Source of the DNA: a virus
IMG/VR virus record: IMGVR_UViG_3300046538_000091
Location: 1-64,000 of that record
Reading direction: 5' to 3' (one strand)
DNA: 64,000 nucleotides
The position numbers were made by a program, and so were the translations under genes. The notes under the pieces were generated by a model. It was given only the letters and a program-made list of their open reading frames with translations. It had not been told where the DNA came from and ran no database searches. This document shows positions 1-64,000 of this stretch, in pieces; positions within the stretch are counted from its first letter, which is position 1; every line of letters begins with the position of its first letter.

Positions 1-209
1 CTTTTCCGATAGGAGTTTACGTCTGACTCCGTAACTGCGGAGTTCCCTGCCAGGCCTTTGTGTGCGGCTCGTACCAGTCCATGGTTTATCGGGGTGGATA
101 GGGCTATGGCCCCCGCAGTCGTCCCAACGACCGTACCGGTACGGGTCCACCCGTGTATGTGGTCCCTCTTTTTTTCAGTTGAAGCGATTTTCTCCAAGTA
201 GATATTCAT
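1..209 (-). CDS. YLEK-tag protein, partial (runs off the left edge)
   Basis: Only the first 69 residues are visible; the gene continues beyond base 1. The protein starts MNIYLEKIAST, the same tag found at the N-terminus of five other minus-strand proteins here. A basic stretch and then a small-residue hydrophobic segment (about residues 25-45) follow. The ATG overlaps the TGA of the upstream phosphoesterase gene (TGATG), so the two are translationally coupled. I infer a small virion or injected protein; no enzymatic domain is recognisable in the visible part. Confidence 0.7.
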   Translation of the reverse strand, partial: MNIYLEKIASTEKKRDHIHGWTRTGTVVGTTAGAIALSTPINHGLVRAAHKGLAGNSAVTESDVNSYRK

Positions 210-1060
210 CACTTCTTATCCGAAAGTACGCCTACGATAAATTCTCGTGCTCCGTCACCAGGTTCACGTTTCTTAGCGACCTTCTCCAAGAAGACGTTAG
301 ACTCGCTCGCCTTTTTATCATGCCCCTTATACGCTCGGTAGGCCGCATGTCCTATCATGGCCACACCTGTACCGATAGCTACCTTGCGAGTTACCTTGGC
401 CGCAATATTTGCACGATCTACCATCTTCGAGTTCGTAGTGGCCCCGGTCACAAGCTCAGACATGTATCCTTTTGAAAATGGCTTTCCAGCAGCTTTTGCC
501 TTAGCCATATAGTTTTCACGATGCAGTTCAATAGCAGGCTTCATCTTCTCCGCTACCTTCTTACCAAGGTACTTCGAGCTTGCAGCAAGGCCGAGGCCAG
601 CATAGCCTTCCATCGCTACGGACGCATCGTTGTTCTTAGCAGCAGCGGCCTTTTCAAGGTAGGGGTTCTTGTCGTCCAACGCTTTCTTCCTGAGAAATAG
701 CCAAGCCTTCTCACCGTAATGTTCAGGGGCTTTTTTGATTAAGAAACGATCACCGTTGTTTAGCTCAAGATGATAGTCATTGTTGATTGTCTGGGAACTA
801 CCTTTCTGAGCGTAGTCTATTACTTGGGTACCTGCCCCGTACTGACCGTCAGGGATAACGATGCTTGGAGTAGTGGCGTAATGGGCCGTATGGACTGGCT
901 GCTCCCATAGGATCGTAGGTTTACCTACTTCCGGGAACTCCTTTTTAGACGCCCACGAAAAAGCTTTGTCATCAATTACGATTCTATAGTCGTAATGTAA
1001 TCCCGCTCGTTTAGCGTCGTGCTTCTGTCTAACGAAAAGTACTGGGGTCGGATTCTTCAT
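209..1060 (-). CDS. LigD-type 3'-phosphoesterase domain fused to YLEK-tagged tail
   Basis: 283 aa. Residues 9-110 match the 3'-phosphoesterase (PE) domain of bacterial DNA ligase D, which trims 3'-phosphate and ribonucleotide ends during end joining. The KH-x7-HYDYR signature is at residues 13-26 (H14, H22, D24, R26; two residues longer than the usual spacing), VHTAH at 56-60, and IPDGQYGAG at 69-77. The remainder is not ligase or polymerase: it has NPYLEKAA at 132-139, a basic alanine-rich region with a possible hydrophobic helix (228-240), and a second tag SNVFLEKVA near 254-262. A late box lies 7 bp upstream of the start. Inference: an end-processing enzyme delivered with the virion. The domain call is firm; the role is inferred. 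Confidence 0.8.
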   Translation of the reverse strand: MKNPTPVLFVRQKHDAKRAGLHYDYRIVIDDKAFSWASKKEFPEVGKPTILWEQPVHTAHYATTPSIVIPDGQYGAGTQVIDYAQKGSSQTINNDYHLELNNGDRFLIKKAPEHYGEKAWLFLRKKALDDKNPYLEKAAAAKNNDASVAMEGYAGLGLAASSKYLGKKVAEKMKPAIELHRENYMAKAKAAGKPFSKGYMSELVTGATTNSKMVDRANIAAKVTRKVAIGTGVAMIGHAAYRAYKGHDKKASESNVFLEKVAKKREPGDGAREFIVGVLSDKK

Positions 1061-1066
1061 TTTTCT

Positions 1067-1074
1067 ATTTTAAC
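1067..1074 (-). promoter_or_regulatory. late-type box GTTAAAAT
   Basis: Read on the minus strand it is GTTAAAATAG, 7 bp before the ATG of the phosphoesterase gene. It matches the box found before most minus-strand units. Confidence 0.5.
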
Positions 1075-1090
1075 GGCGACCCTACCTTGA

Positions 1091-1110
1091 TTGGTATAAG
1101 AGATATGGAT
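1091..1110 (+). promoter_or_regulatory. GGTATAAG promoter
   Basis: TTGGTATAAG at 1091-1100 starts the 1134 gene unit. No convincing hairpin follows here. Divergent from the late box at 1067. Confidence 0.65.
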
Positions 1111-1133
1111 AACAACACATGGGGAGATTTCGC

Positions 1134-1505
1134 ATGCAATCCAAAAGATACATATCTGATCTTGCAAGACTTACGTACATAGGTAAGGAAAAACTCTTAA
1201 GTCTATTTCGAGTGAAGCCTACAAAACCTGTGGATATCATAAAGGCGGAACTGGAAGCAATGGTTACCCGTCTTGCTCAGGATCATAAGACCTCAGAAGA
1301 GGCTATCAAAAATCTCATGACGGAGGCCTCGGAGTTACTAGAGGAGCTCAGAGTTCGTGAGGAAGAAGAGATGAAACAGTGGAGGGCCAATGCAAGTGAG
1401 TGGCTGCTTAAGGCAGGAGTCGATTCAAAATGTGTTGAGGAGTTCCTCAAAAATCCTACCTTGGCAAACCTCGAAGAGTTACGTAAAAAATACCCTTGCT
1501 CTTAA
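1134..1505 (+). CDS. small coiled-coil protein, unknown
   Basis: 123 aa, unrecognised. The start at 1134 is chosen because GGGGAG sits 8 bp upstream; an earlier in-frame ATG at 1119 overlaps that ribosome site. The N-terminal 30 residues are basic, and residues 40-95 are a charged, Glu-rich helix with heptad-like Leu (LLEELRVREEEEM), likely coiled coil. It has its own GGTATAAG promoter and a terminator just after it, so it is a single-gene early cassette. Confidence 0.7.
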   Translation: MQSKRYISDLARLTYIGKEKLLSLFRVKPTKPVDIIKAELEAMVTRLAQDHKTSEEAIKNLMTEASELLEELRVREEEEMKQWRANASEWLLKAGVDSKCVEEFLKNPTLANLEELRKKYPCS

Positions 1506-1518
1506 AAGTAAGGGACTG

Positions 1519-1543
1519 GAGGCCCGTAACTGGGCTTCTTTTA
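1519..1543 (+). terminator. rho-independent terminator
   Basis: GCCC-N6-GGGC stem followed by TTCTTTTAG, 14 bp after the 1134 gene. Confidence 0.6.
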
Positions 1544-1566
1544 GCCTGTCAATAAAACAAACCGTT

Positions 1567-1590
1567 TTGGTATAACTAAAGTGTAGCACC
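1567..1590 (+). promoter_or_regulatory. GGTATAAC promoter of the RT operon
   Basis: TTGGTATAAC at 1567-1576 then AAAGTGTAG. It precedes an approximately 80-nt leader and the 52-aa, 165-aa and reverse transcriptase genes. Confidence 0.6.
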
Positions 1591-1668
1591 TTGTTTTACG
1601 ATGAGAAGCCCACTCAAGGAAATTGTAAACCAAACCCAACCCTCAAAGAAAAACTAAATACGGTAAAC

Positions 1669-1827
1669 ATGACTATGAACGCAGGCACTTTTGATTTTTC
1701 CGCAATGTCCTCTGAACAACTGCTCGCCCTTGTCAAACATCTGGCCTTGGAAGTATGGGCTAGATCTAGCGGGGTGAGAAAGGTAGTTGTACATGTTGTG
1801 AAACGAATCAAAGGCTGGTTTATCTAA
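1669..1827 (+). CDS. 52-aa protein at the head of the RT operon
   Basis: Start at ATG 1669 gives MTMNAGTFDFSAM; a TTG-start extension to 1591 would begin almost at the inferred transcript start and is less likely. The sequence has a short amphipathic helix (SEQLLALVKHLALEVW) then a basic tail (RKVVVHVVKRIKGW). No ribosome site is obvious. It could be a small partner of the RT, or part of the region could instead be structured RNA. Function unknown. Confidence 0.4.
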   Translation: MTMNAGTFDFSAMSSEQLLALVKHLALEVWARSSGVRKVVVHVVKRIKGWFI

Positions 1828-1848
1828 CCGAGCTTAGGAGGCTCTCTA

Positions 1849-2346
1849 ATGGCGATTCGCCCTAGCACCACCGCTTCACCTCGGGATACGTTGAAATGTC
1901 TTCGACCTCACAAGGGTCTTATGTGTTTTAACTCCGAGGCAGGCCACTACGAGAAATACGCAGTGGTCACGGGAACCCCTAACAACGCGGGGTTCGTTCC
2001 TCTTGAAAAGCATGTAGGAGTAGTGCGCCTTGGCGTTATCTACTTGAAGAATATCGGATCTGTTCGGAGTGGTTTCTATGCTGTCTTCCCTCGTGACATC
2101 TACCGTCGAAGAATCGACGCAAGACCCGTTCGACGACTCTCAATTGAGGAAGCAACTCTCCTCCTTGGAGGGAACCTTGATCACCTTGGATTGCCAGAAG
2201 CAACCCTTGGAGAACTCGATGCCTCAATCGAACCGCGAACTATCGAAACTTCTCAGAGTGCAGAGCTCAGCGACGCTGACGTATGCTTCGAAGAACAAAT
2301 CCGATCACTACAAGCTTCTGAAGATTCCGAAGAAGGGTGGTTATAG
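1849..2346 (+). CDS. 165-aa protein overlapping the RT gene
   Basis: Strong ribosome site (TTAGGAGG) 8 bp before the ATG. Residues 1-105 look like a folded beta-rich domain (YEKYAVVTGTPNNAGFVPL; GVIYLKN); the last 50 are acidic. Its last 128 bp overlap the RT gene in another frame. I do not recognise the family. Position between the promoter and a retron-like RT is where retron accessory or effector genes usually sit, so an RT-associated role is plausible. Whether the acidic C-terminus is all translated cannot be told from sequence. Confidence 0.6.
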   Translation: MAIRPSTTASPRDTLKCLRPHKGLMCFNSEAGHYEKYAVVTGTPNNAGFVPLEKHVGVVRLGVIYLKNIGSVRSGFYAVFPRDIYRRRIDARPVRRLSIEEATLLLGGNLDHLGLPEATLGELDASIEPRTIETSQSAELSDADVCFEEQIRSLQASEDSEEGWL

Positions 2347-3181
2347 GGTCGTTTACAACCCAAGCAATCTCATGCGTTTGTTGCAGTTCCGAATCTTGAA
2401 GGAGGTCCTAGAGAAGTACTTCGAGATCCCGGATTACATTTACGCTTTCGAACGGGATAAATCTATCCCTGTCATGGCGAAGATGCATGAGGGCAGCTTG
2501 CAAGTTGTAAGCCTTGACATCAAGGACTACTTTCCGAGCATTAAGCAAAACGTTCTGAAAGACTTGATGCAAAGCGTCGGCTTCGGAGAGTCTCCGGCCC
2601 GCACCTTATCGGAGCTTATGACCTTAGGGCCAAATGTTCCGCAGGGTGGATTGACCAGTCCAAAGATTAGCAACGTGGTTGCCTCTAGGACTTTCGGGCC
2701 TGTGGTAAAGAAGTTCTGCGAAGACAGGGGCCTGGCCCTTACCATCTACGCAGATGACATCACGATTTCTTCGAAGGCAGACTTCAACGCCCAAGAAGCT
2801 ATCGAGTTCGTGTCTGGGGTTCTCGTCGGCTTTGGCTTCCGGGTCAATAAGGCTAAGACGAAAGTAATGAAGAAAGGTACTCGACGCAGTCGTTTGTATG
2901 TGTGCGGTACCGTTGTGAACGAGAAGGTGAATCTCCTCCGGAACGAGCGTCTTCGGTTAAGAGCCGTCGTTCACAACAGTGTTAAAAATGGTCTGGAAGC
3001 AGAAGCGTCTAAGACCGGTCTCACCGCAAACGAATTCTTAATGAGAGTTCGTGGCAAGCTCAACTGGTTTGGACAGCTAAACCCTGAAGGGTCTTCGAAA
3101 CTCATCGAACGATTCCAAGGGGCATGCACGGATTGGGAAGTGATCAACCGATCAACTCCTTACCAACACCAGCCTGGGTAA
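2219..3181 (+). CDS. retron-like reverse transcriptase
   Basis: 320 aa from ATG 2219, chosen because TTGGAG lies 6 bp upstream and the residues just after it match the usual RT N-terminal helix. Motifs in order: IPKKGGYRVVYNP (36-48), MAKMH (86-90, comparable to the retron NAxxH), LDIKDYFPS (99-107, first catalytic Asp), VPQGGLTSPKISN (140-152), IYADD (176-180, catalytic Asp pair), and YVCGTVVN (227-234, in the place of the retron VTG motif). QGxxxSP argues against a diversity-generating retroelement. No maturase or endonuclease domain is seen. It synthesises DNA from an RNA template; the template here is unknown. Operon: 52-aa, 165-aa, RT. Confidence 0.9.
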   Translation: MPQSNRELSKLLRVQSSATLTYASKNKSDHYKLLKIPKKGGYRVVYNPSNLMRLLQFRILKEVLEKYFEIPDYIYAFERDKSIPVMAKMHEGSLQVVSLDIKDYFPSIKQNVLKDLMQSVGFGESPARTLSELMTLGPNVPQGGLTSPKISNVVASRTFGPVVKKFCEDRGLALTIYADDITISSKADFNAQEAIEFVSGVLVGFGFRVNKAKTKVMKKGTRRSRLYVCGTVVNEKVNLLRNERLRLRAVVHNSVKNGLEAEASKTGLTANEFLMRVRGKLNWFGQLNPEGSSKLIERFQGACTDWEVINRSTPYQHQPG

Positions 3182-3298
3182 AACGCTGTACAACGCAAAC
3201 TGTTTGGAATCTGAACATGAACAGTAAGCTATGGGCTTCTCAAGATTCGATCAAAGAAAACACTGTGCTTCAACACCAATAAAGACTACACCCGTTTT
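3182..3298 (+). ncRNA. 117-nt untranslated tail of the RT operon, possible structured RNA
   Basis: Non-coding stretch between the RT stop and its terminator. It contains the inverted repeat ACTGTT-N15-AACAGT and a second pairing around AAGC-N4-GGCTT. It could be only a 3' UTR or could contain a template RNA; no clear msr/msd structure was identified by eye. Confidence 0.25.
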
Positions 3299-3334
3299 GA
3301 GGATTCCTCGGCGAAAGCCGGGGGCCTCGTTTTA
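3299..3334 (+). terminator. terminator of the RT operon
   Basis: Inner hairpin CTCGGC-GAAA-GCCGGG nested in GAGG...CCTC, followed by GTTTTAG. Confidence 0.75.
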
Positions 3335-3354
3335 GCCCAGATGAGGTCTCTAAA

Positions 3355-3380
3355 TTGGTATAAGTATTATGTAATGAAAC
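3355..3380 (+). promoter_or_regulatory. GGTATAAG promoter
   Basis: TTGGTATAAG at 3355-3364, 33 bp before the 3397 gene. No clear leader hairpin. Confidence 0.65.
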
Positions 3381-3396
3381 TAGAGGTTGTACGCTA

Positions 3397-3783
3397 ATGA
3401 AAACCGTAATCTGGAATCGTCGCCTGATTGATGGATCAATTCAGGAAGTCAGTTTTACAGCACTGTTTTCGGAAGATCACCAGTCTGTAGATACCTACTT
3501 AGAAGAAATGGCCAGGAGGGCAGGGGTTATCCGAATCAAGGCAACATTCACGGAGGAGATGAGCCGAATTGAGCTTGCGTATGAAATCGATCTAATCTTT
3601 GCTAAAGACAGAGACGATATCATTAAGGCCAGTGAATACTATACTGCCAAGGCAATGATCTTGGTGGTGCGATACGCCCTCTCGGACGAAAGGGATTCGC
3701 AGGAAGTAGCGCAGGAAACATTCAAACACTTCCTTGCCAAGGTTAAATTCAACCCGTCATCTGATGTTGAGATGGCTGCATGA
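3397..3783 (+). CDS. 128-aa hypothetical protein
   Basis: Unrecognised. Mixed alpha/beta pattern; N-terminus MKTVIWNRRLIDGSIQEV looks like a beta hairpin, followed by helices rich in Glu and Ala. Single-gene cassette with its own promoter (3355) and a terminator immediately after its stop. Confidence 0.65.
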   Translation: MKTVIWNRRLIDGSIQEVSFTALFSEDHQSVDTYLEEMARRAGVIRIKATFTEEMSRIELAYEIDLIFAKDRDDIIKASEYYTAKAMILVVRYALSDERDSQEVAQETFKHFLAKVKFNPSSDVEMAA

Positions 3784-3786
3784 ACT

Positions 3787-3806
3787 GAGGGCTTCCGCCC
3801 TCTTTT
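3787..3806 (+). terminator. terminator between convergent genes
   Basis: GAGGGC-TTCC-GCCCTC followed by TTTT, right after the 3397 gene and touching the end of the spike gene. Confidence 0.75.
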
Positions 3807-4947
3807 AACCTAGCTGAACCCCAGCAGGAGTGATGTGTACGAAGTGGCCACCAGAGGCGTCCATGAGGATAGAGTCAACCAGGACCTGTGTAACGGTACT
3901 TCCTTTTTTAGTAACTACGCCAGTAGCATTGATCGTCACAGAAGAGTCGTTGTTGTAATTCAGAACAATGGTGTCCTTTACTACGCTAACGGTGCAGAAG
4001 GTGCCGTTGGTTGTGGTTACGGCCCAAGCAGCGTTGGTATTGTTGACCGCACTTGTGCTAGTACCGTCAGTAGTAGTCATCGTCCAGGCACCGTTGGTAT
4101 TGACCATGGTGCTGTAGTGGGAACCGTCTGGAGTTTTAGTAGTGGTGGTTACGTTCCCGAGGAGGTCAGTCTCTTCGATACGAAGAGTGGCACCGGTACC
4201 ATCTACAACCATGACTCGTTTTAGAGGCCCGCCTGGGGTTGCAGAGCCACCGGCTGAACCTAGTTCATAGGTGTCCTTCAGAGCCGCAGCAGTATCCACG
4301 TCTCCGTACATTTCTTGGTAACGGAAAATACCTGACCGAGCTTCTGCTACGGTTCGAGCGTAAGCAGAGTACTTGTATACTGTTCCTTTTACCGAAGCGT
4401 ATACATCGACGCCCACCTCAGACATAAACTCTAGGTTCCGACCTACGAGTCGAACACAGTCATCGAACTTACTAATGATGATCTGAGCGAGGACGCTGGC
4501 CTTAAGCAGAACCGTGCCTGCACGAAGAACACCCATCATGCCACCGCCCTCAGAAGAGAGGATGGTATCTCCTGCCATCATATCTCCGGCCTTACCGGAG
4601 TTGTACGAGTCACCAGAGAGTGGGGTGAGCTTGCCGGTATCTCCGAAAGAGGAGCCCGTGTCAATTGCCAGAGGCGTAGATGGATCTCGGTCGATTCTAG
4701 GAAGGAATCCGTCAATGACGGGATAACCAAGACCGGTAGATAGCTTTACCCGATCACCCATCTTTGGAGTGAACGAAGATGAAGCCCGGCCACCACCACC
4801 AGAAGGAGATACCCAGATAACGTTGTCGTAACGTTGACCTTGAATGGTTTTAACGGTGCAGCAATACCGCTGAGCATCTACGCTCAGAACTGTGCCTTCG
4901 AGGACGTCCCGGGAAACCGGAGTTGTTTGATTGAATATGCTACTCAT
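3805..4947 (-). CDS. baseplate spike / puncturing-type protein
   Basis: 380 aa. Residues 15-85 resemble an OB-fold as in gp5/gpV-type tail spikes (VLEGTVLSVDAQRYCCTVKT; MGDRVKL). The middle is Gly/Ser rich. Residues 240-380 are a run of short beta strands with recurring TTTTDGT, TMVNTNGAWTMTTTDGT and AAWAVTTTNGT units, typical of a trimeric beta-helix ending in a tip (FVHITPAGVQLG). It lies downstream of the tube and sheath genes on the same strand, with its own late-type box. Likely the central spike; no lysozyme domain is seen in it. Confidence 0.65.
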   Translation of the reverse strand: MSSIFNQTTPVSRDVLEGTVLSVDAQRYCCTVKTIQGQRYDNVIWVSPSGGGGRASSSFTPKMGDRVKLSTGLGYPVIDGFLPRIDRDPSTPLAIDTGSSFGDTGKLTPLSGDSYNSGKAGDMMAGDTILSSEGGGMMGVLRAGTVLLKASVLAQIIISKFDDCVRLVGRNLEFMSEVGVDVYASVKGTVYKYSAYARTVAEARSGIFRYQEMYGDVDTAAALKDTYELGSAGGSATPGGPLKRVMVVDGTGATLRIEETDLLGNVTTTTKTPDGSHYSTMVNTNGAWTMTTTDGTSTSAVNNTNAAWAVTTTNGTFCTVSVVKDTIVLNYNNDSSVTINATGVVTKKGSTVTQVLVDSILMDASGGHFVHITPAGVQLG

Positions 4948-4953
4948 AATCTC

Positions 4954-4961
4954 AGTTTAAC
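4954..4961 (-). promoter_or_regulatory. late-type box GTTAAACT
   Basis: Minus-strand GTTAAACTGA 6 bp before the spike gene start; a variant of GYTAAAAT. Confidence 0.4.
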
Positions 4962-4971
4962 GTTGTCCATT

Positions 4972-5000
4972 CGGGTATAAGTAAGGTAGATAAAACTATT
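4972..5000 (+). promoter_or_regulatory. GGTATAAG promoter
   Basis: CGGGTATAAG at 4972-4981 followed by AAGGTAGATAAAACTAT. Serves the two tiny membrane-protein genes. Divergent from the late-type box at 4954. Confidence 0.65.
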
Positions 5001-5018
5001 ACTAACCTAGGAGGAGTC

Positions 5019-5117
5019 ATGAAAGTGTTCTTGATGCTGGTGAGAGATCTTACCATCGCAGCACTACTGCTCTATGCTCTGTCCCTCACTATCCTATACT
5101 TGGTGTTAAAAGTATGA
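5019..5117 (+). CDS. 32-aa single-span membrane protein
   Basis: Preceded by a strong ribosome site (AGGAGGAG, 5 bp before the ATG). Nearly the whole protein is one hydrophobic helix (DLTIAALLLYALSLTILYLVL) with a Lys before its end. The ATGA overlap with the next gene implies coupled translation. Function unknown. Confidence 0.6.
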   Translation: MKVFLMLVRDLTIAALLLYALSLTILYLVLKV

Positions 5118-5221
5118 CCCACCTGATTTTCAACTTCGTTACAGAACATCCCATCAGCATGATCGCTATCGTAGCTGCCTTGATACTTTGGGGAGCGGAT
5201 AGGGTGAGGGGCTCTAAGTAG
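5114..5221 (+). CDS. 35-aa single-span membrane protein
   Basis: Starts at the ATGA overlap with the previous gene. One membrane helix (MIAIVAALILWGA) followed by a positive tail (DRVRGSK), so probably inserted with the C-terminus in the cytoplasm. Its 3' end overlaps by 8 bp the 3' end of the convergent 284-aa gene. Function unknown. Confidence 0.55.
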   Translation: MTHLIFNFVTEHPISMIAIVAALILWGADRVRGSK

Positions 5222-6068
5222 AAGAACCCGTCGCGTGCGATATTGCAGCGGCGGTTCTTTTTAGGTGTGCAGAAGTAGGGTTACCTAGATACTTATACGC
5301 TTCATGCTTAAAGCCGCCTACCGGAACCTTAGACTCTGCACCATGTTTGAGAGGGTTGGTGATGAAAGTCTTCTTGAGGAAATCTACGGCTTTTTTACCG
5401 TATTTGTTTCCTTGAACAGCCTTGCTTCCTGCAAGAGCTTTTGCACCGTCGAGAATAGCAGCACCCGGCTCAATAGGAGCCACTGATATTGAGCTTAGCA
5501 AAGGCAGTGCCTGAGTGTGCTTGCCTGGAACAAAGTTAGATCCTACTGGGACCTTTCCATGACCAATGTTCTTAGCGATGTTGCTGAGCAACGGATGGCT
5601 TTTGTCCTTCCACAGTTTTGACAATTCACCTAAGTGCTTATCGCTAAGGTTTTTGATCGTCGGCAGGTGTTTCTGAAGAACTCCGTGAACCGCTTTAACT
5701 ACGGGGTCCTCGTGCATATTCAGTTTCTTAAGCGTATCGAACTTACCTTCTACAGCCATTCGTGCAGCAGCTCGTTGACGTTTGGTAGCACCATGAAGAA
5801 CCTCGCTGAGATGACCCCCTGCCTCGTGAGCAGCAGTGTGAGCCGCAGCCACGTCTGGAGTAATTACCGACGTTGCACTCCTCGCAGCCTTGGCCTTAAG
5901 CGATTTGTTTACTACACCGTGGTATCCCTCAGTAAAAGAGTTGGCGAGGTACTTCGCAACCTTCTTACTCTTGAGAGCTTGGTTGGTAGCGATGTTCTGT
6001 GCAAGGTGAGAAATGGCAGTACCAGCCAAGAGGCTAGACTGTTTCTCCAGGTAGGGGTTCTTAGTCAT
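5214..6068 (-). CDS. YLEK-tag basic protein, 284 aa
   Basis: Begins MTKNPYLEKQSS, the tag shared by other late-strand proteins. The rest is strongly basic and rich in Lys, Ala and His (KSKKVAKYLANS; TKRQRAAARMAVEG), mostly helical, and ends in Ala/Ser. No enzymatic motif found. Its composition suits a DNA-associated internal virion protein. It has a late box 7 bp upstream and stands alone between the spike and the small-RNA-like region. Confidence 0.7.
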   Translation of the reverse strand: MTKNPYLEKQSSLLAGTAISHLAQNIATNQALKSKKVAKYLANSFTEGYHGVVNKSLKAKAARSATSVITPDVAAAHTAAHEAGGHLSEVLHGATKRQRAAARMAVEGKFDTLKKLNMHEDPVVKAVHGVLQKHLPTIKNLSDKHLGELSKLWKDKSHPLLSNIAKNIGHGKVPVGSNFVPGKHTQALPLLSSISVAPIEPGAAILDGAKALAGSKAVQGNKYGKKAVDFLKKTFITNPLKHGAESKVPVGGFKHEAYKYLGNPTSAHLKRTAAAISHATGSST

Positions 6069-6074
6069 GGATGA

Positions 6075-6082
6075 ATTTTAGC
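6075..6082 (-). promoter_or_regulatory. late-type box GCTAAAAT
   Basis: Minus-strand GCTAAAATTC just upstream of the 284-aa YLEK gene. Confidence 0.5.
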
Positions 6083-6084
6083 GC

Positions 6085-6248
6085 AAAAGAAAACCCGTAC
6101 TAGACGGGTTGAAGTGGTTAAGACCTGTTTGTTTCGTGGCGGAATTCCCTCTGGAAAACCCTAAGACCCCAATAAGGGTCAGACCCCGTCTCTACCTCTC
6201 GCGGTAAAGTACGGCAGGAATGTTTCTATTAGACGGTAATATTTTAAC
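6085..6248 (-). ncRNA. candidate late small RNA
   Basis: On the minus strand a late box GTTAAAAT (plus-strand 6241-6248) is followed by about 130 nt with no ATG-started frame and then a good terminator: AACCCGT-N5-ACGGGTT (6092-6110) with TTCTTTT. The insert has internal pairing such as GGGTCTGACCC. The unit is therefore promoter-like box, structured RNA, terminator. Confidence 0.35.
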
Positions 6249-6249
6249 A

Positions 6250-6275
6250 AAAAGAAACCCGCATTGCACGGGCCT
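6250..6275 (-). terminator. minus-strand terminator
   Basis: Minus-strand CCCG-N7-CGGG followed by TTTCTTTTT. There is no minus-strand gene between here and 7310, so it may end a short transcript from 6276-6416. Confidence 0.45.
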
Positions 6276-6402
6276 TAGGGCACTCACTAGGCTGAAGCTA
6301 GGAGGAAGGTGGGTAACTGGATGCAGTCACGTTGAGGGTATCTTAACTCAATATTTGAAAGGGTACTCATTTAGTGAGTACCCCTCAATATTTGGAAACG
6401 GT
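6276..6402. other. intergenic region with palindrome
   Basis: No gene. Contains GGGTACTCA-N5-TGAGTACCC (6361-6383), flanked on both sides by CTCAATATTTG (6349-6359 and 6384-6394). The palindrome sits 22 bp upstream of the promoter of the BRO-N gene and recurs inside that gene at 6641-6663, suggesting an operator. Confidence 0.6.
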
Positions 6403-6432
6403 TTGGTATAACTAGATTGAGGAAGAACCTCA
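6403..6432 (+). promoter_or_regulatory. GGTATAAC promoter with 5' hairpin
   Basis: TTGGTATAAC at 6403-6412 followed by a perfect hairpin TGAGG-AAGAA-CCTCA at 6418-6432. Drives the BRO-N gene. Confidence 0.7.
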
Positions 6433-6458
6433 CTACTACTTTCTATGAGACCTTACCA

Positions 6459-7229
6459 ATGAACCAACTTGCTTTAGCTGTTCCCGCTAACAACCCTCTC
6501 GACATCTTCAACTTCGAAGGTAACGAGGTTCGTACCACTGCTGTTAATGGTGACCCTTGGTTCGTAGCCAATGACATCTCAAGTGCCCTGGATTACCGAG
6601 ATTCCTTCAACATGGTTCGCACGATGGACGATGATGAAAAGGGTACTCATACTGTGAGTACCCTTGGCGGGGACCAGCAAATGCTGGTGATTAACGAGTC
6701 AGGCCTCTACTCTGCCATCCTCCGTAGCCGAAAGCCGGAAGCTAAGCGCTTCAAGAAGTGGGTCACTTCCGTGCTGATTCCCGGCATCCGTAAGAAAGAA
6801 TTCGTTCACATTTCGGAGGCCAGATCGTCTTTCGATTCGTACGAAACTTTGCGTGCTGAAATGAGAGAGATGAAGGAGATGATGATGTCCCTTATCTCTG
6901 CCCCTATCGAAGTCCCGGTTACTCGCAAAGTTGCGGTGGAGTCGAAGCCTGCTCCCGTGGTGCTGACCATTGACCAAGCTCGTAAGGAGAAAGGCCTCCT
7001 CTCCATCGCCCAGATCGCAAATCGCCTGGGCATGAAGGCCTCTCGGCTCAATGCCATTTTCGAGATCTTGGGTTTCCATACTCGTGTAAGCAATCGCTAC
7101 ACTGCGACCAGTAAGGCAACTGGCTTTATTGAGTTCCTTGGCAAGTCCAACTATCGTGGTCAAGGTTCGGTAGATAAGTACTTCTGGAAGGAATCCGTTA
7201 TCTCCAAGATTCCAAAGAAGTACTTGTAA
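6459..7229 (+). CDS. BRO-N antirepressor-like regulator
   Basis: 256 aa from ATG 6459 (GAGACCTT is 8 bp before it; an upstream TTG frame runs into the leader hairpin). Residues 14-112 are a BRO-N DNA-binding domain (FNFEGNEVRTT; GDPWFVANDISSALDY; LINESGLYSAILRS-type strand; FKKWVTSVLIPGIRKK). A coiled segment follows, then a C-terminal domain with a helix-turn-helix-like stretch (SIAQIANRLGMKASRLNAIF). Such proteins act as phage antirepressors or regulators. A copy of the upstream palindrome lies in its coding region at 6641-6663, so autoregulation is likely. A bidirectional terminator follows. Confidence 0.85.
   Translation: MNQLALAVPANNPLDIFNFEGNEVRTTAVNGDPWFVANDISSALDYRDSFNMVRTMDDDEKGTHTVSTLGGDQQMLVINESGLYSAILRSRKPEAKRFKKWVTSVLIPGIRKKEFVHISEARSSFDSYETLRAEMREMKEMMMSLISAPIEVPVTRKVAVESKPAPVVLTIDQARKEKGLLSIAQIANRLGMKASRLNAIFEILGFHTRVSNRYTATSKATGFIEFLGKSNYRGQGSVDKYFWKESVISKIPKKYL
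6641..6663. repeat. intragenic copy of the GGGTACTCA palindrome
   Basis: GGGTACTCA-TACTG-TGAGTACCC inside the BRO-N gene; arms identical to the copy at 6361-6383, different 5-bp centre. Confidence 0.75.
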
Positions 7230-7266
7230 GGCCTGGGGCGTCACTACTGTTGACACCCTCAACAAA

Positions 7267-7300
7267 AACCCCAGCCTAGGCCGGGGTTTCTTTTTAGCTT
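7267..7300. terminator. bidirectional terminator
   Basis: AACCCC-a-GCC-ta-GGC-c-GGGGTT with TTTCTTTTTAG on the plus side and a T run on the minus side; ends the BRO-N and the tail tube genes. Confidence 0.8.
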
Positions 7301-7309
7301 GTCTACGAC

Positions 7310-7984
7310 TTAAGTAATGCTAACCGGGACAGGTCGGTCATACTGAATCGAAACACCTTCGACGATAACTGGGGACTGAGCGTTGACCGAGAAGTTGTAG
7401 CCTTCGATCATGCAGTATTCCAGGTATACGGCGGTCAGGGTTTTACCGTAGCCATCCGAATCGCCACCACGAGTCTTGAATACCAGAAGCAGACCGAAAG
7501 GAACTGCGAAGTACTCAGAGTCCAAGTTCATCATGATGCTTGGAGTAGGTGACTCGGCACCGGAAGCTTTCATGCCGTCTGTGTTCATCAATGGACGGTA
7601 AGCGTTACGGCTCAGAGCGTACAAGATGTTACCGTTGTCAGCCAGCATTCGACCGAACGAGATGGAGCTTGCAGTCTTACCGCGAGTGAAGAACGCACGG
7701 TTAGAACCAATCTCGTACAGACGAGCCAGGTTTGCGCTAGCGCCGTATTGGATGCCGTCGGTAAGACCGATTGGAACCAAGTCGGAAGTAGAGTTAGACA
7801 GGCCGGTATAACGGGCAGGACCTGCGAACATCAAGGTGGTATCTGGGGATGCAGAAAACTGACTGAAACGTTCGTAACCGTCATCAGCCAGCTTGCTTAC
7901 ATAGTCCCCTTTCCAGTCCCAGCCAGTGCTGAAACCGTAGTCGGCTGTTGAGCCGAGCTGATCGTTTTGCTTAGTTACAGACAT
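7310..7984 (-). CDS. tail tube protein (probable)
   Basis: 224 aa, immediately downstream of the sheath gene and a tiny tagged gene, the usual place for the tube. Beta-rich; the C-terminus (KTLTAVYLEYCMIEGYNFSV then SPVIVEGVSIQYDRPVPV) resembles tube-fold strands that form the inner ring. Ribosome site AAGGA before the ATG. The call rests on order and fold pattern rather than a diagnostic motif. A structural role is safe. Confidence 0.6.
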   Translation of the reverse strand: MSVTKQNDQLGSTADYGFSTGWDWKGDYVSKLADDGYERFSQFSASPDTTLMFAGPARYTGLSNSTSDLVPIGLTDGIQYGASANLARLYEIGSNRAFFTRGKTASSISFGRMLADNGNILYALSRNAYRPLMNTDGMKASGAESPTPSIMMNLDSEYFAVPFGLLLVFKTRGGDSDGYGKTLTAVYLEYCMIEGYNFSVNAQSPVIVEGVSIQYDRPVPVSIT

Positions 7985-7996
7985 GATCTGAAATCC

Positions 7997-8167
7997 TTAG
8001 TGAAGAGAAGCTTTGATTCGTTGGATCAACGGCGTTTTGGCCATTGAGTGAAACCCGAAATTGCGTTTCATCGAGCCCGCAGACCGAATGAGACCGGCAG
8101 CTCCACCAACCTTAGTAACCGGCAGCTTCAGGATCGAAGCCGCCTTCTCTAGATACCGATTATCCAT
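7997..8167 (-). CDS. 56-aa YLEK-tag protein between sheath and tube
   Basis: MDNRYLEKAASILKLPVTKV start; TAATG overlap with the sheath stop. Short, basic, Gly/Ala rich, otherwise unknown. It is the smallest member of the YLEK family, which suggests the tag itself is the functional element. Confidence 0.65.
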   Translation of the reverse strand: MDNRYLEKAASILKLPVTKVGGAAGLIRSAGSMKRNFGFHSMAKTPLIQRIKASLH

Positions 8168-10776
8168 TAGATGATCAGGTAAAGGTTGGTGTAGTTGTTC
8201 GGGTACACGACCGAGATGTTCAGGCGGACATCAATGTTATCTTTGTTGACGGTGCTCTGAGCAATACTGGTCAGCTTGTAGTCAACCAACGGAGGCCCGA
8301 TCTTCGGCAGTTTCTTAGACTTCAGCAGTTCAGCAGAAGCGGTAATGGTCTGACGAATGTTGTTCAGGGTATCGGTGGTGATGTTCCAGCTACCAATGAA
8401 CGGCTTCAACTTATCGTAGAAGTAGTAGCTCAGGAAGTCCCAGTTCTTCACTACGAGGAATTCACGATATTCCAGTACGGAGATATCAGTGGTCATCGCG
8501 TGGCGAACATACGGGGTTCCGCCTTGTACGTCTTGAACGATCAAGAAGGTACCAGTCTCAGCCATACGGTCCATCTGAGAGCGAGTGAAGTAGAAGTTAC
8601 TACGCTTCAGATCGGTGATACCGGCTAGGCCGATGTTGGTGAAACCTTGCTGAACTGCGAAACCAGCAGTCATACCGGCAACGGCACAAGCCAGGTAGTA
8701 GCCAGGCAGGTACTGAGTAACACCGCCGATGCTAACACCACAAGTATCCGGCTGGATGTTGATCACACGCTTGTCGTTGAACTGAGCGGAAGTCTCTGCT
8801 ACCCATTCTGCCTTCTGAGTTTTGGTCAGAGTGCGGGAAGCCCAGTAAGTGATACCGGTAGCTGCCTGAGTTGCATCTACTACTACTTGCTGGTTGCTGA
8901 CTACCTGCTGAACAACGTAGGTATTGATAGCGCCAGAAGGAGTCGCAGCAGTAACGTTGATGATGTCACCGGGAACCATGCCGTCGCTCAGGAAAGCTGC
9001 GTTGGCTGCGTGCAGAACAAACTTACCAGCGATGTTATCGATGGTGATGCCTGCTGCGGAGTTCTGGAAATCAACAGAGTACTGACCGATGGACTGTGCA
9101 TCTGGAGTCTTAACGTTTATCAGGGCCACACGCCACGAAGCTTTCTCAGGAACCGACAGTTGGTCGCAGTGAGTTTTCAGAGCGTTGATGATTGCGATGT
9201 CTTGGGTCAGTGGAACCAGTGCGTATAGACGCATGTTCTCTGCCAGCTCAAGAGCAACTTGGTAACCGATCAGGTCGTTCGACGGAACGGAGATGCAGCG
9301 AACCGAGGTAGCGGTGTTGGCTAGAGCCAGTTGCACGCCAAGGGACAGTGGGTTAGTGACGGTAGGGGCACCAAGTACGCCTTCCAGGTCATTAACGTCT
9401 GCGATTTCCATTACAGTGCCAGCCAGGTCAGTACGCAGAGCACGGTAGCCAACGTGTACTTCAGCCGAGATGATTGGGCCGTATACCAGTTCAGGAGCAG
9501 CATTGATAGTGAACTGAGAGAAGGTGCCGATATCATCAGTAGCGTAGTTGGTGCCGGTGGTCAGTGGCTTGTTCAGAGGAAGCAGTTGATCGCTGTAACC
9601 CTTCTGGACAAACACAGTAGCGGTATTCAAGGAGTAAACCTGAACGCCTGCTTGGGTTGCCGGAATGGAATCTGCCAGAGTGAACACCGAGCCTGCGATA
9701 CCAACGATGGAGCTGTAGATATCGAAGCCAGTACCTACGACACGGACCTTTCCGTTAACGCTGAAGCCGGTTGGGCTTGCAACAGTAATGGCAGCAGTGC
9801 TAACTACGGTAGAAGCAGTAGTCTTTGCACTCAGATCGGTAGGCAGAGCGTCAGTCAGCGACAGGTTAGTGATACCACCAGCCGAAGTAGTTACGCTTTG
9901 TACCAGAGTAGTGAAGATCGAGGAGACAGCCGAAGTGTTGGTGTAAGCAACTTTCAGGGTATCGCCAGGCTCAGCAACGTAGGTATTGGTCAGTGGGTTT
10001 ACCGACAGCGGGTTGTTCTTGGTTACGGCTGCGCTCGCAACGGTGGTAATGATTGGGGTGGCGATGGTGATCACCGAACCGACAATGTTAACGATCTTCG
10101 AAACGAGGTTCACGCCAGACGCGCCTGCGCCTGCAACGGTAATACGATCACCGATTACAAAGCCGGTAGCACTTGCAACAGTAACAGTCGAAGCGGCAGC
10201 AGTGGCAGCGCCAGTGGTAGCAGCAGCGGTTACAGTCAGTACGTTACCTTGGTTGTGACCCGACGCCTGAGTAGTCATGGTATTAACCAGGACGTTGTTC
10301 AGGTAGACCTTGGTTTCTGGAGCAACAACTACCATGCCTGGTTTAACGCCTGGCAGAGAGTAAGTGTTAGGGACAGAAGCGTTCACCAAAAGGCCTTTCT
10401 TGGACAGTGGCGAACTGGTAACTGCGGTAACAACTGCGGTGTCGATAGTAACTACGCTACCTACGACAGAAACTACGGTAGCGGCCAGCGGTCCAGCGGA
10501 TGCAGCAGCACCTTCCAGAATCACGCTGTCACCAGCGAAGAAACCAGAGATGGAAGCAACGGTAATATCTTTACTACCTACGATTGCGGTACCCGTAGTA
10601 GTGGTTGACGATTTGGCCGAGGTGAGAACCAAGGCGTCAGTCGATCCAGCTACGTAAGTGACTTCGGTGTAGCAAGGGCCAATGATGCACGCGTGCAGAT
10701 CCGGGGTCGAATTGAGTACGCCACCGCTGTTCTCCAGTTGTTGGTATACTAAAACGGAGGGGGTTACGTAAGCCAT
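8167..10776 (-). CDS. tail sheath protein with repeat insertions
   Basis: 869 aa, longer than typical sheaths (about 400-700). The N-terminus (AYVTPSVLVYQQLENSGG) and C-terminus (residues about 700-869: YFTRSQMDRM, YREFLVVKNWDFLSYYFYDK, VDYKLTSIA, LNISVVYPNNY) match contractile sheath proteins, which shorten to drive the tube through the envelope. Residues about 60-400 hold three copies of an extra beta unit (VAS-x2-GF-x2-GD...IVGSV-x-TI). These are probably surface domains. Followed by the small tagged gene and the tube. Confidence 0.85.
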   Translation of the reverse strand: MAYVTPSVLVYQQLENSGGVLNSTPDLHACIIGPCYTEVTYVAGSTDALVLTSAKSSTTTTGTAIVGSKDITVASISGFFAGDSVILEGAAASAGPLAATVVSVVGSVVTIDTAVVTAVTSSPLSKKGLLVNASVPNTYSLPGVKPGMVVVAPETKVYLNNVLVNTMTTQASGHNQGNVLTVTAAATTGAATAAASTVTVASATGFVIGDRITVAGAGASGVNLVSKIVNIVGSVITIATPIITTVASAAVTKNNPLSVNPLTNTYVAEPGDTLKVAYTNTSAVSSIFTTLVQSVTTSAGGITNLSLTDALPTDLSAKTTASTVVSTAAITVASPTGFSVNGKVRVVGTGFDIYSSIVGIAGSVFTLADSIPATQAGVQVYSLNTATVFVQKGYSDQLLPLNKPLTTGTNYATDDIGTFSQFTINAAPELVYGPIISAEVHVGYRALRTDLAGTVMEIADVNDLEGVLGAPTVTNPLSLGVQLALANTATSVRCISVPSNDLIGYQVALELAENMRLYALVPLTQDIAIINALKTHCDQLSVPEKASWRVALINVKTPDAQSIGQYSVDFQNSAAGITIDNIAGKFVLHAANAAFLSDGMVPGDIINVTAATPSGAINTYVVQQVVSNQQVVVDATQAATGITYWASRTLTKTQKAEWVAETSAQFNDKRVINIQPDTCGVSIGGVTQYLPGYYLACAVAGMTAGFAVQQGFTNIGLAGITDLKRSNFYFTRSQMDRMAETGTFLIVQDVQGGTPYVRHAMTTDISVLEYREFLVVKNWDFLSYYFYDKLKPFIGSWNITTDTLNNIRQTITASAELLKSKKLPKIGPPLVDYKLTSIAQSTVNKDNIDVRLNISVVYPNNYTNLYLII

Positions 10777-10858
10777 CAGGCTAAGACTCCTTGGGGGTTA
10801 ACTATAGACCTGCGTTTGGCAAGCCCTTGATGAATTTCTGAATCTATTTTAGCTAGGA
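10777..10858 (-). promoter_or_regulatory. late-type box and leader of the sheath operon
   Basis: Minus-strand GCTAAAATAG (plus 10846-10853), directly after the stop of the 194-aa gene, then a roughly 70-nt leader before the sheath ATG with a ribosome site AAGGAG. Confidence 0.5.
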
Positions 10859-11443
10859 CTATGCCTTACTAAACGTTATGAATAGATCTCTGAGTTTCAA
10901 AGCATCATTCTCTGCGTTCCACGCTTCTTCAATCGTGTAGGGAACAGAGATTTCAACCATGAAGAATTCAGTGTCTATCTTGCTTTGATGGGTGGGGCTT
11001 ATCTGCATTGGCAATGCAAAGTCCTTGAATCCCAGCACGTCACAAATGTGAGGGCGGGACCATTGAAGGATGTGCATTACCATGTCAGTGAGAACTTCGG
11101 CACTGCCTTCGTTACGTGACTTCACGATAACGGTTGCTTGGCCGTTGTATATGAGAAGGTTTCTACGTTTGTATAGACCTTGTGTCTCAGACATTGGTTG
11201 GGCATCAAGCATGTTATCGCTTAACCCTGTCTTCTGAACTGTGACGCTTCCACGGTTTACGAGGATCTGCATGTCGTTATCGACATCTTCTTTGTTGATG
11301 TCATTGACCATGGAGATATCTATTTTAGACTTCTTCGCATCCGGGTCCCAGTAAAACTGAGCGGCTGGACTGTAATTGTGGAAGAAGTGTCGAATAGGCT
11401 CAAGGATTAGTCGGCCAACGCCTATAGGGGACATCCGTCTCAT
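10859..11443 (-). CDS. neck / tail-completion type protein
   Basis: 194 aa. No clear family motif. It lies between the neck proteins and the sheath, and overlaps the upstream gene by 4 bp (ATGA-type). It has a region reminiscent of tail terminator proteins: NLLIYNGQATVIVKSRNEG then a helix and a strand MVEISVPYTIEE. I infer a role in joining head and tail. Confidence 0.45.
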   Translation of the reverse strand: MRRMSPIGVGRLILEPIRHFFHNYSPAAQFYWDPDAKKSKIDISMVNDINKEDVDNDMQILVNRGSVTVQKTGLSDNMLDAQPMSETQGLYKRRNLLIYNGQATVIVKSRNEGSAEVLTDMVMHILQWSRPHICDVLGFKDFALPMQISPTHQSKIDTEFFMVEISVPYTIEEAWNAENDALKLRDLFITFSKA

Positions 11444-12285
11444 AGGTTGTAGTTCTCAGATAATTGGTACTCTACGTAGTTCTTCGGAAGTTCAACCAAT
11501 TGAAATCTCTGGCTGACACCCTTGGTCATAAGCTCAGTACTGGCTACTGCATCGATCCGATACATCCTGCGGTCTTTCTGACGGAACACGATGTCCCACT
11601 CATCAAGGTTTGGGAATGAGATCGTCACACCTTGAATGGTGTTGGGCTCACTACGACCAAGCTCAGTAAGGTTCGTTGCGTTAGGAGTGGCATCGAACTG
11701 GATGAGAGTCTTGTACGGTTCCATGTAGCCACCGCTCCATCCTGTGCCAAAGCACTCTGGACACCTATCGTTGGTTACTTTTAGGTTGCGGTCGTCCCAG
11801 CAGGTAGCACATCTCATACCGAAGTTCTTACGTTTGAAAACGTACGACTCTACGCCCATGAACTTACGGAGCATCAACCAGAAACGTCTCTGGATCTCAA
11901 TGCTTCGTAGCTCCACCCAACGACTTTGATGACGCTGCCAGGTAGTAGGGACTGAACGCAGAAGAGCATCGTTCTTATCGTGGAGTATGACTTCGACGAT
12001 GAAATAGGACTCGTGATACTTCGAGAACTTACGGTGAGAGGTATCTACGAAGAACAGACCCGTGATGGGTGTGGCGTTCATCTTCTCGAATGAGCCTGTC
12101 TCGGAATCACTCTTGTAAACGTTGAATGAGCAATTACCCCAGTCAGAGGGGATCTTCCAAGTTAGATCTGCTGACTCAAACCAATGAGGAAGAACGTCAA
12201 CATCTATCTTTGGATTCTCAATGGTTGCAAGAGCCCCGCCCTTATAGAAGAACGAGGAGTACAGTACTCCGGGACGCAGTCTCAT
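11440..12285 (-). CDS. head-tail connector-like protein with zinc ribbon
   Basis: 281 aa. The N-terminal part looks like an immunoglobulin or fibronectin-type domain (ADLTWKIPSDWGNCSFNVYKSD). The middle carries four cysteines in a CATC...CPEC arrangement, a likely zinc ribbon. The C-terminal part is beta rich with a small ribbon-like strand pattern. Gene order (capsid, neck, this, sheath) suggests a connector or adaptor. Not matched to a named family. Confidence 0.5.
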   Translation of the reverse strand: MRLRPGVLYSSFFYKGGALATIENPKIDVDVLPHWFESADLTWKIPSDWGNCSFNVYKSDSETGSFEKMNATPITGLFFVDTSHRKFSKYHESYFIVEVILHDKNDALLRSVPTTWQRHQSRWVELRSIEIQRRFWLMLRKFMGVESYVFKRKNFGMRCATCWDDRNLKVTNDRCPECFGTGWSGGYMEPYKTLIQFDATPNATNLTELGRSEPNTIQGVTISFPNLDEWDIVFRQKDRRMYRIDAVASTELMTKGVSQRFQLVELPKNYVEYQLSENYNL

Positions 12286-12289
12286 TTAC

Positions 12290-12736
12290 TCACCAAAGAG
12301 GGAAGCTAGCTTGGTCACTACTTACGCTACCCCAGCCATCTTCGATGTTGAGGTGTTGCTTCAACCGCCCTACCGAAGATAGGAAGGTGGACTGAAATTG
12401 GGCTGCCATACCTTGGTATAGCTGCATACGTTCTTCGATTGGCAGAGTGATACCGCCATCGCTGTAGCTCATAGTGTTACGAGCCAAAAGGGCAGCCTGG
12501 CCTTCGAACAGTTTCCAGAGAACCCCTGACATGAGGATCGCCTTGCCTGCCCGAAGGAAGCTGTTTATCGAGACCGCACCGATAGGCGGGGTCATATTGT
12601 ATTCCGAGATTGCCAACTCAGCGGCCAGTGAAATGCGGGTGTCGCTGAACTCAACGCCATCAAGTAAATGGTTATTTTCGACGTAATCAGCGATAAACTC
12701 TCGGACTTCATCTGGGGTTATTACTGGAGTTGACAT
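12290..12736 (-). CDS. 148-aa head-completion type protein
   Basis: Mostly helical; residues 1-75 (ITPDEVREFIADYVENNHLL) resemble small head-to-tail connector proteins that bind below the portal. Sits between a capsid-accessory gene and the zinc-ribbon connector gene. Function inferred from position. Confidence 0.45.
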   Translation of the reverse strand: MSTPVITPDEVREFIADYVENNHLLDGVEFSDTRISLAAELAISEYNMTPPIGAVSINSFLRAGKAILMSGVLWKLFEGQAALLARNTMSYSDGGITLPIEERMQLYQGMAAQFQSTFLSSVGRLKQHLNIEDGWGSVSSDQASFPLW

Positions 12737-12749
12737 CTCGGAATCTCAA

Positions 12750-13133
12750 TTATTCAGCAGTAGGTGCAGCTTTGGCTTTATTAGCTTTCTTAGTGGCCGG
12801 AGCCTCTTCGACTTCTTTAGCTTCCACTACTGCTTCCGGCTCAGCTTCTGGAGCAGGTGCAGGCTCAGATACTGCTGGGACGATTGGCTTTGCTTCACCA
12901 GGATATTCCGAAGTGCCTGCAGAAGGGGATACTTCGAAAGTCTGTCCACCGTCACCGAAGGAGATCTCCGCAGGGACTTCGTCATGCAGACTTGCCCAAC
13001 GAGCACGCAGAGCGTATGCAGTCTCTTCCGATTCCAGAATGTAGGCATCGGCGTGAAGGTATTTGCCTGGTTTGATTTCGGCGTATTTACCGACGCTCAG
13101 GATGGTGTTGGTAAGGTTGAGAATGTAGGCCAT
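12750..13133 (-). CDS. 127-aa capsid-accessory protein with acidic/Pro-Ala tail
   Basis: Residues 1-80 form a compact beta-rich domain (AYILNLTNTILSVGKYAEIKPGKY). Residues 85-127 are low-complexity (EPAPAPEAEPEAVVEAKEVE) ending in a Lys/Ala-rich segment. Lies next to the major capsid block. Possibly a head surface protein; unproven. Confidence 0.45.
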   Translation of the reverse strand: MAYILNLTNTILSVGKYAEIKPGKYLHADAYILESEETAYALRARWASLHDEVPAEISFGDGGQTFEVSPSAGTSEYPGEAKPIVPAVSEPAPAPEAEPEAVVEAKEVEEAPATKKANKAKAAPTAE

Positions 13134-13148
13134 GTTGTCCTCTTACAA

Positions 13149-13841
13149 TTAGTAGTAGTACGATTGAGGAAGAGCTTCGCTCTTCTTTTTGCCATTGGCG
13201 TAAGCGAGACTGATACCTGCGATTCCACCGTAGGCACCCACTCTTGCTTTGCTCTGTTGGCCATGTAGCTTCTTTAGTTTATCAAGGTTTGCACCAGTCA
13301 CCATATCTTTTTGAGACTTTCTTTTGGCGCTGACGAATTTATGATAAGCAGGAGTATTATCCCCGAAAGTATCCAAGCCCATTTGTTTGATCTTACCGCC
13401 ATTGGCAGTGTTCAAAACATCCAGACCAGTGTTAACAACTTTTGCAGTACCCTTGGCAGCCAAGCTACCTGCTTTTTTAGCGTAGGTCACAGTCTTCTTT
13501 GCGAGGCTGACTGAGTTAGAAGCAACTCCCGCCTGCTTGTTCAAGAAGAGTTCTTGCATGTTCTTTGAGGCTATTCGGTTCTGGTGTTCTCGGTACGCAC
13601 TCGCCCCGTAGATACCGGCAGCAGCAATCGCAGCCAGCCCTCCACTGGTCTTCATTCTGGCCTTGAAGGTCCTTTGTCCAGAATTGTGGATGCGCTTAGT
13701 CAGACCCTCGACCGTATCATTGTTGGCAATCGCTCGCTCAAAGTGATACTTCCGGGCCGTAAGGTCCTTGTGTTCTTTACCAGTTAAGTCCTTCCAAAAG
13801 TCATACATGGAAGCGGCTTTTTCGAGATATGGATTTGACAT
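13149..13841 (-). CDS. YLEK-tag protein, 230 aa
   Basis: Starts MSNPYLEKAASM. Basic and Ala/Lys rich with a short hydrophobic helix near residues 68-82 and another near the C-terminus (GAYGGIAGISLAYANG). Lies directly downstream of the major capsid gene with its own late box, fitting a protein packed inside or on the head. No catalytic motif. Confidence 0.7.
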   Translation of the reverse strand: MSNPYLEKAASMYDFWKDLTGKEHKDLTARKYHFERAIANNDTVEGLTKRIHNSGQRTFKARMKTSGGLAAIAAAGIYGASAYREHQNRIASKNMQELFLNKQAGVASNSVSLAKKTVTYAKKAGSLAAKGTAKVVNTGLDVLNTANGGKIKQMGLDTFGDNTPAYHKFVSAKRKSQKDMVTGANLDKLKKLHGQQSKARVGAYGGIAGISLAYANGKKKSEALPQSYYY

Positions 13842-13847
13842 GTTTCT

Positions 13848-13855
13848 ATTTTACC
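13848..13855 (-). promoter_or_regulatory. late-type box GGTAAAAT
   Basis: Minus-strand GGTAAAATAG, 7 bp before the 230-aa YLEK gene and just after the capsid terminator. Confidence 0.45.
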
Positions 13856-13876
13856 TCGCTAATCTACAGATACGAA

Positions 13877-13900
13877 AAAGGCCCCAAACGAGGGGCCTTT
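13877..13900 (-). terminator. terminator after the major capsid gene
   Basis: Minus-strand AAAGGCCCC-N6-GGGGCCTTT followed by TT; 9-bp stem. Confidence 0.8.
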
Positions 13901-13928
13901 CTCTGATTTGCCTTTCGGCCAACTTTGA

Positions 13929-14816
13929 TTAGAAGTTGATAACAGCAGCGCCGTTGACGTTGCCGAAACCGATGCCGACAGACTCGTAAGTCTTGAAGGA
14001 TAGCAGGTCAGCTTCAGTCTTCAGATATACCATCGCGTCTTGCATGATGTACATCTGACCCAGGTACTGGGTAGGAGCGAAAACGATCATCTGGTTGTTC
14101 GGCAGGATATCGTTCTTGTTGGTAACGATGATCTGGTTGCCGTACGGGGTAGCTACACCAGTTTGGCCCATGAACAGAGCCGAAGCTGCGTCCGAACCGA
14201 TCTGGGTGGCTGGCTGAGCCATGAAGTCAGCATACATTTCCTGAGTCATCAGGATCTTGCCGACAGGCAGTTGCTTAGCCAATAGTTTCTTCACGCCAGC
14301 TTGGAAGTTGACCATGTTGAAACCACCAGAGATGGTGTAAACGTTGCTAGCAGCGGTAGCCATTGCCAGGACGTTAGCGTAGAAGCTGGTATCTTCTACC
14401 TTTTGGATATCTTTAACACTGTTCTCTTGCAGAACGGTGCGGATATCGGTGCGGTAGGTAGCCAGTTCGAACTTCGACTTCTTGAACTCTTTACTCTCGA
14501 TCTTCGAGAAGTTCACGGCGTAACGATCGCCTTTGAAGTAGCGTAGTTCTGCACGACCACGGAAGCCCATCGAGGCTGCTACCGAATCAGGTTCTTTCTC
14601 GATGATGATCTGAGGTTCGTCGGTCAGACCACGATCCAGATCAGCAGCGGTAACCATTTGCGGTTCCATGATTTTGCGGGTAAAGCCGTCTTCACGAAGC
14701 TTCTGACGCACGAATGCGCTAGCAGCTACCGAAGCTTCCTTCTCCATGCCGTTATCGACTTTATCGATGAACGATTGGTTGAGGAATTGAACGTTAGTAG
14801 TTTCAGTACCGTACAT
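13929..14816 (-). CDS. major capsid protein
   Basis: 295 aa, HK97-type by pattern and position. An N-terminal arm (1-70), an E-loop-like strand (RGRAELRYFKGDRYAVNFSKIE), a long helix region and a C-terminal A-domain (VGKILMTQEMYADFM; GNQIIVTNKND; MYIMQDAMVYL). The decoration protein gene is just upstream and the maturation protease further up the same strand. The N-terminal arm contains NGMEKEASVAAS at about residues 22-33, a possible protease site similar to the KEA sites in the inner proteins. A strong terminator follows. Confidence 0.8.
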   Translation of the reverse strand: MYGTETTNVQFLNQSFIDKVDNGMEKEASVAASAFVRQKLREDGFTRKIMEPQMVTAADLDRGLTDEPQIIIEKEPDSVAASMGFRGRAELRYFKGDRYAVNFSKIESKEFKKSKFELATYRTDIRTVLQENSVKDIQKVEDTSFYANVLAMATAASNVYTISGGFNMVNFQAGVKKLLAKQLPVGKILMTQEMYADFMAQPATQIGSDAASALFMGQTGVATPYGNQIIVTNKNDILPNNQMIVFAPTQYLGQMYIMQDAMVYLKTEADLLSFKTYESVGIGFGNVNGAAVINF

Positions 14817-14826
14817 GAGTCGCTCC

Positions 14827-15243
14827 TTATTTAACCAAGATAATCAGTGAGTTATCTTCGGCAACGATTTCCAGAACGGAGCCAACAACCGGGTCAGTAC
14901 CAGCTACGCCAAGGGCGAACTTGCCGGACTTAGCAGTGACTTCAGAACCAGGAACGTAGGCACCGGCTGCATAGCCAGTCGAAGCGACACGAGCAATGTA
15001 GTTGCTCCACAGAACTACGCACTTGCCAACTTGGGCAGACGAAGAACTGTCACCATTACCTTGAACAACAACGCCAACTTTGTTAGAGGCGGATGCGCCC
15101 GACAGGTCAACGGTACCGTCAGTTTGTTTAGCAACAACATCACCGTTCTTAAGGGTAACGCCTGCTTTGATGGGCTCGACGCGATCCAGGGCACCGTCTT
15201 GTGGGTAACCGCGAACTACTTCGAAGGCATATTCCATCTTCAT
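14827..15243 (-). CDS. head decoration protein
   Basis: 138 aa, beta rich with a Gly/Ser/Ala composition (VKQTDGTVDLSG-type turns; YAAGAYVPGSEVTAKSG). Similar in size and pattern to the lambda-gpD-like or DUF2190-like proteins encoded just before major capsid genes. Ribosome site TAGGAG. Probably sits on the capsid surface and stabilises it. Confidence 0.6.
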   Translation of the reverse strand: MKMEYAFEVVRGYPQDGALDRVEPIKAGVTLKNGDVVAKQTDGTVDLSGASASNKVGVVVQGNGDSSSSAQVGKCVVLWSNYIARVASTGYAAGAYVPGSEVTAKSGKFALGVAGTDPVVGSVLEIVAEDNSLIILVK

Positions 15244-15300
15244 ACTAGTTTTCTCTCCTAAAGAGTTTTACTAATCTAGGATTAATTCCTAGACTAAGAC
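15244..15300 (-). promoter_or_regulatory. leader with hairpin and late-type box before the capsid genes
   Basis: Minus strand: CTAGGA-ATTAA-TCCTAG hairpin, then GTAAAACTC (a weak form of the late box, plus 15266-15273), then the ribosome site. Confidence 0.35.
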
Positions 15301-15307
15301 TGTCCTG

Positions 15308-15832
15308 TCACCGACCTAAACAGAAACGTTCAATCGGGTCCAGTGAATCAGCAGTTGGGCTGCCTGAGCTGTGACCCATTTCCCACGGGGAACCCGTGAT
15401 GTGCGCCATTTTTTCCAAAATTCCAGTGTCAGCCATGATCTTAACTTGGTCATTGCTGAAACCGTACGATTGGAGGTTTTCTGCATCAGGACCAGAAATG
15501 GCGGCTGCCTTACTGAACCCTTCGCTATTTTTAATTTTAACTTGCAGATCTGCAATAGTTCCTTCAAGCTCCTCAATATATGAAGCTGACTTCTCTAATA
15601 CAGTTACTACAAACTGAGGCTCAATAGTCACCGGTAGGGGAGCCAGGTCTTTAAGCTCTTCAGCTTGTTTGACCATGGACAACGAATCTTCCGGGCTAAC
15701 CCCAGCTTCCACCAAAGCTTCGGCAGCGGCCAGAGTAGTCTGCTCAAAGAGCGCAACTTGCTCAGCCTGCTTTTCGAGTTGTTCGGTGATTTGCTCCGCT
15801 TGTTCACGAAGCAGTTGTGAAATCTCAGACAT
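15308..15832 (-). CDS. scaffold-like coiled-coil protein
   Basis: 174 aa from ATG 15832, chosen because a GAGGA ribosome site precedes it and the earlier ATG at 15856 almost abuts the late box. Residues 5-45 are a Glu/Gln-rich coiled coil (LREQAEQITEQLEKQAEQ); another coiled segment is at about 85-110. Charged, helical and located just before the decoration and capsid genes, as scaffolds usually are. It contains KQAEEL and EKSAS segments. Confidence 0.55.
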   Translation of the reverse strand: MSEISQLLREQAEQITEQLEKQAEQVALFEQTTLAAAEALVEAGVSPEDSLSMVKQAEELKDLAPLPVTIEPQFVVTVLEKSASYIEELEGTIADLQVKIKNSEGFSKAAAISGPDAENLQSYGFSNDQVKIMADTGILEKMAHITGSPWEMGHSSGSPTADSLDPIERFCLGR

Positions 15833-15858
15833 CTGGGTGTGTCCTCTGCTATGCATGT

Positions 15859-15866
15859 ATTTTAAT
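15859..15866 (-). promoter_or_regulatory. late-type box ATTAAAAT
   Basis: Minus-strand ATTAAAATAC overlapping the end of the 125-aa YLEK gene and serving the scaffold-like gene. Confidence 0.45.
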
Positions 15867-16239
15867 GCGTCGAAACAAGTTCGGCTGCTTTGTGAAGGTA
15901 TTTGTTCTTTCGAGAGTCATCAAGAGCGGCAACGCCCTTCATCGCCCCGTAAGAACCGATAGCTCCTAAAACGTGGGCACCGACTTCGCTACCTAGGTGA
16001 GTACCTGTGATAACTGCGTCCTTACCGAACAATTTTCGACCTATGGCTTGAGCCATTGGTTTAGCAGCGATTAGTTTACCCAGAGGTTTTGAACCTAGAC
16101 GCCCGCCTATAAGGCCACCGGCAAGACCTGCGGCCACGCCAAGACCTTCTGACAGAGCAAAGGTTTTCTCAGTACTTGTGCGTTTCGGATTAAGAGGGAG
16201 TACCGCTTCAGCGATCTTCTCTAGATATACGTTTGACAT
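15862..16239 (-). CDS. YLEK-tag protein, 125 aa
   Basis: Begins MSNVYLEKIAEA. Has a glycine-rich hydrophobic segment (GLGVAAGLAGGLIGGRLG, a glycine zipper that may insert in a membrane), then a basic region. In the head gene cluster. Could be a membrane-active injected protein; no enzyme motif. Confidence 0.65.
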   Translation of the reverse strand: MSNVYLEKIAEAVLPLNPKRTSTEKTFALSEGLGVAAGLAGGLIGGRLGSKPLGKLIAAKPMAQAIGRKLFGKDAVITGTHLGSEVGAHVLGAIGSYGAMKGVAALDDSRKNKYLHKAAELVSTH

Positions 16240-16252
16240 GGTTCACCGAAAA

Positions 16253-16275
16253 AAGGCCCCGAAGGGCCTTCGTTT
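16253..16275 (-). terminator. terminator with TTCG loop
   Basis: AAGGCCC-TTCG-GGGCCTT on the minus strand followed by TTTT, after the 139-aa gene. Confidence 0.75.
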
Positions 16276-16278
16276 GTC

Positions 16279-16698
16279 TTACAGAGAAGCTTGGATCAGA
16301 GCAACAGCGTCGTCGAACGAATAACCTTCTTCGGTCAGTTCGTTGAAAGCAGCTTCTTTCTGAAGCTCAAGATCGGCATCAGCAACTTGACCGAAAGCGG
16401 AGTAGAAATCCATACCACTTTCAACTAGCTCGTTCAGAGCAGCAGCCTTCTGAAGCTCAGCAACGCGGTCGGTAGGAACCACTTCAGCAGATTGAGTTGC
16501 CAGGCCACGTTGCAGGGACTCAATAGTCTGACCTTCAATGGTGTTACCCGATTGAAGAGCCGAGGCATTGATAGCCTGTTGAGCAGCAGCGGTAGCTGCG
16601 TTCTGTGCGTGATGCAGTTGAGGTTGGGCAGGACCCTGAGTGCCTTCGGAGGCTTCTTTGATCAGGGCACGGATGTTTTGCATAAGGATATCGGACAT
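16279..16698 (-). CDS. 139-aa short paralogue of the KEA-repeat protein
   Basis: Aligns over its whole length with residues about 110-240 of the 479-aa protein encoded immediately upstream. Both have a Gln/Ala-rich stretch (AQPQLHHAQN, compare AQPHLAHQEN) and two copies of the helical unit KEAAFNELTEEGYSFDDAVAL. A local duplication followed by shortening is the simplest history. Probably an internal capsid or scaffold-type protein. Confidence 0.65.
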   Translation of the reverse strand: MSDILMQNIRALIKEASEGTQGPAQPQLHHAQNAATAAAQQAINASALQSGNTIEGQTIESLQRGLATQSAEVVPTDRVAELQKAAALNELVESGMDFYSAFGQVADADLELQKEAAFNELTEEGYSFDDAVALIQASL

Positions 16699-16714
16699 TT
16701 TGTTCTCTCGGAGA

Positions 16715-18154
16715 TTAGGCCTGGACAGCGGCCAGAGCTTGGTTAAAGGTGTAGCCGTCGTTCATCAGTTCACTCATGGCGGCTTCTTTGGTCATAGCTT
16801 TTTTAGCTGCTACGCCAGCACCGGCTGCAACAGCAGTACCACCGGCTACGGCAAGTTTACCCTTGTTACGCTTAACAGCGTTAGAGGCCATATGCTTACC
16901 ACGAATTTTAGCCATGGTTGGATTGGTTTTGCGCAAACTCTTATATTTAGCCACATCTTTGCCTAGTTGGCCAACTTCTTTTCGAAGAGGGTCTGCAACT
17001 TTGTTAGCAAGACTTTTAATGGTGGAGCCTACGCTAGCTTCTTTGACCAGTTCAACTGCATCATCAAACGAGTGACCTTCGGCCAAAAGTTCAGACAGTG
17101 CAGCTTGCTTGCTCATAGCTTTGTTTACACCTGCGGTAACTGCACCAGCAGCAAGAGATCCACCGGCTACGCTCAGAGGAATAACGTTGCGCTTCAAAGC
17201 ACTTTTCAAACGAGCTTTACCGACGGTTGAGGCATCGCCTGGCGAGTGCTGCTTCATGTACTTGTACGCAGAGACGTCATCTTTAAGGTTGCGACCCTCG
17301 GCCTTAACTGCGCCAACAGCAGCGCCGCCTTTAGCCTTGATGGTGTTCAGGGCGCCTTTAGCGAGGTCACCTAGACCAGCTTCTTTGATCATCTCAGCAG
17401 CGTCTTCGAAGCGGTAGCCTTCATCTAGCAGACCCTGGAAAGCAGCTTGCTTGTCCATTTCTTCGTACTGGGATTCTTCAACTTCAGAAGCAGCTTTGAT
17501 CAGGGCAACTGCGTCGTCAACCGAATAACCTTCTTCGGTCAAAGCGTGGAAGGCAGCTTCTTTCTGAAGCTCTTCGTCAGCCATAGATACCAGAGAAGCA
17601 GCATCATAGAAAGAGTGGCCTTGGGTGACCAGTTCGGTAACCGCAGCAGCTTTCTGCATGTTGTCTTCTACACGGTCAACGAGGTCTACGCTGGTAGCGG
17701 TAGCAGATGGAGTGGTCAAACCTTTCTGAATAGACTCAGTTGTCTGAGATTCAACAGTGCCACCGCTTTGTTCAGCGTTAGCATTTACTTGGGTCTGGGC
17801 AGCGGCGAGTTCAGCATTTTCTTGGTGAGCAAGATGCGGCTGTGCTTCGACGGTGCTGGCTTCTTTGACCAAAGTGGTTTGTACGGAAGCAGCAAGCTCA
17901 GAAAGCTTATCGCCCAGAATTACTTCGGGTTCAGCGACAACTTCAGATGCAGCTTTCTCCATCAGACGTTGGGCCAGTTGACGGCCTAGGTCACTAGCTT
18001 CACCGGCAAGGGCGGAAGCAGACTTAGTCATCAGGGCTGACCGCAGCTCTTCGGCAACGTTCGGAACGTTGACTTCAGGAGCTTCGCTAGCCTGCTTCTC
18101 TTGACCTTCCGAACCGGACAGATCAGCGATAAGCTGGTTGATATCAAAATTCAT
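16715..18154 (-). CDS. KEA-repeat internal capsid / scaffold-like protein
   Basis: 479 aa. Carries five copies of a helical unit of about 25 residues, K-[EQ]-AA-x3-L-x3-G-x-[SR]-F-x2-A-x3-[VI], at about residues 168, 197, 232, 346 and 455. Between them are basic, Gly/Ala-rich hydrophobic blocks (VAGGSLAAGAVTAG; LAVAGGTAVAAGAG). The K[EQ]AA junctions look like the other EKxA/KEA sites in virion proteins and might be cut by the capsid protease. Located between the protease and capsid genes, so a core or scaffold role is likely. Confidence 0.6.
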   Translation of the reverse strand: MNFDINQLIADLSGSEGQEKQASEAPEVNVPNVAEELRSALMTKSASALAGEASDLGRQLAQRLMEKAASEVVAEPEVILGDKLSELAASVQTTLVKEASTVEAQPHLAHQENAELAAAQTQVNANAEQSGGTVESQTTESIQKGLTTPSATATSVDLVDRVEDNMQKAAAVTELVTQGHSFYDAASLVSMADEELQKEAAFHALTEEGYSVDDAVALIKAASEVEESQYEEMDKQAAFQGLLDEGYRFEDAAEMIKEAGLGDLAKGALNTIKAKGGAAVGAVKAEGRNLKDDVSAYKYMKQHSPGDASTVGKARLKSALKRNVIPLSVAGGSLAAGAVTAGVNKAMSKQAALSELLAEGHSFDDAVELVKEASVGSTIKSLANKVADPLRKEVGQLGKDVAKYKSLRKTNPTMAKIRGKHMASNAVKRNKGKLAVAGGTAVAAGAGVAAKKAMTKEAAMSELMNDGYTFNQALAAVQA

Positions 18155-18233
18155 TCTAATTCCTCGTTTCTTAACCCGGAGTATGGGGCTTAGTTAAGCA
18201 AGCCAGGTGCCTGCTACTGATTTCTAGTTTAAC
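18155..18233 (-). promoter_or_regulatory. late-type box and leader of the inner-protein gene
   Basis: Minus-strand GTTAAACTAG (plus 18226-18233) followed by a roughly 70-nt leader before the ATG at 18154. Confidence 0.4.
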
Positions 18234-19821
18234 TCGGATTACCTTTGACGATTTGACTATGAGCTGCGCTAAGCACCTTCAAAGCCACTGTCAATTTAGC
18301 ATTTCCTTTACTTGGAGACTGTAACGCAGATACTGCCTTGGACAGAGCCTTGAGCGGTACGGTAGCCTTACGATCTTCAAAAGACATTTCATGTGCAGCA
18401 GACATGCTTGCCATCTTAACAATGGTAGGCATACTACGTTCCTGGGACTGAGCGAGACGCTTCTCGATTATAGAGTTAATGTACGCTTTTGCCCATAGAG
18501 CAGCACCGCCAATAGCAATAAGAGTCGAGATCGGATTCTCCGCAGCAGCCTGAAGTAAAGTGCGTTCAGGATTCGCCAAGTGTCTCTGGCGATCCAGGTC
18601 TCTACGAATATCTTCTTCTCTGATAGGGATTTTAGGACCCATACCGGAATAACCAGTAGTAGTAACGTATGCACGCTTCTCTACGAACTCAGGGAATAGT
18701 GAACTAGTGTCCTGGTACTTACTAAGTACCTGACTAACCAGAGGACTCACTTTACGATCTACGTTCATCTCAGTATCTGGAATAGAAATACCAGAAAGCT
18801 TTGATTCGTGCAGGGCCTTGAGAACCTTCGAACCAATTCCAGGGCCGCCGTGGCCCATACGGAATGCAATGATCTCCGCAAGGAACTTCAGGCTAGGGCT
18901 GATGCCTAGTTCACCGAAGGTCTGGAAGAGTTCATCCATAGGCACTGATTCGAGCTTACGAACATCCTCAATGTCTGGGTCCTGAATCTGAGCAAGGATA
19001 TTCTCCATGTTCTTATCAGTGCCCTGAACGTAGCCTTCGATCTCTTTGATTAGTTCGGAGACTTTGGCAAGGGATGCTTTCTTAACTCGATCTTCGCCAT
19101 AGCTAAGACCTTCTTCTTCACCCAGCAACGCAGAGGATACTGCACCATCTTCGTTTGCAACTTTCTGCAATACCGAGCTGGTGATGTCCGCAGGTTTAAC
19201 TACGATACTGATGTCGAAGAAACGCAGTGGAGCAGAGTTAATAGACATGACCCGACGGCCATCCGGCATTACGCGACCCAAGTGTTGTTTCAGGTGGACG
19301 CAGTACTCTTGACGGGTGTGGGCTTTGTTATGGCAAATAGAGCAAACATCGTAGGGTGTCTTACACGCCATGGATGTTGCTGGGAAATCACCGGCTGCAA
19401 TACGACTCTCCACGTCAGAACCAAGACCGCGATCTACTTCTGCAACCAATTCAACTCGGTGCATGCGTTCGTTGTACAAGGCAAAGATAACCCGACCGAT
19501 AGCACGGGCAGGATCTTTGTTGATGTGGTGACGGAAAACGTGGGCCGGGGAGGTCTCAAAAGTCTTGTAGTAGAGCTTCAGAGTTTCTTCAGGGAAGTAG
19601 TCGCCATTGCGGTTAGGGCCGTAGAACTCACCGGCCCCCATCGCATTGATATGCAGATACATTTTCCCAGGCTGAATCTTTAGGTTGTCCATGACGTACG
19701 ATTTGACTCGATCGTCAGCGGCAGCCTTGGTCAGTTCTTCCTGAATGCCGGGACCGCTCAGGATAGTTACCTGGAGATCTTCAGCGTCGAAGAATGAACT
19801 GCTATCAATGAGTTTGTACAT
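18229..19821 (-). CDS. capsid maturation protease (prohead protease-like)
   Basis: 530 aa from ATG 19821 (TGATG overlap with the upstream stop). Residues about 50-200 match the large prohead protease type of myoviruses: FRHHINKDPARAIGRV (candidate catalytic His 98/99), VELVAEVDRG, FPATSMACK (candidate Ser 150), then YDVCSICHNKAHTRQEYC-x-H, a metal-binding cluster (C160, C163, C174, H177), and SINSAPLRFFDISIVVKPA. The remaining 330 residues may be an integral scaffold. It likely trims the capsid and inner proteins during head maturation. Confidence 0.75.
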   Translation of the reverse strand: MYKLIDSSSFFDAEDLQVTILSGPGIQEELTKAAADDRVKSYVMDNLKIQPGKMYLHINAMGAGEFYGPNRNGDYFPEETLKLYYKTFETSPAHVFRHHINKDPARAIGRVIFALYNERMHRVELVAEVDRGLGSDVESRIAAGDFPATSMACKTPYDVCSICHNKAHTRQEYCVHLKQHLGRVMPDGRRVMSINSAPLRFFDISIVVKPADITSSVLQKVANEDGAVSSALLGEEEGLSYGEDRVKKASLAKVSELIKEIEGYVQGTDKNMENILAQIQDPDIEDVRKLESVPMDELFQTFGELGISPSLKFLAEIIAFRMGHGGPGIGSKVLKALHESKLSGISIPDTEMNVDRKVSPLVSQVLSKYQDTSSLFPEFVEKRAYVTTTGYSGMGPKIPIREEDIRRDLDRQRHLANPERTLLQAAAENPISTLIAIGGAALWAKAYINSIIEKRLAQSQERSMPTIVKMASMSAAHEMSFEDRKATVPLKALSKAVSALQSPSKGNAKLTVALKVLSAAHSQIVKGNPS

Positions 19822-20261
19822 CAATCTTCCTTCCTAATAATCGAAGGCCAGTAATCGCCAGCGACATGATTCCGATACAGATAACTCTTCACAGGACCCT
19901 CGGTAGCCGATTCACTGTCCAGAGTCTGAACATTTCCTGCGGAGGCCAGTCCAATGCCAGATACAGCACCCAAACCATAGCCTATGCCAGCACCTATAAC
20001 GGAGTTAAGAACTCTGCCTTTCCAAGAACTCGCCATCAATGGTGATGTACCAATTAAACCACCTAGACCTGCTCCGATTACTCCGAAAACTTTAGCACCA
20101 TCACTCTTCTGACTTTGGAAGTGGGGTTGCAACTGGGATATAGCAATGCGACGTCTAGCCGCATCCGTCACATGAAACTCCCACTCCCTATCCGGGTCGT
20201 TGTACACCCCGTCTTCCAGAGAGACCATTGCTGCAATTTTCTCAAGATAGACGTTAGTCAT
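19821..20261 (-). CDS. YLEK-tag protein, 146 aa
   Basis: Begins MTNVYLEKIAAM. Contains two glycine-rich hydrophobic stretches (VIGAGLGGLIGTSPLMA; VIGAGIGYGLGAVSGIGLA), a glycine-zipper pattern that can span membranes. Encoded directly before the protease gene. A virion-borne membrane-active protein is a reasonable inference. Confidence 0.65.
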   Translation of the reverse strand: MTNVYLEKIAAMVSLEDGVYNDPDREWEFHVTDAARRRIAISQLQPHFQSQKSDGAKVFGVIGAGLGGLIGTSPLMASSWKGRVLNSVIGAGIGYGLGAVSGIGLASAGNVQTLDSESATEGPVKSYLYRNHVAGDYWPSIIRKED

Positions 20262-20271
20262 TAAAACGACC

Positions 20272-20823
20272 TTAAGTCAAATGCTTAGGCTGGAAGCTGT
20301 TGCGGCCTGGGCCATAACGTTCTTCAAGACGGGTGATGGTCTCGATAGTGTTAGGGTCAACGCCTTCACCGTGAATTGCGTTAGCCAGGAGTTGGCTAAG
20401 CAGGTTCACATCAGAAGCAACGTGTGGAGCAAATTTGAAAATGGTTTCGGCGTACGACATGACTTTGTTACGGTCGGCGTTACGAACGATGCGATTGGAC
20501 TCAACCACAGTCTTCAACGACTCGGTGAACTTGCGATACAGCAAGGAGTCTTTAGCAGAGCCTACTAGGGAAGCGATGCCGCTAACAACTGAGTTGACTG
20601 CCAGGTTACCGATACCACCGCCGATGCTCTTGCCGAAGCTGTCACCAATGCCTTTAACTACGTCTTGACCTAGAGTGCCGCCAGGAGATTTGTCACCGCC
20701 AGTGCGAGTTTCATAGTCAAACATAGAAGCTTCTTTAACGAAGCCCTCTACAAAGGCGTCAGCCTGTGCATCAGTGAAGCCCATCTTTTCTTGAGCTTCT
20801 TTGCGGAGTTCTAGAACGTCCAT
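20272..20823 (-). CDS. 183-aa virion-block protein
   Basis: Unrecognised. The N-terminus MDVLELRKEAQEKMGFTDAQADAFVEGFVKEASM carries the KEA-type helix seen in the repeat protein, followed by a Gly-rich region (GIGDSFGKSIGGGIGN) and a helical C-terminal half. The shared KEAS element links it to the capsid-inner set. Confidence 0.5.
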   Translation of the reverse strand: MDVLELRKEAQEKMGFTDAQADAFVEGFVKEASMFDYETRTGGDKSPGGTLGQDVVKGIGDSFGKSIGGGIGNLAVNSVVSGIASLVGSAKDSLLYRKFTESLKTVVESNRIVRNADRNKVMSYAETIFKFAPHVASDVNLLSQLLANAIHGEGVDPNTIETITRLEERYGPGRNSFQPKHLT

Positions 20824-20836
20824 TGAATTTCCTCAG

Positions 20837-21853
20837 TTATTCGTAAATGTTGGACCAGACATCGTTTGAACGTCCGGTACGTTGATTGACAGGTGGCGTG
20901 TAAGAGGCCGCTGAAATACCAACGGTAGCCACGGCCCCAAGACCGATTCTATTACGTAGTTTATACGTATGCTTGGCAGCGTTAGTAGGGTCAGGTATTT
21001 TCTTTGCGACTATGGCACGAGCGGCTTTGAAGGTCCCGCTAGCAGCAGCGGTTGGGACGTAGGTTGCGGCAGAGGCAAGTCCTTTGACGGGGTCTTTCAC
21101 AAACGCTGATGCACCCCCGACTACGGATTTACCCATGCCTAGCAGCTTTCCCAGAGCAAACCCTGCCTTCTTTTCCAGGTCTTCCAATTCGGAACGTTTG
21201 GTTTGAAGTTCAGCGGCTTGTTTGATGAGGCTGACAACGGCAGTAGCAACTTCAAGTTCACGACCTACGAAGACCATGTCATTCAGGCTAGCAGCCTTCT
21301 CAAAACCACTCTTGCCAAAGGCAGTCATGATTCGGTCGAAGTCTTCCTTAGCTGCGAATTCAAGTCGTTCCTGCCAGTGAGCCTGCTTAACCAAAACTGG
21401 GATAGCTCGCTCAAGATCAGATACACAGTTGTAGTGTTCCTGAGCAACCTTCTCCAGGTCTGCTTTCAGATGAGCAGCAACCTTGAACAGCGTCTGATGA
21501 CGTTGATCTTCTGGAATTTCCGAGGTCACAGAGAAGGCGACTTTATCCAGAGTTGAACACTCCGGACCTGTCACGTCCACGTAGGCACGATCTTGGAAAT
21601 TACCGAGGATTGCGTCCATGACTCCTGGGAAGCTTGCGACTTGGAATTCAAAGGTCTTATCCTCTGCACCATCTCGTAGCTTTAGGAAAGCGATAACGTT
21701 GGTCGATTCGACTACCCGTTTCACTTGGTCTTCGTTCAACTTCAAGGACTTCGCTTTTTCCGCGATGGATACATCGAGGGGAACTTTGTTCGAAACGAAC
21801 TGTTGTACGGCGTAAACCGAAAGTTCCTTGATAGTGTCTTGATCAAATTGCAT
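20837..21853 (-). CDS. 338-aa virion-block protein
   Basis: Helical N-terminal 220 residues with alternating charged helices, then LEKKAGFALGKLLGMGKSVVGG, a possible internal version of the LEKxA tag followed by a glycine-rich hydrophobic segment, and a short beta tail. In the head-gene operon. Function unknown. Confidence 0.5.
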   Translation of the reverse strand: MQFDQDTIKELSVYAVQQFVSNKVPLDVSIAEKAKSLKLNEDQVKRVVESTNVIAFLKLRDGAEDKTFEFQVASFPGVMDAILGNFQDRAYVDVTGPECSTLDKVAFSVTSEIPEDQRHQTLFKVAAHLKADLEKVAQEHYNCVSDLERAIPVLVKQAHWQERLEFAAKEDFDRIMTAFGKSGFEKAASLNDMVFVGRELEVATAVVSLIKQAAELQTKRSELEDLEKKAGFALGKLLGMGKSVVGGASAFVKDPVKGLASAATYVPTAAASGTFKAARAIVAKKIPDPTNAAKHTYKLRNRIGLGAVATVGISAASYTPPVNQRTGRSNDVWSNIYE

Positions 21854-21855
21854 AG

Positions 21856-22569
21856 TTAGTCCGGGGTCTCTTCATCACTCTCGATAGGCACATCAACATC
21901 AGCCGCTTTACTTCTCACGTCTTCGAACAGGTCTTTGAAAGTGTCAACGGAAGGGAATGTTGCGATAACTTCCTTAACCCGTATCTCAAGTTCTTTCTGA
22001 GCTTCGTTACCATCAGTGGACCAGGCCTTCAAGAGACGGGCTACGTCCATGGATAACTTCACCCATTTAGTGCTTTCTTGAGCTGCTTTAGATTCACTGC
22101 TGTTAAAAAAAGCCTCTTTGGCTTTGAACAGGCAAGTATCGAATAGCTGCTTCAACCCATCCAGAGGAGGGGTCACATCAGTTCTCTTTCCAAGCCTCCA
22201 TGCCAAAAACGTAAGGCCTTCTGTTAGGCCCCAAAGCTTGAGAGTACTTTCTTCTTTGTTCCTGACATTGGCCATCTGGAGTTTATCCAGCCGATCCATG
22301 TCATCTGTGATGTAGTATATTTTAGAGTAGAACTCAATCAACTCTGGACTGATGTCGAGAATCCTGCCGATCTCCGTAAAGTTAGAAGAAGCAAGTAGGC
22401 AGGCCTCTATGTAGTGACGCTTTAGGTCACTTTCGTTCAACGGTTTGACTCTCTGAAATAGCAGGCCGTTTTCCCCAGTGGGGTTTGTGAGGATATCATC
22501 GACCATCTCATCCTCACCGACCTGCTCCTTACGTAGAAGAATCTCCCGGTAGTTATGACGCTTTGACAT
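21856..22569 (-). CDS. 237-aa helical DNA-binding-like protein
   Basis: Overlaps the upstream gene by 17 bp. Residues 60-85 (NFTEIGRILDISPELIEFYSKI) have a helix-turn-helix look, followed by helices and an acidic tail ending in DEETPD. Small terminase subunits have a similar build, but the evidence is too thin to assign that. Part of the structural operon. Confidence 0.4.
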   Translation of the reverse strand: MSKRHNYREILLRKEQVGEDEMVDDILTNPTGENGLLFQRVKPLNESDLKRHYIEACLLASSNFTEIGRILDISPELIEFYSKIYYITDDMDRLDKLQMANVRNKEESTLKLWGLTEGLTFLAWRLGKRTDVTPPLDGLKQLFDTCLFKAKEAFFNSSESKAAQESTKWVKLSMDVARLLKAWSTDGNEAQKELEIRVKEVIATFPSVDTFKDLFEDVRSKAADVDVPIESDEETPD

Positions 22570-24463
22570 TGGAGATTAGCTGCTCCAGTTTAACCAGGTT
22601 ATCTCCAAGGTTGCGGTATACAGCCTTAACCGATGCAATTGTAGACATTGCCGAGTCACTACCGCTAGCCTGGATAAGTTGATCCATGCGTACACGACTC
22701 ATGAACAGAATCCGGCCTAGGCGATCAACTGCTTCATTGATATCAGGGAGGTACTCTGCGATCACGCTGAACAAGTCAGGTGACTGCAAGAGCTCAGAAA
22801 TAACCATTGCGTCTGCAATCTGTTTATCCCCGGAGTCAAGTGCTTGTCCGATATTAGCAGAACTCATCTTGGTTTCGGCTTGTGGCTGAGGTTTTTCTCC
22901 AAACTCTGGGATTTCTCCAGGACTGAAATCAGCTTTCTTCGACATCAAAACATTGCATTTACGAGTCAGGGCGGCACGCTTAACCAATGACTCCGCACGG
23001 GAAGGCTCCACGCCTTCATTGACTATTAGCATCTCGATTGCTTTGTGGGCTGGGCCGACAGAAGAACCGTTGAAGCCGAAGTCCACACCGTCATGAGTAA
23101 TGCTCAGACGATCCTGTAGAGTAACCATTGCCTGTGCAGACAACAGAGCCTTAGCAGTGTTGACGCTCATGTCGTCAATGCTACGGGCCTCTTCTTCATC
23201 CTCGTAGTTACGACCGAGTTGCAGAACTGGGTAGCCATCTGGAATGCAGATAACTCCAGAAGCATCAGTAAGTACCGACTTCAGTCCCTTGATGAAAGAA
23301 ACCTTAACAGCACCGTCGGTAGTATCGACATCAACAGTTACTGCATCTTGGCGGATATTCACTTTACGAGTAGTGCCCGTAACGAGGATTCCCAAGCCTG
23401 GGGTCAGAACTGCAACTCGCTGATGCGACTGTAGGTCACGACAAGTAGTGATAGGGTTAGTAGCACTGAACTTGCTCAGAATACGGGATACGACTTCCAG
23501 ATTGCTTTCCTGACCTACAAGCTCATCACCGACCGCGATGAATCGAGTCAGAGGAAGGGCACGACCTGAAGAAGTAACCACGAAGCCACGACGAACTACT
23601 GGTGTGTTAGAACGCAGACTTGGTTCGTGTGGAGACTTCAATTTGGTAGGAACTCGGATCTCTTCCTTGGCCACATAGGCTTCAACGATGTTGCCATCGG
23701 AAGTCATGAGACGGAAACATTTACCTTGTTCAGTAGCAGTAGTCAGTTGGTGCAGTTGACCATGGTACTCAAACTCTTCCTGAGGAATAGCCACACGACT
23801 TGCGTGAGGATACGAGTGATTCAGGGAGTAACCTTTGTCCAGCACTTCTTTGACCTGAGCGTCATCCAAAGCATCACCGTAAGTGAGAACAGCCTTGGCA
23901 TCAATTTCATGGCGTTGAGGAGCTTCGACTTCAACGTCTTTCAGGGCGTTGATGAAGTCTTCGATTCCGTAGATCTTGTGGATCTTGTTAGCCAATTCGG
24001 AGTCGTCACGAACGCGAGTACGAACAAAAGCTTTGATGTGATTAGGAGTAGATGCCAGAAACTCGGTAACTCGACTGTCACTTGCATATACAAATTTGCC
24101 GGTACGTGGTGGATTTACCAAGTCGTAAACGCTTGGGTTACGGGATACGCCCTTAGGAACTTTGGCTTTCTTACCCGGATCAATCTTGCTAGCGTTAAGG
24201 ATACGGCTAACAGTACTCTTCGACAGAGGGCGGAATTTCCGCTCGTCACAGAAGAACACCGAATCGATAGGGTGGGTAGTGTGGTCTTTTTTAATTACAG
24301 GGATGTAATACGAAGAAGCCCCAGACTGAAGAATGAACGCACCCACGGTAACGTCAATCTCCGCAGATGCCTCCTCTGAAATGTCGCGGAAGGCGACGAT
24401 TAGGTTAACCAGTTCAGGGGCAGTCTGGCTAAGCTTTTGCATTGCGATTTCGGGGAAATCCAT
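22553..24463 (-). CDS. large virion-type protein, 636 aa
   Basis: First gene of the main virion operon. The N-terminal 250 residues are mixed alpha/beta; 250-440 is beta-rich with many strand-turn patterns (GFVVTSSGRALPLTRFIAVGDEL; VLTPGLGILVTGTTRKVNI); the C-terminal 150 is helical, with a Pro/Gln linker. No known domain recognised. Its operon position suggests a structural protein. Confidence 0.5.
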   Translation of the reverse strand: MDFPEIAMQKLSQTAPELVNLIVAFRDISEEASAEIDVTVGAFILQSGASSYYIPVIKKDHTTHPIDSVFFCDERKFRPLSKSTVSRILNASKIDPGKKAKVPKGVSRNPSVYDLVNPPRTGKFVYASDSRVTEFLASTPNHIKAFVRTRVRDDSELANKIHKIYGIEDFINALKDVEVEAPQRHEIDAKAVLTYGDALDDAQVKEVLDKGYSLNHSYPHASRVAIPQEEFEYHGQLHQLTTATEQGKCFRLMTSDGNIVEAYVAKEEIRVPTKLKSPHEPSLRSNTPVVRRGFVVTSSGRALPLTRFIAVGDELVGQESNLEVVSRILSKFSATNPITTCRDLQSHQRVAVLTPGLGILVTGTTRKVNIRQDAVTVDVDTTDGAVKVSFIKGLKSVLTDASGVICIPDGYPVLQLGRNYEDEEEARSIDDMSVNTAKALLSAQAMVTLQDRLSITHDGVDFGFNGSSVGPAHKAIEMLIVNEGVEPSRAESLVKRAALTRKCNVLMSKKADFSPGEIPEFGEKPQPQAETKMSSANIGQALDSGDKQIADAMVISELLQSPDLFSVIAEYLPDINEAVDRLGRILFMSRVRMDQLIQASGSDSAMSTIASVKAVYRNLGDNLVKLEQLISNVKAS

Positions 24464-24500
24464 AGTTGATCCACTTTCCGGCTAGGAAGCTAATGTGTCT

Positions 24501-24508
24501 ATTTTAAC
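24501..24508 (-). promoter_or_regulatory. late-type box GTTAAAAT of the main virion operon
   Basis: Minus-strand GTTAAAATAGAC about 38 bp before the ATG at 24463, back to back with the plus-strand box at 24525. Confidence 0.55.
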
Positions 24509-24522
24509 GATTGATGGGTAGT

Positions 24523-24545
24523 GTGGTATAACCACTATGTAACCC
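24523..24545 (+). promoter_or_regulatory. GGTATAAC promoter
   Basis: GTGGTATAAC at 24523-24532, 36 bp before the lipoprotein gene. Confidence 0.6.
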
Positions 24546-24567
24546 CAATAACTCAGGACTAATAGCG

Positions 24568-25182
24568 ATGTTTACAAAATCTGCTCTTGCTCTTTCGGTA
24601 CTTACTGCAACTTTGACCCTCGCTGGTTGTGACGGAGAAGAGCCGTCTACTGATGACGTTCATGACTATGTCGAACAAGAGACAAAGTCTCAGACTATGG
24701 AGTCTATCTCTAAAGAGGAGGTAGAACTCAAAAAGTCTTTAGAAGAACTCCATAGAACTGATCCTTCCGTAAAAGATCTGTACTACTCCTCGGATGAGAA
24801 CGGCGGGAGACAATTACACGTCGTTCGAGACGCTCCTACCAAGGAGTCTGCTTCTTCAGTGTCAGAAACGGTCTGGCCTATTTTAGGAGGAGTCGCCGCA
24901 GGTGCATTGGTGAGCCACATGATAAGCTCAGGCGGGGTTAGTAACTACACAAGAAGCAACCCCCCATTCAGCGATTCATATTACAGCCAGGAAGACCAGA
25001 GGAAGAAAAAGAACGAATATACCTCTGGTTACGTAAATTCAATGGTAGCTCAGAATAGAACACGGCTATACGCAAGCCCAGGCTTATCTAGCAACGTAAG
25101 GGCTGCGGTAAGCTCGCGTTCAAGTGGCGTATTTGCTTCCTCATCTTCTGCTCGCTCTGGCGGCTATGGTATGGGTTCCTAA
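24568..25182 (+). CDS. YgiB-like (DUF1190-type) lipoprotein
   Basis: 204 aa. Lipoprotein signal peptide with lipobox LAGC (Cys 21), so it is expected to be lipidated and exported. An acidic helical part, then a glycine-rich hydrophobic stretch (WPILGGVAAGALVSHMISSGG), and a Ser/Gly/Tyr-rich C-terminus (SSSARSGGYGMGS) resembling YgiB. It is followed 2 bp later by a glutathionylspermidine-synthase-like gene, the same pairing as bacterial ygiB-ygiC. Probably a substrate or partner of that enzyme. Confidence 0.65.
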   Translation: MFTKSALALSVLTATLTLAGCDGEEPSTDDVHDYVEQETKSQTMESISKEEVELKKSLEELHRTDPSVKDLYYSSDENGGRQLHVVRDAPTKESASSVSETVWPILGGVAAGALVSHMISSGGVSNYTRSNPPFSDSYYSQEDQRKKKNEYTSGYVNSMVAQNRTRLYASPGLSSNVRAAVSSRSSGVFASSSSARSGGYGMGS

Positions 25183-25184
25183 TA

Positions 25185-26483
25185 ATGAATTTCGAAAGAT
25201 ACAAAATTAACTTCGACATCGAAAACGTCCTCCCTACACATCTTCCATATCTGAGCGAGTTTTATAACTCTACTCAAGAATTACGAAATGACGTGAAAGA
25301 TCTGTTTTCGTTCCCACTGGCTAACAAGGAGGCAATGCCTTTCTACACCATCAGTGGCATAGCTTGTGATGATATTGCGACCGTTGCTGAAGACGTCTAC
25401 GGTGCGATGATCAACGCAGTCGATTACTTGTTTGAAAACCCAGTTCTGATTCCTCAGTTCTACGACTGTGAAATGCTCCGCTCAAACGAAGGTCTGGCCT
25501 TTATCGACTATGCTCAGCACACGTTCCGTCAAAAGAACATGCTGAGCCAAGCTTTGTACGGTAGATTCGATATGGCCATTGATCCGAAGACAGACCGAGT
25601 TACTGGAGTCTATGAGTTCAACGGCGATACTCCCGTGATGCTATTCGAGTCCACTGCTTTAGAGAGTGACTTCGTTCGTCAGATCGATATTACGGGTGAG
25701 TCTCAATTCAACGAGTACTACGAACGTATCTCCGAGTCTCTTCGTCAGCATCGACTAGGCCTCTGCGATAAGTTTGCAATTGTTTTTAACTCCGACTACA
25801 TCGAGGATATGGCTACTTGCGAAATCCTTACCGAGCTCTTGGGTCAGCACGTAACTGCTTTCATGGTTGATATCAAAGAGCTAGATTACGATCATGCAGG
25901 CGGTAGTAAACCTTTCATATACAGTGATATCGTTCTCGATGGCATGTTCGTTCTTTCCCCGTGGGAAGAAATGGTGACGGCGTTCCCCGCTGCATTCCTT
26001 AACTGGAAGCAATGGGCAGACTCAGTTGTAATCATGGAACCGTCTTGGAGATGGTTCATGTCGAACAAAGGTGTATGGGCTTTAATGACATGCATGATGT
26101 CTGAAGAATCACGTTGGGCTCATGCCTGGAAGGACCTCCCCTTACTCAAGACGTATATGAGCAAAGAACCCCTTCTCGGCAATCCACAAGTGTCCAAACC
26201 TTCTCTTGGTCGCCTATCCTCCAACATCGAATTTCTCGGTGCGGATGGTGAAGTAATCGTATCTAGTGAAGGGTACTACGGTGACACCGAACGGGTATAT
26301 CAAGAACTCTGCCCTGCTGGTAGCGTACGTCAAGGCAAGAACTTCATCGCAGGTGTTTGGATGGCCCCACACTGTTCTCGAAACAACCTCTACGCTCGTG
26401 CAGGTACTCTGTGCTTCCGAGAGTTTGATAACGAAATCATTGAGACAATGAACGAACGGTTCATTCCTCATTTGGTTGTGTAA
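25185..26483 (+). CDS. glutathionylspermidine synthase-like (YgiC/YjfC type) ATP-grasp ligase
   Basis: 432 aa, full length for the family. Key stretches: ALYGRFDMAIDP, YEFNGDTPVMLFES (126-150 region), MEPSWRWFMSNKGVWAL (about 284-300), PLLGNPQVSKPSLGRLSSNI (ATP-binding part), and the C-terminal FIAGVWMAPHCSRNNLYARAG. The family joins amines to peptide carboxylates with ATP. No amidase domain is attached, as in YgiC. Forms a two-gene unit with the YgiB-like lipoprotein, and a bidirectional terminator follows. Confidence 0.8.
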   Translation: MNFERYKINFDIENVLPTHLPYLSEFYNSTQELRNDVKDLFSFPLANKEAMPFYTISGIACDDIATVAEDVYGAMINAVDYLFENPVLIPQFYDCEMLRSNEGLAFIDYAQHTFRQKNMLSQALYGRFDMAIDPKTDRVTGVYEFNGDTPVMLFESTALESDFVRQIDITGESQFNEYYERISESLRQHRLGLCDKFAIVFNSDYIEDMATCEILTELLGQHVTAFMVDIKELDYDHAGGSKPFIYSDIVLDGMFVLSPWEEMVTAFPAAFLNWKQWADSVVIMEPSWRWFMSNKGVWALMTCMMSEESRWAHAWKDLPLLKTYMSKEPLLGNPQVSKPSLGRLSSNIEFLGADGEVIVSSEGYYGDTERVYQELCPAGSVRQGKNFIAGVWMAPHCSRNNLYARAGTLCFREFDNEIIETMNERFIPHLVV

Positions 26484-26487
26484 TAAA

Positions 26488-26516
26488 AACCGGGCTTAAT
26501 CGCCCGGTTCTTTTTA
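26488..26516. terminator. bidirectional terminator
   Basis: AACCGGGC-N6-GCCCGGTT with a T run on both sides; between the YgiC-like gene and the convergent transglycosylase-like gene. Confidence 0.85.
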
Positions 26517-27302
26517 GGATGGAGTCACTCCGCAGCCCGGTGAGGTACCTGGGCGGTACCCAGTACTTTGTGCAACCTTAACCGAGTTATTAGATACACC
26601 CATGTATTTAGATGAACCTCCTGCATAGGAGTTTGCACTGTTCATTACTCGGGACAAGTAGTCGCCGGAGGAAATGCCTGTGACGGCGTCAACTGAGTTT
26701 GGGTCTCCGAGGTGTGATCGGATAGTAGCCTCAATTGCAGCAGTTTTGTTACCTGGATACTTCTTCAGGAATATTTTGTAGTTGGTCTCTAGAATACAAA
26801 GACCTGCAAATAAACCCCTCCGAAGTCCATCCGCATCTTGAGTAAACCTAGCCGTAATGGACTCCCCAGGATTTACCAGAAGATCCATGGCCTCAGCAAC
26901 TGACTTGTAGTTGTTCTGTACGTGCCCGAACCCTTTAGGTCCTAGCTGTAATCCCCGGATAAGATAGGCACCCATCGTTCCAAGCAAGGATTGAGCTAAT
27001 CGACCCTGACTCAGATTTGACTGGTTGACCGCCAAGCTTTTACGTGCGTTCTGAGTTACTTGGTGTTGTTCAAACGATAAGCCGAAGCCTGACGTCGCAG
27101 GAACCATTCTGTGAGCAACGTCAACGTTGCCCCAGTTTAGTCCTGCACCCGATTCAGTAGCGATAACACCTACGATGATCTTATCTACATCTTGGTATGA
27201 ACCGAGAATAGAGAAGTTACCCCCAAGCTGAATATCCATTTCAGATTGGAGGGCTTGGCGGAACGCACTTGAAGAAGTAGGACCTGCTGCTGCACTAGCC
27301 AT
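26514..27302 (-). CDS. lytic transglycosylase-like virion protein
   Basis: 262 aa. Residues 40-80 resemble the start of a transglycosylase/lysozyme-like domain: IIVGVIATESGAG with a candidate catalytic Glu 50, then a GFGLSFEQHQ region. The C-terminal half has GDPNSVDAVTGISSGDYLSRV, like the end of such domains. Its ATG overlaps the end of the RNAP beta' C-terminal gene, so it shares that late operon. A peptidoglycan-cutting entry or exit enzyme is likely; the family is not certain. Confidence 0.55.
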   Translation of the reverse strand: MASAAAGPTSSSAFRQALQSEMDIQLGGNFSILGSYQDVDKIIVGVIATESGAGLNWGNVDVAHRMVPATSGFGLSFEQHQVTQNARKSLAVNQSNLSQGRLAQSLLGTMGAYLIRGLQLGPKGFGHVQNNYKSVAEAMDLLVNPGESITARFTQDADGLRRGLFAGLCILETNYKIFLKKYPGNKTAAIEATIRSHLGDPNSVDAVTGISSGDYLSRVMNSANSYAGGSSKYMGVSNNSVKVAQSTGYRPGTSPGCGVTPS

Positions 27303-29122
27303 TAATACTCCCCAGGATTGCCTTGGCCAAAGTCTCGGCCCATTACATACGGAGTGATAGGATCAGTATCATGGATTTTCGAAGAAGATCCAATAGCAGC
27401 CGATTCCTGGATGGTAGAGCGGATCTTGTTGAAGGCCAGTTTAGAGATCCAGTTAGGGTCAAGAAGCTTAGCCGACTGAAGACCTGGGACCAACGGAGTC
27501 ACTTTCAAACCTGAAGTCGTTGCATGGATAGAGCTGATCCCACGCATTGCCAAGCTATCAACGTGGTTCTGAGTCAGGTAGGTACCCGGTACTTCTTCCA
27601 GAACGCCGTGTGACAGAGTACGTCCAACTGCGCTGTGGATTGGAACTGCTTCACTGTTCTTCGCCAGCTCATCTTGGATCTGGTTAACGTCGATCTCTTG
27701 TCCCGGCAGGAACCCGGTTTCACCCGGATCGTTTACCTTGACGTATTTGATGAGGTTACGAGCAATCAAATCGAAGTGACGAGTATCAAGGCCTGAGCCG
27801 TAGATATCACGGAGTTTGTTAGCCATGTAAAGACGACCTGCACCAACCCCTTTCAAGGATACGAGCTTACGAGGGTTGACTGTACCAGTAGACATCTGAT
27901 CACCGGCCTTCATTTCCTGACCTTTCTTAACCGTCAAATCCTGCTCTCGGCTTACGAAGTGAGGTACGCCATTGACGTATATCTCATGGTCTTTCAGTGC
28001 TGTCTGACGAATCTCAGATACAGTACCATTCAACTTGGAAATCGTAGCCTCATCCTGGAAGTTATCCGCAGGGTTGTTCAGGAGGTTACTTGCCTCTTCA
28101 TAAGCATTTCGCTTTTTACCAGCAACACCACCGGAGTGCTTAGTACCCAGCATCGCTTGGGTGAGACGTTCGGACACAGATTGAGATGCGATAACACCTA
28201 CGTTAGTACCGATGGTAACGAGATGACCGTCTGAAGCTTGACCGTAGCATTTCTGGCATACGCCTTTCTTCGCTTCGCAAGTCATGGTGTTACGAACTTT
28301 CACCTGTTTATGACTCTGCTCAAGTTCACGTTGATACGCTTCATCAATGAACTTGTTGGTCCCTGCTTCGTATCGACCGATCAAAGCCTTCCGATCAGTT
28401 GACGGAGTCATAACACCGTTTACGGTATGGCAGTCAGGGACCGTCACGACCTCGTGGTAGACGTTCGGAGTCAGCTTCTTAAACAGGGCACCGGGTAGAG
28501 ACGTAGATAGCTGTGCGGCTACGGTAGAGGCTCGACCGGCGTAAGACATCGCCAAGTACTCGCCAGGAGTAAGTCCCTCAGCAAAGGAGTGCATTACCGC
28601 GATTGGTACCGGCATACCCCGTACGTCTGCCGCCATGAGTGGAGAGGATGTACCCCAAGCCAACTGAGACGGGTTACCACGAGCACCCGTAGCAGCCATC
28701 TTCGCTGCGGTAGAGCCTCGGCTGGCCAAGTAGTTGATGTTCTGCTTACTGATTTTGCCCGACATATCTGCGGCAAGAGTAGACAGGGCATTCGACTTCT
28801 CCTGAGTCGAAACCTTGCTTTTTAGAATCTCTGCAACCTTATGCTCGAACTCCCCCAGCAAAGCAGCTCGCTCGCTGGAATCGTTGATGTAGTCAGAGAG
28901 GGGGGTCGAAGCCCCGATCTCAGTGGCCTTGCCAAAGAACAGTCGAGCGAGATCGTTGATGACCTCGAAGTCAGAATCTTCGTTCTTGATGAGTAGCTGA
29001 ATAAGTCCTTGCACCCCACCCTTATCTAGGACGCGGTGTAGATCGTACTTCTCCCGAGCACCTACAGGAAGCATGTGCTTGATCATTACTGAGCCGGGAG
29101 TTGTGTATTTTTGGTCTGCCAT
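27302..29122 (-). CDS. rpoC: RNA polymerase beta' subunit, C-terminal part
   Basis: 606 aa. Covers the region after the active-site loop: GARG (146-149), a bridge-helix region (about 170-205, FAEGLTPGEYLAMSYAGR), the four-Cys zinc site C231, C282, C289, C292 with the same spacing as bacterial beta', and GVIASQSVSERLTQAMLG then KHSGG (308-332), matching the trigger loop. The rest is the clamp and jaw side; no large bacterial insertions seen. It completes the beta' chain begun in the 35.5 kb and 38.9 kb genes, 5.3 kb away. A late-type box lies about 36 bp upstream. Confidence 0.92.
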   Translation of the reverse strand: MADQKYTTPGSVMIKHMLPVGAREKYDLHRVLDKGGVQGLIQLLIKNEDSDFEVINDLARLFFGKATEIGASTPLSDYINDSSERAALLGEFEHKVAEILKSKVSTQEKSNALSTLAADMSGKISKQNINYLASRGSTAAKMAATGARGNPSQLAWGTSSPLMAADVRGMPVPIAVMHSFAEGLTPGEYLAMSYAGRASTVAAQLSTSLPGALFKKLTPNVYHEVVTVPDCHTVNGVMTPSTDRKALIGRYEAGTNKFIDEAYQRELEQSHKQVKVRNTMTCEAKKGVCQKCYGQASDGHLVTIGTNVGVIASQSVSERLTQAMLGTKHSGGVAGKKRNAYEEASNLLNNPADNFQDEATISKLNGTVSEIRQTALKDHEIYVNGVPHFVSREQDLTVKKGQEMKAGDQMSTGTVNPRKLVSLKGVGAGRLYMANKLRDIYGSGLDTRHFDLIARNLIKYVKVNDPGETGFLPGQEIDVNQIQDELAKNSEAVPIHSAVGRTLSHGVLEEVPGTYLTQNHVDSLAMRGISSIHATTSGLKVTPLVPGLQSAKLLDPNWISKLAFNKIRSTIQESAAIGSSSKIHDTDPITPYVMGRDFGQGNPGEY

Positions 29123-29157
29123 GAATGTATTGGCCTGGTGAAGGTTAGGTATCTGGG

Positions 29158-29165
29158 ATTTTAAC
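29158..29165 (-). promoter_or_regulatory. late-type box GTTAAAAT before RNAP beta' C-part
   Basis: Minus-strand GTTAAAATCC, about 36 bp before the ATG. Confidence 0.55.
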
Positions 29166-29191
29166 TGAGGTTCAATTACGAGGATGCCATT

Positions 29192-29225
29192 GAGGTATAA
29201 GTACTGTGTAGAAGGAGTACCTCCT
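29192..29225 (+). promoter_or_regulatory. GGTATAAG promoter with 5' hairpin
   Basis: GAGGTATAAG at 29192-29201, then hairpin AGGAG-TAC-CTCCT at 29213-29225. Confidence 0.75.
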
Positions 29226-29262
29226 ATTCACGAATGCTTCCCCACATCACTGGAGAATCAGA

Positions 29263-29727
29263 ATGCGCTACGGTCACGAAACTAATTCAGAAGCAGCAGG
29301 CAACTACGGTGCAGCAGTGTTCATGACAGGCATGGCACTCGTATTTGCAGCCACGGGTATCGGATACCTCAAGGCAGCACTCTTCCCACGGAAGAAACAA
29401 CAAGACATCGGCGACTTCTTTGCTGAAGAACTCAGCAACGTTGCGAAGGAGCTCTTGGCCAAGAAGGCAGTCACCATGCCTAACGGCGAAAGTATCGTAC
29501 AGGAGAACCTGGAAAACCCAATAACCTTCTATGTAAAGAAGGCGTATAAACCGGAAGTCAAGTTGGGTGACTTGATTCCGGAAACCCACCTCGTCGTGAA
29601 GACGGATTCCATTACTGAAAAGGACTGGTCTGAAATGGAAAACGTTAAGTTCATTTGCCGACGAAAAGTAGTAATCAACGGCAAATCTTCACTGTTTGAA
29701 GTTGGTGAGTTCGTCGGAATTCAATAA
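29263..29727 (+). CDS. 154-aa membrane-anchored protein
   Basis: One membrane helix at residues 15-37 (AAVFMTGMALVFAATGIGYLKAALF) then a soluble domain of about 110 residues with mixed strands and helices. First of four small membrane-protein genes in a row, with its own promoter. Unrecognised; envelope-located by inference. Confidence 0.65.
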   Translation: MRYGHETNSEAAGNYGAAVFMTGMALVFAATGIGYLKAALFPRKKQQDIGDFFAEELSNVAKELLAKKAVTMPNGESIVQENLENPITFYVKKAYKPEVKLGDLIPETHLVVKTDSITEKDWSEMENVKFICRRKVVINGKSSLFEVGEFVGIQ

Positions 29728-29740
29728 CAAGGTAGCGGTT

Positions 29741-29777
29741 CAGGTATAAGGATAGTGTAGAAGGAATATATCTCTTC
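29741..29777 (+). promoter_or_regulatory. GGTATAAG promoter with weak 5' hairpin
   Basis: CAGGTATAAG at 29741-29750; GAAG (29760-29763) can pair with CTTC (29774-29777). Confidence 0.65.
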
Positions 29778-29800
29778 AACAATAAATAGCAGGTGAGACG

Positions 29801-29974
29801 ATGGCCGAGATAATGGGTTTGGATTCATACCCTCAGGAAACACGTTCTGAGGCGGTAGTGAACTACGCAGCAGCAGCATTCCTCGTTGGGTTGGCAGTTC
29901 TTGCCATTGGTTCCGGCGTCGGCATCCTCGTTGGTAAATTCAAAACACCGAAAACCGAACCGAACGCTTCGTAA
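29801..29974 (+). CDS. 57-aa single-span membrane protein
   Basis: MAEIMGLDSYPQE then one glycine-rich membrane helix (AAAAFLVGLAVLAIGSGVGILVG) and a Lys-rich tail. GGTGAG ribosome site. Similar build to the next two small proteins; probably a related family. Function unknown. Confidence 0.6.
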   Translation: MAEIMGLDSYPQETRSEAVVNYAAAAFLVGLAVLAIGSGVGILVGKFKTPKTEPNAS

Positions 29975-30028
29975 TAACCAGGGCCTTGATACTGAGGCCC
30001 TACAACTTAACAACTCATGGGAGGATGC

Positions 30029-30253
30029 ATGAGAGCCCCACTTGAACACTTGGAGTCCAGCACTCCCATGGGTGCCGGAGAAGGTGCGGTATACGTCTTG
30101 ATGGCAGGGGCACTAGTCGGACTAGGTGCTCTGGCAGGATACGCAAAGGCCTCATTCAGCAACTCTCGTAAAGAGAAAGAGCGGAAAGAGGAAGAACTTG
30201 CCAGGCTCAAACGGAGCAGTCGAGCTCACAATCAACGCGGTACCCGCAACTAA
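30029..30253 (+). CDS. 74-aa single-span membrane protein
   Basis: Start at 30029 because GGGAGG lies 5 bp upstream; an in-frame ATG at 30017 overlaps that site. Membrane helix GAVYVLMAGALVGLGALAGYA followed by a very basic, Lys/Arg/Glu-rich helix, so the C-terminus is probably cytoplasmic. Confidence 0.6.
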   Translation: MRAPLEHLESSTPMGAGEGAVYVLMAGALVGLGALAGYAKASFSNSRKEKERKEEELARLKRSSRAHNQRGTRN

Positions 30254-30295
30254 CTCAACCAACCACTAAAACTAAATTTCAACAAGGGTAACATC

Positions 30296-30556
30296 ATGAA
30301 CGAAGCAATGGGCACTGACGTAATGAACACTGAAACTCCTGTCGAGGAGTCCGGTGTAGGTAAATACATCGCTATCGGCATCGCTACCGCATTCGTTGCG
30401 ATTGGCACTGGCATCGGCTTCGTAGTCGGCACCAAGCGCGGCGCAAAGAAAGGCGAAGAAGCTGCAAAGGCAAAGCTGGACGCAGCCGTCACAAAGATTA
30501 CTGAAACCGTTCAGGCAGCAACCGGTGCAGCTCCGGAAACTCCTGCGGCTAAGTAA
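30296..30556 (+). CDS. 86-aa glycine-zipper membrane protein
   Basis: Single hydrophobic helix (IAIGIATAFVAIGTGIGFVVG) with GxxxG spacing and a Lys/Ala-rich tail. AAGGGTAAC ribosome region. Last of the four consecutive small membrane genes and followed by a terminator. Confidence 0.6.
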   Translation: MNEAMGTDVMNTETPVEESGVGKYIAIGIATAFVAIGTGIGFVVGTKRGAKKGEEAAKAKLDAAVTKITETVQAATGAAPETPAAK

Positions 30557-30562
30557 TAACTA

Positions 30563-30590
30563 AGAGAGGAGGGCCAACCCCTCTCTTTTT
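30563..30590 (+). terminator. terminator
   Basis: AGAGAGG-N10-CCTCTCT then TTTTAG. Confidence 0.75.
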
Positions 30591-30602
30591 AGCTGAGCGT
30601 GA

Positions 30603-30630
30603 TTGGTATAAGATGTATGGAATCATATAA
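30603..30630 (+). promoter_or_regulatory. GGTATAAG promoter
   Basis: TTGGTATAAG at 30603-30612; no clear hairpin. Confidence 0.65.
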
Positions 30631-30643
30631 GGGAGTACACGCC

Positions 30644-31048
30644 ATGCTGAAAGTTGCAATGCCTGCTGGGAAATACGGAGAAGCACTTCAACGCTGTATG
30701 GAGGATGTCGTAGAGAACATGCGAGGAGATCTGTCTGCTCATGCAGAGGGCGTTCGTATGTACCCAGAAGACATCTCGGAGTGTACCGTCTGGGTAGAGC
30801 AACTTTGGGATCAAATCCACGATCTCCGAAATGCGGCGTCATTCTCCCTGAGTAACCTTGTTGATCTCGGAGAGTCCTACGACCTTTCTCCGGAAGACCC
30901 TCTGATGGTGGTGACGAAGAACGCACTACTGCTTGAGTTTGTGGATATCGAAATCGGACTGAATAAAAGAAACCCTATCAGCATTGTCCTAGGGTACATC
31001 CTGTTCAATCCGAATTTCCCAGATGGTGGACCCAGAGTCTACCACTGA
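30644..31048 (+). CDS. 134-aa acidic helical protein
   Basis: Start at 30644 (GGGAG upstream, and the promoter occupies the earlier in-frame sequence). All-helical look with Glu/Asp-rich surface. Its last 60 bp overlap the 3' end of the convergent homing endonuclease gene. Unrecognised. Confidence 0.6.
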   Translation: MLKVAMPAGKYGEALQRCMEDVVENMRGDLSAHAEGVRMYPEDISECTVWVEQLWDQIHDLRNAASFSLSNLVDLGESYDLSPEDPLMVVTKNALLLEFVDIEIGLNKRNPISIVLGYILFNPNFPDGGPRVYH

Positions 31049-32290
31049 GAGATACTCAAGGCCCTGACACTGTCGGGGCTTTTCTTTTAGTCTGCGTAGG
31101 GTTTTGCGATCAAAGTAGTGACGACCAGGGTTCACATTCATGTGCTTCAAGAACCCCGCAGCAGAGAAATCACCTACGGTGAACTCCGGCCAGTCTAGGC
31201 TCGTCTTCATCCGCATGACCCCCGATGTAACCATCAATCGGTGAATAGGCTTTATCCCGTATTCACTCCAACAGTCTATGGCTACCCCTTCTTTAACCCG
31301 GAACCCTGCTATAGGCTTACCACGAAGAATCAAATGGTAATCACCGGAGTATTCCTCCAGAGGGTACGATGGACTTAGGTCAGGACAGGTGGCGGGGGAA
31401 AGTATCTTTCGAATCTTGGCCATCGTGTATTCTTTGTTCAGGTCCCAGTCAGACTCATAGACATGGAACAAACGATACCCGGCCTGTCGTGCCTTCATGG
31501 TTTTGTTCTGGTGATACTCCGCAGCCTTTCCCACCTGCTCAGAGTGCCAAAAGATACCATTGAACTCGAAGGCAACCCGCTCAGCAGGAAGGGCTACATC
31601 TAGCTCTAAAGGCGGTATTATCTTACGAGAGTTTCTGACAATATCGAATCCCAATCCGTGAATGAAGTCTGCTAACTCGTTCTCCGGGGACGATCCGTTT
31701 GGTCTGCATTTTGGGCAACCACGTCCATGCACATGATCAGATGCCACGACAGTAAATGCTCCGTGAGTAGGGCACACTACGTCAATGTCATCTGACATGA
31801 ATCGAAGAGATACCTCCGCATATCCGTAGGAGGAACCGTGACGTTCTACAGCAGAATCAAAGAAGTCTTGGTACATAACGCTTTGGGCATACCTGTTCTT
31901 CACTCTACCGCAAGAAGGGCAGCCACGTTTCTCCTGTATGTGTTTTACGGCCAAGGTACTGAACTCACCGTGTATAGGGCAGAGGATGTCTATCTTACTC
32001 CTAGAAGAAACGTACACCGTTTTAGAGTAATCGTAAAAATCTTCATGAGCTTCGGTTGCTCTTCGAATGAACTCCTCCTGAGTTATTCCAGAAACTCTGC
32101 CCTGGTTACTACGCCCACAGGAAGGACACCCTCTCCCACGCATATGGTGGTCGGGTGCCTGTAGGAAATCTCCGTGCTGAGGACAACCAATCACTACCTT
32201 AGATTTGCTGGTAGTAACTTCCGACTTTGAATAGTCGTATCGGTGGCCATGTCTCAGAATTGACTTTGTTTCAAATTCAGAATGATCCAT
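30989..32290 (-). CDS. EDxHD-type (Vsr-like) homing endonuclease with zinc ribbons
   Basis: 433 aa. Three tandem zinc-ribbon units (residues 1-60, 70-128, 138-196), each with a C-P-x-H-G pattern, then H and CPxC. Then a Vsr/EDxHD nuclease core at 200-300: ELDVALPAERVAFEFNGIFWHSE and YHQNKTMKARQAGYRLFHVYESDW. This architecture is known from I-Bth0305I-type homing enzymes, which cut phage genes and spread by repair. It lies alone in the gap between the two halves of the RNAP beta' sequence, on the same strand as the RNAP genes. The 134 C-terminal residues are unassigned. Confidence 0.85.
   Translation of the reverse strand: MDHSEFETKSILRHGHRYDYSKSEVTTSKSKVVIGCPQHGDFLQAPDHHMRGRGCPSCGRSNQGRVSGITQEEFIRRATEAHEDFYDYSKTVYVSSRSKIDILCPIHGEFSTLAVKHIQEKRGCPSCGRVKNRYAQSVMYQDFFDSAVERHGSSYGYAEVSLRFMSDDIDVVCPTHGAFTVVASDHVHGRGCPKCRPNGSSPENELADFIHGLGFDIVRNSRKIIPPLELDVALPAERVAFEFNGIFWHSEQVGKAAEYHQNKTMKARQAGYRLFHVYESDWDLNKEYTMAKIRKILSPATCPDLSPSYPLEEYSGDYHLILRGKPIAGFRVKEGVAIDCWSEYGIKPIHRLMVTSGVMRMKTSLDWPEFTVGDFSAAGFLKHMNVNPGRHYFDRKTLRRLKEKPRQCQGLEYLSVVDSGSTIWEIRIEQDVP
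31061..31089 (+). terminator. terminator inside the endonuclease 3' end
   Basis: GCCCTGAC-N3-GTCGGGGC followed by TTTTCTTTT; ends the 30644 gene although it lies within the convergent endonuclease coding region. Confidence 0.65.
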
Positions 32291-32335
32291 GAGTCAGAGG
32301 TTAACCCTACCCTATGGAAAGTCAAGGACGTAGTT

Positions 32336-32355
32336 TTGGTATAAGTACTGTAAGC
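32336..32355 (+). promoter_or_regulatory. GGTATAAG promoter without its own gene
   Basis: TTGGTATAAG at 32336-32345. Only 72 bp upstream of the next such box and no convincing gene between them, so either a tandem promoter or the remnant of a lost cassette. Confidence 0.5.
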
Positions 32356-32407
32356 AGCTAGTCATGGAGTCCGACCGACACCGTAGATTACATACGGGAA
32401 GCTCGTT

Positions 32408-32446
32408 TAGGTATAAGAATAGTGTAAGAGGAATATCATCTTCTAC
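32408..32446 (+). promoter_or_regulatory. GGTATAAG promoter with 5' hairpin
   Basis: TAGGTATAAG at 32408-32417; GTAAGAG (32424-32430) pairs with CTTCTAC (32440-32446) with one mismatch. GAGACCTTTGAA precedes the ATG. Confidence 0.7.
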
Positions 32447-32464
32447 TAACACGAGACCTTTGAA

Positions 32465-33022
32465 ATGACTCCATCTATCCTTGTCCAAGAGCAATCCAAG
32501 AAAGTACTTCAAGTACTTGCTGGAGAACAACCACTTCTCAAACGACTCCATGAAATCACCATGCAAGAACTGGCAAAGACAACGCCAAATCTGACGGAGG
32601 TAACTGAAGGTATTCTCCGAAGTGGTGATCGTACTGTTCGTTTGTCATCGGAACTCATCAACCTGCTTCTCGAAAGCATGTCTGTTGAGGAACTACAGCC
32701 ACAACTGGACTACATCTTTACGGTATGTCTGGAAAACAAATCAGAGGAACACATCTCTGCTCTCGAACCCGAGCTCGCAGAGTTGGTCCGTTCCCACCTT
32801 GCGTTCACGGATGGCCTCAATAACGAGATCACCAGAACGTACGGTCCAAAGGCCATGGAAAAGGCGCTTGCGAAAACTCACTCGCTTGAGGCCTTTATCG
32901 ATAGCGTCAAGGACATTCCGGGCTTCGAGGAAATGGCACGAAAGATCTCAGAAGATGGCGATTCACTCGCAACTGAAATGGCACCGGTAGTAGAAGGCTT
33001 GGCGAAAGGCGACATCATCTGA
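32465..33022 (+). CDS. early cassette paralogue A (185 aa)
   Basis: All-helical protein. Shares with the next two genes an N-terminal block (ELAKTTPNLTEVTEGIL, compare ELAKETPDMKELIRCS and ELDAEVKNPEVFLKEIL) and a C-terminal block (TYGPKAMEKALAKTHSLEAFIDSV, compare MYGDRARTILMEKLEEQGL and NYGKDADPLMVYLTETG). Own promoter, leader hairpin and GAGACCTTTGA site. Unknown function; early-gene cassette arisen by duplication. Confidence 0.7.
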   Translation: MTPSILVQEQSKKVLQVLAGEQPLLKRLHEITMQELAKTTPNLTEVTEGILRSGDRTVRLSSELINLLLESMSVEELQPQLDYIFTVCLENKSEEHISALEPELAELVRSHLAFTDGLNNEITRTYGPKAMEKALAKTHSLEAFIDSVKDIPGFEEMARKISEDGDSLATEMAPVVEGLAKGDII

Positions 33023-33075
33023 TGTAAACGGGGATCTGATCTCAGGTCCCCAGTTTCAATTCCAAGATACAAATG

Positions 33076-33112
33076 CTGATATAAGTAAAGTAGAGGAAGA
33101 ATATACTTTCTC
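33076..33112 (+). promoter_or_regulatory. GATATAAG promoter with strong 5' hairpin
   Basis: Variant box GATATAAG (33078-33085). Hairpin GAGGAAG-AATATA-CTTTCTC at 33093-33112, 7 bp with one G-U pair. Confidence 0.7.
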
Positions 33113-33139
33113 ACAATCCCAATAGAAGAGACCTTAATC

Positions 33140-33733
33140 ATGTTTAATACCAATCTGCAAAACGTACTGAAACAAGCAATGGCCAAAAACCTGGAGTTCC
33201 GTCCAGAAATTGTCGCAGCTCAGCGTCTCACCGAAGTTGAGTTGGCCAAAGAAACACCGGATATGAAGGAGTTAATCCGCTGCTCTGCGGAATTGACTGC
33301 CCGCATCATGAAACACAGCATTGATATGGAAAGTGCTCTGGCTAACTCAGGGTCTTCACCAGAAGAACTATTAATGGTACCCAACGTAGTTAACGGGTCT
33401 GTTAACCGCAGTGAATACGTGGATCACGAACTGGTTGCTATCTTCGAAGAAAATGAACAGTTTGGTTCGGAACTTTCCCAACCAATGGTGGAGATGTACG
33501 GCGATCGTGCCCGCACTATCCTCATGGAAAAACTTGAAGAGCAGGGGTTGATCGGTGAGTTCACCGATGCAATCACTAAAGCTGTCGAGTCCGCTGCACC
33601 GTCTGAAAGTGACAAGGAAAGTCTTGCACGAGTATGGACAAAAGAAAACGTAGCAAAAGCCTGCCCAAAGCTTGCCGACGATTTCAATAAGGGCTGGGAC
33701 CTGGCAGCGTCGCAAGATACCCCTAAGCACTAA
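33140..33733 (+). CDS. early cassette paralogue B (197 aa)
   Basis: Helical, acidic. Related to paralogues A and C by the blocks ELAKETPDMKEL (residues 36-47) and MYGDRARTILMEKLEEQGLIGEF. Preceded by AGAAGAGACCTTAATC and followed by a terminator nearly identical to the one after paralogue C. Function unknown. Confidence 0.7.
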   Translation: MFNTNLQNVLKQAMAKNLEFRPEIVAAQRLTEVELAKETPDMKELIRCSAELTARIMKHSIDMESALANSGSSPEELLMVPNVVNGSVNRSEYVDHELVAIFEENEQFGSELSQPMVEMYGDRARTILMEKLEEQGLIGEFTDAITKAVESAAPSESDKESLARVWTKENVAKACPKLADDFNKGWDLAASQDTPKH

Positions 33734-33746
33734 GTAACAAAGAAAA

Positions 33747-33771
33747 GCCCCGACTTCTGTCAGGGTTTTTT
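33747..33771 (+). terminator. terminator, copy 1
   Basis: CCC-c-GAC-TTCT-GTC-a-GGG followed by TTTTTTAG. Almost identical in sequence to the one at 34347. Confidence 0.75.
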
Positions 33772-33816
33772 AGCCTATCAACACGCTCAGTAAGTTTCAA
33801 TTTCAATACATCAGAA

Positions 33817-33852
33817 TCGGTATAAGTAAAGTACAGAAAGAATATACTTTCT
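33817..33852 (+). promoter_or_regulatory. GGTATAAG promoter with 5' hairpin
   Basis: TCGGTATAAG at 33817-33826; AGAAAG-AATATA-CTTTCT hairpin at 33835-33852. Confidence 0.75.
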
Positions 33853-33882
33853 CAATCATAACTAATAGAAGAGACCTTTGAC

Positions 33883-34338
33883 ATGAACAAGTATAGCCAA
33901 GAAGTACAAAACATCCTGCGTACATTCTTCATGGAACTGAACGCAAACCGTTCTGCAATGGCGAACATGGGTAAATCCCTGAGTGCCGAACTGGACGCTG
34001 AAGTTAAAAACCCTGAGGTGTTCCTCAAGGAAATCTTGAGTACCGTAAAAACGTTAACTTCGATTACTTCCAAAGTTGCTCACGGGCTGCAAGAGCTGAA
34101 TATGGACTTGCAGGATGCAGGCGAGCTGTGTGACGTCATGGAGTGGGATGAAGATCTCTGTGCAAAACTCGACGACGATCTGGTAGCCACTCGTAATGAG
34201 TACCTGTTGTTCAAGGAAGACCTGGAATCCGGGTACAAAGAAAATTACGGAAAAGATGCTGATCCCCTCATGGTGTACTTGACCGAAACCGGTAAACTTG
34301 AATACTTCTTCGAGCTACTCAGTAACCCTGAGACGTAA
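33883..34338 (+). CDS. early cassette paralogue C (151 aa)
   Basis: Shortest of the three related helical proteins; retains the ELDAEVKNPEVFLKEI block and NYGKDADPLMVYLTETGKLEYFFELL. AGAAGAGACCTTTGAC precedes the ATG. Ends at a terminator that abuts the convergent RNAP beta' gene. Confidence 0.7.
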   Translation: MNKYSQEVQNILRTFFMELNANRSAMANMGKSLSAELDAEVKNPEVFLKEILSTVKTLTSITSKVAHGLQELNMDLQDAGELCDVMEWDEDLCAKLDDDLVATRNEYLLFKEDLESGYKENYGKDADPLMVYLTETGKLEYFFELLSNPET

Positions 34339-34346
34339 CAAAGAAA

Positions 34347-34374
34347 AGCCCCGACTTCTGTCAGGGCTTTTTAG
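34347..34374 (+). terminator. terminator, copy 2
   Basis: AGCCC-c-GAC-TTCT-GTC-a-GGGCT followed by TTTTAG. Confidence 0.75.
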
Positions 34375-34379
34375 CTTCC

Positions 34380-35531
34380 TCATTTTTTAGGTGAGATGGT
34401 GATCGGTGTATTCTCGTCCACCGTACCAGCCTTGAGTGCTGCAAGGACGTGCTCTTCGCTTTCAAAGTGCTGGGGCTTTTTGTCCATATCCGCTTCAGTC
34501 AAGTGAACAGAACCAAGGATAGCTTCGTGGCCAGGTGCAATCAGAGATTCCCCGTAACCCATACGGGCGTCGTAGATCTGCTTCGAAGGCATGAGCTTAT
34601 CTCGTGCTTCTTTAACCGCAGCAGGGCCCATAGGCAAGAACAAGGACAATGCGTCACCGTCGTAGTCCCCTGCGAACATTGGTAGGTGCAGAGGGTTTAC
34701 ACCAATGGAGTTACCTTCAACCGGCACTGGGAAGAACGCCGAGATGTTGGACTTCATCAGAGTAGGGTTACGGTTGGCAATGATAGGAACTTCTTTGATG
34801 ATCTTACCGAATGAAGAAGTAGCCGAATCGTTTCGCTCACTGTACGCCTTCTCAGCGTTCATGTACGAGTGACCTTGACGGGTCATATCTCGAATGACGT
34901 GAAATTTGTACATGGACCAAAGCGTATCTTTCGGAATCGCCATCTCGTTGAAGCCAAGACGTGGTTCAGCATAGATAGTGCCTCGACCAGAGAAGTCCTG
35001 TTTCTTACTCAAAATCTTGCTGTGGAAGAGACCCGCCTTTGGCGAACCTTTACCAGCAATCTGAACCAGCAACCCTTTTAGATCACGGCCACGAGAGTTA
35101 GGGGAGATAGGGTCACCCAAACCAACAACTGCTTTCAGACCGTTGTACATCTCCTTCCGAGCATTGACTAGCATAGTAGATTCGTCTGGCAGAACGCCTT
35201 TCAAACCTTTGAAGGTCTCGTTGGAAACGATGTGGTCACGGTAGAGCTGGTTGACGTCAGAGTATTCAAGACGGCCTCCGCCCTGAACCATCATAGGACG
35301 AGTAACTGGAGGAACCACTGCTACGTTGCGAACAACGTAGGCTTGGTCCGGGGTAACCCCCATTTTCTTAAGGCCCGCAAGATACTTGATCTTCTTAATG
35401 GCCTTGTCTCTTTTAGCTACCGAAGTAGCATGCACTGCTTCATGTGAGTTGTCTTTCAAACTCTGGTCAATGTTGATTGCACCAAGGAGGGCCTCAAAGG
35501 CCGCTCCCCCCATCAGTACTGGTTCTGTCAC
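34380..35531 (-). CDS. rpoC: RNA polymerase beta' subunit, middle (active-site) part
   Basis: 383 aa, GTG start overlapping the stop of the beta gene (GTGA). Matches bacterial beta' from the N-terminal clamp region to just past the active centre: KIKYLAGLKKMGVTPDQ, VVPPVTRPMMVQGGGRLEYSD (71-91), SKKQDFSGRGTI (175-186), NRNPTLMKSNISAF (253-266) and AGDYDGDALSLFLP (287-300). The last replaces the consensus NADFDGD and keeps the three Mg-binding Asp (D289, D291, D293). It ends about 75 residues later; the bridge helix and trigger loop are in the distant 27.3-29.1 kb gene. Confidence 0.93.
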   Translation of the reverse strand: MTEPVLMGGAAFEALLGAINIDQSLKDNSHEAVHATSVAKRDKAIKKIKYLAGLKKMGVTPDQAYVVRNVAVVPPVTRPMMVQGGGRLEYSDVNQLYRDHIVSNETFKGLKGVLPDESTMLVNARKEMYNGLKAVVGLGDPISPNSRGRDLKGLLVQIAGKGSPKAGLFHSKILSKKQDFSGRGTIYAEPRLGFNEMAIPKDTLWSMYKFHVIRDMTRQGHSYMNAEKAYSERNDSATSSFGKIIKEVPIIANRNPTLMKSNISAFFPVPVEGNSIGVNPLHLPMFAGDYDGDALSLFLPMGPAAVKEARDKLMPSKQIYDARMGYGESLIAPGHEAILGSVHLTEADMDKKPQHFESEEHVLAALKAGTVDENTPITISPKK

Positions 35532-38500
35532 ATCGTCACCTTCTTAATCACCTTACTGTCGTCACCATGGGTAACAAGATGGAACTCTTTGTCCCCTACC
35601 TTTTTCAGACCGAGTTCACCGGAAGCGAGCTTGTCGAATTCAGTAGATGTTAGACCTGTAAGGTGCTTAACCGCGTTCTCGAAGACCGGGTTTACGACAG
35701 GCTCTGCAAGCTTGTAGTGTCCCCACTTCTGACCACGAATACCACCAGTGATACTCATGTCGAACAGACCACCTTCTTCCGGCTCCATGTTCTTGGCAGC
35801 AACGAAGTCAGCGTTCTTGATCTCACCGTTGCTCATCTCAAGTATGTCTTTGTCCATGAGAGGAGAGGCAGTGATGTGTTCGCTATCTACGTTTACCTTG
35901 ACGCCAGAACCATGAAGGTAGTCGATGAACTTCTTAGTAGCAAAGGTAGTGTCCGGCTTAGGCAGAGGCTGACCACGCAGAAACTTTGTCCAGTACTCCG
36001 AGTTTTCTTGAGACTTGGAAGTACCGATCTCTTGCAAGTTGTGGTTTGCACCTGAGCCCAGCAGACCGAGGAACTCCATGTAACCAACAGACTTCGAACC
36101 TTCGTGACCACCCTTGGTAGGTTGTAGTACGTTGTCGTAGCCACCCACGTTACGAGCCGACAAGTTCTGGTCAGTAGTCTTGTAGAGTTTCATCATGTAC
36201 TGAGGACCGGCCAGGACTTTTGGATAAGTCTTGCCATTCTCAGGATCTACTACTTCATCAGTGTCGCTCAAACCATGCGCTTTCAGTTCGTCAGTCAACT
36301 CTTGAACGTTGGAGTTCTTCGAGAAGTTGTGAACTAGGTACGGAGAACCTTTCTTACGAGCAATCTTCGCCGCAGCTACTTCCATCAACTGACCCAGGTT
36401 TACCCGGCTGGTTACAGAGGCAGGGTTGAGCAAAAGATCGTATGGCTTACCGGTTTCTTTGTTGTATGGCATTTTCTCATCCGGCAGGATAAGAGACACG
36501 ATACCTTTGTTACCATGCATACCCGTCAGCTTGTCACCGATTTCCAGTTGCTTAACTGCACGAAGAATTACACGAATCTCTTTGGCATCGACGTGACGGT
36601 CAACTACCTCAGCAGGGTCATCGTAGCCCCACAGATCTGCGTTAACACGGTAAGGGTTAACCAGTGTCTTATGTAGACGTCCAAGCATACGGTCTTCAGC
36701 CGTCGGCTCTCTTTTTTCAAGTACCGCATATACCGGGTCTCCGTGTTTCAAAATAGAGCCCACGGTTGCAACGCCTTGTTCATCCAAGTGGCTCAGTTGT
36801 TCTGCTGTGAACTTACCTGGGAAGTAACGTTTAAGCAATGATTTACGAGGAACGGAGTACTCCATGATGTTGTAATCGACTTTGTATGCGTGATGGCTAG
36901 ACAAGCTATCAGAGGCAGTCTGGGAGATTACCAATCCGTCTTCGTGGTTGAAGCCCTTGTAAGGTATGTAGGCGACGTCCAGGTTCCTACCTAGGGCAAG
37001 GACCCCATTCTTAGTGTAGTTGTTCTCAGCGACGATCTGACCTGCCTTCACGGCCTCACCAACAGCAACGTGAGGAGCCTCGTCATCCAGGAAGCCTTTC
37101 ATGTTGAACGGAAGGTTCTTAACAAGGTTCACTTTGTGGACTGTTCCGGTATTGCTCTCAATGTGAACTTCAGTAGGGGTGATCTTACGAATAGTGCCGT
37201 CTACCGGGGATTTCGTACTGAACACGTTAGCGATAGACTTCACAAAGGAAGTGCCGCTACCGGTAGCAGTCTGAACCAAAGGCTCTTCACGATTAACCAA
37301 AGAGAGCGCCTGAGGAATAGCCTTACCAGCCATGGTCAGACGACCCGGGTGGTTACTGTTCAGGAACGGTACAAGGTTAGTAGTTACGGTGTACAGGCTG
37401 TTACCACTTGCAAACCAATACTGTACCTTGCTCCGATCAACTTCAGAAAGTACGCCATGGTCTTGGGCCTGAACTCGGGCCTTGCCCTCTTGGTTTGGGA
37501 AGCCAACGACCGAAGTCATCAAATCGTGAACAGAGAGAGTGTGCTTCCCACCCTTGTTATCTACGACCGTCGAGTAAAGAGTTCCGTAATCGTCGCGATG
37601 AGCAGAAATTGTAAAGCGTAGATCAACACCAGCGTGATCAGACTCAGGAGTACGACTAGGGTCAAGAATCCCAGTATGAGACGCATCGATATTTCGAGCA
37701 GATTTAGGAACGGCTCGAATATTGGAAATACCGCCTTCTTGAGCGCCAAGGACCGTAACCTTGCCCACGTTCTCAATCGATTCGATAGCATTGGTTTCCT
37801 CCGGGGTGGATACCAGGGTGGATTTCAGGATGTAGTCTTGGTAGATCTTGTTGAACGGCTTGGCAGGAATCACCTTACGGATCTTCGGATCAGCGTGGTC
37901 TACACGTTCAAGGTTGAAACCAAGTTTGTTCTTAACCTTAGTAACACTTTCGTGCTCACGGCCAGTTTCAAAACGACGAGCCAGGAAGTCTGGAAGGTTC
38001 TGTACACGCTTGAACTGAAGGCTATCCCGGTTATCTTCTTCACGATCACCACGACGCACTGCAACCATGTTGGCCATAGCACGCAACAGGGTCTCATGGG
38101 TGATGTTCGAAAAAGGTTTACCAAGAGTGATCTCAGTAGATTTCGCAGACAGAGTGGAGCCCGCAAACGCTTCCTGCAAGGCAACGATCATGTCTTCGTA
38201 CGACAGGGTTTTATCCTGTTTGAACTTGGAAGTCAGTTGACCATACAAAGTCTTGATTGCTTTCTGTTCTTGTCCTTTTGCAGCCGCAACGTTTCGCTCC
38301 CACAATTCTTCCGGGAGGTACTGAAGAATCTCCTTAGGCGAAATGTGAAAGATCTGCGTGAAGATCGGGGCTACCAGTACACGAGAGGTGGACTTATCAG
38401 CATTCAGATAAATCAACTCGTGCTCCGGGTCAAGAGTCAGCGAGAAGCTACGGCCTTTCTGAGTGTTGAAGTGAGCCTCCAGTTCTCCGTTTTCCTTGGT

Positions 38501-38884
38501 GCGAGTAAACACACCAGGACTCAGTTGGAGCTGGTTGGCAACAATGTAGTTGTTACCCTTGTAGAGCATCGTGTGCTTCCCAGTAAGGAAGAACGAGTCC
38601 ATCAAAGGGAAGTCCTTCTCCTTATCGACTACTGCACCAGTGGCCTTATGGATCATGGTCAAAGTACCCTTGATAGGGTACGTCAACGATTTGGAACGGA
38701 GGATTGCATCCTTCTCATCCTTCTGGTCGAACTCCTTACGGTCCACATGCACATCACTCAGGTGAAGCTGATAGTGCTTGTTCTCGATAGGGAAGTGAGA
38801 CGTCAGCCCGTTTACGAGAGCTGCGTCTGCCTTATCATTGATCGACCGTGGATCAGAGAAAATCGGGTATGGGGTATTCGGCAT
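35528..38884 (-). CDS. rpoB: RNA polymerase beta subunit carrying the beta' N-terminus
   Basis: 1118 aa. Beta motifs in order: HTGILDPSRTPESDHAGVDL (403-422), YIPYKGFNHEDGLVISQ (639-655), GDKLTGMHGNKGIVS (783-797, catalytic-site lysine loop), PASVTSRVNLGQLMEV (821-836), and QYMMKLYKTTDQNLSARNVG with EFLGLLGSG (895-945). From about 1036 the chain matches the start of beta': GGLFDMSITGG then WGHYKLAEPVVNP. The zinc-binding cysteines normally between those two stretches are absent. So the reading frame contains beta plus a shortened beta' N-terminus. No sigma-like protein was recognised nearby. Third gene of the portal operon. Confidence 0.95.
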   Translation of the reverse strand: MPNTPYPIFSDPRSINDKADAALVNGLTSHFPIENKHYQLHLSDVHVDRKEFDQKDEKDAILRSKSLTYPIKGTLTMIHKATGAVVDKEKDFPLMDSFFLTGKHTMLYKGNNYIVANQLQLSPGVFTRTKENGELEAHFNTQKGRSFSLTLDPEHELIYLNADKSTSRVLVAPIFTQIFHISPKEILQYLPEELWERNVAAAKGQEQKAIKTLYGQLTSKFKQDKTLSYEDMIVALQEAFAGSTLSAKSTEITLGKPFSNITHETLLRAMANMVAVRRGDREEDNRDSLQFKRVQNLPDFLARRFETGREHESVTKVKNKLGFNLERVDHADPKIRKVIPAKPFNKIYQDYILKSTLVSTPEETNAIESIENVGKVTVLGAQEGGISNIRAVPKSARNIDASHTGILDPSRTPESDHAGVDLRFTISAHRDDYGTLYSTVVDNKGGKHTLSVHDLMTSVVGFPNQEGKARVQAQDHGVLSEVDRSKVQYWFASGNSLYTVTTNLVPFLNSNHPGRLTMAGKAIPQALSLVNREEPLVQTATGSGTSFVKSIANVFSTKSPVDGTIRKITPTEVHIESNTGTVHKVNLVKNLPFNMKGFLDDEAPHVAVGEAVKAGQIVAENNYTKNGVLALGRNLDVAYIPYKGFNHEDGLVISQTASDSLSSHHAYKVDYNIMEYSVPRKSLLKRYFPGKFTAEQLSHLDEQGVATVGSILKHGDPVYAVLEKREPTAEDRMLGRLHKTLVNPYRVNADLWGYDDPAEVVDRHVDAKEIRVILRAVKQLEIGDKLTGMHGNKGIVSLILPDEKMPYNKETGKPYDLLLNPASVTSRVNLGQLMEVAAAKIARKKGSPYLVHNFSKNSNVQELTDELKAHGLSDTDEVVDPENGKTYPKVLAGPQYMMKLYKTTDQNLSARNVGGYDNVLQPTKGGHEGSKSVGYMEFLGLLGSGANHNLQEIGTSKSQENSEYWTKFLRGQPLPKPDTTFATKKFIDYLHGSGVKVNVDSEHITASPLMDKDILEMSNGEIKNADFVAAKNMEPEEGGLFDMSITGGIRGQKWGHYKLAEPVVNPVFENAVKHLTGLTSTEFDKLASGELGLKKVGDKEFHLVTHGDDSKVIKKVTM

Positions 38885-38886
38885 GG

Positions 38887-39162
38887 TTAGATTCGTTTCT
38901 GATAGTAGCGAAGAACTACGAAGAAGCGTCCTTCGAAAGAATAGGTCTGACGGTCAGTAAGCACAATATCATCACCACGAAGCCCTACGGTTTCGATACG
39001 TTGCAGTTCCAAGGTTTCACTAGGTTCATCTAGGTCCGCCCGGAAGTACTTAACTGTGTAACTAGCCGCGATCTCATCTTCGAACTGACGATCTGGGAGC
39101 ATGGACGGCATAGAAGCCGTCCCGTGCGCCTGTTGCTGTTTGTTCATATCTTTGTTGTTCAT
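38887..39162 (-). CDS. 91-aa protein between portal and RNAP genes
   Basis: The N-terminal 25 residues are Gln/Asn/Lys rich and probably disordered; residues 30-91 form a beta-rich small domain (TYSFEGRFFVVLRYYQKRI end). Coupled to the portal gene by ATGA and 2 bp before the RNAP gene. Unknown; its position makes it a candidate virion or RNAP partner. Confidence 0.6.
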   Translation of the reverse strand: MNNKDMNKQQQAHGTASMPSMLPDRQFEDEIAASYTVKYFRADLDEPSETLELQRIETVGLRGDDIVLTDRQTYSFEGRFFVVLRYYQKRI

Positions 39163-40925
39163 TGGTCTTCACCCTGTGGCTTTTCGGATTTTCCAGAGGC
39201 CTGCTGACCTGGGCTTCCGCCCTCTTGTCCAGGAGCCTGACCTTGCTGTGCAGCAATAGCGTTTGCACCTGCGACCTGAATACCCTCAAGCAAAGCACGG
39301 ATCTTGATGGACATTGCAGGATCTTCTACATCCATCATGCTCAACTGAAGCTCAACTTCTTGAGGGTCCATGGCCATGAATTCCATCGCCTGAGTAATAC
39401 AGGTACGCATGAACTCAGCTTGCTCCGAAGAAGTCTCGGCATTACGAGTAGAGATTTTACGAGCAGCAGTCGTAGTAGCCTCACCAGTTTCGATCTGAAT
39501 TTCGACAGCCATAACTGCACGGTCGATAGCTTCTTTCTTCTGGTTAGCCATCTCCTCGTCATAGTCCTCACCGATACTATCGAAGAACTTACGCATCGAC
39601 ATCTTGCCCTGAGTAGCCAGGTTGGCAAACATCTGCTGCATAGTAGTGTCATCGATCAGCTTGAATTCTTTCAAGGTAACCTTCGCAGGCTCTAGACTCA
39701 GATACTGAGACATCTTACCGAACATCCACTCTAGGAGAGAGTTCAGTTGAGCCACGTAGGCATCCATGCTGTTTTCCATCAGTCGAAGACCGACAGTAGA
39801 CGAAGTCCAGTTAGTAGTACCGCTAAGCAACTCACGAGAAACGCCAAGACTCAGAAGCATCGTTTCTTCAGCCTGCTGGATCTCCTGGTTTACAAGAAGA
39901 GCACGGCCTTCGCCAGTAATAGTCCCGTAACCGATAGGGCCAGGAGCAACCACGATGTGAGCACCGTCACGCTTGTGCTTCTTAAGTGCCGCCTCCATAT
40001 TCCCACGGAAGTTACGCATACTCATGCTCACCGACGGATCTGCGGAACCGTTTGGAAGAGGGTACACGACACGCAATGGGTGCAGGAACTCGGTAGCAAT
40101 CGATTCGTTAGCCTTGCGCAGAGTCTGTTGATAGAACACAAGACCGAACAAGGAGATCAGCGGAGGTACTGCAATACCATTAAGACTGTGGGTAGTCAGT
40201 GACGGGGCCTTCAGGTGATAGATACCATCATCATCGAATTTGTAATCTTGGTTCGACTTTACTGCCTCGATGAACGACCACGGGGTAGACGAAAGGAAAA
40301 GCATATCGCCATCAGCAATCTTCCGACGAATCTCATTCGGGATAGAGTAGTAGTACTCAGAGCGACCAGTTATCGGATTGTTGTTCACGATGATGTTCAG
40401 AGCATCCCACTGGATGATGTTCATATCGCGGATGTCCATAGACTTACGATCGATACGTTGGAAGACACCATTGTGGTTGCAATGAGGACAAACACCTAGG
40501 AACTCGTATTTCTTGAACTTAACAAACCCAGCCTTACGCATCGGGTAGTCAGTCTCACACGCAGTACACCGAAGTACGCGAGTGATGGGGTAGTAGATCG
40601 AGATGAAGACGTTACCCAGCGTATGGTAGCCAAACCCAATTTCTTGGAGGTTCTGGCGGAGACGCAGGCACTTGAATACTTCTTTGTACTTCTCAGTAGT
40701 AGTCTTTTCTTTCGAGTCCACGACGAAATCAGTGATCGGATAGGACGACAGCTTCCGAATCACCTCAGTGGTAGTCGGTGACTGAGTGGTGATGTACTTC
40801 GACCAACGAATGACGTCATGTAGGTTCCTTGGCAGGAACTGGTTGGCAACAGTGAACCACGGGCTAGGAGTCTGCCCGGCATTCATAGTATTGCCGAAGG
40901 AGGGATTTAGGTAATCAGTGCTCAT
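39159..40925 (-). CDS. portal protein
   Basis: 588 aa. Fits the portal ring of DNA packaging: N-terminal wing, a stem region and a helical crown (AEETMLLSLGVSRELLSGTTNWTS; TVGLRLMENSMDAYVAQLNSLLEWMFGK). An unusual insert of two CxxC pairs (C120/C123, C146/C149) looks like a zinc ribbon. The C-terminal 45 residues are Gln/Gly rich and disordered. First gene of the operon that runs on to the RNAP genes. Confidence 0.8.
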   Translation of the reverse strand: MSTDYLNPSFGNTMNAGQTPSPWFTVANQFLPRNLHDVIRWSKYITTQSPTTTEVIRKLSSYPITDFVVDSKEKTTTEKYKEVFKCLRLRQNLQEIGFGYHTLGNVFISIYYPITRVLRCTACETDYPMRKAGFVKFKKYEFLGVCPHCNHNGVFQRIDRKSMDIRDMNIIQWDALNIIVNNNPITGRSEYYYSIPNEIRRKIADGDMLFLSSTPWSFIEAVKSNQDYKFDDDGIYHLKAPSLTTHSLNGIAVPPLISLFGLVFYQQTLRKANESIATEFLHPLRVVYPLPNGSADPSVSMSMRNFRGNMEAALKKHKRDGAHIVVAPGPIGYGTITGEGRALLVNQEIQQAEETMLLSLGVSRELLSGTTNWTSSTVGLRLMENSMDAYVAQLNSLLEWMFGKMSQYLSLEPAKVTLKEFKLIDDTTMQQMFANLATQGKMSMRKFFDSIGEDYDEEMANQKKEAIDRAVMAVEIQIETGEATTTAARKISTRNAETSSEQAEFMRTCITQAMEFMAMDPQEVELQLSMMDVEDPAMSIKIRALLEGIQVAGANAIAAQQGQAPGQEGGSPGQQASGKSEKPQGEDQ

Positions 40926-40953
40926 TTAGAAGAAGTGTCCTTGATTGATCTCG

Positions 40954-40961
40954 ATTTTAAC
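40954..40961 (-). promoter_or_regulatory. late-type box GTTAAAAT of the portal-RNAP operon
   Basis: Minus-strand GTTAAAATCG about 28 bp before the portal ATG. Confidence 0.55.
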
Positions 40962-40998
40962 GGAAAGAAGACAAGTACTCAATAGCACATATACGTCC

Positions 40999-41030
40999 CT
41001 GGTATAAGAGTAGTGCAAGAGAATACTTAA
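40999..41030 (+). promoter_or_regulatory. GGTATAAG promoter
   Basis: CTGGTATAAG at 40999-41008; only a weak AAG/CTT pairing follows. GACCTTTGG lies in the leader. Confidence 0.65.
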
Positions 41031-41057
41031 CCGCCGACCTTTGGAGCTATAACAATT

Positions 41058-41603
41058 ATGGGAGCAGCGGCAAAATCTGGTGATGGGGGGAATAAGGAGT
41101 TGGAAGACCTTATCCATCAGCTATCCGACAGGGTCGTGGGGAAGATGATTGTTGTAAACGGCAAGACGGGTGAACGTTCCCAGATGGTGTCCTTTGATTT
41201 TGATGCTCGGGATTCCATCGAAGTAATGTTCGAAGGCGTTCCTCCAGTGGAGGGGGAGGAAGAAATCTTCACTTATAGCTTTCCGAAAGAATCTGACAAT
41301 GCTGAGGCTGATCTAGAAATGGCTAGAGATGGATATCGTAAGGGCGGAAACTCCTCAGCAGAGACTCTGGAGGCTGCCTTAGGCGAGGCGCTTCGGGAAA
41401 GCGATCTCGAAAACAGGGAACCTACGTACGAGGATTTCCTTATCAACATTGACATTCATTTTGAGGACCTGAGCCAACCAGAGAAAAATAAAGCCATGAT
41501 CCATGACCTTGATGACTTGCTGGACCTGTACGAAAGCCTCGGTTACTCCGAGGAGGAAAAGAAGAAGACTAAGAAAGGCTTCTTCTCAAAGATGTTCTCT
41601 TAG
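41058..41603 (+). CDS. 181-aa acidic protein
   Basis: Unrecognised. Small beta-rich N-terminal domain (RVVGKMIVVNGKTGERSQMV), acidic helical middle and a basic C-terminus (KKKTKKGFFSKMFS). Single-gene cassette upstream of the putative origin, ended by a TTCG-loop terminator. Confidence 0.65.
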   Translation: MGAAAKSGDGGNKELEDLIHQLSDRVVGKMIVVNGKTGERSQMVSFDFDARDSIEVMFEGVPPVEGEEEIFTYSFPKESDNAEADLEMARDGYRKGGNSSAETLEAALGEALRESDLENREPTYEDFLINIDIHFEDLSQPEKNKAMIHDLDDLLDLYESLGYSEEEKKKTKKGFFSKMFS

Positions 41604-41616
41604 GCAAATAGACATG

Positions 41617-41640
41617 CCGGACCCTTCGGGGTCCGGTTCT
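41617..41640 (+). terminator. TTCG-loop hairpin
   Basis: CCGGACCC-TTCG-GGGTCCGG, 13 bp after the 181-aa gene; only a short T tract. Confidence 0.6.
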
Positions 41641-41758
41641 AGACAAAACTAGACAAAGTCATGTCTACGCTGAGAGGCCCGTGCTAGAGCCTTCTAGACA
41701 AAATTTAGACATTTCCAAAAGTTCATGTCTAAGTCATGTCTACGGCTGCAGCCCAGGT

Positions 41759-41776
41759 GGGCCGTGGCTTCCAGCC
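41759..41776 (+). repeat. 18-bp direct repeat, copy 1
   Basis: GGGCCGTGGCTTCCAGCC; matches copy 2 at 42040-42057 in 16 of 18 positions. Confidence 0.75.
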
Positions 41777-41891
41777 TTTTTTAGACAAAAAGACATGAAT
41801 TTTCCCCGCACGAGCACCCAGAGCTTGGAAACACGGAAATAAAAAAACAACTCTGTGATCCGTACCTACGAGCCATAGCCATGTCATGGGT

Positions 41892-41938
41892 ACATTAATA
41901 TAGTTATAAATATATAAATATATATATGTATGTATATG
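41892..41938. other. AT-rich core (candidate unwinding element)
   Basis: Runs of TATA/ATAT with a single G or two; by far the most AT-rich stretch of the window. Confidence 0.7.
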
Positions 41939-42039
41939 ACTGTCTCCATTTCTGTTTTATTTAGTGGAGAATCTGAGCCCCAGTGCTTGTGCCAGGAAAA
42001 TTCATGTCTAAATGTCTAGCGCACCACTCAAAGCCATAC

Positions 42040-42057
42040 GGGACGTGGCTTACAGCC
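42040..42057 (+). repeat. 18-bp direct repeat, copy 2
   Basis: GGGACGTGGCTTACAGCC, directly followed by TAGACATG. Confidence 0.75.
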
Positions 42058-42271
42058 GTAGACATGACTTAGACAAAACTTTTCAGAAATGTCTTAGATT
42101 CTGTCTAACCGCTCTAGTCCGGGCCTCTTAGCCTAGACATGGTTTGTCTACGGCTTAGACATTCCTCTGAAGGCCGCGTAGATCAAGGCCTCGTTCCGCG
42201 CGGTGTCTAGATCAATGGTTTCAGAGTGGGCATGAGAAGGTGTAAACTAGACCTCACTAGGAGATCACTAC

Positions 42272-42610
42272 ATGAACTACGACTTTTCCATTGAGAACCC
42301 ACAGATCAAAGGTTGGCTTAACCGAGAGAACGACCTCGTACCTGTCAGGGAATTCGTCTACCTGCATGACCACCCACTGATTCGACCGAACTTCCTTTCC
42401 GACATTGAGGTGCTTATTTTTGTCACCGGGCAGCATATGCTTGCTCGCGGTATCTCTGGTGCAGCAGGCAAGCGCCTCCTCGCCTTCTCTGAGACGTTTG
42501 CCAATCGACTTGAGGTCTTCGTTAGGGAGAAGTCGGAAAACGTCGCTAAGGAGGTCTTAGAGAGTCTGAGAGAGATCTATCTCCTCTGCGAGAAGATTCG
42601 GAAGATGTAA
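42272..42610 (+). CDS. 112-aa protein next to the putative origin
   Basis: Mixed N-terminus (YDFSIENPQIKGWLNRENDL) and helical C-terminal half. TAGGAG ribosome site. A weak promoter-like GGTGTAAAC lies about 30 bp upstream. Unrecognised; adjacency to the iteron region makes a replication link possible but unproven. Confidence 0.65.
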   Translation: MNYDFSIENPQIKGWLNRENDLVPVREFVYLHDHPLIRPNFLSDIEVLIFVTGQHMLARGISGAAGKRLLAFSETFANRLEVFVREKSENVAKEVLESLREIYLLCEKIRKM

Positions 42611-42612
42611 CA

Positions 42613-42643
42613 AAAACCCCGCCTTATGAGCGGGGTTTTTTTA
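42613..42643. terminator. bidirectional terminator
   Basis: AAAACCCCGC-N7-GCGGGGTTTT with T runs both ways; between the convergent 112-aa and tail-fibre-like genes. Confidence 0.85.
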
Positions 42644-42655
42644 GCCTTCTAAGAC

Positions 42656-43630
42656 TCAGTCGGTGTAGAACTCGATGATTCCCAGGTAGGCAGGGGAGCT
42701 TGCACTGATAATTACGTTACCCGATGCAAACACCGTTACCGTTACGCTTCCGCTACCCCCGTTAGAGGCCCCGAAGGCGTTATTGGTTAGAGGTCGGAAT
42801 CCCGCTGGTAGGGTAAAAGCTACGGAACCTGCGGAACCGCTCTGCAACGCACCTCGGATGATAACTTTGCTGCCCACCCGCTTGTACTGAACTGCTTGGT
42901 AGCTGGAGACGTTCACCCAGGAGTTGACCAGAGTAGGGGTGACCCATTGTTCTTCAGCTACAGTCTGGATCAGACGGGTAGGAGACGAAGCGTTAATGGT
43001 AATAACCGGTGAAGACCCAGATACGCTAACTACGGTATAGAGTGGGTAGAAACCTGGAGTTACCGAAGGCGCTATCGAAGTGCCGGTGTTCGCCTGAGCG
43101 CCTGCTACAACGTTTACAGTCAGGTAGCCGTTCAGCAAGTTTGACTGCAACAGTGGGTTGGCGGAATCGAAGTTAGGATACGAGGTAGTGCCAGTGAACT
43201 CAGTGAATCCAGCCTGGACGATGTAGGTCATCTCTTGGCCCAAAGTTACGGGGGCAGGAGTGTTCAAGGTTACAGTGGTGTGGCTACCCGCTACCCGAAG
43301 GATAGGAGTGGCATCCGCAACCGAGATTGCTCCTGGCAGCATCATTGCACCTGGAGCTACTGATACCGTGGAAGCAGAAGCAACGGATGCACGAAGTCCT
43401 ACCAGAGACTGCCCGGAACCGTACATACCGGATTGCAACGCAGAGGCTCTCAGGGCTTCGATTAGGACACCGCGACGACCGGCATCTGCTGCGTTTGCTA
43501 GGCTACTGGAGTTGGTGCTTAGGTCCTGAAGCGGGCGGTTATCAATGGTGTAGTAGTACGGGTCCAGCTCAGTATAGAGGCGAACCGAAGTAAAGTTCGA
43601 TGAGGAAGACGTGAAAGATGGGGTAGACAC
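42656..43630 (-). CDS. tail fibre / receptor-binding-like protein
   Basis: 324 aa. N-terminal ELDPYYYTIDNRPLQDL (residues 21-37) resembles the attachment region of phage baseplate/fibre proteins. The middle is rich in Ser, Thr, Ala and Val beta strands. The C-terminus (GSKVIIRGALQSGSAGSVAFTLPAGFRP, then short strands) looks like a host-binding tip. It stands alone under its own late box, away from the other tail genes. Confidence 0.6.
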   Translation of the reverse strand: MSTPSFTSSSSNFTSVRLYTELDPYYYTIDNRPLQDLSTNSSSLANAADAGRRGVLIEALRASALQSGMYGSGQSLVGLRASVASASTVSVAPGAMMLPGAISVADATPILRVAGSHTTVTLNTPAPVTLGQEMTYIVQAGFTEFTGTTSYPNFDSANPLLQSNLLNGYLTVNVVAGAQANTGTSIAPSVTPGFYPLYTVVSVSGSSPVITINASSPTRLIQTVAEEQWVTPTLVNSWVNVSSYQAVQYKRVGSKVIIRGALQSGSAGSVAFTLPAGFRPLTNNAFGASNGGSGSVTVTVFASGNVIISASSPAYLGIIEFYTD

Positions 43631-43669
43631 TAAGTAGCTCCTGAGTGTTTGAGATGACGATATTCGTGC

Positions 43670-43677
43670 ATTTTAAG
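43670..43677 (-). promoter_or_regulatory. late-type box CTTAAAAT
   Basis: Minus-strand CTTAAAATGC, about 40 bp before the fibre-like gene. Confidence 0.45.
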
Positions 43678-43692
43678 AGGCAGAGGTCTTTG

Positions 43693-43730
43693 TTGGTACA
43701 AGAGAGGTGGACCACCGCAGATTATCTGCG
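43693..43730 (+). promoter_or_regulatory. variant GGTACAAG promoter with 5' hairpins
   Basis: TTGGTACAAG at 43693-43702, then GGTGGACCACC and a 6-bp hairpin CGCAGA-TTA-TCTGCG at 43716-43730. Confidence 0.5.
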
Positions 43731-43765
43731 TAAACTCATGCTTCTAGAAAATTGGTAACTATGCT

Positions 43766-44320
43766 ATGTGGAATTTTAACAAGGTGGGTAGGGTAATAAA
43801 TACTCGAACCATCCAGCGTGGCTTGAAAGTAGAACTCCAATGGGTATGGCCTTGGAAACGTTCTACGTTGAATCTCTGCAAACCATACTTGGTCACGGTT
43901 ACAAATCCTCAGGGTATCCGAGTTCATCATCAAGAGGCTGATGACAAGCTTTGCTTTAAACAAGTAGTTCTGGACTACTACCGAAAAAGCATACCTCTTG
44001 AAATGCACGATGAGGACGTTCAGGTTTGGGCCTTCAACCTTGAAACATCCCTTGAGCAGTATCTTGAGCGGTTTCTTCCTGACGGTGACTTTTTAGTACA
44101 CGTACCTGTTTCAGAGAAGGCTAGTAGGAACTTCTGGAAGAAGAGGGTTGGGGTTGAGGAATCTAATGCTAGTCATCTTGATTGCGCTGTTACTAATATT
44201 ACTGGCTATGACAAGCCTGCTATCTATCTCGCCTCACGGGCGAACCCACAGCAACCAGGTAGATATCTCCTTATCACGGTTAGTGACGGCCACGTTAAGA
44301 CCACGGTAAACCTCCTATGA
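43766..44320 (+). CDS. 184-aa protein, first gene of the SNF2 operon
   Basis: Basic N-terminus with Trp and Arg, then a mixed domain. Unrecognised. Overlaps the SNF2 gene by 4 bp (ATGA). Confidence 0.6.
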   Translation: MWNFNKVGRVINTRTIQRGLKVELQWVWPWKRSTLNLCKPYLVTVTNPQGIRVHHQEADDKLCFKQVVLDYYRKSIPLEMHDEDVQVWAFNLETSLEQYLERFLPDGDFLVHVPVSEKASRNFWKKRVGVEESNASHLDCAVTNITGYDKPAIYLASRANPQQPGRYLLITVSDGHVKTTVNLL

Positions 44321-46083
44321 GACTGATCTCCAGCGGTAAGTACATCGAGGCTATACCTCAGACTTCCAAGGAGATTTCTCAGATGGAGAAGTTTCCGGGC
44401 TTCTTCCGTAGTGGCCCTCGATACTTCGCAGTTAAGAAGACTCTGGTAGTTCAGAACTTGGCAAAGCGTTTAAAGGCTCACTTCGGGGCTCTGGACGTAG
44501 ACCGAGAGGTGTTCAGCATTGCCAAAGGATCATTGAAGCTCAAGGACATCCCTGAGGACTTTGTATTCCACACTACTCCGCTAACTCCTCAGATGATTGC
44601 CCTGAGGTTCTTGTACACCCTTGAAAGTGCGGGGTTGCTTTTAGAACCCGGCATGGGTAAGACCAAGATCTACCTGGACTACATTTTCTTGATGAAGTTC
44701 CGCCGTAGCTTGGTCGTATGCCCTATGGCTTTGCTGGGTACCTGGGAGGATGAGGTTGCAGTCCACCGACCTGAGCTGAAGGTCTACCTCGTCAGGACTA
44801 CGAACTGGGCCGAAGAGCTTCCGAAGATGAAAGAGGCTGATCTCGTGGTTATCAACTACGATAAAGCCGTTCGTCTGTACGAAGGTCTTAGCACGGAAAT
44901 CCAGTTCGACTCAATGAACATCGACGAGGGCCTCATCAAGTCTCCGACTACGGCTCGAACCAAGTGTCTGACTGCTATTGGTCAGGAGGTGAAACACAAG
45001 GTAATCAACTCAGGGACTTTGATCAACAACTCGCCACTAGACTTGTTCGCTCCTGTACGGTACTTGGAACCGTCTTTGGTTGGTCGTGATTACAAGGTCT
45101 TCAAAGAGTTATACGCAGTAGAGAGTAAACCCGGCAAAGGTGCCGACGGGAAGCCTTTGAGGCAGTTCGTTGTGGGGTACAAGAACGTAGAGGAGATGCG
45201 AGATACTCTTGAGTCCTGCTGCATCGTCATGAAGAAGTCGGAATGGTTGAAAGACCTTCCAGATAAGACCTTCCACATCGTAGATGTGAAGGCTTCCGAG
45301 GAACAGAAACGTGTCTTCGGAGAGTTGCAGTCCAACTTCATGGCTTTGTTCCAAGATCGATACGTGGAAGTTCCCAGCCCTCTTGTACTGGCAGCTAAGC
45401 AGTGCCAGGTTGCTAACGGATTCATATACTACACTGAAAGCAAGGACATTCTTGCAGACGATCTCGATTATTTCAGTGAAGCTCAATTCAGTCGGATAAA
45501 GAAGAAGGAGAAGCTTGCAGTAAAACGAGAGACCTTGTTCTTCCCGGAACAACCGAAGCTTATCGAATTGATGCGGTTACTTCAGGTCCAGATGCCTGAA
45601 CGACGGGTTATGGTCTGGTACAACTCTCAAGCTGAACGTGTTCTCATTGAGAGTGAGTTCAACAACGTGGGCCTAGAGTTCCTCACCATCGCAGGTGGGG
45701 AGAAAGATACCTCGGGTAAGGTCCGTCTCTTTAACCGTGACAAGAAATACAAGGTTCTGCTATGTCAGGCCAAAGCTGTTAACTATGGCGTAACGGTCCT
45801 CGGCCACAAAGAGGATCATGAAGTAGATGTTGATACGGTATTCCGTGAGGTTGACAGCACGGTCTACACGCAGATCTTCTACAGCCTGAACTTTAGCCTT
45901 GAGGTGTTCCTACAGCAACAGGATAGGGTTCACCGCATTGGTCAGAAGAAGGCATGTGATTACTTCATTCTGTTGACAGACTTCGATATAGAGAGGTATG
46001 TTTACAAGGTTCTCGGCGATAAAGAAGACGTGAAGGACACCATGATGGTGGACTTCGTCAAAAGCCGAAAGGTAGACCTATGA
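44317..46083 (+). CDS. SNF2-family helicase/ATPase
   Basis: 588 aa. DNA-dependent ATPase core: Q-like motif LTPQMIALRFL (89-99), Walker A LEPGMGKT (109-116), VVCPMALLGTWEDEV (motif Ia), NIDEG (motif II in a short DExx form), GTLINNSPLDLFAPVRYL (motif III), then RVMVWYNSQAERV, and motif VI QQQDRVHRIGQKK near residue 530. Such enzymes translocate on double-stranded DNA. Overlapping starts and stops tie it to the following 98-aa and MazG-like genes. Confidence 0.88.
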   Translation: MRLISSGKYIEAIPQTSKEISQMEKFPGFFRSGPRYFAVKKTLVVQNLAKRLKAHFGALDVDREVFSIAKGSLKLKDIPEDFVFHTTPLTPQMIALRFLYTLESAGLLLEPGMGKTKIYLDYIFLMKFRRSLVVCPMALLGTWEDEVAVHRPELKVYLVRTTNWAEELPKMKEADLVVINYDKAVRLYEGLSTEIQFDSMNIDEGLIKSPTTARTKCLTAIGQEVKHKVINSGTLINNSPLDLFAPVRYLEPSLVGRDYKVFKELYAVESKPGKGADGKPLRQFVVGYKNVEEMRDTLESCCIVMKKSEWLKDLPDKTFHIVDVKASEEQKRVFGELQSNFMALFQDRYVEVPSPLVLAAKQCQVANGFIYYTESKDILADDLDYFSEAQFSRIKKKEKLAVKRETLFFPEQPKLIELMRLLQVQMPERRVMVWYNSQAERVLIESEFNNVGLEFLTIAGGEKDTSGKVRLFNRDKKYKVLLCQAKAVNYGVTVLGHKEDHEVDVDTVFREVDSTVYTQIFYSLNFSLEVFLQQQDRVHRIGQKKACDYFILLTDFDIERYVYKVLGDKEDVKDTMMVDFVKSRKVDL

Positions 46084-46376
46084 AACTTACTGAATACGAA
46101 TTGGATCTGTTATCACATTCCTTAGAAGCTGACGGTAATCGTGATCGTTACTATGAAGCTTCTAAAGACACTTTGAAACTCGCCACGTCTCTGAACAAGT
46201 ATGCAATCGGTCTTACTACTGAACGCAACCTTGCCAGAGACATCGGGGGTCTGTTCGTTGAGCTGAATCGATTGGTGCTTACTATGGAGGAGCCTTGGCT
46301 TGTTCAGATAAACATCAATCGTCGTATTTCCCAAGTTCGGGAAACCTACCTTGAAGCTCAAGGGGTGGCACAATGA
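46080..46376 (+). CDS. 98-aa helical protein
   Basis: ATGA overlaps on both sides (SNF2 and MazG-like genes). All helical, with alternating charged residues. No family seen. Co-translated with its neighbours. Confidence 0.6.
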   Translation: MKLTEYELDLLSHSLEADGNRDRYYEASKDTLKLATSLNKYAIGLTTERNLARDIGGLFVELNRLVLTMEEPWLVQININRRISQVRETYLEAQGVAQ

Positions 46377-46684
46377 CTCTTGTTCTTGATGATACCTTGG
46401 TTCTTCAAAACGCATTGGATACTTGGGGTTACGATGCTCAGCTAGGTATGGCTAACGAAGAGTTGGCAGAGCTGATCACCGCCATTAACCAGTGGAAACG
46501 TGGACGCATTACCAAAGAGCAATTGGCGAGCGAGGTTGCAGACTCGTTCATTATGGTTACTCAGATGGCAATCATGGTGGGTGAAGATTTGGTTCAGGAC
46601 CACGTCCTCTTCAAGGTGAACCGGTTGAAACAACGTCTTGAAGATTACAATGCTCCAAAGGGTCTTGGTATAAGAGAAGTGTAG
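46373..46684 (+). CDS. MazG-like nucleotide pyrophosphohydrolase
   Basis: 103 aa. Carries the all-alpha NTP-pyrophosphatase metal motif EELAEL (about 29-34) and EVADS (about 54-58), the E-x2-E ... E-x2-D pattern. It would hydrolyse nucleoside triphosphates to monophosphates. The next promoter lies inside its last codons: the TAG stop is in GTGTAG. Confidence 0.75.
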   Translation: MTLVLDDTLVLQNALDTWGYDAQLGMANEELAELITAINQWKRGRITKEQLASEVADSFIMVTQMAIMVGEDLVQDHVLFKVNRLKQRLEDYNAPKGLGIREV

Positions 46685-46700
46685 AAGAACTTACTCTTAT
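46665..46700 (+). promoter_or_regulatory. GGTATAAG promoter inside the MazG-like gene end
   Basis: TTGGTATAAG at 46665-46674, in frame with the last codons of the gene; weak hairpin AAGA-N6-TCTT follows. GGACCTTACCG precedes the next ATG. Confidence 0.7.
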
Positions 46701-46718
46701 TAGAAAAGGACCTTACCG

Positions 46719-47039
46719 ATGAACCTGCAAAACTCTGATCGCACCGCCCTTTCCGCCGTACGCGTTTTGGATACGCCTGTCGAAGTAAACACTGGTAAGT
46801 CGGTAATGTTCGATCCGCTTTGTGCGGACCACCGAAATGCTTTCCGGATCATGATCCTTGCCGGTAAGCAGACCGATATTCGGTTTGACCTGGAAGGGTT
46901 TACATCTGTACCTGCAATGATGCTATACAAGATGGCCGTATTCGGAGCAGGTGCTCTTGATACTGTTTCCCGAGACACGCGTGCCAACCTTGAGAAGCGT
47001 GTACATTTACACGTAGTTCCTTCCTACCGTCGAACCTAA
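46719..47039 (+). CDS. 106-aa basic protein
   Basis: Mixed alpha/beta, unrecognised; early-type cassette. An inverted repeat AGGCCTAG-N6-CTAGGCCT lies just after it (47056-47077). Confidence 0.6.
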   Translation: MNLQNSDRTALSAVRVLDTPVEVNTGKSVMFDPLCADHRNAFRIMILAGKQTDIRFDLEGFTSVPAMMLYKMAVFGAGALDTVSRDTRANLEKRVHLHVVPSYRRT

Positions 47040-47055
47040 CAAAACAAACCTTAAG

Positions 47056-47077
47056 AGGCCTAGGATAGTCTAGGCCT
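47056..47077. repeat. inverted repeat
   Basis: AGGCCTAG-GATAGT-CTAGGCCT, 8-bp arms; no T tract, so a terminator role is uncertain. Confidence 0.6.
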
Positions 47078-47093
47078 CGGCAAGAGTGTGTCT

Positions 47094-47333
47094 ATGAGAT
47101 TACTTCATTTAGTCTTCGCAGCAATTGCGGTAGTTACACCAACCCTTCCATCTCGTGCGGAAGACCCTATCAAGGTTCAAGCACCTGCTCCTGAGAAGAA
47201 GAGTGCAAGGCCTGTGGTTAGAAATTTCATGGTTACTGAATGTACGAAGAAAACAGGATGCTTAATGAAGATGCGTCCTCACGAAAAGATCCTTGCTAAA
47301 GATGGTTCAATTACGTGGCGGAAAATTCAATAA
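47094..47333 (+). CDS. 79-aa secreted/periplasmic protein
   Basis: Sec-type signal peptide (MRLLHLVFAAIAVV...PSRA) then a mature part of about 55 residues with two Cys (TECTKKTGCLMKM) that could pair, typical of a small periplasmic fold. A GTG six bases upstream is an alternative start. Function unknown. Confidence 0.6.
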   Translation: MRLLHLVFAAIAVVTPTLPSRAEDPIKVQAPAPEKKSARPVVRNFMVTECTKKTGCLMKMRPHEKILAKDGSITWRKIQ

Positions 47334-47344
47334 TTTGCAATACA

Positions 47345-47395
47345 CTGGTATAACAATAGTGCGAGAGAGTACTTACTTATTAGACTCTCCGCACT
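47345..47395 (+). promoter_or_regulatory. GGTATAAC promoter with long 5' hairpin
   Basis: CTGGTATAAC at 47345-47354. AGTGCG (47358-47363) plus GAGAG (47365-47369) pair with CTCTC (47385-47389) and CGCACT (47390-47395): 11 bp with one bulge. Confidence 0.75.
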
Positions 47396-47426
47396 AAACC
47401 TTTCGAAAGTTTTTAGGAGTCTCAAA

Positions 47427-47822
47427 ATGAATGCACTGAACCTGTCCGGCGTATTTGGCGTTGCTTTCCAAGCTAACAAAGAACTGGCCAAAACCGCCGC
47501 GTACTTCGAAGCAGGCCGCATCATCAACAACAAGCTGGTTGGCCTGATCGTTCCGAAGCTGCCGATGATGATCCGTGGTTACGCTCAAACCGCTTTCGGC
47601 AAGCTGGCTCTGGCCAACCTGTTCCTGGTCGGCGTCCAGAAGTTCAAGCCTGAAAACGAGCTGCTGGCCAAACTGGGCTACGCCGCCGTTACCAACGCTT
47701 ACACCGAAGCGTTCCAAGACCTGAACATCGAAGGCCTGATCGACTCCTTCCTGGGCGACAGCAACATCGCCAAAGCAATCGGCCTGGTCGATGCTGCGGT
47801 AGCTGAAACCGCTGCTCAGTAA
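47427..47822 (+). CDS. 131-aa abundant-type protein, unknown
   Basis: Helical, hydrophobic and alanine/leucine rich, with no convincing long membrane span. Codon use is strikingly biased to G/C-ending codons (CTG, GGC, ACC, AAC), unlike its neighbours, suggesting strong expression or recent acquisition from a GC-rich source. Unrecognised. Confidence 0.65.
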   Translation: MNALNLSGVFGVAFQANKELAKTAAYFEAGRIINNKLVGLIVPKLPMMIRGYAQTAFGKLALANLFLVGVQKFKPENELLAKLGYAAVTNAYTEAFQDLNIEGLIDSFLGDSNIAKAIGLVDAAVAETAAQ

Positions 47823-47844
47823 TTTCTGAGCGGCTTGACTTGAG

Positions 47845-47866
47845 GAGCCCCTAACGGGGCTCTTCT
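47845..47866 (+). terminator. terminator
   Basis: GAGCCCC-TAAC-GGGGCTC then TTCTCG. Confidence 0.6.
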
Positions 47867-47916
47867 CGTTTCTATCTTTCTGTTTTCTTTAGCCTCTTAG
47901 AGCTTTGGAGAAGAAT

Positions 47917-48654
47917 ATGAGTAGCGTACTTGCGTTTGTAATTGTTGACGCCTACGAAGGCGTAATGAACTACGACGATCTTCGTGGTTTGGGTTTCGTG
48001 GGTCCTACCCTGGAGAAAGAGTATCTCTCCGGTGCTCACGGCATTAACGGTCTGATCAACATCATGGGCAATGCCCCGATCAAGCAGTTCCTCATCGAAA
48101 ATGAAATGAAGGTCGGTGCGGTAACCACTCCTTGGTACAAGGATGGTTCTCTGATGACTGAGCCAGAGATCCATGTAGAAATCGTAGGTAGCGACGAAGA
48201 TGAATTTCTTCTGACCTTCGAGGTCGCAAATAACCTCACCAAGCTGTGCCTGCCGGATGGTGACGATGACGGTGATAATCATGCCGTATGGGCGAAGGCC
48301 AGCGTAATGATGGCTACCTCGACTTACCCTGTTCTGCCCTTCGACCTTCTCGGTGCGCTCGATCAGGAGTTCGTTAAGAAGGCTAAGCCGAAGAAAAAGG
48401 CTCCGGAGTTCATCACTCCTGCACCAGCGCCGAGCATGGATATCCCTATGCCGACAATGCCGAAAGCTTCTGTTCCACCGCCGCCTCAACCTCAGGCCGC
48501 ACCTGCTCCTGCAAGCCTCGGTGGCGACATGCTTTCCGGTATCCGCAACATGCACAAGCAGTTCGAAGAAACTGCACAGAAGGCACGGGCGAAGAAGACC
48601 GAAGTTGTTCACTCGGACGCTCCGTTGCACAAGCAAATGTTCAGTCTGTTTTAA
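47917..48654 (+). CDS. 245-aa protein with Pro-rich linker
   Basis: Start at 47917, with GGAG 8 bp upstream. Residues 1-145 form a globular domain (VIVDAYEGVMNYDDLRG; FLLTFEVANN). Residues 155-210 are a Lys- and Pro/Ala-rich linker (PAPAPSMDIPMPTMP; PPPPQPQAAPAPA), and the tail is helical. Unrecognised; the linker suggests partner binding. Confidence 0.65.
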   Translation: MSSVLAFVIVDAYEGVMNYDDLRGLGFVGPTLEKEYLSGAHGINGLINIMGNAPIKQFLIENEMKVGAVTTPWYKDGSLMTEPEIHVEIVGSDEDEFLLTFEVANNLTKLCLPDGDDDGDNHAVWAKASVMMATSTYPVLPFDLLGALDQEFVKKAKPKKKAPEFITPAPAPSMDIPMPTMPKASVPPPPQPQAAPAPASLGGDMLSGIRNMHKQFEETAQKARAKKTEVVHSDAPLHKQMFSLF

Positions 48655-48671
48655 ATACCAACCACTGGATT

Positions 48672-48710
48672 CGGGTATAAGAGTAGTAGAGAAGGATACC
48701 GCTTACCTAC
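48672..48710 (+). promoter_or_regulatory. GGTATAAG promoter with 5' hairpin
   Basis: CGGGTATAAG at 48672-48681; GTAG-ag-AAG pairs with CTT-ac-CTAC (48686-48710). Confidence 0.7.
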
Positions 48711-48737
48711 TACTTACTGAATTACAGGGATTTAGCA

Positions 48738-49046
48738 ATGTTCGAATTCGACATTGAAGCCAGAGTTACGAACCCTTCCAAGGGAAAACTTACTCCTCGC
48801 AAAATCGCTTTGACGATCCCTGCCAAGAGTAAGCTGGAAGGGATTGCAGAGCTGAAGAAGAAGCTCCATAAAAAGGGGGATGTACTGTATGTCCTCCTGG
48901 ACGTTCAGTGCTTCAAGATCAACATTCGTAAAGAACGTGTAGCAGTTTCCGATGATGAGTTATACAGACTAGAAAAGGCCCTAACCCCTTTCGGATTAGG
49001 AACTGCTCCGAATCTATTCAAAAGGAAAGAGGTATGGGAATTCTAG
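48738..49046 (+). CDS. 102-aa protein
   Basis: Basic N-terminal half with strand-like repeats of Lys and hydrophobic residues; unrecognised. Overlaps the 37-aa membrane gene by 13 bp. Confidence 0.55.
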   Translation: MFEFDIEARVTNPSKGKLTPRKIALTIPAKSKLEGIAELKKKLHKKGDVLYVLLDVQCFKINIRKERVAVSDDELYRLEKALTPFGLGTAPNLFKRKEVWEF

Positions 49047-49147
49047 GATTTCTCGCGTCAATACTTGGTGTGATATTTGTAATCATATTCGGCATTATGG
49101 CCTTCGGGTTCATCTGCGGAGTGCTTGCGAAAGCATTCTTCAAGTAG
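49034..49147 (+). CDS. 37-aa membrane protein
   Basis: Strongly hydrophobic, a single long helix (IFVIIFGIMAFGFICGVL) ending AKAFFK. GAGG site 4 bp upstream. Translationally coupled to the 102-aa gene. Confidence 0.55.
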   Translation: MGILGFLASILGVIFVIIFGIMAFGFICGVLAKAFFK

Positions 49148-49209
49148 ACAAAGATTGTAATGTACTACCTCCCTCGACTGTATAAAAGGTCCGGTCTTGG
49201 GAGGCCTTT

Positions 49210-49248
49210 GAAACGACAGGGACTTCCCCTCTGTCGTTTCCTTTTTTT
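49210..49248 (+). terminator. very strong terminator
   Basis: GAAACGACAG-N11-CTGTCGTTTC followed by CTTTTTTT. Confidence 0.85.
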
Positions 49249-49251
49249 ACC

Positions 49252-49280
49252 TTGCGGCTTTTTTTAGATTTCGCTACAGT
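49252..49280 (+). promoter_or_regulatory. possible sigma70-like promoter of thyX
   Basis: TTGCGG (-35-like), 17-bp spacer, TACAGT (-10-like), just after the strong terminator. No GGTATAAG box here. Confidence 0.3.
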
Positions 49281-49308
49281 GGCTCCAATTAGAACTGGAG
49301 TTAACTCT

Positions 49309-49998
49309 TTGAAAATTGATCTTTTAGACCACGGCTATCTTCGTCTCGTAGACAGTATGGGTAGTGACCTTTCCGTAGTCAGATCCGCTCGTGTAAGCTA
49401 TGACGCAGATTGGCGTGCAGGCGATGATACCGGCAGTGATGAACGTTTGATCAACTACCTCGTTAAGAACCGACACACAAGCCCACTTGAGTCTGTGCAA
49501 TTTACCTTTGAAGTAAAGTGCCCAATGTTCGTTGCTCGTCAGTGGATGCGTCATCGTTCCTGGGGTTACAACGAAGTAAGTGCTCGGTACTCCATTCTGC
49601 CGAATGAGATGTACGTCCCTGCCAAAGGGTGTATCGGTACTCAGAACTCCGACAATAAGCAGATGCGTGATTTAGTAGAACTGAATCCAGAATACGAAGA
49701 AGAGACTCGCAGCCTTATCCGTAGTAGCAACCAGCAGGCTTACGCAATGTACGAGTTGTTGGTGGCAAGAGGCGTACCTCGTGAGATTGCTCGTGGCAGT
49801 CTGCCTATGAACATCTACACACATTTCTTCGCAACGGTAGACCTGCACAACCTGCTGGGCTTCATCGGTCTTCGTGACCACAGCCACTCTCAATACGAGA
49901 TCCAGGTGTATGGCAAAGCAGCTACTCAGTTGATTGAGCCAATCGTCCCGGTAACAGTGGCTGCGTTCAAAAAGCATGTCTTGGAGAAACGACTATGA
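49309..49998 (+). CDS. thyX: flavin-dependent thymidylate synthase ThyX
   Basis: 229 aa from a TTG start with GGAG 8 bp upstream. Has the ThyX signature RHRSWGYNEVSARYS. It makes dTMP from dUMP with FAD and methylene-tetrahydrofolate. The NSARY-like RSARVSYDADW N-terminus also fits. Part of the nucleotide block; ATGA overlap with the next gene. Confidence 0.95.
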   Translation: MKIDLLDHGYLRLVDSMGSDLSVVRSARVSYDADWRAGDDTGSDERLINYLVKNRHTSPLESVQFTFEVKCPMFVARQWMRHRSWGYNEVSARYSILPNEMYVPAKGCIGTQNSDNKQMRDLVELNPEYEEETRSLIRSSNQQAYAMYELLVARGVPREIARGSLPMNIYTHFFATVDLHNLLGFIGLRDHSHSQYEIQVYGKAATQLIEPIVPVTVAAFKKHVLEKRL

Positions 49999-50321
49999 GT
50001 GAGATGACTCAGTATGAACAGGGCTACTGCGATGGCATGGAGCACATGTCGTCTCAGGTGCAATATATAAACGATCAAGTTGCTAGGATCGCTCAGATCT
50101 TGACGAAGGCAGTATTTACGCAGCCTTCCGCAACTCCGCCTAAGCCAAACACTCATATCTGGTTGATTCTGGATAATGACCGAATTACTACTGGGTATTA
50201 CCTTGGTGGTAAGTACATCGCTGATTCAGGGATTGAGGTAAAGCCAATCTACTGGTGTATGATCCCTTCAATTGTCTCCGGCAAGAACGACGGCCCGCTT
50301 AAACGGATTATCAAAGACTGA
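49995..50321 (+). CDS. 108-aa protein
   Basis: Helical N-terminus (CDGMEHMSSQVQYINDQVARIAQI), then a small beta-rich part (HIWLILDNDRITTGYYLGGKYIADSG). Coupled to thyX. Unrecognised. Confidence 0.6.
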   Translation: MSEMTQYEQGYCDGMEHMSSQVQYINDQVARIAQILTKAVFTQPSATPPKPNTHIWLILDNDRITTGYYLGGKYIADSGIEVKPIYWCMIPSIVSGKNDGPLKRIIKD

Positions 50322-50330
50322 CCTTCCATT

Positions 50331-50368
50331 TGGGTATAAGAAAGGTGTAAGGCAATTACGCTTTACAC
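50331..50368 (+). promoter_or_regulatory. GGTATAAG promoter with 9-bp 5' hairpin
   Basis: TGGGTATAAG at 50331-50340; GTGTAAGGC (50345-50353) pairs with GCTTTACAC (50360-50368), one G-U. Confidence 0.8.
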
Positions 50369-50391
50369 TTACTACTGGGTTGGAGATTCAA

Positions 50392-50625
50392 ATGGCTGGT
50401 ACTTTCAAGCGTTCCCGTTGTGGTCATCCTTTCAGCATTCGTCACACCTCCTCTGAACGAGTGGCTCGTGGTGCTCAGCAGGATGAAGTAGAAGAGTCCG
50501 GCGATACTGAGTTTCCTGAGTTGAACTCTATTCGCTACAAGGGCTCGGATCTGCCAGAAGATCCACGACCAGCTCGTGAACCAAAACGTACAGTGCGACC
50601 AGCGTACTGGAATAGCAGGGACTAA
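50392..50625 (+). CDS. 77-aa basic/acidic mosaic protein
   Basis: Start at 50392, with GGAG about 8 bp upstream. Basic N-terminus with His and Arg (FKRSRCGHPFSIRHTSSERVAR), acidic middle, Pro/Arg-rich C-terminus. Probably unstructured. Unknown. Confidence 0.55.
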   Translation: MAGTFKRSRCGHPFSIRHTSSERVARGAQQDEVEESGDTEFPELNSIRYKGSDLPEDPRPAREPKRTVRPAYWNSRD

Positions 50626-50661
50626 GCGTTTCTGCTTAACTTAGAAAAATAAGGCTATATC

Positions 50662-51723
50662 ATGTTTACTAAAGAACAAGTTGCACTTCGATCTAACTGG
50701 GAAGCTCGTATCCAAAAAAGCGGATTCAATCCGGAGAAATGGAGCGAGGGTCAGATGATTGTTCTTGGAAAGTTACCGACCTCAATCTCTCAGGCCATTT
50801 CGGAATCTCTTCCGAAGGTAGTGAACAAGATCAATGCATTCTTTGAAAATGCAGATCCTGAGCTCTGCCCGGAATATCCTGGGATCACCCGTAATGAAGT
50901 TTACAAAGCAGTGGCACAGTCCTGGGCTCACCAAGACTTTTCCCTAACCGTCCGTATGGACTTCGCCGTAACCAAGGGTGGCAACTTGCACCTCCTGGCT
51001 ATCAAGGGCGATAACCTGGACAGTACCGTAGGTGTAGCGCGTTCAGCTAAGGCCTGGTACGACCACTACTACGAGGGTGATGTTACCCACGTAAGTATCA
51101 ACCATCTGGCGGAGCACGTTGCTTCGATCCTTAAGCCATATGGTAAGCAGGCAACACCACCGTCCTTTAAGGATATTTCGGTGTTGTCTACCCGCGAGTC
51201 GAGTGCTACCTATCTTGCCGATGCAGTTACCAAAAGTTCTGACCTCTCTCTCTCCAAGGTTGGAGTTGCAGGTTTAGAAGCTCTTGGGGATATCGAGCAT
51301 GAAGAGAACATCGGCTCTGCGGTAATCAAGGTTGACCCTTGGGCCAAAGTCCTGGAGAATGCGGAAGAAGGCAGTCCGTGGATTGAAGCGTTTAAAACTC
51401 CACGGACGTTCATCATGCAGCCGCCTTGGGTTCTTTTGCTGGATGAAGTCTTGGACTTCAAAGAACCTGTAGACGAAGCAGACATCGAGTTTGTACTGAA
51501 CATCTGGATGAGTGATCCCGGCTCCAGCAATACCAGTCCTTTGGTAGTTGCTTCCGAGTACTTCCCAGGTTACTCTTTCGAAGAAGCTATGGTCATGCCA
51601 TTCATCATGAACACCACTGATTTCAAGGCTCAGTCTGAGGCTTTGCAGAAGGCACATGAAGAAGAGCTGGCCGAGATTGCCAAGAAGGTAAAAGAGGGGT
51701 TGCAGAAACCCCTTGAAGAGTAA
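50662..51723 (+). CDS. 353-aa protein, possible divergent glutathionylspermidine-synthase relative
   Basis: Two stretches line up with the 25185 ligase: RMDFAVTKGGNLHLLAIKGDN with RFDMAIDPK...YEFNGDTP, and TFIMQPPWVLLLDEVLDF with VVIMEPSWRWFMSNKGVW. The ATP-binding stretch with KPSLGR is not seen, so if related it is probably inactive or repurposed. The alternative is an unrelated unknown protein. The C-terminus is a coiled helix. A terminator follows. Confidence 0.5.
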   Translation: MFTKEQVALRSNWEARIQKSGFNPEKWSEGQMIVLGKLPTSISQAISESLPKVVNKINAFFENADPELCPEYPGITRNEVYKAVAQSWAHQDFSLTVRMDFAVTKGGNLHLLAIKGDNLDSTVGVARSAKAWYDHYYEGDVTHVSINHLAEHVASILKPYGKQATPPSFKDISVLSTRESSATYLADAVTKSSDLSLSKVGVAGLEALGDIEHEENIGSAVIKVDPWAKVLENAEEGSPWIEAFKTPRTFIMQPPWVLLLDEVLDFKEPVDEADIEFVLNIWMSDPGSSNTSPLVVASEYFPGYSFEEAMVMPFIMNTTDFKAQSEALQKAHEEELAEIAKKVKEGLQKPLEE

Positions 51724-51732
51724 CAAACCATA

Positions 51733-51758
51733 AGACCCCGTAACTGGGGTCTTTTTTA
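51733..51758 (+). terminator. terminator
   Basis: AGACCCC-N6-GGGGTCT then TTTTTAG. Confidence 0.8.
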
Positions 51759-51771
51759 GCCGAGGTGAGAA

Positions 51772-52323
51772 ATGCAGGTAGGCGTAAAAGCAATTCGTGA
51801 CGGTGTGAAGCTGCCGGAGTACGGTACTGAGAGATCGGCATGTGCTGATCTGAGAGCTAGCCTTGGCGATCCGGGGTCTGTGAAAGTACTGGACGAGAAT
51901 AATGACGCTAGTCTTCTTCAGGGTTTCCTTGGCCTAGTACGTCCTTGGCTACCTGGGCTTGTAAAGAAACATGCCGACGATTTAATCGTAATACCGCCAC
52001 GGGGAAGAGCCCTGATACCTACTGGCCTAGTCTTCGATATACCTGAAGGGTACAGCCTCCGAGTCCACCCACGATCAGGTCTCAGTTTCAAACTGGGTAT
52101 GACCGTAGTATGTGGTGAGGGAGTTATCGACGAGGACTACCAGAACGAGTTATTTGTTCCAATCATCAACCTCTCTGATGAGTACGCAGAAATCAAAAAC
52201 GGCGACCGTATTGCCCAGATCGAACTGGTCAAAGATGAGCGTTGTTCTTTTAGCTTCGTTGATACTCTCAGCGATAAACATAGCAGCCGAAACGGTGGTT
52301 TTGGCCATACAGGTACCGCGTAA
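51772..52323 (+). CDS. dut: dUTPase with insertion
   Basis: 183 aa. Trimeric dUTPase motifs: ERSACADLRA (motif 1), PRSGLSFKLG (motif 2), GVIDEDYQNELFVPIINLS (motif 3), NGDRIAQIELVK (motif 4), and a C-terminal SSRNGGFGHTG (motif 5). About 45 extra residues between motif 1 and the RALIPTGL strand are not usual in the small family members. It removes dUTP and feeds dUMP to ThyX. Confidence 0.92.
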   Translation: MQVGVKAIRDGVKLPEYGTERSACADLRASLGDPGSVKVLDENNDASLLQGFLGLVRPWLPGLVKKHADDLIVIPPRGRALIPTGLVFDIPEGYSLRVHPRSGLSFKLGMTVVCGEGVIDEDYQNELFVPIINLSDEYAEIKNGDRIAQIELVKDERCSFSFVDTLSDKHSSRNGGFGHTGTA

Positions 52324-52619
52324 TGAAATTAGCACCAATGTACGATCAAGTTTTAATCCGAGTAGAGCCTGAGAAACAAAAAACTGAAAGTGGTATTTAC
52401 CTCGGAGATGGCGGTGGTAACGAGGCCCTTATCGGTCAAGTACTGGAAGTAGGTCCTGGCGTACTTCTGGAAAGTGGGGAGCTTTGCCCGCTGCCAGTTA
52501 AGGTAGGACACTGGGTAGTTTTGCCGCCTCACATCGGTAGCAGCGAGATGACTATTGATGGCGAAAGACTGGCCATTATGCGGGCCCGAGAGATCCTTGC
52601 CATCATCGTAGATCGTTAA
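52323..52619 (+). CDS. GroES-like co-chaperonin
   Basis: 98 aa, the usual size. LAPMYDQVLIRVE start, IYLGDGGGNEA in place of the mobile loop, GQVLEVGPG, LPVKVGHWVVLPP, ERLAIMRAREILAII end. TAATG overlap with dut. A host-GroEL partner in the manner of T4 gp31 is likely, helping the capsid or another phage protein to fold. Confidence 0.85.
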   Translation: MKLAPMYDQVLIRVEPEKQKTESGIYLGDGGGNEALIGQVLEVGPGVLLESGELCPLPVKVGHWVVLPPHIGSSEMTIDGERLAIMRAREILAIIVDR

Positions 52620-52638
52620 AATTCCTTTCCCGGGGTGC

Positions 52639-52668
52639 TTGTACAGGCCCCTTCAACTGAACTATCAT
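52639..52668 (+). promoter_or_regulatory. sigma70-like promoter of nrdA
   Basis: TTGTAC, 18-bp spacer, TATCAT; about 36 bp before the nrdA ATG. Confidence 0.5.
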
Positions 52669-52704
52669 TAGCCTCTCGAAAAGATAAAGTAGGCTTCCCC
52701 TTCA

Positions 52705-54507
52705 ATGTCCAAATCCCAACACGCAGGCATCAACCTAGATTATTCTAAGGATGCCTTGATGACCCCATTCGGTCTTGCAACAGTAGAGGACCGTTACCTC
52801 TGGAATGGCGAAAACGTACAACAGATGTTCGCACGGGTGGCTCGTGCAGGTGCAGACGATGATGCCCACGCTCAACGAATGTACAACTATTTCTCCGGCC
52901 ACTGGGCTATCACCCCGACACCAGGTCTTACTAACTCCGGTACTGATCGCGGTCTTTCCATCTCCTGCTACCTGAATGAAGTTCAAGACAGTCGTAAGAG
53001 TATCTTCGGCACCTATACTGAGAACGGTGAACTGTCTGCCAACGGTGGCGGCATCGGTACTTTCTGGGGGAATGTGCGTGGCATCAACGCCCGTGTGCGT
53101 GGTGGTGGCAAGAGCAGCGGTGTAGTACCGTTCATGAAGATCCAAGACTCCATCACTATGGGTGTCTCCCAGGGCAATCTTCGTCGTGGTGCAGCGGCGG
53201 CGTACCTCCCCGTAAGTCACCCTGAGATCGAAGAGTTCATCGACATCCGTCGTGCAACTGGTGGTGATGCAAACCGTAAGTGCCTGAACCTTTTCAATGG
53301 TATCACTCTTTCTGACGCATTCATGGAAGCGGTTGATGAAGGTCGTGGTTTTGATCTGATCTGCCCTAACACCAAGGAAGTCGTCAAGACTATCTCCGCC
53401 CGGGACCTCTTCCAGAAAATTGTTATTTCCCGTCTGGAAACCGGCACTCCTTATTTGATCTTCGAAGATACTGCCAACGCAGCTATCCCTGAGTATCACA
53501 GAGCTGACGGCCTGATCCCTGTAACGTCCAACCTGTGTTCTGAAATTTGGTTGGCAACGAACGAAGAACGTACTGCCGTATGCTGCCTGTTTCAGCTTAA
53601 CCAACTGTACTTCGACGAGTGGAGCAAAGATCCTCTCTTCATCGAAGATTGCGTACGCTACACCGATAATATCCTGCAAGACTTCATCGACAACGCTCCT
53701 GAGGAGCTTTCTCGTGCCAAGTTCTCTGCATCCCAAGAGCGTAGTTTGGGCGTTGGCGTTATGGGTTTCCACTCGTACCTCCAGTCCAAAGGAATCCCGT
53801 TTGCATCGGCGATGGCCAAATCCATCAACATGCGTATGGGCAAGCACATCAAGGTAGGTTGTGATGCCGCCACTGAAAAACTCGCTCACGAGAAAGGTCC
53901 GTGCCCGGATGCTGGTCGCCATGGCGTTATGCGTCGTAATGCAAACGTTACTGCTATCGCTCCAACCGCATCGGTATCTATCATTTGTGGGACCGTATCA
54001 CCGTCAATGGAGCTATGGTCTGCAAACGCGTTCACCCAAAAAACCCTGAGTGGTTCTTTCCAGGTACGTAACCGTTTCCTGGAGCTCCGCTTGGAGGAGT
54101 TGGGCATGAACACACCGGAGGTTTGGTCGTACATCATCACCAACGAAGGCTCCGTCCAGAACTTGGAAGGCCTGACCGACGACGACAAAGCGGTTTACCG
54201 TACTGCTTTCGAAGAAGACCAACGTTGGGTTATCGAACACGCTGCAACTCGTCAGCCGTACGTAGACCAGATGATCTCCACCAACATCTTCGTGCGTCCT
54301 AACGTACACAAGCTTGAGCTCCTGGCGCTTCACCTGATGGCCTGGAAGACGAAGAAGATCAAGAGCCTGTACTATCTCCGCTCTAAGAGCTTGCGTCGTG
54401 CAGACGTCGTCTCGCACTCTGTAATGCGTGAGAAGATGGATGCGGTAGAAGTCGAAGAGCTTTCTTTTAACTCGTTTGATGCTGACGGATGCCTAGCCTG
54501 TCAGTAA
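52705..54507 (+). CDS. nrdA: ribonucleotide reductase class Ia alpha subunit, short
   Basis: 600 aa versus about 760 for the E. coli form: the N-terminal ATP-cone is absent. Catalytic residues in place: SISC (C88), NLCSEI (N276, C278, E280), C293/C294, YY in KSLYYLRSKS, and the C-terminal CLAC pair that passes electrons. Reduces ribonucleoside diphosphates with NrdB. Lacking the cone, it should not be shut off by dATP in the usual way. Confidence 0.95.
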   Translation: MSKSQHAGINLDYSKDALMTPFGLATVEDRYLWNGENVQQMFARVARAGADDDAHAQRMYNYFSGHWAITPTPGLTNSGTDRGLSISCYLNEVQDSRKSIFGTYTENGELSANGGGIGTFWGNVRGINARVRGGGKSSGVVPFMKIQDSITMGVSQGNLRRGAAAAYLPVSHPEIEEFIDIRRATGGDANRKCLNLFNGITLSDAFMEAVDEGRGFDLICPNTKEVVKTISARDLFQKIVISRLETGTPYLIFEDTANAAIPEYHRADGLIPVTSNLCSEIWLATNEERTAVCCLFQLNQLYFDEWSKDPLFIEDCVRYTDNILQDFIDNAPEELSRAKFSASQERSLGVGVMGFHSYLQSKGIPFASAMAKSINMRMGKHIKVGCDAATEKLAHEKGPCPDAGRHGVMRRNANVTAIAPTASVSIICGTVSPSMELWSANAFTQKTLSGSFQVRNRFLELRLEELGMNTPEVWSYIITNEGSVQNLEGLTDDDKAVYRTAFEEDQRWVIEHAATRQPYVDQMISTNIFVRPNVHKLELLALHLMAWKTKKIKSLYYLRSKSLRRADVVSHSVMREKMDAVEVEELSFNSFDADGCLACQ

Positions 54508-54513
54508 CATAGC

Positions 54514-54538
54514 AAGGGCCTCTTCGGAGGCCTTTTTC
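54514..54538 (+). terminator. TTCG-loop terminator
   Basis: GGCCTC-TTCG-GAGGCC then TTTTT. Confidence 0.8.
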
Positions 54539-54551
54539 TACCGAGGTTACT

Positions 54552-54761
54552 TTGGACAAATTCATAACCATCTGTGCCAATCTCATTCGATACAATCGTT
54601 CGGAAGAGGTTTCAGAATTAGTAGGATTCGCTCTTGCTTTTCAGAAAGAGACCTTTGATCTGAAGAGAGAGGTTGTAGATCTATCTATTGAGTTGGATCG
54701 TCTTAAAAAAGAGAACCAGTTCTTGCTGACGGCTATTGATGAATTCCAAAACCCTGAGTAG
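54552..54761 (+). CDS. 69-aa coiled-coil protein between nrdA and nrdB
   Basis: TTG start with GAGG upstream. Ends in a leucine-spaced coiled coil (REVVDLSIELDRLKKENQF). Unrecognised. Confidence 0.55.
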   Translation: MDKFITICANLIRYNRSEEVSELVGFALAFQKETFDLKREVVDLSIELDRLKKENQFLLTAIDEFQNPE

Positions 54762-54795
54762 ACTAGAACACAGTTAACCATTGCGAGTTTTACCG

Positions 54796-55806
54796 ATGCC
54801 TTTTCTTACCGGACGCGCCCATTACAAACCTTTCGAGTACCCATGGGCATTCGACAACTATCTAGTTCAGAACCAAGTTCATTGGTTGCCTGAAGAAGTA
54901 CCACTCCACGAAGACGTTAAGGACTGGAACTTCAAACTGAACGAATCTCAGCGTCACTTGCTGACCCAGCTCTTCCGTTTCTTTACACAAGCTGACGTGG
55001 ATATTTCCCAGAGCTACATAGACAAATACCTGCACGTCTTTGGTAACATTCCTGAGATTCGCATGATGCTGGTTGCATTTGCAAACATCGAATCGGTCCA
55101 TGCGCACTCGTACTCCCTGCTGCTCGATACCGTCGGTATGCCAGAAGTCGAGTACAAGGCGTTCCTCCAGTACGAGGCAATGAAAGAGAAGCATGACTTC
55201 GTTGGTCAGTTCAACGTAGACAACGAGTATGAAATGGCCAAGTCCATGGCCGTTATCTCGGGTGGTCTAGAAGGCGTTCAACTGTTTAGCTCGTTCGCAA
55301 TGCTCTTGAACTTCCCACGCCACAATCTTATGAAAGGCATGGGCCAGATCATCACTTGGTCTGTTCGTGATGAAAGTTTGCACGTAGAAGGCATGAGCAA
55401 TATGTTCAAGGCTTTCGTAAAAGAGCGAATGGGTGGTATAACTAAAGAGCTAAGGAACGATGTCTACGGTGCTTTCGAAGAGATCGTTCGTCAGGAAGAT
55501 GCCTTTATCGATCTGTCCTTTGAGCTTGGTGGCGTAGAAGGTATGACGCCTGAGGAAGTGAAGCAGTACATTCGTTTCATCGCAGACCGTCGTTTGATTG
55601 GTCTTGGGATGAAAGGTATCTTCAAGGTCAAGAAGAATCCTTTAGATTGGCTGGACCACATCCTGAACGGGGAAGAGCACACCAACTTCTTCGAGAACCG
55701 TTCCACTGAATACAGCAAGGCCAGTACCCAAGGCGACTGGGGTGATGTCTGGAGTAAGTACGACGTAGAGCGATTAGTACTACCCGAACACAAAATCATC
55801 GTGTAA
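54796..55806 (+). CDS. nrdB: ribonucleotide reductase class Ia beta subunit
   Basis: 336 aa from ATG 54796 (an upstream TTG has no ribosome site). Iron ligands and radical Tyr: D67 or D69, E99-x2-H102, Y106, GGLEGVQ (Glu), VRDESLHVEG (E-x2-H). Makes the radical used by NrdA. Ends with a terminator. Confidence 0.95.
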   Translation: MPFLTGRAHYKPFEYPWAFDNYLVQNQVHWLPEEVPLHEDVKDWNFKLNESQRHLLTQLFRFFTQADVDISQSYIDKYLHVFGNIPEIRMMLVAFANIESVHAHSYSLLLDTVGMPEVEYKAFLQYEAMKEKHDFVGQFNVDNEYEMAKSMAVISGGLEGVQLFSSFAMLLNFPRHNLMKGMGQIITWSVRDESLHVEGMSNMFKAFVKERMGGITKELRNDVYGAFEEIVRQEDAFIDLSFELGGVEGMTPEEVKQYIRFIADRRLIGLGMKGIFKVKKNPLDWLDHILNGEEHTNFFENRSTEYSKASTQGDWGDVWSKYDVERLVLPEHKIIV

Positions 55807-55811
55807 ACAAG

Positions 55812-55834
55812 GGCCCTCAACCGAGGGCCTTTTC
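55812..55834 (+). terminator. terminator
   Basis: GGCCCTC-AACC-GAGGGCC then TTTTC. Confidence 0.75.
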
Positions 55835-55847
55835 TTTGGAGTAAGAA

Positions 55848-56462
55848 ATGATCTATACAGGTAAGCCTTTGGCGGTGGTCGATCTTGATGATACTCAAGG
55901 CGACTTCTGCAACATCCTCATGCAGTCTCTCAACCATCGATTCCACAGAGATTACGTGAAGACTGACTTCGTGGATTTCCACGGCATCTTGGATCTTTAC
56001 GAAATCACGTTCTCCCAGTTCGCCAATGCGATCAAAGAAGACAAGCTGATGGAGAGCTGTGCTCCGCTCCCAGGTACTGCTGAGTGTATGATCCGGTTGG
56101 TCAAGGATCACCACGTTGCCGTAGTTACTTCTCGGGACTACGATCCACATGCCTTCGTAAAGACTGAGTACTGGATGGGTCTTCACAAGATCCCTTGCCA
56201 TCAGGTGATTATCCCTGATCAAGGTCAGACGAAGGCAGACGCTATCCGCAAGGCTTACGGAGGTATTGAACCCGCTGTCGTCTTCGATGATGCCCTGCAC
56301 AACATCTACGACCTAGCAGAGAACTACCCTGACGCCTTGCAGTTCGTTCCGAAGCAACCATGGAACTCTGCGTTCTCCGGGCGGGATGGCAATCTGCATA
56401 GTGTACGAACCTTCCGAGAAGGAGTATCCTGCTACTACGCAGACTATGTAGAAGGCAGATAA
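55848..56462 (+). CDS. HAD-type 5'(3')-deoxyribonucleotidase
   Basis: 204 aa. Starts AVVDLDDTQG with the DxD nucleophile motif, then VAVVTSRDYDP (motif II Thr/Ser), a Lys in GQTKADAI (motif III) and AVVFDDALHN (motif IV). Same fold and motifs as NT5C-type deoxynucleotidases, which remove phosphate from dNMPs. Fits the surrounding nucleotide genes. Confidence 0.8.
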   Translation: MIYTGKPLAVVDLDDTQGDFCNILMQSLNHRFHRDYVKTDFVDFHGILDLYEITFSQFANAIKEDKLMESCAPLPGTAECMIRLVKDHHVAVVTSRDYDPHAFVKTEYWMGLHKIPCHQVIIPDQGQTKADAIRKAYGGIEPAVVFDDALHNIYDLAENYPDALQFVPKQPWNSAFSGRDGNLHSVRTFREGVSCYYADYVEGR

Positions 56463-56942
56463 GTGAAAGAGCGGGAACTAGAAAAACTAAGGGAGTTCAT
56501 GGTTTTTAGCCGTGCGGCTGCCGCCCTCAGCAAAGATAGGAGTACTAAACTTGGAGCTGCCATACTGGGATCGGGCTTTGAAGTTAGAGCAATTGGATAC
56601 AACGGATTTCCGCGAGGGGTCGATGATAGCAAAGACGCTAGACATCTTCGTCCGGCTAAATACTCATATACCGAACACGCAGAGCGCAACGCAATATACA
56701 ACGCCGCTAGGGTTGGGACACCTCTACAGGGGTGTCGTATCCTGCTTGACTCCCCTATCGGTATTTGTTGCGACTGTGCTAGGGCGATCATCAACGTTGG
56801 AATCACTCAGGTGGTTATCTTCAGACGAACGGATAGTGATCATGCAAGGCAGCAACGTTGGGAAGAGCACGACCCTATCGTTCTTGAAATGTTTGAAGAG
56901 GCCGGAGTTGACATCGTGTACATTACAGAGGAATCGCTATGA
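56463..56942 (+). CDS. dCMP deaminase
   Basis: 159 aa, GTG start right after the previous stop. Zinc site YTEHAERNAIYNA (HAE) and GICCDCARAII (C-x2-C). Converts dCMP to dUMP for ThyX. ATGA overlap with the following gene. Confidence 0.9.
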   Translation: MKERELEKLREFMVFSRAAAALSKDRSTKLGAAILGSGFEVRAIGYNGFPRGVDDSKDARHLRPAKYSYTEHAERNAIYNAARVGTPLQGCRILLDSPIGICCDCARAIINVGITQVVIFRRTDSDHARQQRWEEHDPIVLEMFEEAGVDIVYITEESL

Positions 56943-57280
56943 ACCAGAAGACATTTGTACTGCCGACTTTCGGCGTGGAATTGACCAACGAATTAACGAC
57001 TTTAATGAACCCTTTGGCCTTGGCCGTCGCAATCGAAGCCGATCAGTTGGAATCGGTATCACAGGAGCGACGGTCAGCCTTCGTAGAACTGGGTTGTAAC
57101 GCTCACCTGCATCAATCGTCAGATGCAGTGCTGCATTCGAAGCATGCGGAGAAGAATTACCTTGAAGAGCCTCGGCTGATCAAGGATGTCTTGGCCGATC
57201 CAAATGCTCCGAAGTCCCTGCAGGAAGGTATTTTGCAAACTCTGCAAGATCTTCGTGATGGAAAGCTCTCTCTGAGCTGA
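56939..57280 (+). CDS. 113-aa protein
   Basis: Overlaps the dCMP deaminase gene by 4 bp. Helical, acidic C-terminus. Contains NYLEEPRL, which only superficially resembles the YLEK tag. Unrecognised. Confidence 0.6.
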   Translation: MNQKTFVLPTFGVELTNELTTLMNPLALAVAIEADQLESVSQERRSAFVELGCNAHLHQSSDAVLHSKHAEKNYLEEPRLIKDVLADPNAPKSLQEGILQTLQDLRDGKLSLS

Positions 57281-57301
57281 GTCAATATCGAGGGTCCGTT
57301 A

Positions 57302-57334
57302 CCGGTATAAGTAATGTAGAGAAGGAATACCTTC
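57302..57334 (+). promoter_or_regulatory. GGTATAAG promoter with 5' hairpin
   Basis: CCGGTATAAG at 57302-57311; GAAGG-AATA-CCTTC at 57321-57334. Confidence 0.8.
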
Positions 57335-57368
57335 CCTCTGCACTTAAAACTAAGAACGGACCTTCGAT

Positions 57369-57716
57369 ATGACCTCTACTGATAACGTTGTAAAGATCAC
57401 CCAAAATCTCCCAGAACTCCGCATGGGACGTAGCCGTGTTGGGTTCAGCATCCACCTCGGTGAACTTGGCTTCCGCAAGTTCCTGAACAACCTGCCTCAC
57501 AGCCAGGCCGGTTACTACCAAGATCGTGCCGACCTCCTCAAGGAGCACTCGGTAGAAGTGGTTCTTCCCCAAGAATGCATGGACTCCTTCGACCTGAGCG
57601 ACCCCGTTCAGGCGTTGAACGAAATGCGTACTCTCTCCATGCACCACAAACTGAACACTACGACCTATGTTCTGGATCGGGTGTGCTCGGCTGTTGCCTC
57701 CATCAAAACTGCGTAA
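57369..57716 (+). CDS. 115-aa protein
   Basis: CGGACCTTCGAT precedes the ATG. Mixed alpha/beta, His-rich in places (NNLPHSQAGYY; LSMHHKLN). Unrecognised early-type protein. Confidence 0.6.
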   Translation: MTSTDNVVKITQNLPELRMGRSRVGFSIHLGELGFRKFLNNLPHSQAGYYQDRADLLKEHSVEVVLPQECMDSFDLSDPVQALNEMRTLSMHHKLNTTTYVLDRVCSAVASIKTA

Positions 57717-57726
57717 GGGCTACACA

Positions 57727-57822
57727 ATGAAAGCTTCCACCTTCGGCATCCTCGTAATTGCTGGCCTGATCTACTTGGCTCTCTCCCCGGCCAAGCAAGA
57801 GAAAGACGTAACTCCGGAGTAA
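57727..57822 (+). CDS. 31-aa membrane peptide
   Basis: MKASTF then one short membrane helix (GILVIAGLIYLALS) and a charged tail. 10 bp after the previous stop. Function unknown. Confidence 0.5.
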   Translation: MKASTFGILVIAGLIYLALSPAKQEKDVTPE

Positions 57823-57829
57823 ACGAAAG

Positions 57830-57855
57830 GCCAGACTAACACTCTGGCTTTTTTA
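57830..57855 (+). terminator. terminator
   Basis: GCCAGA-N7-TCTGGC then TTTTTT. Confidence 0.8.
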
Positions 57856-57873
57856 CATTTCCTGAGGCGCAGA

Positions 57874-57906
57874 CTGGTATAAGTAAGGTAGAGAAGAATT
57901 ATCTTC
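57874..57906 (+). promoter_or_regulatory. GGTATAAG promoter with 5' hairpin
   Basis: CTGGTATAAG at 57874-57883; GAAGA-ATTA-TCTTC at 57893-57906. Confidence 0.8.
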
Positions 57907-57928
57907 CACTTACTTAGAGACCTTTGAT

Positions 57929-58078
57929 ATGAACTACTCCGAAATACTCGATGCGGTAAAAGATCTACAGCTCCAGGCTACTCTCTGCTCCGATGGAAAC
58001 CCGGGTCGTGCTAGCCAGCTTCGTCGTCAGGCGGACGCTCTGCAATCCATTCTTCCGATCTACAGTGAGGTGGCATAA
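57929..58078 (+). CDS. 49-aa helical protein
   Basis: AGAGACCTTTGAT precedes the ATG; TAATG overlap with the next gene. Short, helical, Gln/Leu rich. Unrecognised. Confidence 0.55.
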   Translation: MNYSEILDAVKDLQLQATLCSDGNPGRASQLRRQADALQSILPIYSEVA

Positions 58079-58380
58079 TGAGTTTTGACAAGATCCTCAA
58101 AGCAGCTAGTGGCTGGCCTGAAGATGCAGTAATCAAGGCCGAAGCCTGTGATTTCTTCATCCACAATAAGCGGGTCCACAGCTCTGATCTGGTAAATCAC
58201 TTCTTCGCCTCGCAAACGCAGTTCGAAACTTGGTTGTCTCAGCACAAACTGCGTGCTACCAAAGACGGTCCTATCGAGATCGTTGTCTACGTAACCTCCT
58301 GGTATGGTCACGAGTACACAGGTAAGACTGAGTTCAAATTCAGGAATCCTGACTACGTACCTGCATCGAACAGGAAGTAA
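58078..58380 (+). CDS. 100-aa GWPxDAV paralogue 1
   Basis: Contains GWPEDAVIK near residue 12, a stretch shared with the next gene (GWPDDAVFK), followed by similar spacing of strands. Unknown family; probably an early gene duplicated locally. Confidence 0.6.
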   Translation: MSFDKILKAASGWPEDAVIKAEACDFFIHNKRVHSSDLVNHFFASQTQFETWLSQHKLRATKDGPIEIVVYVTSWYGHEYTGKTEFKFRNPDYVPASNRK

Positions 58381-58387
58381 AAGAAAG

Positions 58388-58412
58388 GCCAAGATTATTC
58401 TTGGCTTTTTTA
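58388..58412 (+). terminator. terminator
   Basis: GCCAAGA-TTAT-TCTTGGC then TTTTTTAG. Confidence 0.8.
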
Positions 58413-58435
58413 GTTTCAATACGGATTATCTGAAA

Positions 58436-58468
58436 CAGGTATAAGAATAGTAGAGAAGAAAAACTACT
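58436..58468 (+). promoter_or_regulatory. GGTATAAG promoter with 5' hairpin
   Basis: CAGGTATAAG at 58436-58445; AGTAG-N10-CTACT at 58449-58468. Confidence 0.75.
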
Positions 58469-58489
58469 TATTACTTCGAGGGCTTTGAA

Positions 58490-58813
58490 ATGGATACTTC
58501 AGTACAAGAGTTTGCTAAGAGCATCGTTGCCAACGCCATCTCTTCTGGTGAAGGTTGGCCTGATGACGCGGTGTTCAAAGTCCGGAAAGTAATTTTGAAC
58601 TGCGGTAAGCCGGACAAGGTTGCCCACTGGCACTTGGACAAAACGTGGTTCTTTGAGTCTCGGGAAGAAGCTGAAAAGCTTTGGGGGTCTCTGTCCGACG
58701 GAATGTTCTATTCGAACTACCAGGCAAGGATCACTATGGAGGAATGGGATCTTGGCCCTACCTTGATCAGGGACTATTCCTTAACTCCGACTACTCAAAT
58801 TAACAATTTGTAG
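58490..58813 (+). CDS. 107-aa GWPxDAV paralogue 2
   Basis: GWPDDAVFKVRK near residue 23; related to paralogue 1. Many Trp and charged residues. CGAGGGCTTTGAA precedes the ATG. Unknown. Confidence 0.6.
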   Translation: MDTSVQEFAKSIVANAISSGEGWPDDAVFKVRKVILNCGKPDKVAHWHLDKTWFFESREEAEKLWGSLSDGMFYSNYQARITMEEWDLGPTLIRDYSLTPTTQINNL

Positions 58814-58822
58814 GGTCAGATA

Positions 58823-58850
58823 AAAAGCCACGTTAATTCGTGGTTTTTTA
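58823..58850 (+). terminator. terminator
   Basis: CCACG-N6-CGTGG flanked by AAAA and TTTTTTAG. Confidence 0.7.
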
Positions 58851-58860
58851 GTTTTAGTTG

Positions 58861-58889
58861 TTGACACTTTCTTTTAGCTTGTCTACTAT
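58861..58889 (+). promoter_or_regulatory. sigma70-like promoter of the HU gene
   Basis: Perfect -35 TTGACA, 17-bp spacer, -10 TACTAT. Confidence 0.65.
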
Positions 58890-58935
58890 CCACCTCAACA
58901 CGTCAATGTTCCCTACTAACTACAAAGGAAATACC

Positions 58936-59214
58936 ATGATTAACAAAGATGCACTGGTTCGCAAGCTTGCGGCTGACAACGAAATCACCCTGAAGAAAGC
59001 CAAAGACCTGTACGAACAAATCCTGGGCAGCATCGGTGCTTCGCTGGGCGAAGGCACTGCCGTACGTCTGTCGGGCTTCGGCACTCTCAAGGTCATGGAC
59101 GTTGCTGCACGCACCGTTCGCAACCCACGTACCGGTGATCCGGTCGATGTTCCCGCCCGAAAACGTGTCAAGTTCGCTGCGTCGGCAGCGTTGAAACGTG
59201 GCGTAAACGCCTAA
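58936..59214 (+). CDS. HU-family DNA-binding protein
   Basis: 92 aa, the normal HU length. N-terminal dimer helices (MINKDALVRKLAADNEITLKK), GFGTLKV, then the DNA-binding arm RTVRNPRTGDPVDVPARKRVKFAAS with the arm-tip proline. Bends and compacts DNA. G/C-rich codon use. Placed under a sigma70-like promoter. Confidence 0.95.
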   Translation: MINKDALVRKLAADNEITLKKAKDLYEQILGSIGASLGEGTAVRLSGFGTLKVMDVAARTVRNPRTGDPVDVPARKRVKFAASAALKRGVNA

Positions 59215-59220
59215 TGATAG

Positions 59221-59242
59221 GGGCCTCTTCGGAGGCCCTTTT
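59221..59242 (+). terminator. TTCG-loop terminator
   Basis: GGGCCTC-TTCG-GAGGCCC then TTTT. Confidence 0.8.
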
Positions 59243-59261
59243 CAATTATGCTATCCCTATG

Positions 59262-59298
59262 CAGGTATAAGGATAGTGTAAGAGGATATACTTCTTAC
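59262..59298 (+). promoter_or_regulatory. GGTATAAG promoter with 8-bp 5' hairpin
   Basis: CAGGTATAAG at 59262-59271; GTAAGAGG (59278-59285) pairs with CTTCTTAC (59291-59298), one G-U. Confidence 0.8.
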
Positions 59299-59340
59299 AG
59301 ACCTTGGGCATTTCGCTCTAAATTGATTGGGGAATACAAC

Positions 59341-59769
59341 ATGTTTGGTTTCGGTAAAAAAGCAGCAGCCGCTCGTGCAGGTATGGCTAAACTGGAAAAC
59401 CGTGATTTGATGCAGGCAATCGTCTACGGCGCTATCTACATCGCTGCCGCCGATGGTGACCTGGAACCTGCTGAACTGGACAAAGTTGAAGTCATCCTCA
59501 GCAACACTCCTCAGCTCCAGGGTTACGGCGCCGAGCTGTCCAACCTGATGGATCGTGCGAAAACCGACTTCAAAGCCGGTATGCGTATCCTGCGTCAGAA
59601 CGCTGAAAAAGAACTCAGCGACCTGCAACACGCCCCTGCCGACGCCGCTACTGTCCTGAACATCATGCTGACCATCGCCGAATCCGACGGTGAAATCGAA
59701 CCTTCTGAAACCCAGGCTCTGGAACGTTCGGCCAAACTGCTGGGCTTGAACCTGAAAGACTACCTGTAA
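59341..59769 (+). CDS. TerB-like protein
   Basis: 142 aa from ATG 59341. All-helical with two acidic helix pairs, AADGDLEPAELDKVEVIL and AESDGEIEPSETQALE, the metal-binding pattern of the tellurite-resistance TerB fold. The role in phages is not established; these proteins bind metal ions. Codons are G/C biased, like the HU and 47427 genes. Confidence 0.8.
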   Translation: MFGFGKKAAAARAGMAKLENRDLMQAIVYGAIYIAAADGDLEPAELDKVEVILSNTPQLQGYGAELSNLMDRAKTDFKAGMRILRQNAEKELSDLQHAPADAATVLNIMLTIAESDGEIEPSETQALERSAKLLGLNLKDYL

Positions 59770-59784
59770 GGGTGGTCGAAGATT

Positions 59785-59808
59785 GGACTCTAACGAGTCC
59801 TTTCTTTT
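59785..59808 (+). terminator. terminator
   Basis: GGACTC-TAAC-GAGTCC then TTTCTTTTTAG. Confidence 0.8.
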
Positions 59809-59838
59809 TAGCTTTTTTTAGATTACGTGAGGTGAAGG

Positions 59839-60096
59839 ATGAGTGATTCTACCAACCAGCCATTAGTAGATGAACTGAAAGAACGTGTAAAGACCATGGA
59901 GGACAACCCCTGGGAGAGATCACTTGATGCATCTGTCTGGGCTGAAAACTTCGTAGAGTGCAAGAAGCGATACCGTTGGACGCATTCTGAGATCGACGTT
60001 GACCTCATGACTACGTGGTTTGCAAGAGCGATCATGGTAGGCTATGATGAAGGTACCAAACGAGCTGAAGCTGCTCGTTCCAATCTCGGAGAATAA
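59839..60096 (+). CDS. 85-aa protein
   Basis: AAGG ribosome site. Helical, Trp-rich middle (ASVWAENFVECKKRYRWTHSE). Ends 1 bp before the kinase start. Unrecognised. Confidence 0.6.
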   Translation: MSDSTNQPLVDELKERVKTMEDNPWERSLDASVWAENFVECKKRYRWTHSEIDVDLMTTWFARAIMVGYDEGTKRAEAARSNLGE

Positions 60097-60097
60097 T

Positions 60098-60730
60098 ATG
60101 CAACGTGTTTTAGCCCTGGCAGGTAAGAAAGGTAGTGGCAAAGATACTTTGGCAGAGATGCTGAAGCCTAACTTCCAACGTGCCTCTTTTGCTGACCCTC
60201 TTTACCTAGAAGTTCAGATCGCATTTGGCCTAGAAGACCAAGAGCTTCTGCGTGATCGTGAAACCAAAGAACTGCCTACTCCACGCATGGCTCTGTCCAA
60301 GTGTCAGGACGTTGACTTCATCCAGACCTGTCAGGATCTTGGCATGGACGATACCTCCCCTAACTCCCCTCGCAAGATTCTCCAAATCTGGGGCACTGAG
60401 TACCGCCAAGTAAAGAATGGCCCTACGTACTGGTCGGATAAGCTTGTTGCATTCCTGGACGCTAACCGCGATACGGACTACTGCATTCCTGATATGCGTT
60501 TCCCCCATGAATACTCCGCTTTGCTGGAATACTCCATGGATAGTAACTTCGATGACGAAGTCCAGTTCGACTGCGTGAAGATCGTTCGGGAGGTGGAAGA
60601 TGACTCTACCTCCGGTCATGTAAGCGAGAACGCTCTGGAAGGTTTCGACATCTACGAGGTTGAAGTACAGAACGTAGACGGTGATCCTGAGGCAATGTTG
60701 CGTTCATTGAAACACAGCTTCTTGGTATAA
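60098..60730 (+). CDS. deoxynucleoside monophosphate kinase
   Basis: 210 aa from ATG 60098 (CGGAG 8 bp upstream). P-loop GKKGSGKDT at 9-17, then AMLK-type helices, RDRETKE, and LQIWGTEYRQ as in T4 gp1-type dNMP kinases, which make dNDPs. The next promoter box overlaps its stop (GGTATAAG contains TAA). Confidence 0.8.
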   Translation: MQRVLALAGKKGSGKDTLAEMLKPNFQRASFADPLYLEVQIAFGLEDQELLRDRETKELPTPRMALSKCQDVDFIQTCQDLGMDDTSPNSPRKILQIWGTEYRQVKNGPTYWSDKLVAFLDANRDTDYCIPDMRFPHEYSALLEYSMDSNFDDEVQFDCVKIVREVEDDSTSGHVSENALEGFDIYEVEVQNVDGDPEAMLRSLKHSFLV

Positions 60731-60740
60731 GTAATGTGAA
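60722..60740 (+). promoter_or_regulatory. GGTATAAG promoter at the kinase stop codon
   Basis: TTGGTATAAG at 60722-60731; the TAA stop of the kinase gene is inside the box. A terminator-like hairpin follows within 20 bp. Confidence 0.6.
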
Positions 60741-60749
60741 GACTAAAAC

Positions 60750-60771
60750 GCCCGGGAAACTGGGCCTTTCT
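60750..60771 (+). terminator. GNRA-loop terminator
   Basis: GCCCGG-GAAA-CTGGGC then CTTTCTTT; lies downstream of the promoter box at 60722. Confidence 0.6.
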
Positions 60772-60793
60772 TTCTGTGACTTATAGGTGATTG

Positions 60794-61009
60794 ATGGGAC
60801 TCAATGTAGTTAGCTCCAACGGTGTAAAGCATACCGTTGTTCAAAGTATTGGCATGAAAGCTAAGGTAGTAAAGAACAAGAACACTGGCCAGTCTTTTTG
60901 GGTTATGGGTCGCAACGATTCTCTTCTTGAGCTGTCCCCGATTCAGGGTCGTGAGGTCCACGTCAAAGTGGAAGACTTCACTGCCGAGTCGTGGGAGGTC
61001 ATTCACTAG
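60794..61009 (+). CDS. 71-aa protein
   Basis: ATG at 60794; a small beta-rich domain (KHTVVQSIGMKAKVVKNKN; VHVKVEDF). Unrecognised. Confidence 0.55.
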   Translation: MGLNVVSSNGVKHTVVQSIGMKAKVVKNKNTGQSFWVMGRNDSLLELSPIQGREVHVKVEDFTAESWEVIH

Positions 61010-61017
61010 GCGTAGTT

Positions 61018-61056
61018 TTGGTATAAGAACTACGTAGGAGATGCATACTATCTCCT
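61018..61056 (+). promoter_or_regulatory. GGTATAAG promoter with 7-bp 5' hairpin
   Basis: TTGGTATAAG at 61018-61027; AGGAGAT (61036-61042) pairs with ATCTCCT (61050-61056). A long leader without a good gene follows until 61216; it includes GACCTTTGA twice and a hairpin GCCTCGC-N5-GCGGGGC at 61165-61183. Confidence 0.7.
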
Positions 61057-61215
61057 CCTCGCAATACCCAGTACAACTCAGACCTTTGACCTTTGAACAA
61101 TAAAGGTAGATTGGTGCAGAATTAATGCACGTCTGGACTGTACTAAACAAACACTGCTCCAGCCTCGCCAAAAGCGGGGCTTCAGCTTTAGTCCACCTGA
61201 GAAAAGGAGCACAGA

Positions 61216-62823
61216 GTGTCAGACATTCTCAGTTACTTCCCTTCACCGCCGTTGGATTCACCTCGCGGTGGACAGGTCTCCGTAATCAATGAAGCAGAAG
61301 CTGCGATCAAGGCTGGATACAAAACTATCCTGATCGAGGCTCCTGTTGGTTCTGGTAAATCAGGCATTGCTTTAGCCCTCGCACGGTGGTCGAAGTCCGC
61401 TCACATCCTTACCCCTATGAAGTCGTTGCAGAACCAGTATCACGATGACTTCAACATGTACGCAGTCCTAATGAAAGGCCGGTCGTCTTACCCATGCGTG
61501 TTCTACGAAACCCCTGCTGATGCCAAGGCTATTCGCCAGACCATCGCCAAGGGTGAGTTGATCCACGTTGAGCGTACTACTCGTAACTGCGGCCAAGGTC
61601 CGTGCAAAGACTCCAAGGAGAACTACGAGAAATGCACAGGCTTCGATGGCGAGACTGAGACTACTCCTTGCCCGTACACCGTGGCAATCGAGACTGCTTC
61701 CAATAACGATATCATCATTCATAACTTGCATTCGTACATCTACCAGACTCACTTCGGTGGTCGGTTCGGTCAACGCAAGATGATGATCATTGACGAAGGT
61801 CACCGCATCGAAGGTATCCTTCGTGACTTCGCTAAGTTCTCGGTTACTGTCCCGGGTATGCTGGGCTCCGACCAAGAACGTGCAAGGTGGGAGAACTTCG
61901 AGGATATCAGTGATTGGCTGAGCTACTTCACTGAAGACCGCTTCGTTCCTAAAGACGAAGAAGAGCAGAAGAAGTACGCAGACCGCATCATGAAGCTGGA
62001 GACCATGACGAATGATTTCCCTCAGATGTGGAGTAACTTCTCAGTCCAGGCAGAAGAGTATGGGAACCTAGGAGCTACCAAGTTCGAGCTGACGCCTGAG
62101 AAATTGGGTGGTCTTCCACAGAAGCTTCTGTACGACGGTGGTGAGATCAACGTCATCATGTCCGGTACGATCTACGACAAGAACATGTTCTGCCGTGATC
62201 GTGGCATCAATCCGGAAACTACGTACTTCATCCGCATCGGCTCTACGTTCCCGGTAGAGAGTCGTCCGATCATCATGAAGCCGCAGTACATGGTCGATAC
62301 CAGTCACAAAGGTTGGGTTGATAACCTTCCTGAACTGGTTGAGAAGCTCAAGGCTGTCATGGCTATCTTCTCTGACGTTAAAGGCCTCATCCACGCCCCC
62401 TCGTATCGTGCAGCCTTCGACCTCATGCAAGCCATGCGTGACCCAAGACTGATGACTCACTCACCTGAGGACTCGGCACAGAGGCTTGCAGAGTTCTATG
62501 CTCGGACAGACAACGCGGTCTATGTCTCACCGACGTGTCAGGAAGGGGTGGACTTCAAGTTCGACCGTGCTCGGTTCCAGGTAATCCTTCGTATTCCGTA
62601 CATGAACGCCGGGGACGAGTTCATCAGCATGAAGATGAAAAAGGACTTTCCCTGGTATAACTATCAAGCAATGATCACATTCGGTCAGCAGACTGGTCGT
62701 ATCAACCGCAGTGAAAAAGACTTCGGAGTAACCGTTCTGATGGATGATCGTTTCCCTAAGTTCATCCGTAAGAATAAGTCGAAGTTCCCTAGGTGGATGT
62801 TGGATTCTATTAAGGAGAAGTGA
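61216..62823 (+). CDS. DinG/XPD-like superfamily 2 helicase
   Basis: 535 aa, GTG start with AAAGGAG upstream. Walker A EAPVGSGKSG (41-50), motif Ia LTPMKSLQNQY, a cluster of Cys (C94, C125, C130, C140, C152) placed like the iron-sulfur domain of XPD/DinG, DEGHRIE (193-199), later IMSGTIYDKNMF (motif III) and QQTGRINRSEKD (motif VI). Expected to unwind DNA 5' to 3'. Probably repair or replication. Confidence 0.85.
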   Translation: MSDILSYFPSPPLDSPRGGQVSVINEAEAAIKAGYKTILIEAPVGSGKSGIALALARWSKSAHILTPMKSLQNQYHDDFNMYAVLMKGRSSYPCVFYETPADAKAIRQTIAKGELIHVERTTRNCGQGPCKDSKENYEKCTGFDGETETTPCPYTVAIETASNNDIIIHNLHSYIYQTHFGGRFGQRKMMIIDEGHRIEGILRDFAKFSVTVPGMLGSDQERARWENFEDISDWLSYFTEDRFVPKDEEEQKKYADRIMKLETMTNDFPQMWSNFSVQAEEYGNLGATKFELTPEKLGGLPQKLLYDGGEINVIMSGTIYDKNMFCRDRGINPETTYFIRIGSTFPVESRPIIMKPQYMVDTSHKGWVDNLPELVEKLKAVMAIFSDVKGLIHAPSYRAAFDLMQAMRDPRLMTHSPEDSAQRLAEFYARTDNAVYVSPTCQEGVDFKFDRARFQVILRIPYMNAGDEFISMKMKKDFPWYNYQAMITFGQQTGRINRSEKDFGVTVLMDDRFPKFIRKNKSKFPRWMLDSIKEK

Positions 62824-63089
62824 TGTCTACGTTGGATGTTATAAAAGGTGTGACGTACAACATTTCAACGCGATTCTTTTTGCTAGTCCCCGCATTAATC
62901 ATGGCCCGCCATCATGGGATGACTTACGGAATCTGTACTGCATATGCCTTTTTGATCACCCTCTCTATCTGCGAAGACGGTTCTCTTCTGTTCGACGTAG
63001 ATAGAGTGGACAATGATTTCAGGTTCTACCTCATAATGGCATTTCTAGGGAATGCGTTGTACTCGTCGTACATTTTCTTTTCATCGTAA
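62823..63089 (+). CDS. 88-aa membrane protein
   Basis: Starts at the TGATG overlap with the helicase stop. Two to three hydrophobic helices (FFLLVPALIMAR; ICTAYAFLITLSI; LIMAFLGNALYSSYIFF). Unknown function. Confidence 0.6.
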   Translation: MSTLDVIKGVTYNISTRFFLLVPALIMARHHGMTYGICTAYAFLITLSICEDGSLLFDVDRVDNDFRFYLIMAFLGNALYSSYIFFSS

Positions 63090-63095
63090 CAAAAC

Positions 63096-63121
63096 ACGGC
63101 CCATTTCGGGCCGTTGTTATT
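63096..63121 (+). terminator. terminator
   Basis: ACGGCCC-ATTTC-GGGCCGT then TGTTATTT. Confidence 0.7.
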
Positions 63122-63139
63122 TCACCGGAGAGCTCAAAA

Positions 63140-63415
63140 ATGAAAACCCCAGGTCTCAGCCTCACCCTCGGTATGTCCCAAGATACCAAACGTCCTTACG
63201 CCCGCGTTACTGGCCGTCACAGCGGCATGGTTCTCGGCAAGTCTCTGGACCTCGATAGCAGCAAAGGTCTCATCGCTGCCCTCGCAGGTCTGCTCCTTGT
63301 AAACGCCGTGAAGCAGTCCAAGGCTAACGAAGGCAAACCAAAACGTAAACCGAAGAAAGCTTCGGTGTCGTTGAACGCCGCTCAGGTCGTACAAGGCTTG
63401 ATCGGTAAATTCTAA
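63140..63415 (+). CDS. 91-aa basic protein
   Basis: A short glycine/leucine-rich hydrophobic stretch (GLIAALAGLLLVNAV) then a strongly basic patch (KPKRKPKKAS). GGAG upstream. Could associate with DNA or membrane. Unknown. Confidence 0.55.
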   Translation: MKTPGLSLTLGMSQDTKRPYARVTGRHSGMVLGKSLDLDSSKGLIAALAGLLLVNAVKQSKANEGKPKRKPKKASVSLNAAQVVQGLIGKF

Positions 63416-63422
63416 CCGAACC

Positions 63423-63438
63423 GGGTCCTTCGGGGCCC
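63423..63438 (+). terminator. TTCG-loop hairpin
   Basis: GGGTCC-TTCG-GGGCCC between the last two genes; no T tract, so uncertain. Confidence 0.4.
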
Positions 63439-63450
63439 TTGGATTTAACG

Positions 63451-64000
63451 ATGGCAAATACTGGAAACAATGGCAGCATAACTCAGGAGATGATAGAGCT
63501 CTTCAACTCTACTCGACAGAGAGCGCCTATTCTACCGAATGATTTCGGAACTACGGATTTTCGGAGGATATCTGCTAGTACGGCAAGTGCTGCTCATATT
63601 GACCCGTTCCGGTACGACAGTGTGTTTAACACGAAGAAGCCTTTTTACACTGAGAGCCAGACTGTGAGCAGTACCTCGACTCCACCCGTGAAAGTGCCTG
63701 AGGCAGAACTTCGAAAAGCTCGCAGCGATATCATGCTGAAGCTTTTGGAGATCGAGCGTACTCGTTGTCTCTCGAAGAAAGACGAGGAGGAGCGTACAGA
63801 AGGTTTGGCAGATCTTCTGGAAGGTGATGATATTTTCTTAGCCCGTATCGAGAAGGGCATGGACAAGTATCTGAAGCTTATGTTTGGTACGAGTGATGTC
63901 GTGCCTGCCCCAAGCTTGGCTACGATGTTTAGCGCCAAGACCGTCGGTGACATTCAACATATGGTCTTGGGGTCAGGCATTCACAGCTCGCTGTGGAATC
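63451..64000 (+). CDS. helical protein, partial (runs off the right edge)
   Basis: 183 residues visible from ATG 63451 with no stop. Disordered N-terminal 90 residues (Ser/Thr/Pro rich), then a charged coiled segment (ELRKARSDIMLKLLEIERTR; SKKDEEERTEGLADLLEG). Unrecognised; true length not known. Confidence 0.6.
   Translation, partial: MANTGNNGSITQEMIELFNSTRQRAPILPNDFGTTDFRRISASTASAAHIDPFRYDSVFNTKKPFYTESQTVSSTSTPPVKVPEAELRKARSDIMLKLLEIERTRCLSKKDEEERTEGLADLLEGDDIFLARIEKGMDKYLKLMFGTSDVVPAPSLATMFSAKTVGDIQHMVLGSGIHSSLWN

Follow-up and report, generated by a model that had tools for sequence, protein, structure and literature searches.

A palindrome inside phage Bro-N genes changes together with the encoded recognition helix, suggesting an operator carried within the gene of its own reader

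The DNA analysed here, referred to as the window, is a stretch of 64,000 nucleotides from a viral record (IMGVR_UViG_3300046538_000091) of 67,773 bases in all. It contains a Bro-N antirepressor-like gene, which matched Pfam PF02498 (E 4.2e-23; 82.2 bits vs a curated cut-off of 25.6) and PHROG 130 (anti-repressor Ant; E 5.6e-47). The role of its product as an antirepressor (Ant) is putative and follows the family annotation. Megablast found no nucleotide relatives among GenBank phages. The features of the locus are as follows, where L003 denotes a sister phage.

6347 to 6357, plus strand: direct repeat CTCAATATTTG, copy 1
6359 to 6395, plus strand: 37-bp insertion relative to L003, from the alignment; its placement is ambiguous within the repeat
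6361 to 6383, no strand assigned: upstream palindrome copy GGGTACTCA-TTTAG-TGAGTACCC, proposed second operator of this allele
6384 to 6394, plus strand: direct repeat CTCAATATTTG, copy 2, directly after the palindrome and at the place of a -35 box
6404 to 6412, plus strand: extended -10-like TGGTATAAC, the likely Bro-N promoter, identical in L003
6459 to 7229, plus strand: Bro-N antirepressor-like gene, 256 aa, with the Bro-N domain at residues 23-108
6594 to 6620, plus strand: codons of the predicted recognition helix, residues 46-54 (YRDSFNMVR), from the AlphaFold2 helix 49-53 and the arm-covarying columns
6639 to 6692, plus strand: codons of the beta-hairpin "wing", strands 61-68 and 71-78, from AlphaFold2 secondary structure
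6641 to 6663, no strand assigned: intragenic palindrome GGGTACTCA-TACTG-TGAGTACCC, codons 61-69, proposed Bro-N operator

AlphaFold2 predicted helices at residues 37-43 and 49-53 of the Bro-N domain, followed by the beta-hairpin, with a pLDDT of 93-98 in this block. The predicted layout is winged helix-turn-helix-like, and the first strand of the wing is encoded by the intragenic palindrome. A sequence search of the PDB returned no homologue, and Foldseek gave no match to the fold at E 0.001 or better; its weak neighbours were baculovirus CpGV Orf22 (4ye7; E 5.5e-3, probability 1.00) and Dachshund/Ski (Dachshund 1l8r). Elsewhere in the window, we observed a retron-type reverse transcriptase gene 3 kb upstream of Bro-N (2069-3181; PADLOC RT_III-A, E 7.5e-61; Ec107-like, 8e-55), a LigD 3'-phosphoesterase-like gene (209-1060; PF13298, E 2.8e-8) and short NPYLEKA-like motifs repeated near the ends of several of the phage proteins.

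An earlier reading of the sequence alone (the sequence-only reading) had described the same palindrome before the promoter and inside the Bro-N gene. Both copies were found to be exact and to differ in their centres, and they lie 280 bp apart, as had been claimed. The CTCAATATTTG repeats flanking the upstream copy, at 6347 and 6384, occur nowhere else in the window. In the search for further copies that this reading had proposed, the two sites were the sole matches with at most 3 mismatches, within the window (where 0.01 would be expected) as well as across the complete record. The "promoter" of that reading consists of no more than the extended -10-like element; a sigma-70 scan found no full consensus promoter. 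The analysis of relatives showed that the intragenic arms reach 11 bp (AAGGGTACTCA/TGAGTACCCTT, 6639-6665).

Protein similarity was used to collect Bro-N homologues from viral contigs and from the genomes of bacteria; 1,123 of about 50,700 phage records matched the Bro-N domain of the window. In a set of 212 distinct Bro-N genes chosen independently of the palindrome, 168 carried a palindrome in the same codons, those of the wing strand (residues 61-69), by a mismatch-neutral score, and about 20% of the sampled genes had none. The position was assessed in 126 Bro-N domains less than 80% identical, with synonymous codon shuffling as the control. The best inverted repeat scored at least 9 in 50 of these genes, whereas 4.25 genes reached this score at any place in the domain after shuffling. 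Of the 50 repeats, 49 fell in HMM columns 45-54, the ten columns that hold the window palindrome. The Watson-Crick fraction of arm pairs was 0.74, vs 0.48 (sd 0.0145) after shuffling of the arms. Where the palindrome was recognisable (69 genes), pairing at arm positions 6, 7 and 8 was seen in 100, 96 and 96% of cases, vs 43, 33 and 38% expected. The genes without indels contained 33 distinct arms (9-mers), whose complementarity was kept by paired changes; the amino acids at residues 63 and 67 change in pairs, which the palindrome would force. A distance of 12 bp, roughly one turn of the DNA helix, separates the variable cores of the half-sites (arm positions 5-7). In 167 of the 168 genes, the dyad axis coincides with a base. 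In 154 of the 168 this is the middle base of a codon, such that codons 61-69 pair with their own reverse complements, through either inheritance or selection.

Unrelated palindromes occupy the same place in named phages of Pseudomonas, Bordetella, Paenibacillus, Gordonia, Lactobacillus, Escherichia, Microcystis and Mycobacterium, and the sampled staphylococcal, streptococcal and lactococcal phages and one mycobacterial phage showed no palindrome there. A further 33 Bro-N domains, more distant and taken from whole genomes, included 14 with a palindrome in the expected columns (null 5%) and 19 without one there. The exact window palindrome was present in 71 IMG/VR stretches, mostly within Bro-N genes, vs no match for a permuted arm. 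We also observed three tandem palindromes, with arms of the GGGCGCGCA, GGGTACTCA and GGGTCGGCA types, in one interrupted Bro-N reading frame (L126:420-600), and tandem Bro-N domains in bacterial genomes, two per reading frame or in adjacent frames (G423:C44, G478:C13 and G504:C137). The related families showed strong intragenic palindromes as well. A score of at least 9 was reached in 13 of 25 ORF6N genes (null 5.6%; samples L377-L382 and L471-L500), mostly at columns 72-73 with TCACA-like inner arms, and in 12 of 38 KilA-N genes (null 3.7%; samples L383-L410 and L442-L470), mostly at columns 58-60 with AATT-like centres; the place is thus mostly fixed within each family.

Stems of 9-11 bp with short loops could also act as an mRNA hairpin, through translation, attenuation or antisense pairing like that of the P4 CI/C4 RNA, and the P4 immunity RNA is indeed encoded within a Bro-network gene (PMC10111431). 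However, the interior arm pairs comprised 1259 Watson-Crick and 62 mismatched pairs, and among the latter G-T pairs were rarer than A-C pairs (7 vs 21), the opposite of what an RNA stem would show. Rfam gave no family at gathering score anywhere in the window, and no C4 or P4 CI immunity RNA was among the permissive matches at 6050-7320. A CRISPR repeat model gave the best permissive match there (6362-6399, E 0.2); falling well short of the gathering score of that model, it was set aside. Because the arms show no G-T wobble excess, a hairpin is very unlikely; we rejected it on the wobble counts together with the covariation described below, which an RNA stem does not predict.

The arms vary together with the encoded protein. 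For each residue, we calculated the partial correlation with the arm after removing overall similarity (permutation 95% level, 0.19). In 109 genes, the highest values belonged to residues 54, 51, 47, 46, 48 and 49 (partial r 0.39-0.51), and the next column reached 0.19. Since fetching by the palindrome could have biased this result, the 77 genes not fetched in that way were analysed alone; the signal was kept, with seven of the top eight columns within residues 46-54. In these 77 genes, residues 55-60, which lie between the helix and the palindrome and are nearer to the latter, did not covary with the arm, so that linkage was rejected as the cause. When 59 disjoint nearest-neighbour pairs were compared, residues 47/48/51 differed in 28 of 28 pairs with different cores, vs 6 of 31 pairs that shared a core (p=4.5e-11). 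The best of 300 control column triples reached p 3e-6; other fast-evolving triples thus also associate somewhat with the arm, and phylogeny therefore contributes part of the signal. Genes 87-91% identical elsewhere switch arm and helix together (L134, GGGTACTCA/YRDAGN, vs L245, GGGTCGGCA/YAEAKD), whereas genes 30-35% identical elsewhere have both in common.

The correspondence between helix and arm suggests a readable DNA-recognition code for Bro-N proteins. The R47-D48-N51 helix went with TACTCA...TGAGTA in 14 of 16 unselected genes and in none of 198 others. Across the unselected genes, D48-x-N51 corresponded to the core TACT, I-G-D and M-S-D to TACG, E-S-A to TCTG, E-K-D to TCGG, T-K-D to TAGG, N-R-D mostly to TGTC and V-S-A to TGTG. 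The distant domains yielded one new GGGTACTC site, whose helix, YRDSANMVR, matched the prediction of the code.

These data bear on two further explanations. Template switching at replication, or quasi-palindrome correction, might maintain perfect arms in a palindrome that has no function; this would account for paired arm changes with few intermediates. It would not account for a single fixed place across phages of many hosts, or for covariation with the codons of the recognition helix rather than with nearer codons, and we consider it highly improbable. Another phage DNA-binding protein of the CI/Cro type might recognise the site instead; Bro-N genes are frequently located in immunity regions, as in phage A2, where the gene adjoins cro. 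This too has very little probability: the arms do not recur within 4 kb and covary with the helix of Bro-N itself, and in A2, where we rejected a CI/Cro operator, the annotated CI/Cro operators are unlike the intragenic palindrome. Because arm and recognition helix covary, Bro-N as the reader of the palindrome in its own gene is the simplest explanation, and the encoded protein very probably binds it.

We then considered the upstream copy. Positions 1-6820 of the window are, as a whole, 97% identical to the sister phage. L003 lacks the 37-bp insertion, which carries the upstream palindrome and the second CTCAATATTTG. Its Bro-N gene (compared over window positions 6540-7150) is strongly diverged, apparently a swapped allele in phages otherwise 92-97% identical, which would be expected of an immunity-like locus. 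The divergent allele encodes the helix IGNNRMAI and has a decayed site; the 3' half of this site, TGACACCC, is the one that accompanies N-R-M helices. The swap removed the promoter site along with the helix and the arm. The sequence-only reading had named loss of the palindrome in close relatives by synonymous changes as evidence against its proposal. L003 has neither GGGTACTCA site, but since its helix and allele changed along with the loss, the comparison counts for co-evolution.

The pair of operators on which that reading had built its proposal of looping did not hold as a conserved arrangement. A second site with at most 2 mismatches was absent in 39 of 40 phages with a GGGTACTCA Bro-N, and own-arm second copies within 4 kb (8 of 153) were no commoner than those of control arms (32 of 673). 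A second arm type was checked likewise, and looping was rejected as a family feature; in the window phage itself we regard it as unlikely. The upstream copy is an exception, and what matters most is the site within the gene rather than the pairing of two sites. The view of the palindrome as the operator of a regulator fares better, as the covariation fits Bro-N as its reader. The phage represented by L086 and L149 is the second known case of a pair, and its site arms match its own Bro-N. In L149, the second site ends two bases before the TTGACG of a divergent promoter, and the upstream site of the window ends 17 bp ahead of TATAAC, at the place expected for a -35 box. Both positions fit transcription regulation, by an activator no less than by a repressor. 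In other phage contigs, stand-alone GGGTACTCA palindromes lie just before a ribosome-binding site (L127:7671, two in tandem, and L147:1374), and no Bro-N gene was found in these contigs. In L133, a GGGTACTCA palindrome forms the stem of a terminator-like hairpin (5588) and is followed by a second Bro-N-like palindrome, AAAGGGTGTCG..CGACACCCTTT (5690), upstream of one broken and one intact Bro-N gene.

The gene thus holds a dyad-symmetric site that covaries with the recognition helix it encodes. The palindrome itself, its fixed place, the compensatory changes in its arms, the lack of a wobble excess and the covariation are shown at the sequence level. Taken together, they suggest that Bro-N binds a palindromic double-stranded DNA operator lying within its own gene, with negative feedback as the most likely role, and we give this reading a probability of about 0.76. 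Covariation supports DNA binding by the domain; in corynephage protein ANT8, DNA binding is reported to come from the Bro domain (PMC4257102). Bro-N would bind as a dimer, each subunit placing its helix 46-54 in one half-site. The bound protein would mark its own gene and probably block transcription within the coding sequence as a roadblock. Against this reading, the usual phage has a single site, within the gene and not at a promoter, so that repression would need such a roadblock, and the palindrome is missing from part of the sampled genes, distant domains and phages. Feedback on its own transcription is probable, and its sign is somewhat more likely to be negative than not. In the window phage, a second site with the same arms would have been inserted directly ahead of the -35 position in the Bro-N promoter.

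Alternatively, Bro-N could bind the intragenic palindrome as an identity tag rather than for feedback on itself. A resident Bro-N might, for instance, act on the same gene of a homotypic superinfecting phage, or the site might guide recombination or domain swapping in a homing-endonuclease-like manner. There is usually one site per genome and it is intragenic, specificities have diversified to an extreme degree, and an allele has been swapped within a phage pair otherwise 97% identical, all of which would suit a tag; domain swapping and similarity to homing endonucleases have also been described in the Bro network (PMC10111431). Second copies at promoters in phages with a matching Bro-N (the window and L149), as expected for a transcription regulator, argue against it, and we consider a tag improbable compared with self-feedback.

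Because site and recognition helix change together across evolution, we suggest that the Bro-N gene contains the switch that it operates. Reader and site, about 20 bp apart in one module, would be co-inherited in phage gene swaps and diverge jointly into many specificities. We see an even chance that this is a design of the whole Bro network, extending from Bro-N to KilA-N and ORF6N with their comparable palindromes, and that each gene embeds the operator of its own protein as a portable reader-plus-operator cassette with a simple code, diversifying as an allele-specific, immunity-like system when modules are swapped. Bro-N proteins are among the commonest phage regulators. If our reading is correct, most of their sites could be read straight from their own genes, three helix residues would predict the core of the site, and residues 63 and 67 would be a case of selection for a DNA site overriding protein sequence. 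The reason for an intragenic operator would be that recombination cannot easily split it from its reader.

The window protein belongs to the Bro-N/Ant antirepressors (PF02498, PHROG 130) by its domain, predicted fold and phage context. Full-text searches of open-access literature found no intragenic operator, binding site or recognition code described for Bro-N, and subscription papers may hold more. The N-terminal domain of CpGV Orf22 and Dachshund/Ski share only a weak likeness of fold with Bro-N, and we know of no palindrome in those systems. In the lambda CI/Cro-type repressors, a helix-turn-helix reader recognises a palindromic operator and the specificities co-evolve. Bro-N would share the helix-turn-helix reader, the palindromic operator and the co-evolving specificity with these repressors and with CI/Cro and O1-O3 of phage A2. 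However, the O1-O3 operators are intergenic and present in several copies (A2 record), whereas the proposed principal operator of Bro-N is usually single and lies inside the codons of its reader's own DNA-binding domain. The P4 CI/C4 immunity RNAs are likewise cis-regulatory elements inside a Bro-network gene (PMC10111431); they act through RNA-RNA pairing, whereas the evidence for Bro-N, which has no Rfam match, points to duplex DNA and a protein helix.
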